The notes beneath the pieces were generated by a model. It saw only the letters and a list, made by a program, of their open reading frames with translations. It was not told the origin of the DNA and ran no database searches. From contig PCWG01000038.1 in the NCBI GenBank assembly GCA_002787235.1, positions 1 through 38,731 of the forward strand: a DNA stretch of 38,731 bases, given 5' to 3'. This DNA is from Nitrospinae bacterium CG11_big_fil_rev_8_21_14_0_20_45_15 (GTDB lineage Bacteria > Nitrospinota > Nitrospinia > Nitrospinales > VA-1). A program made the position numbers and the translations under genes. Shown piece by piece: positions 1-38,731 of the stretch; the first letter of the stretch is position 1, and each line of letters starts with the position of its first letter.

Positions 1-62
1 TCGGCCCAGAAAAACCCGTCAGTATCTGACTCCAAACCAAATCTTTAACAATCAATTCGTAC

Positions 63-78
63 CCCTTTTATAAAAGGG
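63..78. terminator. Perfect 16-bp palindrome downstream of the SUMF1-type gene
   Basis: The sequence CCCTTTTATAAAAGGG is a perfect inverted repeat lying about 30 bases beyond the stop of the minus-strand SUMF1-type gene. It could form a short hairpin in the transcript, but it is AT-rich with no clear loop or U-tract, so terminator function is only a possibility. The rest of bases 1-106 shows no gene. Confidence 0.25.
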
Positions 79-106
79 AATTGCACTTACGGGTTGAATT
101 CGCAGT

Positions 107-757
107 TCATTGCGCAGAAAGTGCGCACCGGAAACCGACGTAGTGAAACCTCCTGCGCGGATCGTCCATGATGCGGTGCCGGGTTTCCAAACCCGCAGTC
201 CCATTGCGCCAGGAACCCCCACGAATCGCTTTGCCGCCCAGTTCGTGATCGCTCGCGGTCCACTCGCCGACATTTCCTGATAAATCATACAGGCCCATTG
301 CGTTGGGTTTCTTTTTCCCGACAGGATGCGTTTGCTTGTCCGCGTTGCTCTTTCCCCAGGCATAGTCGCCATCCCAAACATTTCCCCAGTAGAATCGGGT
401 GGCCCTGCCAGCTTGCACCGAGTATTCCCATTCCTCCTCAGAGGGCAAGCGTTTGCCTCGCCGGGAACAATACGTAGAAGCCAGGTACCAGGAAACTTTT
501 TCCACAGGTCGGTTCGGTCCTTTGAAAAAGGCGGGATTGTTTCCCATCACAGCAAGGTAATCTCTCTGAGTGACTTCGTATTTGTCGATATAGAAAGCCG
601 GGAGGATCGAATGTCTGGGTGTGCCTGAGGCGACCCACTCCAGGGTTCCGCCGGGAATGAGGACCATGTTTTCCTCTGACGTCACTTCAGCATGGGGATG
701 GGACTCTGTAAGAATCCATATCAGTGTGGACGCAATCAAGCATCTTGCAATCAGCAT
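107..757 (-). CDS. Secreted formylglycine-generating-enzyme-like (SUMF1) domain protein
   Basis: A 216-residue protein of the FGE-sulfatase/SUMF1 fold. Residues 1-24 are a signal-peptide-like hydrophobic stretch, so the ATG at 757 is preferred over an upstream in-frame TTG at 790. Family landmarks follow in order: MVLIPGGTLEW (31-41), FYIDKYEVTQRDY (55-67), PVEKVSWYLASTYC (84-97), RLPSEEEWEY (103-112), GLYDLSGNVGEW (155-166), IRGGSW (178-183) and the terminal VGFRC (207-211). True formylglycine-generating enzymes use a pair of copper-binding cysteines; only Cys97 and Cys211 are obvious in the mature part, and neither is in the usual spacing, so catalytic oxidase activity is doubtful. Related domains serve as carbohydrate- or partner-binding modules in many bacteria. 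It is short for the family (usually about 250-300 residues). It is separated from the TPR gene upstream by 61 bases and may be the last gene of that transcript. Confidence 0.85.
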   Translation of the reverse strand: MLIARCLIASTLIWILTESHPHAEVTSEENMVLIPGGTLEWVASGTPRHSILPAFYIDKYEVTQRDYLAVMGNNPAFFKGPNRPVEKVSWYLASTYCSRRGKRLPSEEEWEYSVQAGRATRFYWGNVWDGDYAWGKSNADKQTHPVGKKKPNAMGLYDLSGNVGEWTASDHELGGKAIRGGSWRNGTAGLETRHRIMDDPRRRFHYVGFRCALSAQ

Positions 758-818
758 GGTGCGTGGGCCTTGTAATGATAGGAAAGACAATTCGTACAGC
801 CACTGAAATCTGATTGGA

Positions 819-2126
819 TCATTGTTTGCTAATCATCGGAGCCTTTACTTTGGAAAATTCTTCAGGATCGTTCGGATATTTATAAAACATTGCCGCCAAA
901 GTCTTGATGGCATTTTTTGCTTGTGTGTCGTCTTTCAATTGCACGTAAAGCTGTTTGGCGAGAATGGTATTGAAAATGGCAAAGTATCCATCCTGAATTT
1001 TATCAAAAGCCTGTCCCAGCGCATAGCGCAAGCGCGGCTCTGCCGGAAGCAAGCGTACCGCTTCACGAAGGAAAGCAAGTTCTTCGCGATGTTTTCCTTC
1101 TTTTCTGCGCAGTTGCGCGGTTTCGTATAGTACGGCTGCTAAAAGTTCCAGTACCCGTTCGTCGTCGGGAGTCAGTTCCAGCGCACTGCGCAGGGGTTCC
1201 AGAGCGTCTTCGTGCCGTTTCAATTTTTCCAAAACCCAGCCAAGATTGTAATACGCTTCGGGGACGTATTTGGGACTCAGTCGTATTGCCGTTTCTAGAG
1301 GTGTCACCGCATCCTTGTATTTTTTCATCTTGATGTAAAGCAAGCCCAGATGAAGGAAAGGAAGCGCAGACTTGCAAGTGACCGATATCGCCTGCTTGAA
1401 TCGATTGAGAGCCTTTTTGTTTTTTCCAAGACGGGCATAGGCTTTCCCGCAATGGAAATTAGCATCGACCCACAGATTTTTATCCATTTTCTGACATTCG
1501 TCAAACTTGTCGATGGCTTCGTTGTAGCGTCCCATTTCAAATAAACAGATTCCCATCGCCAAATGGGCGGGGGCATATCTGGGAAGGATGTTGGTTGCCG
1601 CGTGAAAGTGTTTCACGGCGTCCTCATTTTTTTGCATTTTACCAAACGAAACCGAAAGATTTGAATGCGCGCGGGCCAATAATTTTTTTACCGCCATGGA
1701 ATTGGGGTGTTTGATCAACTCCGGTTCAAGCAGATGCACCGCATCGTCATCGCGTCCAATTTCAACGTAGGCTCTTGCGAGCTGAAAAGCGGTGCTTTTA
1801 TTTTTCGATCCCAAAGTGAGGGCCGATTTAAGAGCACTTGCGGCTTCGCCATACCTTTGCATTTCCATCAGCACGCCGCCCAGTTGAAAAAAATAATCGC
1901 CGTTCTCCGGGTTGTCATCGATGCGTTTTTTAAGCTCAACAGCAAGCGATTTCAGGATCGCGGGTGAACGCTTGGACGTTTGCGATTCGTTTTTTTTCTC
2001 AGCGGAAGACGCATCGTTTTCCTCTGCGTTTTTTGGCGAAAACAATTTAGAGGTCAGGGCATTTTTCCAATCGGCGAATCGCGACGACAGGGGTGTATTT
2101 ATTTTTTTTTCGGGCTCAGTGGACAT
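819..2126 (-). CDS. TPR-repeat protein
   Basis: A 435-residue protein with no signal peptide. The first 75 residues are charged, low-complexity and probably disordered. From about residue 78 to 400 there is a run of roughly eight to nine tetratricopeptide repeats, each with the typical pattern of small residues at helix packing positions (for example YFQLGGVLMEMQRYGEAASA, AHLAMGICLFEMGRYNEAID, AYYNLGWVLEKLKRHEDALE). TPR arrays bind partner proteins; nothing here shows which. It starts only 3 bases after the stop of the aminotransferase gene, so the two are almost certainly co-transcribed, which hints at a shared process such as surface-polysaccharide or glycoprotein assembly. The specific role is unknown. 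Confidence 0.88.
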   Translation of the reverse strand: MSTEPEKKINTPLSSRFADWKNALTSKLFSPKNAEENDASSAEKKNESQTSKRSPAILKSLAVELKKRIDDNPENGDYFFQLGGVLMEMQRYGEAASALKSALTLGSKNKSTAFQLARAYVEIGRDDDAVHLLEPELIKHPNSMAVKKLLARAHSNLSVSFGKMQKNEDAVKHFHAATNILPRYAPAHLAMGICLFEMGRYNEAIDKFDECQKMDKNLWVDANFHCGKAYARLGKNKKALNRFKQAISVTCKSALPFLHLGLLYIKMKKYKDAVTPLETAIRLSPKYVPEAYYNLGWVLEKLKRHEDALEPLRSALELTPDDERVLELLAAVLYETAQLRRKEGKHREELAFLREAVRLLPAEPRLRYALGQAFDKIQDGYFAIFNTILAKQLYVQLKDDTQAKNAIKTLAAMFYKYPNDPEEFSKVKAPMISKQ

Positions 2127-2129
2127 AAC

Positions 2130-3287
2130 TCATTTGCGGTATTTTTTGATGAGGCCAAGCGTGGTGTCAATGACACGTGCGACGTCTTCATGGGTCATTT
2201 TAGGATAAAGTGGGAGAGAGACCACCCGGTTTGAATAGCGGGTTGCGATGGGGAAATCCTCTGCCTTATAGCCAAATTCTTTTTGATAAAAAGGTTGCAG
2301 GTGCAGGGCGATGTAATGCACGGCGACGCCGATTCCTGTTGCTTGTATCAGGTTCAGAAATTCATCGCGTGTGATGGTCAATTGTTCGAGTTTGAGAGCG
2401 ATCAGGTAGAGATGCCTGGCGTGCAGGGCATAATCCCGGGTTTGAAAAATTTCGATGGCGGGTTCATCGCGAAAGGCTTGATCGTAAATTTCTGCATACT
2501 CCTGGCGCAATTTCAGAAAGCGAGGTGCTTTTTTTAATTGATGAATTCCCAGAGAGGCATTGATGTCTGACATATTGTATTTGAACCCCGGTTCCTGCAA
2601 TACCCAGTGCGCGAACCCGGAGTTTCCGAAACGCTTCCAGGCATCCCGGCTCAGTCCGTGCAGTCTCATCGCGCGAAGTAATTCGGCCCGTGCATCGTCG
2701 TCCAGCGTCAGCATGCCGCCTTCCCCGGTGGTGATATTTTTGTTCGCATAAAAGCTGAATGCAGTAGGGTTGCCCAGACCGCCGATGGGTACGCCCTTGT
2801 ATCGGGCATCCATCGCATGGGCACCGTCTTCGATAACGGCCAATCCCTTGCGGCGGGCAATGTCTTGAATGACATCCATGTCGCAAGGATGCCCCGCAAA
2901 GTGAACGGGAAGGATGCCCCGCGTTCGAGTGGTGATTTTGGATTCTATTTTTTTGACATCCAGATTCAGCGTTTCCGGCTCTATGTCGACAAATACCGGG
3001 CGCAAGCGTTCCAGCACAAGAACGTTGGAAGTCGCAGGAAAAGTCATCGGTGTGGTGATGACTTCATCGCCGTCTTTAAAACCTGCCGATATGACGGCGA
3101 GTTTTAAACCCGCAGTGCAAGAGTTCAGGCCAATGGCATGGCGTGCGCCCACGTATTCTTTAAAATCATTTTCAAAGTGTTGAGTCTTGGGTCCGGTGGT
3201 CAGCCAACCAGATTTCAGAGTATCGACAACTTCGTTGATCTCATCCTCCTCAAGCCAGGGACGATGAAAGGGCAGGTCAATACTCAC
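2130..3287 (-). CDS. DegT/DnrJ/EryC1/StrS-family PLP aminotransferase
   Basis: A 385-residue fold-type I PLP enzyme of the nucleotide-sugar aminotransferase family, of usual full length. The N-terminus shows the family opening PFHRPWLEEDEINEVVDTL, then the substrate/cofactor segments GLNSCTAGLKLA (53-64), TTPMTFPATSN (78-88), PVHFAGHPCDMD (127-138), VIEDGAHAMDA (151-161) and the PLP-lysine region FSFYANKNITTGEGG, with the Schiff-base lysine most likely Lys183. Such enzymes transfer an amino group from glutamate to a keto-sugar nucleotide in the synthesis of amino sugars for lipopolysaccharide, capsule or glycosylated proteins. The exact sugar cannot be read from the sequence. It overlaps the upstream secreted hypothetical gene by 11 bases and is followed 3 bases later by the TPR gene. 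Confidence 0.93.
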   Translation of the reverse strand: MSIDLPFHRPWLEEDEINEVVDTLKSGWLTTGPKTQHFENDFKEYVGARHAIGLNSCTAGLKLAVISAGFKDGDEVITTPMTFPATSNVLVLERLRPVFVDIEPETLNLDVKKIESKITTRTRGILPVHFAGHPCDMDVIQDIARRKGLAVIEDGAHAMDARYKGVPIGGLGNPTAFSFYANKNITTGEGGMLTLDDDARAELLRAMRLHGLSRDAWKRFGNSGFAHWVLQEPGFKYNMSDINASLGIHQLKKAPRFLKLRQEYAEIYDQAFRDEPAIEIFQTRDYALHARHLYLIALKLEQLTITRDEFLNLIQATGIGVAVHYIALHLQPFYQKEFGYKAEDFPIATRYSNRVVSLPLYPKMTHEDVARVIDTTLGLIKKYRK

Positions 3288-4011
3288 GAGGTGTCTCCTT
3301 TGTTTGAGCAGGGTTGTTTGTGTTAATTTCAGCAGGGGTCAATTCAATGAATTCCGTCCGGTCCCATTCTGCCTGATCAGCCGGTACCATATAATGAATG
3401 GTTTTGTGGCCGCTGACGTTATGAGCGAGAGCGGCAACGGCAATCCTCCAGCCTTCTTCCGTCATTTCCCAATAGTCGAAATAAATTCTTCGCACCGGGT
3501 AATCGTAATAACCCCGTGCCCAGCGTGGATCGAGTTGTTCGCGACCCTCCAGATGCCATTGAATCTTTGCACGTTGACCATCCGGGCTGATGTATATGCG
3601 CTCAATTTCATGTCCTTTGTAAGTGAATAGCGGAATGATGAGCCAGCGATAATGAGGCTTCACGGGAATGCCCATAATATCCTTGCGCGAACCCCTTTTT
3701 TTGATTTCTTCTGCGGTCGGGATTCGGGCTCCGCTGATATGTGCGGGCGTTTTTTCTCTGAAATTGAAATCCAGTCGACCATTGAAATATTTGAATTCTT
3801 CAAACGATATTTTATGTTTGTAACGCGGGTGCTGATAATTATAAATCTTTGACCAGTTTTGCTGAGCGCGCTGAAGGATGTAATCCTTTTCTAAGGTGAG
3901 CAATTGCGCAGATTTTTTGTAGATATCGGGTGAAATTTCTGCAAAGACAATTGAGAAATTGTAGGTCGAGATCAGAAAAATCAAAAAAATAACTTTAGCT
4001 AACGCGTTCAT
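3277..4011 (-). CDS. Secreted hypothetical protein, first gene of the aminotransferase operon
   Basis: I do not recognise the family. The 244-residue product starts with a Sec signal peptide (hydrophobic core about residues 7-23, likely cut after VFA at residue 24). The mature part is rich in aromatic residues and has a block around residues 115-200 alternating charged and aromatic residues (PHYRWLIIPLF, YYDYPVRRIYFDYWEM, WRIAVAALAH), which looks like a small alpha+beta domain of the SnoaL/NTF2-like size class, although no catalytic motif stands out. Its 3' end overlaps the aminotransferase start by 11 bases, so translation is probably coupled. It is predicted to be periplasmic. Confidence 0.75.
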   Translation of the reverse strand: MNALAKVIFLIFLISTYNFSIVFAEISPDIYKKSAQLLTLEKDYILQRAQQNWSKIYNYQHPRYKHKISFEEFKYFNGRLDFNFREKTPAHISGARIPTAEEIKKRGSRKDIMGIPVKPHYRWLIIPLFTYKGHEIERIYISPDGQRAKIQWHLEGREQLDPRWARGYYDYPVRRIYFDYWEMTEEGWRIAVAALAHNVSGHKTIHYMVPADQAEWDRTEFIELTPAEINTNNPAQTKETPREY

Positions 4012-4159
4012 AAGTCTGTATTAAAAGCATCCTTGCTTCACCTGCACTTGTGTCCAAACGATTGAATGTCAATTGGGTATGTATGAGGCCGTCCCGCAGT
4101 AGCTTTCTTATCGGCAAATCACGCGTAAAGATACAGTGTCGTTTGTTATTTCATGTCTG

Positions 4160-5980
4160 TCAAATGCTTTGCAATTGTGCGGCGATTTTATCGGTGACAC
4201 CGGGAATGGTTTTCAGATCCTCAAGTGAGGCTGAACGAATTTTCTCAAGACTGCCAAATTTTTTCAACAACATAAGACGGCGTTTTTTGCCGACGCCGGC
4301 TATTTTTTCCAGAGGTGAAGACAAGCCACTTTTACCACGCAATTGCCTGTGGAAGCTGATCGCAAAACGATGCGATTCGTCGCGGACGCGTTGCAATAAA
4401 AATCGGGGCGGAGAGTTCTCACTGAACAGGACCGGCTCTTTTCTATTCGGGAGTAAAACCTCGTCGGTTTCAACGCGATTGCGATATTTCCCTTTTGCGA
4501 TGCAGGCCAGATCCACCCGGTCGGCGATGTTCAAACTTTCGAGAGCTTCCAGAGCCGAATTCAAATGACCTCTGCCACCGTCTACCAGGATCAGATCAGG
4601 AAAAGCTTTGTCTTCTCTAAGGAGACGACTGTAGCGGCGCTCGATGACTTCTTTCAGCATCGCATAGTCATTGATCCCTTCCACACGGGCAATTTTGAAT
4701 TTTCTATAGCGCGATTTGTCGGCCTGCCCGTTGACAAAACTCACCATGGAACCCACGGAATGGGTTCCTGAAATATTTGAAATATCAAAGCCTTCTATCA
4801 CTTTTGGCAGTCGTTTCAGATGCAACATGGAGCGTAAATCTTCCAATAGCCGGGTATTGACTTCGCCCTTGTCCAACTCGGTGCGCAGGGAAAATTGTGC
4901 GTTTTCTTCCGCCATGCAAACGAGGTCCCTTTTTTTTCCGCGTACGGGAATTTCGAGTCGGACGGTTTTCCCGCATTTTTCTGTCAGCCATCTGGCAATG
5001 AGTTCCGCGTCTTCTATCGGCTGAGGCAGTAAAATTTCAGCAGGAATGATGCTTTCGTTGGCATAATACTGTTTGAGGAAGGAGGACAGGGCTTCCTTGT
5101 TATCGGTTTCCTCAAGACATTTCAGCTTGAATATCTTTTCCCCAACCATTTTCCCTTCCCGGATGACCAGCACTTGCGCCATTGCAGACCGGCCTTCACG
5201 GGAGTAACCGATCGCATCTTGATCTTCGAGGGAGGTGGAGATAATTTTTTGTTTGTTGAGAACTGTTTGAACGGCAGTGATTTTATCCCGCCAGCTCGCC
5301 GCTGTTTCGTAACGCTGTGCCTCGGATGCTTCGACCATTTTTACTTTGAGGCTATCGATCAATTCTGTATTCTTTCCACGTAAAAATAAAACAACATCCT
5401 GCACGATGCGGGCGTAATCTTCCATCGAGACACCGCCAGCACAGGGGGCCAGACACCGTCCCATCTGGTGATTCAGGCAGGGTCTGCGAATGGCCGAACC
5501 GTCCAGAACATCGCGGCTTTGTCGCAGTGGAAAAATTTTATAGATGAGACGTATGGTTTCACGAACTTCCTTGACCATTGTATAAGGTCCGAAGTAAGTG
5601 TGACCGTCTTTTTTGACACGTCGAACCACAATCAGGCGTGGGAAATTTTCTCCCGTTGTCAGTAAAATATAAGGATAATGTTTGTCGTCCTTGAGCAGTA
5701 CGTTGTAGCGGGGCTGATGCTTTTTGATGAAATTGCTTTCAAGAATCAAAGCCTCGGTTTCGGTCTCTGTGGTGAGGGTTTTGATGTCCACCACTTTGGC
5801 AACGAAGGCCCGCGTGCGCGGATGCAGGTTGCGGGAGCTTTGAAAATAAGATCGTACCCGGTTGCGCAAAGACTTGGCCTTGCCTATATAAAGGATTTCG
5901 CCTTTCGAACCCTTCATGATATAAATTCCCGGACGTTGGGGAATCTGCTCAATGATATCGTTTATTTTTTGGTCTGCCAT
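4160..5980 (-). CDS. uvrC: UvrABC excinuclease subunit C
   Basis: A 606-residue full-length UvrC, the subunit that makes both incisions around a bulky DNA lesion during nucleotide excision repair. The GIY-YIG nuclease domain for the 3' cut is at residues 14-95 (GIYIMKG, ILYIGKAKSLRNRVRSYF). The UVR motif that contacts UvrB lies near residues 205-240. The C-terminal RNase H-like domain for the 5' cut covers about 375-540 (EGFDISNISG, DLILVDGGRGHL). A helix-hairpin-helix pair ends the protein (IAGVGKKRRLMLLKKFGS and LKTIPGVTDKIAAQL). The ATG at 5980 is preceded by an AGG at suitable spacing. It is divergent from the symporter gene across 106 bases. No truncation or missing motif was seen. Confidence 0.97.
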   Translation of the reverse strand: MADQKINDIIEQIPQRPGIYIMKGSKGEILYIGKAKSLRNRVRSYFQSSRNLHPRTRAFVAKVVDIKTLTTETETEALILESNFIKKHQPRYNVLLKDDKHYPYILLTTGENFPRLIVVRRVKKDGHTYFGPYTMVKEVRETIRLIYKIFPLRQSRDVLDGSAIRRPCLNHQMGRCLAPCAGGVSMEDYARIVQDVVLFLRGKNTELIDSLKVKMVEASEAQRYETAASWRDKITAVQTVLNKQKIISTSLEDQDAIGYSREGRSAMAQVLVIREGKMVGEKIFKLKCLEETDNKEALSSFLKQYYANESIIPAEILLPQPIEDAELIARWLTEKCGKTVRLEIPVRGKKRDLVCMAEENAQFSLRTELDKGEVNTRLLEDLRSMLHLKRLPKVIEGFDISNISGTHSVGSMVSFVNGQADKSRYRKFKIARVEGINDYAMLKEVIERRYSRLLREDKAFPDLILVDGGRGHLNSALEALESLNIADRVDLACIAKGKYRNRVETDEVLLPNRKEPVLFSENSPPRFLLQRVRDESHRFAISFHRQLRGKSGLSSPLEKIAGVGKKRRLMLLKKFGSLEKIRSASLEDLKTIPGVTDKIAAQLQSI

Positions 5981-6086
5981 GGGTTGCCTGATAATGCATT
6001 GTTGTCTGCAGGATTCCTTCCATTATAATCCAAGCTTAGCGTAATGGAATGCCTGTGGCACTTAAATCAAAAAATCGCGTAAATAT

Positions 6087-7439
6087 ATGACATCAAAAAA
6101 TAATGGAAGAGGTCTGTGGGCGAGTCGGATGGGTTTTATACTCGCCGCTTCGGGTTCAGCCATCGGCCTTGGCAATGTCTGGAAATTTCCTTATATCACA
6201 GGTCAAAATGGAGGCGGAGCCTTTGTTTTGGTGTATCTGGCCTGTATTTTTGTGATTGGAATGCCCATCATGCTGAGCGAATTCACTCTTGGGAGAAAGA
6301 CTCAGCTCAATCCCGTTGGTGCGTTCAAACAACTGGCACCGGGAAGCCTTTGGAACCTTGTGGGTTTTATGGGGGTGCTGGCGGGATTTCTCATTCTCTC
6401 CTTCTACGGCGTGGTGGGTGGCTGGACGCTGGCTTATATCGTGAAATCGATCACGGGTTCTTCGGTCCATTTCTCATCACCCAAAGAAGCGGGTGAATTC
6501 TTTGGTGCCTTCATTGCCAATCCGGGCGAAATCACACTTTATCATTTTCTGTTCATGAGTCTTTGCGTGGGCGTTGTCATAAAAGGCGTGCATGGCGGCA
6601 TCGAGAAAGCCTGCGATATCCTGATGCCGACCCTGCTACTCATCCTGTTCCTTTTGATGCTACGCGCTCTCACTCTGGATGGGGCAATGGAAGGGGTCGC
6701 GTTTTACCTGAAACCGGATTTTTCAAAAATCACTCCAGAGGTCATCCTGATCGCGCTGGGGCAGGCCTTCTTCTCTCTGAGTTTGGGGATGGGTGCCATG
6801 CTGACTTATGGCAGTTATTTGCCGGAAGATGAAAACCTGATCTCGGCAACCTTCTACGTTGTCCTGTTCGATACAATGATCGCTCTGCTGGTGGGGATGG
6901 TGATCTTCCCCGCAGTCTTTGCGATGGGGATGGAACCTGCGGAAGGCCCCAGTCTTGTGTTCAGTGTCCTGCCTGCGGTGTTCTCTGAAATGCCGATGGG
7001 AAATGCCGTTTCTGTCGTATTTTTTATTCTCCTGCTGATTGCTGCGCTGACTTCTGGAATTTCGCTTCTGGAGGTTGTGGTCGCGTATTTCATTGATGAA
7101 AAGGGCTGGCCCAGAAAAAAAGCGGTGCTGGCGATGGGGGCAATCATTTTCGTAATAGGAGTTCCATCGGGCCTGTCTTTTGGGATTTGGTCGGATGTCA
7201 AATTGTTTGGGATGACTTTTTTCGATCACGCGGACAACATTGCCTCGAATTACCTCTTGCCTCTGGGCGGTATGATGACGGCTATTTTTGTCGGTTACAT
7301 CTGGGGAACGGACTCTGCTCAATCTGAAATCGAACGACACAAAACCCGATTCCATTGGGTCAAGGTCTGGGCCTTCCTCATCCGCTACGTCACTCCCATC
7401 GCGGTCGCTCTCGTTTTCCTCGCCAAATTCTTCAAATAG
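6087..7439 (+). CDS. Sodium:neurotransmitter symporter (NSS/SNF) family transporter
   Basis: A 450-residue inner-membrane protein with about 11-12 hydrophobic helices, the size of bacterial NSS transporters such as MhsT and LeuT. The signature first helix is clear: ASGSAIGLGNVWKFPYITGQ followed by NGGGAFVLVYL, in which the unwound segment and Asn/Gly residues coordinate sodium and the amino-acid substrate. Later family segments include SLSLGMGAMLTYGSYL near residues 232-247 and AALTSGISLLEVVVAYF in the eighth helix region. Members import amino acids by sodium co-transport; the substrate is not evident. The gene is transcribed away from uvrC and convergent with recR. Confidence 0.94.
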   Translation: MTSKNNGRGLWASRMGFILAASGSAIGLGNVWKFPYITGQNGGGAFVLVYLACIFVIGMPIMLSEFTLGRKTQLNPVGAFKQLAPGSLWNLVGFMGVLAGFLILSFYGVVGGWTLAYIVKSITGSSVHFSSPKEAGEFFGAFIANPGEITLYHFLFMSLCVGVVIKGVHGGIEKACDILMPTLLLILFLLMLRALTLDGAMEGVAFYLKPDFSKITPEVILIALGQAFFSLSLGMGAMLTYGSYLPEDENLISATFYVVLFDTMIALLVGMVIFPAVFAMGMEPAEGPSLVFSVLPAVFSEMPMGNAVSVVFFILLLIAALTSGISLLEVVVAYFIDEKGWPRKKAVLAMGAIIFVIGVPSGLSFGIWSDVKLFGMTFFDHADNIASNYLLPLGGMMTAIFVGYIWGTDSAQSEIERHKTRFHWVKVWAFLIRYVTPIAVALVFLAKFFK

Positions 7440-7470
7440 CAGGCAACGCCTGCTGGAAATAGAACTTTCC
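7438..7470 (+). terminator. Tandem short hairpins after the symporter gene
   Basis: Starting inside the stop codon, AGCAGGC-AAC-GCCTGCT forms a perfect 7-bp stem (7438-7454), immediately followed by GGAAA-TAGAAC-TTTCC (7455-7470). The GC-rich first stem is a plausible transcription stop between convergent genes, but there is no U-tract, so it is not a canonical intrinsic terminator. The remaining bases to 7627 hold no gene. Confidence 0.35.
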
Positions 7471-7627
7471 AAAGACCGTTATCTTAAAACTTATGGTTTC
7501 TAAATGGACCCCGCTCCGGCGGGCAGTTGTGAACAAAAGAATTAGATTAGCGACTGCGCACAGTTCGCATCATTTTTGTAAACTGTACAGCCCATTGCCT
7601 CTGGCGGCTGGCCAGTGGCTTGGCGGA

Positions 7628-8224
7628 TTACATTTCGGTTCGGCCTTCGAGGGATTTGATGAGGGTGACGGAGTCGGCGTATTCGATTTCGGCTCCTACG
7701 GGCAGGCCGCGGGCGATGCGTGTTACTTTGACGTTGAGGGATTTCAGAAATTTAGAAATATAGACGGCGGTGCTTTCTCCCTCCATATCGGGATTGGTGG
7801 CGAGGATGACTTCCTTGACTTTGTCTTGCTGAACACGTTCTTTCAGAGCTTCAATGGTCAAGTCGGCGGGGCCGATGCCGTCGAGCGGGGAGATCACGCC
7901 CATGAGGACATGGTAGACACCGCGATATTCACCCAGATTTTCCATGACATAAACGTCGTGAGGTTCTTCGACCACGCAAATTTGCGTGGAGTCACGTTCG
8001 GGATTTTTGCAGATGAGGCAGGGGTTTTCGTCGGTGATGCCATGACAACTGGAACACAGGACGATTTTTTCCTGCACGTCGCGAATGGCCTGCGCAAGCT
8101 TTTTAGCACGCTCAGCGGGACCTCGCATGATGAAAAACGATAACCGTTCGGCAGTTTTTTGACCGATGCCGGGGAGTCGTTTCAATTCTTCGATCAAATC
8201 TGTTACCGGGACAGGACGCTTCAC
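7628..8224 (-). CDS. recR: Recombination mediator protein RecR
   Basis: A 198-residue protein of standard RecR length. The N-terminal helix-hairpin-helix is LIEELKRLPGIGQKTAERLS (10-29), the four-cysteine zinc motif is CSSC...CLIC (Cys57, Cys60, Cys69, Cys72), and the Toprim domain follows from ICVVEEPHDVYVME through LATNPDMEGESTAVYI. RecR works with RecO and RecF to load RecA on SSB-coated gaps. It is the last gene of the SRP RNA-dnaX-ybaB-recR cluster, a widely conserved bacterial order, and follows ybaB by 109 bases. Confidence 0.97.
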   Translation of the reverse strand: MKRPVPVTDLIEELKRLPGIGQKTAERLSFFIMRGPAERAKKLAQAIRDVQEKIVLCSSCHGITDENPCLICKNPERDSTQICVVEEPHDVYVMENLGEYRGVYHVLMGVISPLDGIGPADLTIEALKERVQQDKVKEVILATNPDMEGESTAVYISKFLKSLNVKVTRIARGLPVGAEIEYADSVTLIKSLEGRTEM

Positions 8225-8333
8225 GAATTTTTTAGAGAGGGTTTTAGAATCAGTTGAGGCGATGCACCCGTTTTTCTGTCGATGGTGTCATTGCAAATAT
8301 TCAGCTGTCTTGCAACCCTTGGGTAAAAGGATT

Positions 8334-8651
8334 TCAGGGGAATAAACCGGGGATTTTTATCCCGCCCGTAAGCGCGCTCATTTCTTCCTGGGCGAGTTCT
8401 TTGACTTTTCGGTGTACTTCGTTGGCGGCTCCTACGATGAGGTCTTCAAGGACTTCTTTGTCCTTCATGTTGATCAATTCTTCGTCAATTTCGACGGAGA
8501 GTATCTCGCTCACCCCATTGGCCGTCATTTTGACCATGCCGCCGCCTGTTGAAACTTCGACGCGTTTCAACGCCAGGTTTTCCTGCACCTCGGCGAGTTT
8601 GGTCTGCATTTGCTGTGCTTGTTTGAAAATAGAACCAAAATCTTTAAACAT
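8334..8651 (-). CDS. ybaB: YbaB/EbfC-family nucleoid-associated protein
   Basis: A 105-residue protein of the YbaB/EbfC family, small homodimeric DNA-binding proteins. The opening MFKDFGSIFKQAQQMQTKLA and the central ALKRVEVSTGGGMVKMTANG are typical, as is LEDLIVGAANEVHRKVKELA in the C-terminal helix. The family binds DNA non-specifically and is almost always encoded between dnaX and recR, as here. It starts 5 bases after the dnaX stop, consistent with translation from the same mRNA. Confidence 0.95.
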   Translation of the reverse strand: MFKDFGSIFKQAQQMQTKLAEVQENLALKRVEVSTGGGMVKMTANGVSEILSVEIDEELINMKDKEVLEDLIVGAANEVHRKVKELAQEEMSALTGGIKIPGLFP

Positions 8652-8656
8652 AATGT

Positions 8657-10336
8657 CTACCGCTTGACAACTCCGCCATAAATCTCGAGAGCGTCTTGGA
8701 TGATTTCATTCTCTGTTTTTTGCTTGCCCTTATTATATTCGTCTTGTTCAGCATTGTCTTGCAAATTCGTCGTTGGAGCGGGACTGGGCACTTTTTTTTT
8801 GCCAGTGCTTAGTTTGATGTTCACGGGTTCAAATCCGCAGACGGCTTTGACCCCGGCGGTAATGGCCTTGAGTTTTTCCTCTTCTTCGATCAGTTCTTTT
8901 GTAAAGTCATCCTGAAACTGGAGGTGAATTTCGTTTGCGCCCAGTTTCAATAAGTCGCAGTGCGTCAGCATGGACTCAAAAAATGGTTTTCTGCCGCAAA
9001 TCTCCTGTTTGATTTTTGGCCAGTATTCTGCGGGATCGAGATTTCCCTGGGCGGTCACAGGGCGAGTTGATTTTTCTATGGGTTCGGATTTCTCAGGGCT
9101 GTCTGGGGTGTTTTTTTTTTCAGGAACGGTTTTTTCTGCACTCACTCCGTCAACCACGGTTGCAGGCCGGGGAGAGGGTGCGGTGGGTGTCGGCAGAGGA
9201 GCTGGGCCTGTATCCGCTTCCATTTTATTGATGGTTTGAATCAGGTCATCAATTTTTTGATAGGGGCGGACATCGGTCAATCTCAGCACCGCCATTTCAA
9301 AAATCATCTGACTCATGGAACTGCGCCGCATTTCAGCTTCTGTTCGCGAGAGTATGATGAAAAACTGATGCAGTTCGTCGTTGTCCAGTTTTTCAGCTTG
9401 CCGGGTCAACGATGCGATGTCGCCGGTTAAAATCTTTTCGGGATGTTTTGATATTTTAACAAAGGCCAGATCGCGAAAATACTCTGCCAGATCTCTGCAA
9501 AATAATATCAAATCTTTGCCCTGGCCTGCGGTTTCCTGAATCTGGTCGATCAGGGCAGAGGGGTTCTCCAGATTGTCCACAAATTGTTCGAGATCTTGTT
9601 GACCGACGATGCCCAGGGCATCCTCGACGGCAGACCGATCGATTTCTTTGCCACAATAGGCGATGGTCTGGTCGAGCAGACTTTGTGCGTCGCGCATGCT
9701 CCCGAATCCATTCTTTGCGATGGCTTCCAGTCCCTGTGTGTCGATTTTGATCCCGTCTTTTTCGCAAATGAGTTCGAGCTGGCGAATGATCTGAGGATGG
9801 GACAGGGGTTTGAACTCGAAGCATTGGCATCGAGACAAAATGGTTTCGGGAATTTTGATCAACTCCGTGGTGGCAAAAAGAAACTGTGTGAAGGGAGGGG
9901 GCTCTTCCAACGTTTTCAATAGTGCGTTGAAGGCACTCTTGGACAACATGTGGATTTCGTCGATGATATAGACTTTGTAGCGGCAGGAACCTGCGCTGTA
10001 TTGGATATTTTCTATCAACTCGCGGATTTCTCCGACACCGTTGTTGGATGCGCCGTCGATCTCACGAACATCGAGGCAGGTTCCCGATCTGATTTCAACA
10101 CAATGCGTGCATTCGTCGCAGGGTTCGCCATCTTTCAAATCGAGACAGTTCAGAGTTTTTGCAAAGATGCGAGCCAGTGTGGTTTTCCCGACCCCGCGTG
10201 TGCCGGAGAACAAATAGGCGTGTGCAATGCGATTCAGTTGAATCGCATTCTTGAGAGTCCGAACGATGGGTTCCTGTCCCACCAGCTCGGAAAATTTTTG
10301 TGGTCTCCACTTACGGGCTGAAACTTGAAATTCCAT
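8657..10336 (-). CDS. dnaX: DNA polymerase III subunits gamma/tau
   Basis: A 559-residue clamp-loader ATPase when started at the ATG at 10336 (MEFQVSARKWRPQKF, the normal family start); an in-frame TTG 12 bases upstream is less likely. The Walker A motif GTRGVGKT is at residues 45-52, the zinc cysteines are Cys64, Cys73, Cys76 and Cys79, Walker B/sensor segments are YIIDEIHMLSKSAFNALLKTLEEP, and the arginine-finger motif ILSRCQCF is present. After the ATPase and collar domains (to about 360) comes a Pro/Lys/Glu-rich linker (about 380-440) and a C-terminal domain of roughly 110 residues resembling the tau end that contacts the polymerase. I saw no obvious programmed frameshift site. The gene lies directly behind the SRP RNA and heads the dnaX-ybaB-recR operon. 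Confidence 0.96.
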   Translation of the reverse strand: MEFQVSARKWRPQKFSELVGQEPIVRTLKNAIQLNRIAHAYLFSGTRGVGKTTLARIFAKTLNCLDLKDGEPCDECTHCVEIRSGTCLDVREIDGASNNGVGEIRELIENIQYSAGSCRYKVYIIDEIHMLSKSAFNALLKTLEEPPPFTQFLFATTELIKIPETILSRCQCFEFKPLSHPQIIRQLELICEKDGIKIDTQGLEAIAKNGFGSMRDAQSLLDQTIAYCGKEIDRSAVEDALGIVGQQDLEQFVDNLENPSALIDQIQETAGQGKDLILFCRDLAEYFRDLAFVKISKHPEKILTGDIASLTRQAEKLDNDELHQFFIILSRTEAEMRRSSMSQMIFEMAVLRLTDVRPYQKIDDLIQTINKMEADTGPAPLPTPTAPSPRPATVVDGVSAEKTVPEKKNTPDSPEKSEPIEKSTRPVTAQGNLDPAEYWPKIKQEICGRKPFFESMLTHCDLLKLGANEIHLQFQDDFTKELIEEEEKLKAITAGVKAVCGFEPVNIKLSTGKKKVPSPAPTTNLQDNAEQDEYNKGKQKTENEIIQDALEIYGGVVKR

Positions 10337-10409
10337 GGCGATTCTCAATAAGGGATTGTCTTAAAATGCGAGTTTTTGGAACACTCCCCAAAAAAATAAA
10401 GGCAGAATT

Positions 10410-10503
10410 GCTGGGTGATCTCGCAGCGCACACGGTAATTTGCTACCGCTGCTTCCTTCCGGATCTGACGGGGTTCACAAAGCCATGTCGCGCAAGGCCC
10501 AAC
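10410..10503 (-). ncRNA. ffs: Signal recognition particle RNA, small bacterial type (4.5S-like)
   Basis: The universally conserved SRP domain IV hairpin can be read on the minus strand: GTCAGATCCGGAAGGAAGCA, at about 10453-10473, which is the Ffh-binding internal loop and GGAA tetraloop region. The ends pair: 5' GTTGGG (10503 down) with CCCAGC at 10410-10415, defining an RNA of about 94 nt with no Alu domain. A TTTATTTTTTT run follows 10-20 bases downstream and may serve as the terminator. It sits just upstream of dnaX, the usual neighbour. Exact ends are estimated from the terminal pairing. Confidence 0.95.
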
Positions 10504-10639
10504 AAAACTGCCCAAATTTTAGCCCGAAACGTCATTCCGGGGTGTTTCTCTATTTGTACTTAAATTTGCAGTCCCAATCAATACTTATATAAAAAAACCT
10601 TGGCATTGAGGGTTAATTGAGTCACATTTTTGGTGAAAC

Positions 10640-10731
<92 letters not shown>

Positions 10732-10860
10732 CGCTTAAAATCAATCGCTCTATTTTCGTAGAGCAATGTTACCCAATGTGGCTTTAAAAATAAAATTCGT
10801 TTTCCCAAAACCGTCGCGATGGCAATTTTCAGACTCGCCTTTTGCCCCTCCGGCGAGGAG

Positions 10861-10914
10861 AATCCAACCTGCGATCCCCGATTCAACCAGCGGTGCAGGC
10901 TATTGCCCCTCCGG
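10861..10914. repeat. Intergenic repeat copy 1, 3' of tRNA-Ser(CGA)
   Basis: This 54-base segment, lying 7 bases from the 3' end of tRNA-Ser(CGA), matches 14997-15050 (beside tRNA-Ser(TGA)) with about 7 differences. Both contain the core CCTGCGATCCCCGAT. It shows that the two Ser-tRNA pairs and their spacers descend from one duplicated module. An 18-base piece of it, TGCCCCTCCGGCGAGGAG, is also directly repeated at about 10848-10865 and 10904-10921. Confidence 0.8.
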
Positions 10915-10920
10915 CGAGGA

Positions 10921-11009
<89 letters not shown>

Positions 11010-11067
11010 AGTCAGCCCCATCAGTTACAAAAAAACCGACCCGTTTCAGGGGGCCGGAATAAAAAAG

Positions 11068-11141
11068 TGCGCCCAAGAGGATTCGAACCTCTGACCTACG
11101 GTTCCGCAAACCGTTGCTCTATCCAGCTGAGCTATGGGCGC
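11068..11141 (-). tRNA. tRNA-Arg(GCG)
   Basis: A 74-nt tRNA on the minus strand. Acceptor GCGCCCA/TGGGCGC, discriminator A, D-stem GCTC/GAGC, anticodon stem ACGGT/ACCGT with loop TTGCGGA, T-stem AGAGG/CCTCT. The anticodon reads GCG (codons CGC and CGU). Most bacteria decode these with an A34 (ACG) tRNA converted to inosine, so G34 is unusual. CCA is not encoded. Confidence 0.94.
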
Positions 11142-11160
11142 AAACAATTTTTCATGGCAC

Positions 11161-11251
11161 TACTATAGAGGATAATCTACTTTGAGGCAATACCGGAGGT
11201 GTCTTATTTTATTAAGAATCTGCTTAAAGCTCAAATAGTTTCCTGATTTGC
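11161..11251. repeat. 91-bp direct repeat copy 1 (tRNA promoter region)
   Basis: This segment is identical to 12217-12307 at all but four positions. It spans the tRNA-Arg promoter and the spacer up to the 3' end of the DUF2155-like gene. It is the best-preserved part of a larger duplication of about 310 bases (roughly 11010-11320 against 12065-12374). Confidence 0.92.
11162..11190 (-). promoter_or_regulatory. Sigma-70-type promoter of tRNA-Arg
   Basis: On the minus strand TTGCCT (-35, 11185-11190) is separated by exactly 17 bases from TATAGT (-10, 11162-11167), placing the start about 14 bases before the mature tRNA-Arg. The element is duplicated at 12218-12246 in front of a decayed tRNA copy with both hexamers unchanged. 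Confidence 0.75.
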
Positions 11252-11283
11252 CCTGGAATTCCTGTATTTCTTTTTAGAGAACG

Positions 11284-11937
11284 TCAGGAAACGTTTGTGG
11301 GAATGAAATCCAACAATTCCAGTCGATAGGTATCGTGCTCAAAAGCGTAGAGCTCGGGATACTTGGCAAATGTCCAACCGTTATAAAGTATTTTCCCGTT
11401 TTGTTCAACACGAAGTTGAACCGCAGGGTTGATGATCTGATTGTTCATGGAAGAATAGCTCGTTCCACTCATCACAAAGTTGGGGAAAAACTCACCCACA
11501 GTGACCTTGATGTCTGTTCCCTTGATATCAAAAGAGCCACCGAGATCAATGGTTTTGACCTCTGTTTTCTCTTCATCCTGTTTGTTGATCACAAGGAGTT
11601 TGACCGCACGCCATTTTCCTTTGACATTTTCAGGGACGACCACTTTTCTTTCGATTTTTTCCTGTGCCTGAACCTCAGGATGATTTTTGTTATCGCCGCC
11701 CAAAGAACCTTCCGCCGCTTTTTCAATCTCAGCCATTTGCAAAGCCTGTTCCTCGGGAGTTTCCTCGGCCGCGGTGCTACTGCCAGAGCCTTCAGGCAGA
11801 TTTTCCGGCATATTTGCCAGTTTGGCATCGAGCTTGAGTTTGGGCTCTTCGTCAGAGCAAGCCGAAAGACCCGCGCAGAAGATCGCCAGAATCAGACATT
11901 TGAGAAGGAGAGAGTAGATACGATTATTTTTTTTCAT
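11284..11937 (-). CDS. DUF2155-like outer-membrane/periplasmic lipoprotein
   Basis: A 217-residue lipoprotein: signal peptide with lipobox LSAC, lipidated Cys27. Residues 30-100 are a charged, flexible linker rich in Glu and Ala. The C-terminal 115 residues (from about WRAVKLLVINKQ) resemble the DUF2155 domain, with the ending pattern NGWTFAKYPELYAFEHDTYR typical of it. Function of the domain is not known. The gene lies inside the tRNA island; a relic of its last dozen codons (reading ESLDFIPTSIS instead of ELLDFIPTNVS) survives at 12339-12374, showing that the region was duplicated. Confidence 0.82.
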   Translation of the reverse strand: MKKNNRIYSLLLKCLILAIFCAGLSACSDEEPKLKLDAKLANMPENLPEGSGSSTAAEETPEEQALQMAEIEKAAEGSLGGDNKNHPEVQAQEKIERKVVVPENVKGKWRAVKLLVINKQDEEKTEVKTIDLGGSFDIKGTDIKVTVGEFFPNFVMSGTSYSSMNNQIINPAVQLRVEQNGKILYNGWTFAKYPELYAFEHDTYRLELLDFIPTNVS

Positions 11938-12123
11938 TTTATCTATCGAACCAATGAATAGTTGAGTAGCGGTTGATTTCCTAAAGATTCAAACTCGCCT
12001 TACAAAGACGCGTTTGCTTGTTTCTCATGAACAAACTTGCAGGCTATTTTTATTTCCACCACTTCAGACAGCCCAATCGATTACAAAAAAACCGATCCAT
12101 TAAAAATGGTCGGAATCAAAAGA

Positions 12124-12197
12124 GGTACCCTGAAGGGGCTCGAACCTGTGACTTAAGGCTCCCAAACCATCGCTCCATACAGCGGAGCTATGGGTAC
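12124..12197 (-). pseudogene. Decayed tRNA copy, derived from the tRNA-Arg module
   Basis: Aligned by its flanks to tRNA-Arg(GCG). The acceptor pairs GTACCC/GGGTAC and the D-stem GCTC/GAGC are still formed, but the anticodon stem ATGGT/CCTTA cannot close and the T-arm has mismatches and an extra base. Two acceptor pairs changed on both sides (C2-G71 to T-A, G3-C70 to A-T), so the copy may have been functional for a time after duplication. The promoter in front of it is intact. The would-be anticodon loop reads TTGGGAG. Confidence 0.7.
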
Positions 12198-12216
12198 TTA
12201 CATTTTCAGGTGAAAT

Positions 12217-12307
12217 TACTATAGAGGAAAATCTTCTTTGAGGCAATACCGCAGGAGTCTTATTTTATTAAGAATCTGCTTAAAGCTCAAATAGTTTCCT
12301 GATTTGC
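12217..12307. repeat. 91-bp direct repeat copy 2
   Basis: Second copy of 11161-11251 with four substitutions. The wider homology continues left over the decayed tRNA to about 12065 and right to about 12374, where it stops within one base or so of the radical SAM gene's stop codon. Confidence 0.92.
12218..12246 (-). promoter_or_regulatory. Duplicated tRNA-type promoter before the decayed tRNA
   Basis: TTGCCT (12241-12246), 17-base spacer and TATAGT (12218-12223) on the minus strand, the same hexamers and spacing as the tRNA-Arg promoter. It should still fire, giving a transcript through the decayed tRNA toward the DUF2155-like gene. Confidence 0.65.
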
Positions 12308-12372
12308 AGTGGCATCATTGAATTTCCTGTCGAGAACGTCAGGAAATGCTTGTGGGAATGAAATCCAATGAT

Positions 12373-14250
12373 TCAGCTGTTTGAATAAATTTTAGTGTTG
12401 TCCTGTGCAATTTTTCGGAGATCCAGACGCAATTTTCTGTTTGAATCTTTATCTCCAATCTTGATATCCAGCCAACGCATCAAATCTTCGGTTTCCTTTG
12501 GAATTTTAACATCGGGTTCCAGGTCTTTATGTTGAATTGCTTTTAAAAAACCAACCAATTTGTCTAAGCCATCCTCAGACCACTGGACAATCAGCAATTC
12601 AGCAAATTCTTTGACCTCGCTATCCTCAAAAGATTCAATCATGGAAACGATGTCTTTATTCAATAAATGATCTTCATTTAATTTAACGATATGCGATGGC
12701 CAGTCCCCATATTTTTTATGATAGGTCACATTTTGTATTCCATTAAACAATGACGTTACAAATGGGTTCTGATTTTTCCTTACATAATCAATTAAGGGGA
12801 ATAGCTGAATAGGCCAAAAGCAATAACTGGAAAATAAAACTCTAAGGTTATTGACCTCTTTGCTATCCATATCTTTAAAATGGACGACCGAGCGATTTCC
12901 GCTTGTGAAGGTCGTGAAATTGTAATCGATAAGGTTACTCAAATCAAAATCGTCGCTTATCAAGCCATCGCGAACCATCATGTCTCGAATTGGCGAACCT
13001 TTATAAGGATAAAAAACACCCACGGACTGCGTGTCTGTCCTCAACAGTCTATTCAATCCTATGGTGCGGAAAATATCTTCTTTACTCTCATTGGGCAGAC
13101 CTATCATGTTGAATGAAACTTTTTGAATGCCTTTTTGTTCAAGCAGATTGTAAGCGGTTACATATACGAGATTGTCTACAGGTTTGCTCAATAGACCGTT
13201 TCGAATATCAGAGTTTCCTGTTTCCATACCGATTGAGACACTTTTGCAATTGGTGTCATGTAAAATCTGAGCTGAGAACTCCGTAATGCTTTGTCCGGTT
13301 GTTTCAATCACATAGGGAATTTTGAGATCTGCGTAGAGGTCCCGGAATTCTTCCATGCGTTCAGGGCTCATCAACAAGAAAGTTTCGTCCCAGAACTTTA
13401 AAAATTCTATGTCGTATTTATCTACGGCATTACGAATTTCTTCAATGACCCGGGGAATACTTTTTTCACGGTGATAGCTTGCATTTGTAAATTTATATAT
13501 TTCATGCAGTTGAACGTTAATACAATAGGAACATTTGTATGGACATCCTCTGCTCATTTCGAAATCGCCATATTTGTAGACGTAACCAAGAAACGGTTTG
13601 TAAAAAGCTGTGGCAGGGTAGATTGTCCAGTCCGGAAATGGGAATAAATCGAGATTTTGTTCGTAGGGTCGCACTCTATTTTTCTCAATAGAGCCATCTT
13701 CATTTTTTAGCCAGATATTCGGAATATTGTTGAAGCCGTTTTTGTTGTCTATTCTCTCTGCAATATCAAGAACTACATATTCACCTTCACCAACACAAAC
13801 CATATCGAAACAACGTTCTGCAATGACGCCTTCAGGGTCAACCGTTGCGTGAACTCCGCCAGCAATAGTGGGTATAGAGGGGAAGGCTTGTTTGACCCTG
13901 CGCATGAGAGTCAGGCCCAGGGGATAATCATCGGTCAACGCACTTAAGCCGATAATATCTGGTTTAAAGGCATCGATCTCGGCAATGATTGTTTCCACAA
14001 GTGTGTTGAAAATAATTTTTTTGCGAGAGGGCAAGCGTTCAAAGTTTCGAGCTTCTTTAAATTCTAATGTCTTTAAGCCCATAGCGTTTGAATCTTGTGG
14101 AGCGGTATGGTCTTGAACCAATATGTATTGCGTACAATCGAAAAGTTGAAACTCATGTCCGGCATTTTTTAAAACTGCGGCAAGAGATGCAAGTCCGATA
14201 GGTTTATTTCCAACTGCAAATTGGTTTGAGTAAATTGTAAAAAGTTTCAT
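12373..14250 (-). CDS. B12-binding-domain radical SAM protein
   Basis: A 625-residue protein of the large class of radical SAM enzymes with an N-terminal cobalamin-binding-like Rossmann domain (about 1-170; LASLAAVLKNAGHEFQLFDC, FKPDIIGLSALTDDY, PTIAGGVHATVDPE, MVCVGEGE). The [4Fe-4S]-binding motif SRGCPYKCSYC is at 233-243 (Cys236, Cys240, Cys243), followed by TIM-barrel segments such as FLKFWDETFLLM and SVSIGMETGNSDIRNGLL. The usual B12 DxHxxG motif is not evident in the N-terminal domain, so cobalamin may not be bound through a lower-axial His. Family members do methylations and rearrangements in lipid, cofactor and natural-product synthesis; the substrate here is unknown. The gene is visibly more AT-rich than its neighbours, stands alone within the tRNA island, and ends at the edge of a duplicated segment, all suggesting acquisition. 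Confidence 0.9.
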   Translation of the reverse strand: MKLFTIYSNQFAVGNKPIGLASLAAVLKNAGHEFQLFDCTQYILVQDHTAPQDSNAMGLKTLEFKEARNFERLPSRKKIIFNTLVETIIAEIDAFKPDIIGLSALTDDYPLGLTLMRRVKQAFPSIPTIAGGVHATVDPEGVIAERCFDMVCVGEGEYVVLDIAERIDNKNGFNNIPNIWLKNEDGSIEKNRVRPYEQNLDLFPFPDWTIYPATAFYKPFLGYVYKYGDFEMSRGCPYKCSYCINVQLHEIYKFTNASYHREKSIPRVIEEIRNAVDKYDIEFLKFWDETFLLMSPERMEEFRDLYADLKIPYVIETTGQSITEFSAQILHDTNCKSVSIGMETGNSDIRNGLLSKPVDNLVYVTAYNLLEQKGIQKVSFNMIGLPNESKEDIFRTIGLNRLLRTDTQSVGVFYPYKGSPIRDMMVRDGLISDDFDLSNLIDYNFTTFTSGNRSVVHFKDMDSKEVNNLRVLFSSYCFWPIQLFPLIDYVRKNQNPFVTSLFNGIQNVTYHKKYGDWPSHIVKLNEDHLLNKDIVSMIESFEDSEVKEFAELLIVQWSEDGLDKLVGFLKAIQHKDLEPDVKIPKETEDLMRWLDIKIGDKDSNRKLRLDLRKIAQDNTKIYSNS

Positions 14251-14831
<581 letters not shown>

Positions 14832-14996
14832 TTAACATGCCAATCTTTCAATCTACAAACCCAATGCGACCCATGCTCAAGTCGGGCAAGAAGGACTTGT
14901 TAGATATATATGTAAAAAACCAAAATTCGTTTCGATTGCATCAAGCCAAAGCCACGATAATTTCCAGATTTGTCCATTGTCACCTTCGGCTAAAAG

Positions 14997-15050
14997 AATC
15001 AAACCTGCGATCCCCGATACAGCCAGCAGTACAAGCTGTTGCCCCTCCGG
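14997..15050. repeat. Intergenic repeat copy 2, 3' of tRNA-Ser(TGA)
   Basis: Counterpart of 10861-10914 (about 47 of 54 bases identical), lying about 10 bases from the 3' end of tRNA-Ser(TGA). A weaker match continues leftward around an AAAATTCGTTT string (10793 and about 14922). Confidence 0.8.
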
Positions 15051-15059
15051 TAGAGAAAG

Positions 15060-15145
15060 TGGCGGAGGGAGTAGGATTCGAACCCACGGAACTTTCGTTC
15101 AACGGTTTTCAAGACCGCCGCCTTAAACCACTCGGCCATCCCTCC
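15060..15145 (-). tRNA. tRNA-Ser(TGA)
   Basis: Class II tRNA on the minus strand. Acceptor GGAGGGA/TCCCTCC, discriminator G and encoded CCA. Anticodon stem GCGGT/ACCGT with loop CTTGAAA gives anticodon TGA for codons UCA and, by wobble, other UCN. Variable arm GAACGAAAGTTC. Confidence 0.96.
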
Positions 15146-15243
15146 GTGCAATCGGATTTCTATATTTCCCTAGTTGGCAACGTTTGTCAAGACATCCGTT
15201 GCTCCAATAAAGACAAAATCTGTTTTAATTGTCCAAGCGGAAG

Positions 15244-15272
15244 ACTATAGAGGAAAATAGAGGAAACGGAAA
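15244..15272 (-). promoter_or_regulatory. Probable promoter of the tRNA-Ser(TGA)/(GCT) transcript
   Basis: TTTCCG (15267-15272), 17-base spacer, TATAGT (15244-15249) on the minus strand. The sequence around the -10 (CCTCTATAGT) is the same as in the two tRNA-Arg-type promoters, so all three probably share ancestry or regulation. It lies about 95 bases before the mature tRNA. Bases 15273-15367 hold nothing else. Confidence 0.6.
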
Positions 15273-15367
15273 GTATAAAACTCGCAATCGATTGAATTTT
15301 TAGGTAAAGGTTTCTTCTTCTGCGGAGTTTATGGAAAATGCAGGGTTGGGCGTATTCTCGGGACTTT

Positions 15368-15796
15368 TTAATAATAATGCAGTCTTTGATTGAGTTTTTC
15401 GGGATTGGATCGAGCGTCTTCGATATCGTCCAGGGTTATTTGGGTGCAACCCCCTGTGATCAATAGAGAGGATAAAACGTTTTTCTTGAGTTCATCGGCA
15501 AAAGCATTTCGGCAGGTATCATTTGCCTGCGTGACATAGCGCATCCCGTCTTTATAAAAAATCAGAAGGGCGGGTATATTTGCAGGATTGAAGGGATACA
15601 GACAAGAAATTTTTTCTGTTTGTGCAAGCGGGAGGACTTGAACGGAAGTGGCGCAACCTGCCATCAAAAGACCCGCCAGTAAGGCGGAAAATATTTTATG
15701 AGTGAGTCTGCTTTTTAGATAGTTCCCCAGTCCCGGGCGAATGCCCGGAACAGGAAGAATTGTTTTTATGCTGGGAAGGATCAATTTCTCACTCAA
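15368..15796 (-). CDS. Small lipoprotein of unknown function, coupled to cytochrome P460
   Basis: I do not recognise the family. The 142-residue product has a 30-residue N-terminal stretch, then a hydrophobic segment with lipobox LMAGC (Cys48), so it should be a lipoprotein of about 95 mature residues. The mature part holds three further cysteines (in SCLYPF, DTCRNAF, GGCTQITL), two of which could form a disulfide. The ATG start overlaps the stop of the cytochrome gene in an ATGA, which supports this start despite the long leader and implies coupled translation and a linked periplasmic role. Confidence 0.72.
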   Translation of the reverse strand: MSEKLILPSIKTILPVPGIRPGLGNYLKSRLTHKIFSALLAGLLMAGCATSVQVLPLAQTEKISCLYPFNPANIPALLIFYKDGMRYVTQANDTCRNAFADELKKNVLSSLLITGGCTQITLDDIEDARSNPEKLNQRLHYY

Positions 15797-16329
15797 TTTC
15801 TATTGTCGCGTTTGTTGAAAAACTCATTGTAACGATGAACAAAGTCTTTATCATCCAGTGGCAAGTGACAAGAACGACATGCTGAATAATCGACTTTGAT
15901 CGGTTGGCCATCGGGAGAAAAAGCAGAGAAAATCCAGTCACCGGTTTTCAGTCCGGCGGGCGCATTTTTACCCCAGTCTTTGCCTTTTTGCATGACGTAG
16001 ATTTTGGCTAAATTATCTTTAGTATTTTTTCCGTCAGGACGTTTGATCGCATTGCCATCGGCATCCAGTTTTGCGTTATAAATTTCCATGACAAGGATTG
16101 TGCCGTCGGGAAGCAACTTTCCAGCTCTTCCCGTGTTTCCCGTTGGGTTGATGAAAAGATCCCGCACATGTTTTGGTTTTTGAATGCCGTTCAGAAAACG
16201 TGGGAATTCTTCATAGTTTGCAGGGAATTTGAGCTCTCCATCTTTAGGGCCCTGGGCGAAGGCGGTGGCTCCAAAAGTCGAGAAAAATGCAAAAATAAGT
16301 GCCAGAGTCGTTGCGTTTATTTTGTTCAT
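15793..16329 (-). CDS. Cytochrome P460-family c-type cytochrome
   Basis: A 178-residue periplasmic mono-heme cytochrome. The signal peptide is cut about residue 25 (TAFA). The P460-family layout is visible: an entry segment FPANYEEFPRFLNG, a beta hairpin RAGKLLPDGTILVMEIY (68-84), a WIFSAFSPDG strand region and, near the C-terminus, the heme-binding CRSCH (Cys151, Cys154, His155) followed by DFVHRYNEFF. Cytochromes P460 oxidise hydroxylamine or handle NO using a heme cross-linked to a lysine; the relatives called cytochrome c'-beta lack the cross-link and bind NO. Many family members read VLVKE where this protein has ILVME, so which class applies depends on an alignment I cannot run. It overlaps a lipoprotein gene downstream by 4 bases. 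Start chosen by the signal peptide. Confidence 0.86.
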   Translation of the reverse strand: MNKINATTLALIFAFFSTFGATAFAQGPKDGELKFPANYEEFPRFLNGIQKPKHVRDLFINPTGNTGRAGKLLPDGTILVMEIYNAKLDADGNAIKRPDGKNTKDNLAKIYVMQKGKDWGKNAPAGLKTGDWIFSAFSPDGQPIKVDYSACRSCHLPLDDKDFVHRYNEFFNKRDNRN

Positions 16330-16382
16330 AGGATATTCCTTTCTTTGAAATCCGGTTGCAGATTGATTGCGTAAATTTCCTT

Positions 16383-18056
16383 TTACTGGATGGTCAGTTT
16401 TTTGTATTTGCTACGGCGATTTTCCTGTTTGCCACCGAGCTCCTGCTTGCGTTTCTCAAGATATTCCTCACAGTTTCCTTCAAACCATCGGACTTTTCTG
16501 TCGCCTTCAAAAACGAGCAAGTGGGTGCATACACGGTCCAGAAAATAACGGTCATGGCTGATGACCAGCACACAGCCGCTGAAATGAAGAATTGCGTTTT
16601 CCAGATTACGCAAGGTTGAGACATCGAGGTCGTTGGTGGGTTCGTCCAGCAGGAGAACGTTGCCACCGCGGCGCAGGAGTTTGGCAAGATGCACCCGGTT
16701 GCGTTCGCCGCCAGAGAGCTGGGAAACTTTTTTCTGCTGGTCGGTTCCCTTGAAATTGAATTTGCCGCAATAGGCACGTGAGTTGATGGTTTTGCCGCCT
16801 ACTTCAATGTGCTCGGTTCCGCCAGTGATTTCTTCAAAGACGCTTTTGTCGCCTTCGAGATCATCACGATGTTGATCGACGTAAGACATTTTTACTGTGG
16901 GGCCGATTTTAAGTTCACCTGCCTCAGGTTGCTCTTCACCCATGAGCATACGGAACAGAGTGGTTTTGCCTGACCCGTTGGGGCCGATCAAACCAACGAC
17001 CGCACCGCGTGGCACTGTGAAATCGAGGTTTTCAATGAGTTGATTGCCATTGTAACCTTTACTGATGCCATGCGCTTCAATGACAAATTCGCCCAACTGA
17101 GGACCGGGAGCGATTTGGATGTCGAGTGAGTTTTCATTCACTTCCGCTTGTTGCCCGGTAAGTTTTTCATATTCGCGGATACGGCTTTTATTTTTGGATC
17201 GGCGCGCGCTGGGTGAAGATCGAACCCATTCGAGTTCCGTCGTCAGCCTGCGTTGCAGGTCACTGGATGTTTTTTCTCGCTGTTTCAGGCGTTCGGCTTT
17301 TTGTTCCAGCCAGGAGCTGTAATTGCCTTCAAAGGGAATGCCTTTTCCGCTTTCCAGCTCCAGTATCCATTTGGTGATGTTGTCGAGGAAGTAACGGTCA
17401 TGGGTGGATACAATGACGTTGCCGGGATAGTTGACCAGTGTGTCTTCAAGCCATTGCACGGTTTCGGCATCGAGATGGTTGGTGGGCTCGTCGAGCAGGA
17501 ACATATCTGGTTTTTGCAACAAAAGTTGACACAGGGCAACCCGGCGGGCTTCGCCACCGGAAAGGGTGCTTGCTATTTGATCGTCGGGGGGAAGCACGAG
17601 GGCATTCATCGCGACATCTATCTGCCGGTCTAGCTCCCATCCATCGACGGCGTCTATCTGGTCTTGCAGGCGTCCCATTTTTTCGATGGCTTTTTCCATT
17701 GCGTCATCGTCCATGGGCTCGGCCATGCTTGCACTCACTGCGTTAAAATCATCGATGAGTTTTTTGATTTCGGCAAATGCCATTTCTACATTTTCCCGAA
17801 CGGTTTTGTCCTTTTCGAGTCGAGGCTCTTGCGGAAGGTAACCCACGCGAGTTCCCTTCAATGCCGCCGCGCGACCGTCGATCTCCTTATCTTCCCCTGC
17901 CATGATGCGAAGCAGGGTTGATTTTCCCGCGCCGTTGTCACCAACGATTCCAATTTTGGCACCGTGATAAAACGAAAGGTTGATATTCTTCAACACAGTT
18001 TTAGGACCGTGGGACTTGCTCATCTCATGCATTGTAAAAATGTATTCACCTGCCAT
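16383..18056 (-). CDS. ettA: Energy-dependent translational throttle protein EttA (ABC-F)
   Basis: A 557-residue cytosolic ABC-F ATPase, the length of EttA. It has two nucleotide-binding domains without membrane segments. Domain 1 has Walker A GDNGAGKS (39-46), signature LSGGEARRVALCQLL and Walker B MFLLDEPTNHLDAETVQWLE. The arm and linker (about 245-325) contain the Lys/Arg-rich stretch SSPSARRSKNKSRIREYEKL. Domain 2 has GPNGSGKT, LSGGERNRVHLAKLL and VLLLDEPTNDLDVSTLRNLE. EttA binds the ribosomal E site and gates the first elongation step according to ATP/ADP ratio. It is transcribed alone, or followed 54 bases later by the cytochrome gene. A GAGGA lies 11 bases before the ATG. Confidence 0.96.
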   Translation of the reverse strand: MAGEYIFTMHEMSKSHGPKTVLKNINLSFYHGAKIGIVGDNGAGKSTLLRIMAGEDKEIDGRAAALKGTRVGYLPQEPRLEKDKTVRENVEMAFAEIKKLIDDFNAVSASMAEPMDDDAMEKAIEKMGRLQDQIDAVDGWELDRQIDVAMNALVLPPDDQIASTLSGGEARRVALCQLLLQKPDMFLLDEPTNHLDAETVQWLEDTLVNYPGNVIVSTHDRYFLDNITKWILELESGKGIPFEGNYSSWLEQKAERLKQREKTSSDLQRRLTTELEWVRSSPSARRSKNKSRIREYEKLTGQQAEVNENSLDIQIAPGPQLGEFVIEAHGISKGYNGNQLIENLDFTVPRGAVVGLIGPNGSGKTTLFRMLMGEEQPEAGELKIGPTVKMSYVDQHRDDLEGDKSVFEEITGGTEHIEVGGKTINSRAYCGKFNFKGTDQQKKVSQLSGGERNRVHLAKLLRRGGNVLLLDEPTNDLDVSTLRNLENAILHFSGCVLVISHDRYFLDRVCTHLLVFEGDRKVRWFEGNCEEYLEKRKQELGGKQENRRSKYKKLTIQ

Positions 18057-18349
18057 TTGCTTTTATTCCTCTGATTAAGTTACCGCTGTAAAATATTTAA
18101 TATCCCCGAATCTTTGTTGAGGAAGAGGGGCCATCTTGGGAGATGTATGTCTCTCCTCATTTACTTCTTTTATAACATGGTTTGCCTTCAAACTTTGGAT
18201 TGTCTTTGGACGCGGTATTCAATTTCTCAAGCGAGCCTATTTCGGGCCTATTTGAGTGATTTTTTTAAATTCAGGGTAAATTAGCCTACACATTTCGAAC
18301 TGTCAATGTCTGTTGAATGTTTGTCTGAATTCGATTCGAGCAACTGTTT

Positions 18350-19015
18350 TTAAATGATTTCAGCCGCGTTTGTTTTTCGCATGATGACAAAATCGAAGGC
18401 ATTGTCGTAGACGGACTTCATTCCCAAATGGTCGGCAATCCATGCAAACGTTGCCGGCCCGTAAAATACAATGTGCGTGGGATCGCGCTGGTAATACCAG
18501 GATTGAAAAGCGTTTGCATCCGGTTGCTTGTCTTTGACGGGGTACCATTTGGTCATAACCGCCAGGTAGCCAGCGTCGTTGATTGCGGCCTCGATGCGTT
18601 CCAGCTCCTTGCGCGGATTGCGGAAGTGCTCAAAGGCTTCGGTGGATACGATCAAATCGTAGCCAGCGGCATCCTCCCATTCGGGAAAAAAATAAGAATC
18701 GTAGCCCGTGGCCGAGTAACCTTCCCTTTCCAGCAAAGCGCAGAGCACGGGCGCGTAACCGCAACCATAATCAAGAACCGATTGGATGTCGGTACAATGT
18801 TGCTGGATGACTTCAATCTTGTCTCGAAACATTTTGACATAGCCTTGATTTTCAAGGCTGTTTTCATGTTCCAGATAGCGTTCTTTTTCCTCTGTTTCAG
18901 GTAGGAGGAAGTCGGGTGTGACAAAAACAAGCTGGCATACCCGACAAAGATGGAAGCTTCTTCCCTGGCTTTTGGTGAACGGTTCACTATCGGAATGGCA
19001 GAGCAAACATTGCAT
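18350..19015 (-). CDS. Class I SAM-dependent methyltransferase with N-terminal zinc ribbon
   Basis: A 221-residue protein. The N-terminus has two CxxC pairs (Cys3/Cys6 and Cys24/Cys27) forming a small zinc ribbon, as in many methyltransferases acting on sugar or lipid precursors. The SAM-binding motif I is VLDYGCGYAPVLCALL (80-95); motif II/III follow in DLIVSTEAFEHFRNP. The final region YYQRDPTHIVFYGPATFAW matches the common Methyltransf_12-like ending. Substrate unknown. It is about 45 bases from the left end of the efp promoter on the other strand. Between its stop and ettA (18057-18349) I see no gene. Confidence 0.88.
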   Translation of the reverse strand: MQCLLCHSDSEPFTKSQGRSFHLCRVCQLVFVTPDFLLPETEEKERYLEHENSLENQGYVKMFRDKIEVIQQHCTDIQSVLDYGCGYAPVLCALLEREGYSATGYDSYFFPEWEDAAGYDLIVSTEAFEHFRNPRKELERIEAAINDAGYLAVMTKWYPVKDKQPDANAFQSWYYQRDPTHIVFYGPATFAWIADHLGMKSVYDNAFDFVIMRKTNAAEII

Positions 19016-19063
19016 AAATTTAGGATTGCAGGCGGTGTGAGTTTTTATGATACCGGATTTTGC

Positions 19064-19091
19064 TTGATTCTAACCTTGCTACAGCTATAAT
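19064..19091 (+). promoter_or_regulatory. Sigma-70-type promoter of efp
   Basis: TTGATT (19064-19069), 16-base spacer, perfect TATAAT (19086-19091). It predicts a start near 19098 and a leader of about 80 bases to the efp ATG. Confidence 0.62.
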
Positions 19092-19176
19092 CCCAAAAAT
19101 AATATTACCGAGGCATTCAAAGTTTGCAGGTTTCCTTCTTGCATCTTATCCCCTTTTGATTTACGGAGAGCTATTA

Positions 19177-19749
19177 ATGGTTGCATTTGTCAGCGGAAAT
19201 GGTATTCGGCCAGGATACGTCATAAAATACAATAACCAACTCTATCGAGTTATGACCGCAGAGCACCGCACGCCGGGAAACAAACGTGCTTTTTGTCAGG
19301 CCAAATTGAGAAACCTTACCGATGGCACGCAAACCGAGGTCAAATTTCGCGCGGATGAGGGAATCGAACGTGCAGAGTTGGAACAGGCTGAAATGGAATA
19401 CCTGTACGAAGACCCGATGGGTTATTGTTTCATGAATTTGGCGACTTATGAGCAGGTTTTCGTCGAAGAGAAATTGTTGAAAGACGCTTTAAAATTTCTC
19501 TTACCCAATGCGAAGGTGCAACTGGAATTTCATGAAGGGAAGCCGATTGGTATTTCGCTTCAGGAGACCGTTGATTTGAGAGTGGAGGACACTGAGCCAC
19601 CGATGAAAGGTGCCACCGCTTCCGGTTCCGGAAAACCTGCCAAGCTTGAAACGGGTCACGTGGTGACGGTTCCGCAATTTGTTCAGATCGGCGAACTCGT
19701 ACGTGTTTCTACCACTTCTGGCGATTATCTGGAAAGAGTCAAGGAGTAG
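19177..19749 (+). CDS. efp: Elongation factor P
   Basis: A 190-residue EF-P when started at the ATG at 19177, which follows a GGAGAG at good spacing and matches the family length; an in-frame extension upstream to 19060 has no support. EF-P enters the ribosomal E site and rescues stalling at polyproline. The three domains are present: KOW-like (1-65), central OB (68-128) and C-terminal OB (132-190; GATASGSGKPAKLETGHVV, VPQFVQIGELVRVST). The tip loop reads HRTPGNKRAFCQ: the usual modified lysine of PGKG (Lys34 in E. coli numbering) is Asn here, with Lys next to it. This suggests no beta-lysylation or another solution. It stands alone rather than next to accBC. Confidence 0.95.
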   Translation: MVAFVSGNGIRPGYVIKYNNQLYRVMTAEHRTPGNKRAFCQAKLRNLTDGTQTEVKFRADEGIERAELEQAEMEYLYEDPMGYCFMNLATYEQVFVEEKLLKDALKFLLPNAKVQLEFHEGKPIGISLQETVDLRVEDTEPPMKGATASGSGKPAKLETGHVVTVPQFVQIGELVRVSTTSGDYLERVKE

Positions 19750-19800
19750 TAACGCTGGGTCGGTTGTGGGAAAATTTCAGTTTGTCTGCTATCGAACGTT

Positions 19801-21249
19801 TCAACTGGGGCTGTAGGCGGTGATGAAGCTCGGTATTTTTTCTCGATCGCTGAGTTCATGCGACAGCTTGAGAGCCTCTTCCTTGCTGGCAAACTTATCA
19901 ATCTGGACTTTGTAAAGCTGTTTGCTATTTAATGTAACAAAGACGTCGTAGCCTTTTTTCGCAAGAGTCCCGGTCAATTTATCTGCAAAAAATTTGGTTT
20001 TATAGGCACCCACCTGAACGGTGTAGAGGGTGGGGTGATGCTCAACCCGTTGCGCAATTTTTATAGGCTCCTCAATTACAGGTGCTCTCACAGGGGATAC
20101 TTTTAACTGGGGATTTTTTATTTCTGTAAGGGCGGACAGTTTGAGTGCCGGAGGCACCGGTGCATGGACGGGTGTCAGGCTTTTGGGTTGAATCGGGATA
20201 TTTCCTGATGAGATCGGTTTTTTGACTTCAGAAACGATGGCAGGTTGTGCGGGTGGTGGTGTTGTACCCCGTGGCTGAACTTTCGACACCAACTGCACGA
20301 CTTGTGGGCTTGCGAGAGGCAAGTTTTTTTCCGTCGGTGTGGTGGTTGTGGCCACGGTCACAGGTTTTATATCTTCAGGCTCAGGTTGATTCGCTTCTGC
20401 CACGCTGTCCCATTCCTCCTGAATCTTTTGTTCCTTTTTGAGTTCCTTCAGGCCTTCGCTTGTTGCGGGGACGATTTCCGGGACGCTTGCCACTTCGCTT
20501 TCTTTGGCACTGCCAGGAGATTTTATGATTGCGGTCAAGCGCGACACCATGCCTGTCATCAGGCGATGCAGGTTGAGTTTGTTGGTAACATACTCAATGG
20601 GTGCAAACACTGCGGCGGTGATACCGGTTGGAATTTTCCCCAATCCTTCAAAATCTTTTTCCCGTTGCTCGGCTTTCCACAAAACTTCACCCGATCGGGT
20701 GTCGATCATTTGTACCGAAACGGCCAACTCAATGGATGAATGCAGTACCCAGTACGACCGTTCAATTTTGTCCACTCTTCCTAATACCACCGCATCGGCA
20801 CCCAATAACTCAGCGAATTCCATGGGATTCACCGTGTTGAATCTTTCAGGATAGTCCCAGCCCTTTTTTTCCAGCAACGAGTCTATCAGGTAAGGTTCCA
20901 TCAATGTAAAATTGGAACTTTGCAGATTGGCGTACATGCTTTGGCGAAGCAAAATGGCAATTTCAGACTGACCGACTTCAACTGTTTCAAAAGGAAGGAT
21001 CGCTACTGTCTGCATCGGCGAAAGTCGTTTGAGATTGCCGGAAACTTTGGTTTTCAGTTCTGTGGCGCAGGCTGAAAAACCTATGGCGAGAACAGCCAGG
21101 GCCAAAAACCTCAGGGAATGTCTAAAATTTGCTTTTGGCCATGAGCGACCCTTATGAAACAAGGGTTCGCGAGTAGCCTCAAGGTAAAATATCGAAATAT
21201 TAGATATCCTCTTTAACGTATTTTTGAAAATTCTTTGGGAGATTTTCAT
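19801..21249 (-). CDS. Lipoprotein with GNA1162/DUF799-like domain and C-terminal SPOR domain
   Basis: A 482-residue protein. A lipobox FSAC puts the lipidated cysteine at residue 61, after an unusually long leader; a TTG at residue 30 would give a normal signal peptide, but the ATG at 21249 overlaps the upstream stop as ATGA, so the start is uncertain. Residues 75-245 (QTVAILPFETVEVG, AELLGADAVVLGRVDKIE, VQMIDTRSGEVLWKAE) resemble the GNA1162/CsgG-like lipoprotein fold. A proline-rich linker (about 270-400) leads to a SPOR domain (about 407-478; YTVQVGAYKTKFFADKLTG), which binds denuded peptidoglycan strands. The protein thus probably links an outer-membrane-anchored domain to the septal wall. 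It is paired with a related lipoprotein gene immediately upstream. Confidence 0.85.
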   Translation of the reverse strand: MKISQRIFKNTLKRISNISIFYLEATREPLFHKGRSWPKANFRHSLRFLALAVLAIGFSACATELKTKVSGNLKRLSPMQTVAILPFETVEVGQSEIAILLRQSMYANLQSSNFTLMEPYLIDSLLEKKGWDYPERFNTVNPMEFAELLGADAVVLGRVDKIERSYWVLHSSIELAVSVQMIDTRSGEVLWKAEQREKDFEGLGKIPTGITAAVFAPIEYVTNKLNLHRLMTGMVSRLTAIIKSPGSAKESEVASVPEIVPATSEGLKELKKEQKIQEEWDSVAEANQPEPEDIKPVTVATTTTPTEKNLPLASPQVVQLVSKVQPRGTTPPPAQPAIVSEVKKPISSGNIPIQPKSLTPVHAPVPPALKLSALTEIKNPQLKVSPVRAPVIEEPIKIAQRVEHHPTLYTVQVGAYKTKFFADKLTGTLAKKGYDVFVTLNSKQLYKVQIDKFASKEEALKLSHELSDREKIPSFITAYSPS

Positions 21250-22208
21250 GACTCCTCATCCTGAATTGTCACCAGGGCTTGCTTGTAAAATTTCTTGCCG
21301 GTGATGCCTTTTTCGTTTCTAAGAGTGCCGATGATGAAAGCATTCTTTATCTCGTCTTCCGGCAGGAGTTTGTATTCGCCTTCATAAACCCCGCGCGATA
21401 TTTCTTTCATGGCAATGCCAGACCTCCAGCTTCCTATATCGAAGCTCGCCTTCATTCCCGGTTGACCGAACAGGCTGACGTGAATCGTTTCTCCCGGATG
21501 CAGAAGGTGCCCTGATTTCAGGTCGGATTCGATTCGCGTGATCAAGGGCAAAACGGCTCGGAAGTTTTTTGTCCCAGAGGGATCGGGAATTCCTTTGATC
21601 GCCTGCATGGCAAAACTTTCAGCCGTTTTGTAAAATGAAAGTTGGGCGTCGGAATTTGCCATCTGACCTCTGACCATTGTCACTACAGAGGGAATCGCGA
21701 TTCCCGAATAAGACATTTCGCTGTGGTCCACATCCCAGAGTGTTTCCCCTGTGCGCAAATCGAGCATCTCCAATTTGGCTTTTATCGTCGTTTCAGCGTG
21801 AATCCCGCCGGTGAAGTTATTTGCGTCCCAAACGTATCCCTTGATAACGGCGTCTACTCCCAAAATGGTTTTCCATTTTTCGACGGAAATATCAGGGAAA
21901 TCTTTTTCTTCAATCTTGAAATGTTTCAGTCGGCGATCCACCTCTTCAAGAGTCATATCGTCATAACCCAGGTAACAAAAGTAGTCGAAAAACACTTTCC
22001 TGAAGATTTTTTGAGGCTCTTCCTCAATTTCTGCCGTTTGAGCCAGACCAAAGGGGAGAATGGCCACCGAACGGGGATAGTTCTTGATGCTTTTGGTGGG
22101 TTGATGAATGACGACCTGAGCCGTGCCGCACCCCCCAAGCAGAAGGGCCAGGGCAAGCAGACCCACCCAAAGAATACGATAAGATGGAACCGAAGGTTCT
22201 CTTCGCAT
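21246..22208 (-). CDS. GNA1162/DUF799-like lipoprotein
   Basis: A 320-residue lipoprotein with signal peptide and lipobox LGGC (Cys27). The core (about 45-215) resembles its neighbour's domain: SVAILPFGLAQ, ILGVDAVIKGYVWDANN, LEMLDLRTGETLWDVDHSE. About 100 further residues follow, probably a beta domain (FGQPGMKASFDIGSW, GVYEGEYKLLPEDE). Family members are thought to act at the outer-membrane inner face, some near CsgG-like or LPP20-like complexes; a specific role is not shown. The stop overlaps the next lipoprotein's ATG, so the two are translationally coupled. It is divergent from mlaC. Confidence 0.84.
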   Translation of the reverse strand: MRREPSVPSYRILWVGLLALALLLGGCGTAQVVIHQPTKSIKNYPRSVAILPFGLAQTAEIEEEPQKIFRKVFFDYFCYLGYDDMTLEEVDRRLKHFKIEEKDFPDISVEKWKTILGVDAVIKGYVWDANNFTGGIHAETTIKAKLEMLDLRTGETLWDVDHSEMSYSGIAIPSVVTMVRGQMANSDAQLSFYKTAESFAMQAIKGIPDPSGTKNFRAVLPLITRIESDLKSGHLLHPGETIHVSLFGQPGMKASFDIGSWRSGIAMKEISRGVYEGEYKLLPEDEIKNAFIIGTLRNEKGITGKKFYKQALVTIQDEES

Positions 22209-22582
22209 AATTAATAGTTAAAATTCAAACAGTTATGAAAATAAATTGGAGCGATTAGATTGCCTTTATGATATGAATCTATTGTTTAAAAGTCAATTAA
22301 TTAGTATAAATTTGTTTAAATTGTATTTTTGTGGGTGTGGATTTTTTCACAATTTTTTCATAAAAAATGTCTGGTAGGGAGGCAACTTTTTCGATCGATT
22401 TATTTTTTGGAAGCGGTGATTTTTTTGGAAGCGGATAAAACCCGGAGAAAAATTATTTCCCTTAATTATTTTAAATTAGGATTTCCTGCTGTAGTTCTGC
22501 TCTTGATACTGAAATATATATCTGTTAACTTTATTACGAGGGTGGTTTTTATTCTATTTATTTAAAAGGATCATTAACTAAA
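22209..22582. other. 374-bp AT-rich divergent intergenic region
   Basis: Between the lipoprotein pair and mlaC. It is strongly AT-rich with several T-tracts and a near-repeat of TTTTTGGAAGCGG (about 22404-22435), as expected for two divergent promoters. No gene or RNA structure could be supported; a plus-strand frame at 22329-22565 lacks coding character. Confidence 0.55.
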
Positions 22583-23212
22583 ATGGCAAACAAGAGATTG
22601 TCAAATTGGCTTTGTTCGTGGTTTTTAGCGGTGGTTTTGATTTTGGCTCCTTCGATGGTCTCGGCTTCTCAAATCACTGAGGATCTGAAGGTAACGATTG
22701 ATGCCGTCATCAAAATTGTAACGGACCCGAACTATAAGAAGGATGCGACGGCCAGACGTGAAAAATTGCGCGAATTATTTGGCAAGCGGTTCAATTACAA
22801 GCAAATGGTGATCCGTTCGCTGGCCAAAGATTGGGATGAGAGAACACCTGAAGAGCGTGAGCAATTCATCGGTTTATTCCGCCAATTGCTGGAAAAATCA
22901 TACGCGGGTAAACTCGAATCTTATAAAGATGAAAAAATTGTTTACTTGGATGAACAGGTCAAAGGGGAATACGCACTCGTAAAAACACAAATCATTCGAA
23001 ACGATGCCACCATCGACGTAGACTACAAACTGTTCAACGAAGACGGCGAATGGCGCGTCTACGATTTTGTGATCGAACGTGTGAGCATGATCCGCAATTA
23101 TCGTTCGCAATTCACAAAAATCATTCGCAAAGATTCTTATTCCGGTTTGGTAGCCAAGCTTGAAAAGAAAATCAAAGACATCGAATCCAAGGATGGAGAC
23201 GACTCGCTTTAA
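22583..23212 (+). CDS. mlaC: MlaC/Ttg2D-type periplasmic phospholipid-binding protein
   Basis: A 209-residue protein with a signal peptide likely cut after residue 28 (VSA). The mature part has the MlaC (toluene tolerance Ttg2) layout: a helical N-terminal part (RREKLRELFGKRFNYKQM), the conserved YKQMVIRSLAKDWDERTPEERE-type region near residues 71-93 (given here in part), then strands around VKTQIIRNDATIDVDYKL and the ending EWRVYDFVIERVSMIRNYRSQF. MlaC ferries phospholipids between the outer-membrane MlaA complex and the inner-membrane MlaFEDB transporter. No mlaA, B, D, E or F is adjacent, so the partner genes must be elsewhere. The neighbour 41 bases downstream is a GHMP kinase. Confidence 0.9.
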   Translation: MANKRLSNWLCSWFLAVVLILAPSMVSASQITEDLKVTIDAVIKIVTDPNYKKDATARREKLRELFGKRFNYKQMVIRSLAKDWDERTPEEREQFIGLFRQLLEKSYAGKLESYKDEKIVYLDEQVKGEYALVKTQIIRNDATIDVDYKLFNEDGEWRVYDFVIERVSMIRNYRSQFTKIIRKDSYSGLVAKLEKKIKDIESKDGDDSL

Positions 23213-23253
23213 GCGAGGCTCGTCCCTTCCTTCGTTCGCCACAGGTCGCCTCG

Positions 23254-24261
23254 ATGATTGAAAGTTCCGCTCCTGCAAGAATAGATTTTGCCGGAGGCAC
23301 GCTCGATATCTGGCCGCTGTACCTTTTTTTTGGATTGCCACCCACCCTCAACGCGGCAATCGATTGTTATGCGACCGTTCAACTGACGCCCGATCCGTCG
23401 AGCAAAGCGATCACACTGGAATCGCGTGATCTGGGCATACGCGAACAGTTTTCTTCCTGCAATGCCTTGCCCGAAGGCAAGCATCCGCTGTCCCTGCTTA
23501 TCAAAACAGTTCAATTTTACCAGCCTAAAGAAGGCGGAACCCTCGTGACTTCCTGTCAGGCCCCGCCCGGTTCGGGCATTGGTGGCTCCTCTGCGTTGAA
23601 CATCGCACTGCACGGTGCTTTGAATACCTGGACAGGACGAAAGATGACCCGCCAGACCCTGCTCAAGGTTGCTAAAAATATTGAAACGCAAGTGATCGAA
23701 GTGCCAACAGGCTGGCAGGATTATTTTCCTGCACTGTACGGAGGAGCGTTGGCGGTATTGCCCGGGCTGGAATCGGTGGGGTATAGCAGAATTCCGCTTG
23801 ACCTGAATGAAATGACGCGACGCTTTGTGCTTTGTTACACCGGCGCACCGCGCCGTTCGGCGATCAATAACTGGGAAGTGACAAAAGACGCGCTCGATGG
23901 CAAAAAGAGCGTGGTTCGCAAATTGACAGCACTCCAGAATATTGCGAAACGGATGGAACCCATTTTGCGGGCCGAAAAATGGGACGCCCTGGCTGAAATG
24001 CTCAAAGAGGAATGGGAGGCACGCAAGGCACTGGCCCCCAACATTGCCACATTAGAGATGAAAAATCTCATCAAACACGCCAAAAGCAAAGGCGCATGGG
24101 TTGCGAAAGTTTGCGGAGCAGGTGGCGGCGGTTGCGTCGCTTTCATGGTCCCACCAGATTTAAAGACCGCTGTGTCCGATGAACTGCAAGCAAGAGGAGG
24201 AACCGTTCTGCCCTTCCGTTTCGTCAAACGCGGATTGCAAATCAAACACGATCGCCGCTAG
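23254..24261 (+). CDS. GHMP-superfamily sugar/metabolite kinase
   Basis: A 335-residue ATP-dependent small-molecule kinase. Motif 1 APARIDFAGGTLDIW (6-20), motif 2 the phosphate loop PPGSGIGGSSALNIA (104-118) and motif 3 KVCGAGGGGCVAF near residues 288-300 are all intact. VIEVPTGWQDYFPALYGG (147-164) resembles the matching segment of heptose-7-phosphate kinase (HddA)-like and related sugar kinases, so a phosphorylated sugar substrate is likely, but it is not decided by the sequence. It starts 41 bases after mlaC. The bases just before the ATG (GCCTCG) can pair with CGAGGC right after the mlaC stop, a possible structure over the start. Confidence 0.88.
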   Translation: MIESSAPARIDFAGGTLDIWPLYLFFGLPPTLNAAIDCYATVQLTPDPSSKAITLESRDLGIREQFSSCNALPEGKHPLSLLIKTVQFYQPKEGGTLVTSCQAPPGSGIGGSSALNIALHGALNTWTGRKMTRQTLLKVAKNIETQVIEVPTGWQDYFPALYGGALAVLPGLESVGYSRIPLDLNEMTRRFVLCYTGAPRRSAINNWEVTKDALDGKKSVVRKLTALQNIAKRMEPILRAEKWDALAEMLKEEWEARKALAPNIATLEMKNLIKHAKSKGAWVAKVCGAGGGGCVAFMVPPDLKTAVSDELQARGGTVLPFRFVKRGLQIKHDRR

Positions 24262-24378
24262 CGTGACGCTGGACCTGATAGGCCGTCTTTGCGAAAAGGT
24301 CAACGTAGAATGAAATGAAATTTATGCCCTCTTCATGATAGGATTCAAGATATCAAAATCAAAGAACGAGGTATTTTC

Positions 24379-24588
24379 ATGCAACAGGAAATAATTTTTA
24401 TTGTCGAAGAATCCCCAGAAGGCGGTTTCGAGGCAAAGGCACTCGGTCATTCCATTTTTACAGAAGCGGACAGTCTTTCAAATCTAAAGGAAATGGTGAA
24501 GGATGCGGTCCATTGCCATTTTGATGATAACGAAAAACCCTCAATGATCCGTCTCCACTTTGTGAAAGATGAGGTTATCCCGGCGTGA
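24379..24588 (+). CDS. HicB-like antitoxin domain protein
   Basis: A 69-residue protein of the short HicB-like family that databases sometimes mislabel as 2-oxoisovalerate dehydrogenase subunit. The pattern IIFIVEESPEGGFEAKALGH, followed by IFTEADSLSNLKEMVKDAV and HCHFDD, is the small partially degraded RNase H fold of HicB proteins; no DNA-binding tail is present. A CGAGG precedes the ATG at good spacing. The last codons overlap the GTG start of the broken hicA relic as GTGA, the normal antitoxin-first arrangement of this subfamily. With the toxin dead it is probably an orphan. Confidence 0.85.
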   Translation: MQQEIIFIVEESPEGGFEAKALGHSIFTEADSLSNLKEMVKDAVHCHFDDNEKPSMIRLHFVKDEVIPA

Positions 24589-24850
24589 AACTCCCAAGAA
24601 ACATCGGGGGTGAAAAATTATGCCAATTGCTTGAAACGTATGGCTACAACTTGAAACGTATGGCTACAAAATGATTCGTTAGACAGGAAGTCATATTCGG
24701 CTGACATCCGCCATCAAAGGCGAAGAACACCATATTACAATCCCGCGCCATTCTCCCATAAAAATTGGAACGCTGAATCAAATCATCAGCACCATTGCAA
24801 CTTATCTTGGAATGGATAAAAAAGATTTGATTGAAAATCTTTTCAGTTGA
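24585..24850 (+). pseudogene. hicA toxin pseudogene (20-bp tandem duplication plus nonsense codon)
   Basis: From the GTG at 24585 the frame reads VKLPRNIGGEKLCQLLETYG, a normal HicA start, then meets a perfect 20-bp tandem duplication (24630-24649 and 24650-24669) that shifts the frame and stops at TGA. Removing one copy restores a HicA reading to the natural end, including TGSHIRL, EEHHITIPRHSPIKIGTLN and IISTIATYLGM, except for one TAG (24680-24682) where the family has Gln (CAG) before TGSHIRL. HicA toxins are double-stranded-RNA-binding-fold mRNA interferases whose catalytic His is the one in GSH. Two independent lesions make the gene inactive. Confidence 0.92.
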
Positions 24851-25158
24851 GAACCTGCTCAATCACGAATTCTTCCAATTAAATTCATCGCCTTCGCCAG
24901 CGTGACGCTGGACTCAACGTGAACGATTGAAACCAGCGTAGCCAAACCTTTGATATTGCGATTGCGCCCAATCATTTTCGAATACTTGTAACGGAGTCGC
25001 CCATGGCCCCTGCGGCGAGCAGTCGTAGCAATAATCAAACACCTGCGCGCCTTGCTCCAATCGCTTAATTCCGAGCCCAACTGAGGCCACTGTCAGGCGA
25101 ATACTATACTAGTACAAATCGGCATTGCTCAAGTTCGATGGGAAATACGCAGGCGTAC
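24851..25158. other. 308-bp stretch without a gene
   Basis: Holds the first full copy of the palindrome-bearing repeat (24897-24973) and otherwise sequence without coding character. The minus-strand frame at 24859-25080 runs through the repeat and is not judged to be a gene. Confidence 0.55.
24897..24973. repeat. Palindrome-headed interspersed repeat, copy A
   Basis: Begins with CCAGCGTGACGCTGG (7-bp arms around one base) and continues through ACTCAACGTGAACGATTGAA to ATTGCGCCCAATC. Copy B at 26121-26195 is the same apart from a short indel and several substitutions. A third occurrence of the palindrome core (AGCGTGACGCT, 24260-24270) overlaps the stop codon of the GHMP kinase gene without the flanking part. 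Confidence 0.85.
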
Positions 25159-25422
25159 TCAATATAACTTATACCCACACCTTCTGCATTTCCGTGGAGC
25201 CCAAGGGCTCCAAAAAAAATAGTTGTAAAAAACGGGTTTCCCACATTTTGGGCATCGAACCAGAAGTGTATAAATACCAACTGAAAAAAATAGTAAAAAT
25301 AATGGAATTAAAAAATACACCCCGATCTCAAGAACTAAATATCCGAAAAAAAAACCTAAAGGAATCCAAAGTATAGTTACAGCAAAACTAATATAAATTT
25401 TCTTTTTTATATCTAATGACAC
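25159..25422 (-). CDS. Small two-helix membrane protein with C-terminal zinc ribbon; candidate immunity protein
   Basis: I do not recognise the family. With the GTG start at 25422, which follows GAGGA by 8 bases, it has 87 residues; an upstream ATG at 25482 would overlap the RHS tail and has weaker support. Two hydrophobic helices (about residues 10-30 and 33-55 of the short form) are followed by CPKCGKPV and CRRCGYKL, four cysteines likely to bind zinc. It begins 41 bases after the stop of the RHS toxin tail on the same strand, the place where the immunity gene of a polymorphic toxin is normally found. Immunity function is inferred only from position and membrane character. Confidence 0.6.
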   Translation of the reverse strand: MSLDIKKKIYISFAVTILWIPLGFFFGYLVLEIGVYFLIPLFLLFFSVGIYTLLVRCPKCGKPVFYNYFFWSPWAPRKCRRCGYKLY

Positions 25423-25463
25423 AAATAAAATCCTCGTTTTGCAAGCGATTGTATAATTCGCAT

Positions 25464-26120
25464 TTAACAAAAAAACCAACAACTATCGTCACCCACACTA
25501 GTTTCAACCTCAATATCAGAGTCAATTTTTTCATCAATGTCATAACTCCAAAAAGATTTGAAACTGTCCCAAATTGATTCTTCTGGATTTGGAGGAACTT
25601 TAGGATCCGCAGTTTGATGCTCAATGATGTTTAATTCATCAGCGTTATTTTTTATGTTAATAATTTCAGTACGACTAAGAGTGGTAGACACTTGGATAGG
25701 AATAGGGCTAGGAAGACCGGGGCCTACCATAAAACCTCTAAAATCAGAATTATGAGGGTCCCATAAAAGAGTAATATTAACTACTCCGAAGATTACAAGG
25801 TTATCATTTTTAGTCATACCGGGAACACTTCCAAACGCTAAGCCTCCAAAAATATCTACGCCCACATTCAGGCCTGAGCCTGCACCTACTGAAGAAAATA
25901 TGCTACGGTTCCCCGTCTCAACATCTATAGCACCCCCAAAGCTACCTTCAACCCCGGTTCCGGTTACATTCGTTCCTCCTGTCCCTACAAGAATGTTAGC
26001 CTTAGGAAAAAGACCTGATGGGTCTCTTGCATTAATGGGGTTGTTATCGACGTAGGCGTAGAAGTTGATGCCGGCGCGGAAGCCTAGCGGGTCTTCGAGA
26101 ATCTGCCGATTTCAGGATCG
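25464..26120 (-). pseudogene. Orphan C-terminal end of an RHS-family polymorphic toxin
   Basis: The minus strand reads DPEIGRFS, then, after a one-base deletion, EDPLGFRAGINFYAYVDNNP and INARDPSGL, the hallmark end of the RHS repeat-associated core. After this the frame stays open for about 180 residues to a stop at 25464. The tail is Gly-rich at first (VGTGGTNVTGTGVEGSFGG, GAGSGLNVGVDIFGGLAFG), then more polar, and ends in SVGDDSCWFFC; no known nuclease or deaminase motif is seen. The rest of the RHS gene upstream is missing: the homology stops at the repeat at 26121. A GTG-started frame at 25865 exists but without a good ribosome-binding site. It is therefore a displaced or decayed toxin cassette. 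Confidence 0.8.
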
Positions 26121-26195
26121 CCAGCGTGACGCTGGACTCAAAGTGAACGATTGAGACCTGCGTAGCCAAATTAGGGCTTGCGATTGCGCCCAATC
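26121..26195. repeat. Palindrome-headed interspersed repeat, copy B
   Basis: Second copy of 24897-24973, starting with the same CCAGCGTGACGCTGG. It abuts the RHS remnant exactly at the codon for the Asp of DPEIGRF. A short length difference between copies changes the reading frame, so the repeat is not a conserved coding sequence. From 26196 to 26470 I see no gene. Confidence 0.85.
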
Positions 26196-26470
26196 TCCAT
26201 CGAATGCTGATAAAAGTTTAGCTCCTAGTCTCCCACGCTAGTGGGACGGTAACCATTTTACCTATTTTCGCAGTTGTTTTGTAGATTGAAGGCTGAATAT
26301 TTCATCTCGCATCGGGAAATATGAGGACTTTTGCGGGGATTCTTGTGTGTGCGTTGGCAAATGAACGGTCGCTATTTTTAGAGCTTAATCCTTTGAAAAA
26401 TTGGGAATAAGGTGTAACATGTGTGCATCTATGAATTTTTAGGCAGGTCTCAATCAAAGGAGGTTCTCCT

Positions 26471-28180
26471 GTGGCTTTAGGTGAAAAGTTGCGTTTGGGC
26501 GATGTTTTGGTCAAGGCGGGAGCGATCACGTCGGAACAGTTGGGCAAGGCTCTCAAGGCTCAGCAACAATACAATATTCCCCTGGGCAAGGTTTTGATCA
26601 AGTCAAAGCTTCTGACTGAGGAAGCCCTGGCGATGAGCTTGTCGGAACAACTTCATTACCCCTATATCGATTTGCAGGCGATCAATATCGATCAGGACGC
26701 GATTCATAAGGTGAATGAAAATATGGCGCGTCTGCATCAGTTGGTCCCCGTTTATATAAAGGATGGCAAGCTGGGAATTGCCATGGTCGACCCACTGAAT
26801 ATTTTTGCTGTGGATGAGGTGACCATCAAATCGGGGATGGATATAGAAGTGAACGTCGCTACTGAAACCGATGTCATGCATGCGATTCAGGAGTATTACG
26901 GAGTAGCGGCATCCATTCAGGCGGCGGTGCAGAGTCTGGGGGTCCTTGAAGAAAAACGCGAGGATGAAAAAGCCATTCTGGAAGAAGGGGCTCTTCCCAC
27001 TGCTGAACTGGTGGCAGATACGCCTGTAGCCAATCTGGTGAAGATGATTTTGACGCAAGCTGTCGATGATGGTGCCAGTGATATTCATATCGAGCCCGGT
27101 GACGGCGTGACCCAGATACGCTATCGTATCGACGGGGTTTTGTTTGAAGCCTCACGACCTCCTAAAAGTCTGGAGTCGGCACTGATTTCCCGTATCAAAG
27201 TCATGGCCAACATGGATATTGCCGAAACCCGCGCCCCGCAGGACGGTGGTTTTGGGGTGCAACTGGGCAAAAAGAAGATTGAGCTTCGTGTTTCCACCTG
27301 CCCGACTGTATTTGGCGAAAATATGGTGCTGAGAATTCTGGATAAATCCAATTTGCGGGTGGATCTGGAAAAATCCGGTCTCACGGGTGTGAATCACGAC
27401 AGAGTCGAAAAACTTCTAGTCAAACCTTACGGAGTTATTCTGGTAACCGGTCCTACCGGTAGCGGAAAGACCACCACTCTTTATGGTGCGCTTCAAAAGC
27501 TGAACACTCCCACAAAAAATATCAAGACCATTGAAGACCCTGTGGAATACCGCCTGCCCGGGATCAGGCAAACGCAAGTGAACCCCAAAGCCAATATCAC
27601 CTTTGTGACGGGTTTGCGGTCCTTGATGCGGCAAGATCCCGACATCATCATGGTGGGTGAAATTCGAGACAATGATACGGCTGAAATTGCGGTACAAGCC
27701 GCCTTGACGGGTCATCTTGTGCTCAGCACTCTGCATACCAACGATGCGCCGGGTGCAATCGCTCGTCTCACCGATCTGAAAATTGCGCCATTTTTGCTCG
27801 CGTCATCCATCATAGGCGTGATAGCCCAACGTTTGATAAGGACCATTTGCAAAGAGTGTGCGGTGCCCTACACCCCGACCGATGAAGAGTTGAAAATATT
27901 GTTTCCCAAGGGCGACCCGCAACCCGGACATTTGATGAAAGGGGAGGGGTGCAAGCAATGCAAAAGAAGCGGTTACAGCGGACGCATCGGGGTGTTTGAA
28001 GTTTTGGTGGTCAGCGATGATATACGCGAGCTCATTCTAAAGGGTGCGGCTCCCATGGAAATTCGTGATACAGCGATAGCGAATCATGGGATGATCACGC
28101 TTAGACAAGACGGTATCAACAAGGTGCTTGCAGGCATAACCACCGTGGAAGAGCTCAACCGGGTGACCTTTGCCGATTGA
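26471..28180 (+). CDS. Type IV pilus/type II secretion assembly ATPase (PilB/GspE family)
   Basis: A 569-residue hexameric ATPase that powers assembly of pilus or pseudopilus fibres at the inner membrane. The GTG start at 26471 follows a very strong AAAGGAGGT (26456-26464). The N-terminal MshEN-type region (1-145) begins with LGDVLVKAGAITSEQLGKAL, a motif that often binds c-di-GMP. The ATPase core has Walker A GPTGSGKT (327-334), the Asp box IKTIEDPVEY, Walker B DPDIIMVGEIRD (389-400) and the His box ALTGHLVLSTLHTNDAP. Two zinc pairs Cys460/Cys463 and Cys494/Cys497 are typical of PilB/GspE. It heads a cluster with a two-component system, PilC/GspF and a prepilin. PilB and GspE cannot be separated with confidence. 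Confidence 0.95.
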   Translation: MALGEKLRLGDVLVKAGAITSEQLGKALKAQQQYNIPLGKVLIKSKLLTEEALAMSLSEQLHYPYIDLQAINIDQDAIHKVNENMARLHQLVPVYIKDGKLGIAMVDPLNIFAVDEVTIKSGMDIEVNVATETDVMHAIQEYYGVAASIQAAVQSLGVLEEKREDEKAILEEGALPTAELVADTPVANLVKMILTQAVDDGASDIHIEPGDGVTQIRYRIDGVLFEASRPPKSLESALISRIKVMANMDIAETRAPQDGGFGVQLGKKKIELRVSTCPTVFGENMVLRILDKSNLRVDLEKSGLTGVNHDRVEKLLVKPYGVILVTGPTGSGKTTTLYGALQKLNTPTKNIKTIEDPVEYRLPGIRQTQVNPKANITFVTGLRSLMRQDPDIIMVGEIRDNDTAEIAVQAALTGHLVLSTLHTNDAPGAIARLTDLKIAPFLLASSIIGVIAQRLIRTICKECAVPYTPTDEELKILFPKGDPQPGHLMKGEGCKQCKRSGYSGRIGVFEVLVVSDDIRELILKGAAPMEIRDTAIANHGMITLRQDGINKVLAGITTVEELNRVTFAD

Positions 28181-28264
28181 CAGTTTGTTATGCAGAAATG
28201 ATTGAGTTGTTTTTCAAATCAACCTTTCACCTTTGATTTCTGAAGATTGAGTGTTTAAAAGAAT

Positions 28265-29716
28265 ATGAATTCTGAGCGTGTCCAGCGATGGTTCGATTTT
28301 TTATTTCGTAAACGGTCGACGGCCAATCCCTTTGTCATTATACCCATTGTAGTGGCATTGATTGGTTTCAGCTCGGGTTTCACCGCTTTGGTTTTTGTCG
28401 AACATTACAGAGATTTTGGAGTCCTCAGCAATTTGCAATCCCTGCAAATTGAAACGCTTTTAGGGGGGATACGATTTGAAGTTTTGATCTTTACTTTGAT
28501 CGGCGGGTTTGCGGGTCTGGGCATTGCATTCGCAATCCATAATCCCATAAAGAAAATAATGGAAGGAACACGTCAAATTGCTAGGGGTAATTTTGATTCC
28601 ACCATTGACCTTGATAAGTTGGATGAATTTGCCTTGCTCGGCAGGGATTTCAATAAAATGGCGAGCGCGCTCAGCAAGTATTTTACTGGGAACATTGGTT
28701 CGGGCTGGATCATTTTCGATTTGAACGGGATTGTCATCTCCAATGACAAGGGTGCCGAGAGGCTATTGGATGTCTCTTCCGGTGAATTGCTTGCGAAGGA
28801 TGCAGACTGGATCATGCGTTCCGTTTCACTGAATTCTCAATTCAAAGAAGCGGTGGAACTGGGTATCAATGCACATCTGGAAAGTGAGGAGATAGAAATC
28901 TCTGGCAAGGACAAAAGGGAACAAGTGATAGAGTTCAGTTTGTCGACCGTTTTGTTAAAAGATACAGAAGGAAAAGCATTGGCCGTTGCTGTCATCTTCA
29001 AGGATCTTGCCAAAGTGAGTGAGATCGCAGAACGTGTGCAACATGCAGACAGGCTGGCCGCATTGGGCAGTATGGCCGCAGGCCTGGCTCATGAAATACG
29101 TAATCCACTGAGTTCGATCAAAGGTTTGGCGCAACTTCTGGGTGAGAAATACGAGCCCGATGATTCAGCCAAGTCCTACACCCGGATCATGACTCATGAG
29201 ATCGATCGACTGGATAATGTGGTTTCCAATTTACTCAATTTTTCCCAGTTGGGACCCGGGAAAAAGAAGTCCTGTTCTCTTGAAGATATCGTCGATCAGG
29301 CCGCTATGCTTGTTCAGGCAGAGTCTGGAAAAAGTAAAGTAAAGATAATTAAAAGGCTTCCCCCTGATTTGCCTTCAATCTGGGGAGAAGATGAAAATTT
29401 GGTCCAAGTTTTTCTCAACATTCTTCTCAACGCAGTACAGGCGGCACCCGTTGGTAGCGGAGTCGAAATTATTGGCAAGTTGAAACCTGTCAAAAGCGAA
29501 AAGGGTGCTTGCGTTCAGATTGATATTAGGAATCAGGGTGCGCCCATTGACCCGAAAATACGTTCAAAGATTTTCGATCCTTTTTTTTCCACAAAAAAAG
29601 AAGGCACCGGATTGGGGCTGGCGATCAGCCATCAAATCGTATCAAAACACAAAGGACATCTTCGTGTCAGTCGAGATGGAGATTTCACAGTCTTCACAGT
29701 AGAATTTCCAGTTTGA
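28265..29716 (+). CDS. PAS-containing sensor histidine kinase (PilS/NtrB-like)
   Basis: A 483-residue inner-membrane kinase. Two membrane helices (about 22-45 and 72-91) bracket a short periplasmic loop of about 25 residues. A HAMP linker follows (92-145), then a PAS domain (145-250; GWIIFDLNGIVISNDKGAER). The HisKA box AAGLAHEIRNPLSSIKG puts the phosphorylated histidine at 276. The HATPase domain has its N box (NILLNAVQAA) and G boxes (KIFDPFFSTKKEGTGLGLAI). The HEIRNPL type and the adjacent sigma-54 regulator make it NtrB/PilS-class. It lies between the assembly ATPase and the regulator, so it probably controls the pilus genes. The signal is unknown. Confidence 0.93.
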   Translation: MNSERVQRWFDFLFRKRSTANPFVIIPIVVALIGFSSGFTALVFVEHYRDFGVLSNLQSLQIETLLGGIRFEVLIFTLIGGFAGLGIAFAIHNPIKKIMEGTRQIARGNFDSTIDLDKLDEFALLGRDFNKMASALSKYFTGNIGSGWIIFDLNGIVISNDKGAERLLDVSSGELLAKDADWIMRSVSLNSQFKEAVELGINAHLESEEIEISGKDKREQVIEFSLSTVLLKDTEGKALAVAVIFKDLAKVSEIAERVQHADRLAALGSMAAGLAHEIRNPLSSIKGLAQLLGEKYEPDDSAKSYTRIMTHEIDRLDNVVSNLLNFSQLGPGKKKSCSLEDIVDQAAMLVQAESGKSKVKIIKRLPPDLPSIWGEDENLVQVFLNILLNAVQAAPVGSGVEIIGKLKPVKSEKGACVQIDIRNQGAPIDPKIRSKIFDPFFSTKKEGTGLGLAISHQIVSKHKGHLRVSRDGDFTVFTVEFPV

Positions 29717-29779
29717 GAAGAGAATTATCCCGGGACGGACGCGGGCATGAAGAGTTTTTGATAACAAACAAAAAGTGTA

Positions 29780-31153
29780 ATGGCATTGGATAAAATATTA
29801 GTGGTTGAAGACGATGAAGGAGGGCGGTTTTTCCTGTCCGAATTTTTGAAAACAGAGAAGCGAGAATTCGTGGCTGTTGCCGATGGAGAAAGTGCGGTTA
29901 AAGAAATGCAAGCCGGCGATTTCCCTTTGGCAATTCTCGACTACAATTTACCAGGAATTGATGGATTGGAAACCTTTCGTCAACTGCGCGAAATCAATCC
30001 CGATACAGAAGGCATCATGATCACCGCATTTGGAAATAAGGACCTGGCGATGAATGCGGTCAATGTGGGTATTCTGGATTTTTTCAACAAACCCCTTGAG
30101 TTGGCGGAAATCCGAATTGTAATCCGCCGAGCCTGGGAACGTGCGCAATTAAAACGGGAAGTCAGCGAACTGAGAAGACGGGTACGCAGTCAGTTTGGAC
30201 TGGACCGGATACTTGGCTCCAGTCCGGGAATTTGCGCCGTAAAAGAATGCATTGAAAAAGTTGCTGAGAACGATGTTTCCGTATTGATACAAGGTGAAAG
30301 TGGAACGGGGAAGGAGTTGGTTGCCCAGGCTTTACATTACCTCAGCCCAAGATGCAAAGGGCCGTTCATAAAAGTCAACTGCGCGGCATTGCCAATGGAT
30401 TTGCTGGAAGCTGAATTTTTTGGGCATGAAAAAGGCGCATTCACAGGAGCTGTCAAAAAGAAGCGCGGAAAATTTGAACTGGCCAGCGGAGGTACCCTGT
30501 TTCTGGATGAAATTGGCGACATGTCACCCGCCACGCAAATGAAAATTTTGCGTGCCATTCAAGAAAATGAAATAGAACCCGTTGGCGGCGAGCACAGTAT
30601 TAAAATTGACATTCGACTCATCGCGGCCACCAACAAAAATCTGGAACGTGCCGTTCAGGAAGGTGAATTTCGGGAAGATTTATTTTACAGGCTCAATGTA
30701 GTCAACCTGCAAATTCCTCCGTTGAGGGAGCGCAGGGAGGACATTCCTGAAATCGCTCAGCATTTTTTGAGGATGTACAATGAAAAATTCAAAAAAGATA
30801 TTGAGTCGATCTCAAAAGAAGCCATGGAGTTATTGTTAAACTATTCCTGGCCGGGGAATATCCGAGAGCTGGAAAATATAATCCAAAGGGTGATTGTTCT
30901 GGCGTATAATAATGTCTTAGAAAAAAATGATTTTCTCAGGTGTTATCCGTCCTTTGAAAAAAATGCCCCTGTGTCTTCACCTGTATTGAGTTTTCAGGAG
31001 AATGTAGACGCGGTTGTGGCGTGGACGGAAAAACAGTTGATACTCGACGGACTCAGGGAAGAAAACTGGAAGCGACAGGAAACCGCAGACCGCCTGAATA
31101 TCAGCCGAAAATCGCTCCATAATAAAATGAAAAAATATGGAATCGGCGAATAA
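29780..31153 (+). CDS. Sigma-54-dependent response regulator (NtrC/PilR-like)
   Basis: A 457-residue transcription activator. The receiver domain (5-120) has its acidic pocket ending in VVEDD and the phosphoryl Asp54 ([11 protein letters not shown]), Thr/Ala region MITAFG and Lys105 (FFNKPL). The AAA+ domain has Walker A GESGTGKE (173-180), the sigma-54-contacting loop GAFTGA (220-225), Walker [13 protein letters not shown] (238-249) and the arginine finger region [11 protein letters not shown]. The C-terminus is a Fis-type helix-turn-helix ([20 protein letters not shown]). It is the cognate partner of the kinase 63 bases upstream. Likely targets are the pilin-like gene and others, though I could not find a convincing -24/-12 site within the cluster. 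Confidence 0.95.
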
Positions 31154-31250
31154 ATGTTGGGGTCCTGTTTGTAGATTGAATAATACTGCAAACTATTTCC
31201 TGTGGTGTGTGCAGTAACATCGTCACCCTATTTGTAATTCAGTTATAAAG

Positions 31251-32483
31251 ATGCCGCTATACGAATACAGAGCAAGAAATCGCAAGGGTGGATTGGAAGA
31301 GGGCAATATGAATGCCCATGATGCCGATGCGGTAGGACAGGAATTAGCCAAAAGAGGGCATTTCCCCGTTAAAATTCAAGAAATGGGGGGAGCGGGCCGA
31401 AATAAAGTTAAGGATGAAAAGAATGTTCCTTTCAGCCAGCGTTTTGAAAAGGTTACAGCTAAAGATCTGGTTCTGTTCACCCGGCAAATGTCGACATTGT
31501 TCAATGCGGGCCTTCCCATTCTGGGTATTTTGTCTGCCCTGACGGAACAAATGGAGAGCCCCAAGCTGAGACGTGTCCTCGCGCAGGTTCAGCTGGATAT
31601 TCAGGGTGGCTTGGCTGTATCGGAAGCGATGTCAAAACATCCTGACGTTTTTTCGCAATTGTATTTGAGCATGATTGCCGCTGGTGAAGCGGGTGGTGTT
31701 ATGGACGAGTTATTGAGTCGTCTCGCCGATCTTCTGGAAAAGGATGAAGAAAATCGCATCAAAGTAAAAGCGGCGATGAGTTATCCCAAAATGGTCGTTG
31801 GTGCCATGTCCATTGCCATGGTCATTCTGATGCTCAAGGTCGTTCCGATCTTTGTTGGCATGTTCGAAAAAGCCCACATTGATCTGCCTCTGGCCACACA
31901 AATAATGATCGGTGCAAACAAGGCATTTCAAGATTACTGGCACATTACCGGTGCGGTTATTTTTGGATTGTATATGTTGCATAAAAAATGGATCAGTACG
32001 ACTTCGGGACGTTACAAATGGGATATGTTTCGGCTGAAATTTCCTTTGATAGGGCCGATTTTGTTACGTTCAGCGATGTCAAAGTTTGCACGTGTGTTTG
32101 GGACTTTGCAAAAAGGCGGGGTTCCCATTTTGGAAATTCTCAATGTTGCGGCACAGGTTATGGGCAATGTTGTGCTCACCCGGGTGGTTGTTGATGTTAG
32201 AGAAAGTGTCCAGGAAGGCTTGGGAATGGCTGTTCCGCTCAAACGGAGTGGACTGGTGCCACCCCTGGTTGTGCAGATGGTTGCCGCTGGGGAAGAGTCT
32301 GGTTCACTGGACAATATGTTGATCAAAGTGGCGAATTACTACGATGGAGAAGTCGATCAGGCTGTGAAAAATTTATCCAGTAAAATTGAACCGATCTTGC
32401 TAGTTTTTATGGGTGGCATGGTGTTATTTCTTGCGTTGGCCATATTTGTTCCCATGTGGGATATGTCAAAAATGGCTGGCTAA
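31251..32483 (+). CDS. Type IV pilus/type II secretion inner-membrane platform protein (PilC/GspF family)
   Basis: A 410-residue polytopic platform protein of usual length. It opens with PLYEYRARNRKGGLEEGNM, the GspF N-terminal motif. Two T2SSF domains follow (about 70-195 and 270-400): the first with FTRQMSTLFNAGLPILGILS and MIAAGEAGGVMDELLSRLAD, the second with FARVFGTLQKGGVPILEILN and MVAAGEESGSLDNMLIKVA. Three membrane helices are visible (about 175-200, 222-240 and 380-400). It transmits the ATPase motion to the growing fibre and should pair with the ATPase encoded 3 kb upstream. Confidence 0.95.
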   Translation: MPLYEYRARNRKGGLEEGNMNAHDADAVGQELAKRGHFPVKIQEMGGAGRNKVKDEKNVPFSQRFEKVTAKDLVLFTRQMSTLFNAGLPILGILSALTEQMESPKLRRVLAQVQLDIQGGLAVSEAMSKHPDVFSQLYLSMIAAGEAGGVMDELLSRLADLLEKDEENRIKVKAAMSYPKMVVGAMSIAMVILMLKVVPIFVGMFEKAHIDLPLATQIMIGANKAFQDYWHITGAVIFGLYMLHKKWISTTSGRYKWDMFRLKFPLIGPILLRSAMSKFARVFGTLQKGGVPILEILNVAAQVMGNVVLTRVVVDVRESVQEGLGMAVPLKRSGLVPPLVVQMVAAGEESGSLDNMLIKVANYYDGEVDQAVKNLSSKIEPILLVFMGGMVLFLALAIFVPMWDMSKMAG

Positions 32484-32518
32484 ACGGATATCTGTACAGA
32501 AACGTAACGAGATTAATT

Positions 32519-33127
32519 ATGAATCATCCTTTGAATATTAAAAGTCAAAAGCAGGACAACCGGAACAACTCAGAAAATGGATTTACTTTTATTGAGTTGA
32601 TCATGGTTATTACCATGATTGGTATTCTCGTTTCGGTGGCGTTACAGAAAATGATCACCACTGCAGAGAAAACGGAGCTGATTGCCGAAGACATGACCAT
32701 TGATACCATGCGTTCGAATATCGTTGCAAATTTTGGTTCTGACTTGCTTGAAGGAAGGACGGCCAAGTTCCCGGACGATCCTTTTCTCAATTTGGCCAAA
32801 GTGCCACGTGGTTATAACAACCTGAGGAACACTCAACCTACAGGTGAAGATGATGATTCTGATGTATGGGTATTCAGCCCCTCTGCAGGGTCGACCGGGC
32901 TCACTGTGCAACAGAGCGGTACGACTATCACCAGTTTCACGGTTACCGGCTATATTTACCATCAACGAAAAGATAACACCATTGTGAAATGGCCCTACGA
33001 CGGGAATAGTGGCGTGATAGGAAGAAAAGTCGTAGTGTCGGAAGGTGCGGCAAGGCAGGAATTGGACCAGGAAAAAAGAGCTCGCGGTGAAACGCCACAA
33101 GGTCAAGTTCCTATAGAAAAGAAATAA
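32519..33127 (+). CDS. Prepilin-like protein with type III (class IV pilin) signal
   Basis: A 202-residue protein started at ATG 32519; an in-frame ATG at 32456 lies inside the platform gene and is less likely. A 21-residue polar leader ends at Gly21, followed by FTFIELIMVITMIGILVSVA, with Glu at position 5 of the mature protein: the classic prepilin peptidase substrate. The globular part is polar with short strand-like stretches (DSDVWVFSPSAGSTG, FTVTGYIYHQRKDNTIVKWP), like pseudopilins of the GspH/GspG size. There is no Cys pair and no calcium-loop motif I can point to. It follows the platform gene by 35 bases and belongs to the same fibre system. Confidence 0.9.
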   Translation: MNHPLNIKSQKQDNRNNSENGFTFIELIMVITMIGILVSVALQKMITTAEKTELIAEDMTIDTMRSNIVANFGSDLLEGRTAKFPDDPFLNLAKVPRGYNNLRNTQPTGEDDDSDVWVFSPSAGSTGLTVQQSGTTITSFTVTGYIYHQRKDNTIVKWPYDGNSGVIGRKVVVSEGAARQELDQEKRARGETPQGQVPIEKK

Positions 33128-33160
33128 TTTCTTTAACAAATTGCAAGAGGACGCAGAGTT

Positions 33161-33781
33161 ATGGATTCAATTTATGAAATCCTTATGGAATCGGGGAAAA
33201 TTTTGCTGACATTCATGATCGTAGTATCGATTGTTGTCAGTGCCCTTATTTTGTTTGCCCCTAAAAAGGCAATGTCAATCAATACCGGGTTTGGTAAAAC
33301 GTTTCAAACCGACTCCGTTTCCGATTCTGTGGACAAACATTATGACACCACTGAGGCCATTATTCAGCGTCGATGGTGGATTGGTGGATTTTTTTTGGCA
33401 GGTGCCATTTTTACCCTCAAGTATCTGTTGCTGGATTTTAAGGCGAGGATATTTATAGATGTGATTGTTGACCCGACCACCGGTAGCGGTGTCATGTTTA
33501 CAGAAATGGCAGTGGACTTTTTCAGATGGTTTTTTATCATTACCGCAGGTATGGGGATTGTGACTTGTCTTGCAATATTATTCAATCCCAATTTGTTCCG
33601 GAAAATCAGTTCCGGTCTGGATAAATCCTACTCTACAAAAAGTGTTCAGGACCGTCTGGATAAATCCAACCATGGCATAGACGAATGGGTGATAAGGAAC
33701 CATATTTTTGTAGGTCTGTTCCTTTTGTCGGGATCGATCTTTGTTTTCATCTTTTGTCTGAACACATTTTATATGAGGTAA
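33161..33781 (+). CDS. Four-helix membrane protein with an internal tandem duplication
   Basis: I do not recognise the family. The 206-residue product has four hydrophobic helices (about 13-33, 72-92, 118-141, 181-203) with charged loops between 34-70 and 142-180. The halves resemble each other: APKKAMSINTGFGKTFQTDS with SVSDSVDKHYDTTEAIIQRR and WWIGGFFLAGAIF in the first match NPNLFRKISSGLDKSYSTKS, VQDRLDKSNHGIDEWVIRN and HIFVGLFLLSGSIF in the second. It is 33 bases after the prepilin gene with a GAGG ribosome-binding site, so it is probably co-transcribed and may be an accessory part of the fibre machine. No catalytic residues are apparent. Confidence 0.8.
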   Translation: MDSIYEILMESGKILLTFMIVVSIVVSALILFAPKKAMSINTGFGKTFQTDSVSDSVDKHYDTTEAIIQRRWWIGGFFLAGAIFTLKYLLLDFKARIFIDVIVDPTTGSGVMFTEMAVDFFRWFFIITAGMGIVTCLAILFNPNLFRKISSGLDKSYSTKSVQDRLDKSNHGIDEWVIRNHIFVGLFLLSGSIFVFIFCLNTFYMR

Positions 33782-33809
33782 CCGGTGTGCCGATCCACAG
33801 TAATTTTTT

Positions 33810-34220
33810 TCAAGAGCCCGGCTTGAATTGACTGGCGAAGGTTTGAAGAATTTTTTGTTTTTCTGCCTCGCTCATCGTTCCTACTTGGTTACGGATTTCT
33901 TCAACTTGCTCCGGGGTCATGCTGTGCATTTGCTCTTGAGCAAATTTCTGAAAATTTTCCATATTAAACGCTTCCCCCTGCATAGGGTTTTTAGGATTGA
34001 AGGTGGATGAAGAAGACGGTGCCTTTTCAACGTTGCCTTTAAAAAGGATATAATCCCCATCGACAGCACCCACGATACCCTCGTTTTCAAGATTCTTTAA
34101 CACGTCGCCGATTGAAGTCTCATTTGTTTTGCAGGCCTCATAAATAGCTTTGAAAGGCAGACGGACCGATTTTGAAGGATACCCGTTTTTACGAATAGAA
34201 TGTTTGACGCTTTCTTCCAT
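33810..34220 (-). CDS. Small hypothetical protein, possible winged-helix-like N-terminus
   Basis: I do not recognise the family. The 136-residue protein has no signal peptide or membrane segment. Residues 1-65 (LPFKAIYEACKTNETSIGDV, LKNLENEGIVGAVDGDYILF) have the helix-helix-strand rhythm of a small winged-helix domain. A Ser/Pro linker leads to a helical C-terminus (MENFQKFAQEQMHSMTPEQVEEIRNQVG in outline) with a repeating polar pattern. AGAGGAAAG precedes the ATG at good spacing. The gene is convergent with the pilus cluster and divergent from nadE. Confidence 0.72.
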   Translation of the reverse strand: MEESVKHSIRKNGYPSKSVRLPFKAIYEACKTNETSIGDVLKNLENEGIVGAVDGDYILFKGNVEKAPSSSSTFNPKNPMQGEAFNMENFQKFAQEQMHSMTPEQVEEIRNQVGTMSEAEKQKILQTFASQFKPGS

Positions 34221-34318
34221 GAATCTTTCCTCTATAGTATTTTTTTCAAAAATTAAAAATCATTGATTCAGACATCACATAATATATCAACAGGGCCAAC
34301 TATGCCTCAGCTCTGTAT

Positions 34319-34347
34319 AGTATAATCATCTTTTTAATATCGGTAAA
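34319..34347 (-). promoter_or_regulatory. Candidate promoter of the small hypothetical gene
   Basis: TTTACC (34342-34347), 17-base spacer and TATACT (34319-34324) on the minus strand, predicting a leader of about 90 bases to the ATG at 34220. The two hexamers match consensus at 4 and 5 positions. Confidence 0.45.
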
Positions 34348-34378
34348 AATTTTTGCTGTCACACTGGCATTCAAAATC

Positions 34379-36142
34379 ATGGCGAGTTCGAACAAAAAAA
34401 ATAAACGGTTGATAGCAGATTCCCAATCGGTTTCCATCCGCGTTGCCATCGCGCAGATGAATTCGACCGTTGGTGATTTCTCCGGTAATTTTGAGAAGAT
34501 GCGCTCTTTCCTAAAACAAGCAAAGAAAAACCGCGCGGATTGGGTGTTGTTTCCCGAAATGGCAGTCACCGGCTATCCTCCCGAAGACTTGTTGTACAAA
34601 AGAAAATTCATCACTGAAAACAAGGCGGTGCTGACTCGACTGATTCCCCACACCAAAGGCGTCGCCGTGGTCGTGGGTTATGTGGAGCAGGTCGGACACA
34701 AACTTTACAACTCAGCCGCCATACTCGCAGACGGAAAACTTCGCGCCCATGCGCGCAAGATGTGCTTGCCCAACTACGGAGTTTTCGACGAAAAACGCTA
34801 TTTCAGCGAAGGTGACCGTCCCTTGAAAATTCAGTACAATGGCATCGGCATCGGAATCACCCTGTGCGAGGACATCTGGGACGCGAATGGCCCCGGCAGG
34901 ACTTTGTCGGAAGAAGGCGAGGTCGATCTCATTTTCAATATCTCTTCCTCGCCCTGGCACAACGGAAAAGTCGAAGCCCGAAATGCCATGCTCAAACAAC
35001 GGGCACGTCAGTACGATGCCAATATTGTATACGCCAACCTGGTCGGCGGGCAAGACGAACTGGTGTTTGATGGCAACAGCCGGGTGCTTTCTCGACGTGG
35101 CAAGCCCCAGACCGAAGGCCCCTCATTTGAAGAAAAGCTCATCTGCTCCGATATCGAAATCACACCCAAACCAAAATCATCCAAAACATCGGCAACTGAC
35201 ATCCGCCGCATAAAAAATTGCAAGATCGCTGTCCCTGCCTGTTATAAAAATAGTGAGAAACCAGAACTCATCAAGGAACTCCGCCAAAAGTTGGACACCT
35301 GGGAAGAGATTTACAAAGCACTGGTGCTTGGGACCCGGGATTATCTCGCAAAAAATCGCTTCACACAGGCGGTGATAGGATTGAGTGGCGGTATCGATTC
35401 TGCATTGACCGCAGCCATCGCCGTCGATGCCCTAGGAGCCGAAAACGTGATCGGTGTCATGATGCCATCGCCCTGGTCTTCCGACCACAGCGTCAACGAC
35501 TCAAAACAATTGGCAGAAAACCTGAAAATAAAAGTGCATTGTCTTGCCATCAAAAAAGCCATGCAGGCCTACGAAAAAATTTTGCAGGGTCTGTTTAAAG
35601 GAACCGAATCAGGACTGGCTGAAGAAAATCTGCAAGCCCGGATACGCGGCAACCTTCTCATGGCACTTTCGAATAAAATGGGATGGCTGGTCCTGAGCAC
35701 CGGCAACAAAAGTGAAATCAGCGTCGGTTATTGTACCCTCTATGGTGACATGGCAGGCGGATTTGCGCCTCTGAAAGACGTGCCCAAAACCTGGGTGTAT
35801 GCATTGTCTCACTGGATCAACCGACGCGACGGTCAATCCACCATCCCCGAAAATATTTTGCACAAGGAACCCTCAGCTGAGTTGAAACCGGGCCAGTTCG
35901 ACAGCGATTCCCTGCCGCCCTACGATGTCCTGGATCGCGGACTCGCCCTTTACGTCGAAAACGATGGCGGCATCGAGTCACTCATAGAAGCCGGACTCAG
36001 CCCCAAAGATGCCGAAAACATTTCCCGCCGCGTTGACCAGAATGAATACAAACGCAGGCAAGGTCCGCCCGGTATTAAAATCACCCCCCGCGCCTTCGGC
36101 AAAGACCGTCGCCTGCCCCTCAGCAACCGCTTCCAAGGCTAA
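34379..36142 (+). CDS. nadE: Glutamine-dependent NAD+ synthetase
   Basis: A 587-residue two-domain enzyme that amidates nicotinic acid adenine dinucleotide to NAD+ using glutamine-derived ammonia. The nitrilase-type glutaminase (20-270) has its Glu-Lys-Cys triad at Glu60 (LFPEMAVTGYPPEDLL), Lys127 (ARKMCLPNYGVFDE) and Cys163 (TLCEDIWD). The synthetase domain (about 305-580) has the PP-loop SGGIDSAL (336-343), LSTGNKSEISVGYCTLYGDM and GGFAPLKDVPKTWVYAL. The first 18 residues are a charged extension before the first strand IRVAIAQMN, so the true start might be slightly later, although no better start codon with a ribosome-binding site was seen. The protein is complete. Confidence 0.96.
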   Translation: MASSNKKNKRLIADSQSVSIRVAIAQMNSTVGDFSGNFEKMRSFLKQAKKNRADWVLFPEMAVTGYPPEDLLYKRKFITENKAVLTRLIPHTKGVAVVVGYVEQVGHKLYNSAAILADGKLRAHARKMCLPNYGVFDEKRYFSEGDRPLKIQYNGIGIGITLCEDIWDANGPGRTLSEEGEVDLIFNISSSPWHNGKVEARNAMLKQRARQYDANIVYANLVGGQDELVFDGNSRVLSRRGKPQTEGPSFEEKLICSDIEITPKPKSSKTSATDIRRIKNCKIAVPACYKNSEKPELIKELRQKLDTWEEIYKALVLGTRDYLAKNRFTQAVIGLSGGIDSALTAAIAVDALGAENVIGVMMPSPWSSDHSVNDSKQLAENLKIKVHCLAIKKAMQAYEKILQGLFKGTESGLAEENLQARIRGNLLMALSNKMGWLVLSTGNKSEISVGYCTLYGDMAGGFAPLKDVPKTWVYALSHWINRRDGQSTIPENILHKEPSAELKPGQFDSDSLPPYDVLDRGLALYVENDGGIESLIEAGLSPKDAENISRRVDQNEYKRRQGPPGIKITPRAFGKDRRLPLSNRFQG

Positions 36143-36542
36143 CCGGCGAGCCGCCGGAGACATTGGGCTGATATCTGCAAGTATCCATAACAGGTCGAGT
36201 GCAATCGCAAAGCATATTATTTTCGCACAGGTCAGCCGCGGGAAAAGGCTGGAGAAAATTGGTTGTGTTCGTACAAACCTCTCCAATTGTCACAATTTTG
36301 TTACATTTATCTAATTTTAACAAAATGCTTGATTTTTAGATATACACAGAAATTTGAATAAAATATAATAAATTTATATTTTTTTAGAACACCGCTTGTC
36401 TTTTTTTTATTCGACAGGGACTTGTCTGTGAACATAACTAGGGGAGTAATGAAATGAGCTTATTCAAAGCATGGGTTGCGACTGCGCGAGAAAAAAGCAT
36501 CTGTTTTTAATACCATTTAGTAGTATTTCGGGGAGAATGATT
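36143..36542. other. 400-bp intergenic region with a hairpin and AT-rich promoter area
   Basis: Directly after the nadE stop, CCGGCG-AGC-CGCCGG (36143-36157) forms a 6-bp GC-only stem, a possible transcription stop without U-tract. From about 36290 the sequence becomes very AT-rich, consistent with the promoter and long leader of the next gene. An 18-codon frame (36453-36509) after GGGGAG may be a leader peptide or chance. Confidence 0.5.
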
Positions 36543-38731
36543 ATGAACCGCTTGCCTTCAGTTTTTTCTATTTTCACAGTTCTGTTATTCATCTTTAGCT
36601 TGACTGGTATTTCAGTGGCCCAAACCGTTCCAGGCAAAAGCGTAAGTGCCCTCGCGACTGGAATAGCAGGTGCCCGTGGAGTCAGTCATGACTCAGACGG
36701 AAACGCGTATACCATGGGTAGAGATACCGGGACTGTCTTTAAGATTACACCCACCGGCGCGCTTAGTATTATTAAAGAAATGGGTGCCGGCTTTTATGTA
36801 GGTCCTTTTTTTGATCAGGCAACGGGCGATATTTACATATCCAACTGCCATGGTGCCATTTTAAGGCTAAATCCTTCGACAGGTGTTGTAAGTACTTTGG
36901 CCACAGTCGGCACGTCGTGTGCTGGCGGCTTCACGAGCGATGCGTCAGCAAACATTTATGTTTCAGATTTTGTGACTAGCGTATTCAAGATCACACCTTC
37001 CGGTAGCATAAGCACGTACGCTACGGGATTGAGTTTTCCTGACGGAATAGACTTCGGCCCTGGAGGAGAATTATATGTCGCTAACAGGGGAACGAATCAG
37101 GTTATGGTTGTTCCTCCGGGCGGCGGTGTTGCTTCCGTTTTTGGTGCGTCCGGTTTGAGTACTCCGCTGGATGTTCTCGCCGACGACTCAGGAAATGTAT
37201 TCGCGGCAAACTTTGGTAATGGAACCCTTTCAAAAATCAGTCCTGCAGGTGTGGTGAGTTCGTTTGGTACCGGATTCGTTAGTCCTCTTGGTCTTGCTTT
37301 TGATATTACCGGCAATCTGATCATAGCCGATTTTGGAGCCGGCTCTATTTATACGACTGGACCTGTGGTTTTGTTTTCGGACACTTTTGATAATGACTCA
37401 ATTGCATCGGGGACAACTAGCTTAAGCAACTGGACGGTCACCAATGGTAATGTGGATGTGATTGGCCCAGGTTTCGCCGACTTGTATATGGGGAACGGCG
37501 ACTACCTCGATATGGACGGTGCGATTTCGAATGCTACGATTGAATCCCCTACCTTAACCCTTGCCCCCGGAACCTATGAGTTGTCATTCGAGTTGGGTAA
37601 TAACTCCAATCTTGGCAGCTATGATAATGGTTTGCTGGTTTCTTTGGGGACTGTGTTCAGTCAAACCTTCCTGGCCCCGGCACATGCAAATTTTTCAGGG
37701 GAACAACTGGTAAAGACTGTGATTCGATTTGTTATTGAGAATCCTACATCGGCGAGCCTGATATTTCAGGAAACAGGTACCGCAAGCTCTGGAGGCACCG
37801 TACTGGACGATGTTTTGCTGGTTAAAACAGACATTATTGAACCACTCCCCACTAATACTGAAGTTGTGTTCTCGGGTGCTTTTGATGATGAAACCTCATC
37901 AGCCTTATCAAATGACTGGTCTATCACCGCAGGCAATGTTGATCTTGTCTCTGACGGTTTAGGGGGTGCCTACCCAGGGAATGGCAATATTGTCGATATG
38001 GACGGTACGGGTGCCAATGCGAATGCGACCATTGTATCGAACCAGTTATTGTCCATCACTCCTGGAACCTATCATCTAACATTCGGGTTAGGCAATAACC
38101 CATACGTAAACAATGACAATGAGCTCAATATCAATTTAGGGACCGTGTTCCATCAATCCTTAAAAGCCCCGATAGATAGACCCGCATTGGAATTTTATCA
38201 TTTTGAGTTTACCGTTAATGCAGGCACCACGGGAACCCTTTCATTCCAGGAAATCGGTACCGCTGACTGGAGGGGCACAATATTGGATGATGTTTTGCTG
38301 GTCAGAATCGCCCCTCTTAATCAGCCCCCCGTTGCGAATGCGGGTCCTTCGCAAGTGGTGGAACAGCAGGGAGCTTCTGGATCAAATGTGACGATGAACG
38401 GAACAGGTTCTTCTGATCCAGATGGCGATTCACTGACCTACAGCTGGACCGGACCTTTCGGTACAGCTACTGGCGCAACACCCACCGTCTTGATTCCTGC
38501 AGGAACGCATACGGTGTCGTTGACAGTGAATGACGGTACGGTAGATTCTTCTTCCGCATCAACAAGCACTACGGTTCGAGATACAATTGCTCCAGTTGTA
38601 ACCGCTCCGGCGGATGTAACGACGGAAGCAACCGGTCCACAAACGGCTGTCGCTATCGGTTCCGCTACGGCGACCGATGCGGTTGGCGTTGTTTCTATCT
38701 CCAGTGACGCTCCTGCGAATTACACCGCGAG
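36543..38731 (+). CDS. Large secreted modular protein: beta-propeller, two beta-sandwich repeats, PKD and HYR domains (3' end outside window)
   Basis: An open frame of 729 codons that runs off the right edge. A signal peptide is cut after about residue 26 (GISVA). Residues 35-270 form an NHL/SMP-30-like propeller with repeated blades such as GVSHDSDGNAY, GIDFGPGGELYVANRGTNQV, DVLADDSGNVFAANFGNG and GLAFDITGNLIIADFGAGS. Two similar modules follow (about 276-430 and 442-589), each opening FSDTFDND/FSGAFDDE and closing TVLDDVLLVK/TILDDVLLVR; they look like jelly-roll carbohydrate-binding-like sandwiches. A PKD domain (593-680; PPVANAGPSQVV, SSDPDGDSLTYSW) and the start of a HYR domain (681 on; IAPVVTAPADVTTEATGPQT) come next. 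Such proteins are exported and act at the surface in adhesion or polymer binding. GGGGAG lies 9 bases before the ATG. Confidence 0.88.
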   Translation, partial: MNRLPSVFSIFTVLLFIFSLTGISVAQTVPGKSVSALATGIAGARGVSHDSDGNAYTMGRDTGTVFKITPTGALSIIKEMGAGFYVGPFFDQATGDIYISNCHGAILRLNPSTGVVSTLATVGTSCAGGFTSDASANIYVSDFVTSVFKITPSGSISTYATGLSFPDGIDFGPGGELYVANRGTNQVMVVPPGGGVASVFGASGLSTPLDVLADDSGNVFAANFGNGTLSKISPAGVVSSFGTGFVSPLGLAFDITGNLIIADFGAGSIYTTGPVVLFSDTFDNDSIASGTTSLSNWTVTNGNVDVIGPGFADLYMGNGDYLDMDGAISNATIESPTLTLAPGTYELSFELGNNSNLGSYDNGLLVSLGTVFSQTFLAPAHANFSGEQLVKTVIRFVIENPTSASLIFQETGTASSGGTVLDDVLLVKTDIIEPLPTNTEVVFSGAFDDETSSALSNDWSITAGNVDLVSDGLGGAYPGNGNIVDMDGTGANANATIVSNQLLSITPGTYHLTFGLGNNPYVNNDNELNINLGTVFHQSLKAPIDRPALEFYHFEFTVNAGTTGTLSFQEIGTADWRGTILDDVLLVRIAPLNQPPVANAGPSQVVEQQGASGSNVTMNGTGSSDPDGDSLTYSWTGPFGTATGATPTVLIPAGTHTVSLTVNDGTVDSSSASTSTTVRDTIAPVVTAPADVTTEATGPQTAVAIGSATATDAVGVVSISSDAPANYTA

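Follow-up and report, generated by a model that had tools for sequence, protein, structure and literature searches.

The window, a stretch of 38,731 nucleotides making up contig PCWG01000038.1 of Nitrospinae bacterium CG11_big_fil_rev_8_21_14_0_20_45_15, contains between 25,159 and 26,120 the end of an RHS core, a variable tail and a frame for a small membrane protein. RHS tips are swapped like cartridges. We were interested in whether this locus holds a displaced RHS toxin tip with its immunity gene, whether the tail and the small protein belong together, and where such a toxin would act.

The RHS tip, its partner gene and the insert that carries them

The features of the locus, in window coordinates, are as follows.

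26102-25464, minus strand: tip open reading frame (RHS core end plus tail), from minus-strand translation, bounded by TGA at 26114 and TAA at 25464
26010..26102, minus strand: RHS core end (EDPLGFRAGINFYAY...DPSGL), from TIGR03696
25464..26012, minus strand: RHS-CT tail of 182 aa, predicted toxin domain, from translation and the copy on contig C39; no family match
25159..25422, minus strand: 87-aa zinc-ribbon membrane protein, predicted immunity protein, with GTG start and GAGGA upstream
26118..26213, minus strand: decayed repeat and RHS-core debris upstream of the tip and out of frame with it, from the repeat and similarity to contig C18
24894..25056, minus strand: second copy of the RHS debris, downstream of the pair, from the 53-nt repeat (94%)
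24379-24850, plus strand: HicB-like 69-aa frame (HicB by eye, no library match), then a broken hicA
24279..26211, no strand: insert of about 1.9 kb, both edges aligned pairwise with sister species G002
23254-24261, plus strand: GHMP-kinase gene, flanking the insert
26471-28180, plus strand: pilB, flanking the insert on the other side

The minus-strand translation of the tip reads EDPLGFRAGINFYAYVDNNPINARDPSGL and continues with the tail up to the TAA at 25464. Its first 30 residues correspond to positions 48-76 of the 76 in the TIGR03696 profile, which matched the tip protein with E 1.4e-7 and 31.9 bits, under the cut-off of 32.5, in the NCBIfam search, and with 34.2 bits, over that cut-off, in the whole-genome search. 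The RHS core end that an earlier, sequence-only reading had recognised is thus present, and the tail, put there at roughly 180 residues, measured 182. The same reading had called the tail Gly-rich. This holds for residues 1 to about 120, which also carry little charge (21 Gly, 13 charged residues), and fails for the last 62, which are acidic (16 D/E, 1 Gly). No in-frame ATG, GTG or TTG was present from the stop at 26114 to a GTG at 25865, and starting there would already leave out one third of the tail at its beginning. The RHS tip is silent in its present form, having no start codon and being closed off upstream by a stop. Neither this nor the RHS debris around the pair had been noted in the sequence-only reading.

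The partner starts with GTG at 25422, preceded by GAGGA and lying 41 bases past the tail stop; the small zinc-ribbon membrane protein proposed for this position was confirmed, with 87 residues and four cysteines (C57, C60, C79 and C82, in a CPxC...CxxC arrangement). Its N-terminal half is hydrophobic, the 19-residue Kyte-Doolittle windows exceeding 1.6 from residue 8 to 58, a stretch with room for two membrane segments. AlphaFold, run on the single sequence, gave one long hydrophobic helix (3-54) plus the ribbon, with pLDDT 82. A fold search with the partner returned weak matches only, many of them to zinc-binding proteins, and no immunity family was matched in Pfam or NCBIfam. Promoter and terminator scans stayed at chance level. 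At present the putative immunity gene alone is likely to be expressed, if it is transcribed.

The sister species G002 has the same GHMP kinase and pilB with about 63 bases at the place of the insert, as shown by pairwise alignment. Within the insert, RHS debris flanks the pair on both sides as a direct repeat of 53 bases, 94% identical. Window 26153-26029 is 81% like C18:1502-1630, window 24979-25022 is 93% like C18:1679-1722, which itself lies inside a TIGR03696 match, and window 25000-25056 is 93% like sequence on contig C33, near whose end this RHS debris recurs as a short, decayed fragment. The flanking core debris carries a frameshift and stops. With debris before and after the pair, the layout resembles that of displaced tips arrayed in tandem. 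The neighbouring hicA is broken by a 20-base tandem duplication at 24630-24669 plus an in-frame stop; its second half still matches PF07927 (E 6.6e-6). A 16-nt palindrome, CCAGCGTGACGCTGGA, occurs at window 24258, 24897 and 26121 and also on contigs C4, C21 and C35, with 8 copies at no more than one mismatch, and it is present too at the empty site in G002. Its position at the insert edges raised the idea of an attachment site, which was rejected: copies of this dispersed repeat also lie far from RHS sequence, so that it is not specific to RHS, although it may mark recombination.

The rest of the RHS gene, reported missing at the locus by the sequence-only reading, is indeed absent there, and PF05593 RHS repeats were found nowhere in the whole assembly (3.37 Mb, 97.5% complete), so there may be no recipient for the tip. 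Of RHS genes, core ends were all that turned up in the assembly, namely in the window and in an array with which contig C18 begins. However, since both C18 and C39 stop within or close to RHS-type sequence, a full RHS gene may be unassembled. In the C18 array itself (C18:1-2312; L010 1-2312, minus strand), displaced RHS tips and partner genes stand in tandem at the contig end; one partner frame encodes a DUF6980 protein (PF22400, E 6e-26) and runs into an RHS core fragment.

Relatives of the tail and of the partner

The tail gave no match beyond noise in Pfam, NCBIfam, PHROGs and PADLOC, in agreement with the earlier statement that it lacks a known toxin motif, and no catalytic motif or enzyme family was recognised in it with Pfam, NCBIfam and other family libraries. 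A search of PDB chains up to E 10 produced no match to Tse5-CT, just weak unrelated ones. Single-sequence AlphaFold gave no usable fold (pLDDT 31.6). No membrane helix was predicted in the tail (best 19-residue Kyte-Doolittle window 1.25), and glycine zippers (GxxxG) were not above chance (3 versus 1.4 expected, p 0.18); a slight, marginal beta-type alternation was seen (p 0.045). Direct searches of plasmids, viral contigs and genome contigs with the tail found no relative, and no full RHS protein carrying the same tail was found in the collections searched, so that this check, proposed by the sequence-only reading, speaks neither for the pairing nor against it. A match in G025 (E 0.03) was weak and taken as chance, as were four weak plasmid matches, of which the three loci inspected had no RHS tail.

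Across 77 genomes of the same phylum, a relative of the tail was detected solely as a copy on contig C39 of the same genome. The partner search of these genomes found a partner relative at C39:336-488 (E 6.3e-5), which is about 30% like the window partner and likewise a membrane protein with a zinc ribbon. The frame just upstream, C39:136-261, has the translation FVGFTAGVGPPLPLGWGYSKTESYTEILPSKIRH, which matches tail residues 91-121 with 44% identity. The local score of this tail match in the scan was 55; the 34-aa piece scored 51, a value reached by 0/2000 and 0/1000 shuffles (z 7). The profile E-value of the match is circular and unusable because the profile includes the C39 piece. Tail and partner on C39 are strongly diverged, keep the order seen in the window and are again separated by a gap that is similarly short. 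This recurrence, seen in one further copy only, is the best evidence that the two belong together. Repeated sequence truncates the C39 tail on its upstream side, and most of the tail is lost. Two direct copies of TATACAATCTGTAGTCAAGAACGGACTTGACCCCTTTA lie just upstream of the truncated tail (C39:1-130; L020 1-130) and may be the termini of a small mobile element by which the C39 tip was cut.

Clear matches to the partner were present in 2/77 same-phylum genomes and in 1 of 72,556 plasmids, and none was found in phages and viral contigs; phylum profile matches at E 0.005-0.1 were not counted as relatives. A genome-contig scan with a two-row partner alignment, whose patterns covered little of the ribbon, found no relative. 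The relatives are few, therefore the partner is not a common protein, and the concern of the sequence-only reading that it might be common in unrelated contexts was not borne out by these counts. The relative in G018 is an orphan beside an aroDE-like gene and has an internal TAG. The one on a Cupriavidus plasmid (E 4e-4) is an unannotated frame behind an ISNCY transposase and is also an orphan. To judge from their setting, these partner relatives outside the pair look like immunity genes left behind, and orphan immunity genes are described as common in RHS biology in the available part of PMC10539506.

Gly-rich RHS tails also occur in G034, G037 and G018, where small membrane proteins also come next. 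A rule by which a Gly-rich tail goes with a small two-helix partner found no significant support among the phylum RHS tips (2/7 versus 5/32, Fisher p 0.37). Kinship of the window tail with the Gly-rich tails L081, L084, L079 and L092 was likewise not supported: local z values from shuffles were 1.4 to 4.4 and the probability from profile comparison was 0.4%, so common descent is not claimed. In G037, L081 and L087 are two near-identical copies of a Gly-rich-tail RHS tip with a two-helix partner. Behind each copy lies a transposase-like 546-aa frame, as if it had been copied with the tip.

Comparison with known orphan tips and membrane immunity proteins

Orphan RHS-CTs usually lack translation initiation signals and are activated by recombination with the main RHS gene (PMC3967940). 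With the orphan rhs-CT/rhsI modules of Enterobacteriaceae, exemplified by Salmonella LT2 STM0292, the locus shares the core end DPxGL, the variable tail, the small partner behind it, the missing start codon and displaced tandem copies in the genome (PMC3967940). In contrast to these modules, the locus has no adjacent main RHS gene, and none was found in the assembly; its core homology amounts to tens of bases, whereas LT2 has 522 bp at 95% (PMC3967940). Moreover, the window pair stands alone between unrelated genes, and its tail and partner are unrelated by sequence to those of the enterobacterial modules.

The RHS pore-forming toxin Tse5 of Pseudomonas aeruginosa, with its immunity protein Tsi5, is the second comparison. 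In the available text of PMC9637101 and PMC10684867, its tail, as in the window, has no enzyme motif, and two-membrane-helix Tsi5 provides immunity against the membrane depolarisation that Tse5 causes (PMC9637101). Tsi5, as described in that part of PMC9637101, and the window partner are both small and hydrophobic, with space for two membrane segments. On the other hand, Tse5-CT is predicted to be helical in the same available text, whereas the window tail has no predicted membrane helix and no sequence match in the PDB, and the zinc ribbon of the partner does not appear in the description of Tsi5 given there.

The immunity proteins of CDI ionophores resemble the partner in small size and hydrophobicity: these CdiI proteins are of 72-100 aa, two-helix and very hydrophobic, and they are polymorphic, with about 30% identity within a group (PMC11630599). 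The toxins differ in being delivered by CdiA, not RHS, and in being helical, with five helices, and the word zinc is absent from the text of PMC11630599, whereas the window partner has a zinc ribbon. Imm17 and Imm-CdiI are also two-helix proteins, Imm17 being defined by a WxW motif and an Arg between its two membrane helices (PMC3482391); together with Tsi5 and the CdiI proteins they are the known cases of such immunity proteins, set against toxins that depolarise membranes, with which the partner was compared. The window partner has neither the WxW/Arg motif nor a match to a Pfam or NCBIfam immunity family.

Readings of the pair and their meaning

What these results support is an orphan RHS tip and, next to it, a gene that is probably its cognate partner, both new by sequence comparison. 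That the locus is a displaced RHS toxin-tip cassette with its immunity gene is, in our estimate, probable. On this reading, homologous recombination would join the tail to a full RHS gene and so provide a start together with a cage and a route of export, and the tail would be toxic only once fused in this way. The zinc-ribbon protein would be made from its own start, sit in the inner membrane and block the toxin there; the target of the toxin would probably lie at or across the inner membrane. The sequence-only reading had described such orphan tips as donor cassettes for toxin switching. The orphan tip with its partner stands; a working donor does not find the same backing, as no RHS-repeat gene was found and the flanking core is decayed.

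The same decay raises the alternative, to which we give a little less than an even chance, that the pair is a leftover of what was once a toxin/immunity unit, now without recombination, expression or role. Such a leftover would fit the assembly without an RHS-repeat gene, the frameshift and stops in the flanking core debris, the broken hicA, the loss of most of the tail on C39 and the internal TAG of the G018 relative. However, 182 and 87 codons are still open despite the decayed RHS flanks, the partner has lost none of its four cysteines and still has a good ribosome-binding site, and a full RHS gene may lie in the unassembled sequence beyond the ends of C18 and C39. The toxin/immunity reading and this one are not exclusive, since a true cassette can stay dormant for good.

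As to where the toxin would act, the inference of a membrane target comes from the putative immunity protein, which is of the membrane type like those of Tse5 (Tsi5) and the CDI ionophores and like Imm17. The sequence-only reading had seen a Gly-rich hydrophobic tail and a membrane-bound partner as fitting a membrane-acting toxin. Only the partner speaks for it now; the tail, with no predicted membrane helix (1.25), zippers at p 0.18 and pLDDT 31.6, does not. We give action at the membrane about an even chance. The absence of an enzyme family or conserved catalytic motif in the tail, together with a Gly-richness and low charge that are unusual in enzymes, argues against a toxin that works elsewhere, for example in the envelope or as an unrecognised enzyme, with the membrane partner merely anchoring immunity. 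We regard this alternative as unlikely, even with a tail that has no membrane helix, a slight beta-type alternation (p 0.045) and no fold. Finally, it is very improbable that the 87-aa protein has nothing to do with the tail beside it and that the tail has no partner: tail-less relatives do occur beside aroDE and behind the ISNCY transposase, but C39 repeats the tail remnant and partner with order and spacing kept, and orphan immunity genes are, as noted, described as common in RHS biology.

Returning to the displaced cassette, RHS tips of this type are already well known as a kind, whereas the libraries used contain no described family to which the tail or its zinc-ribbon partner could be matched, which makes the member new; by these searches the pair appears to be undescribed and very rare. 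More tentatively, it might represent a new toxin/immunity family, in which an RHS-delivered, Gly-rich, beta-type membrane toxin would be neutralised by a zinc-ribbon membrane antidote. Two divergent versions of this family would then exist within a single genome, and other lineages would have orphan immunity genes. No immunity family of zinc-ribbon membrane proteins is described in the libraries and literature searched. Displaced RHS tips persist here in a genome in which no full RHS gene could be found, and every new family of tip and antidote enlarges the known range of poisons that bacteria use against each other.
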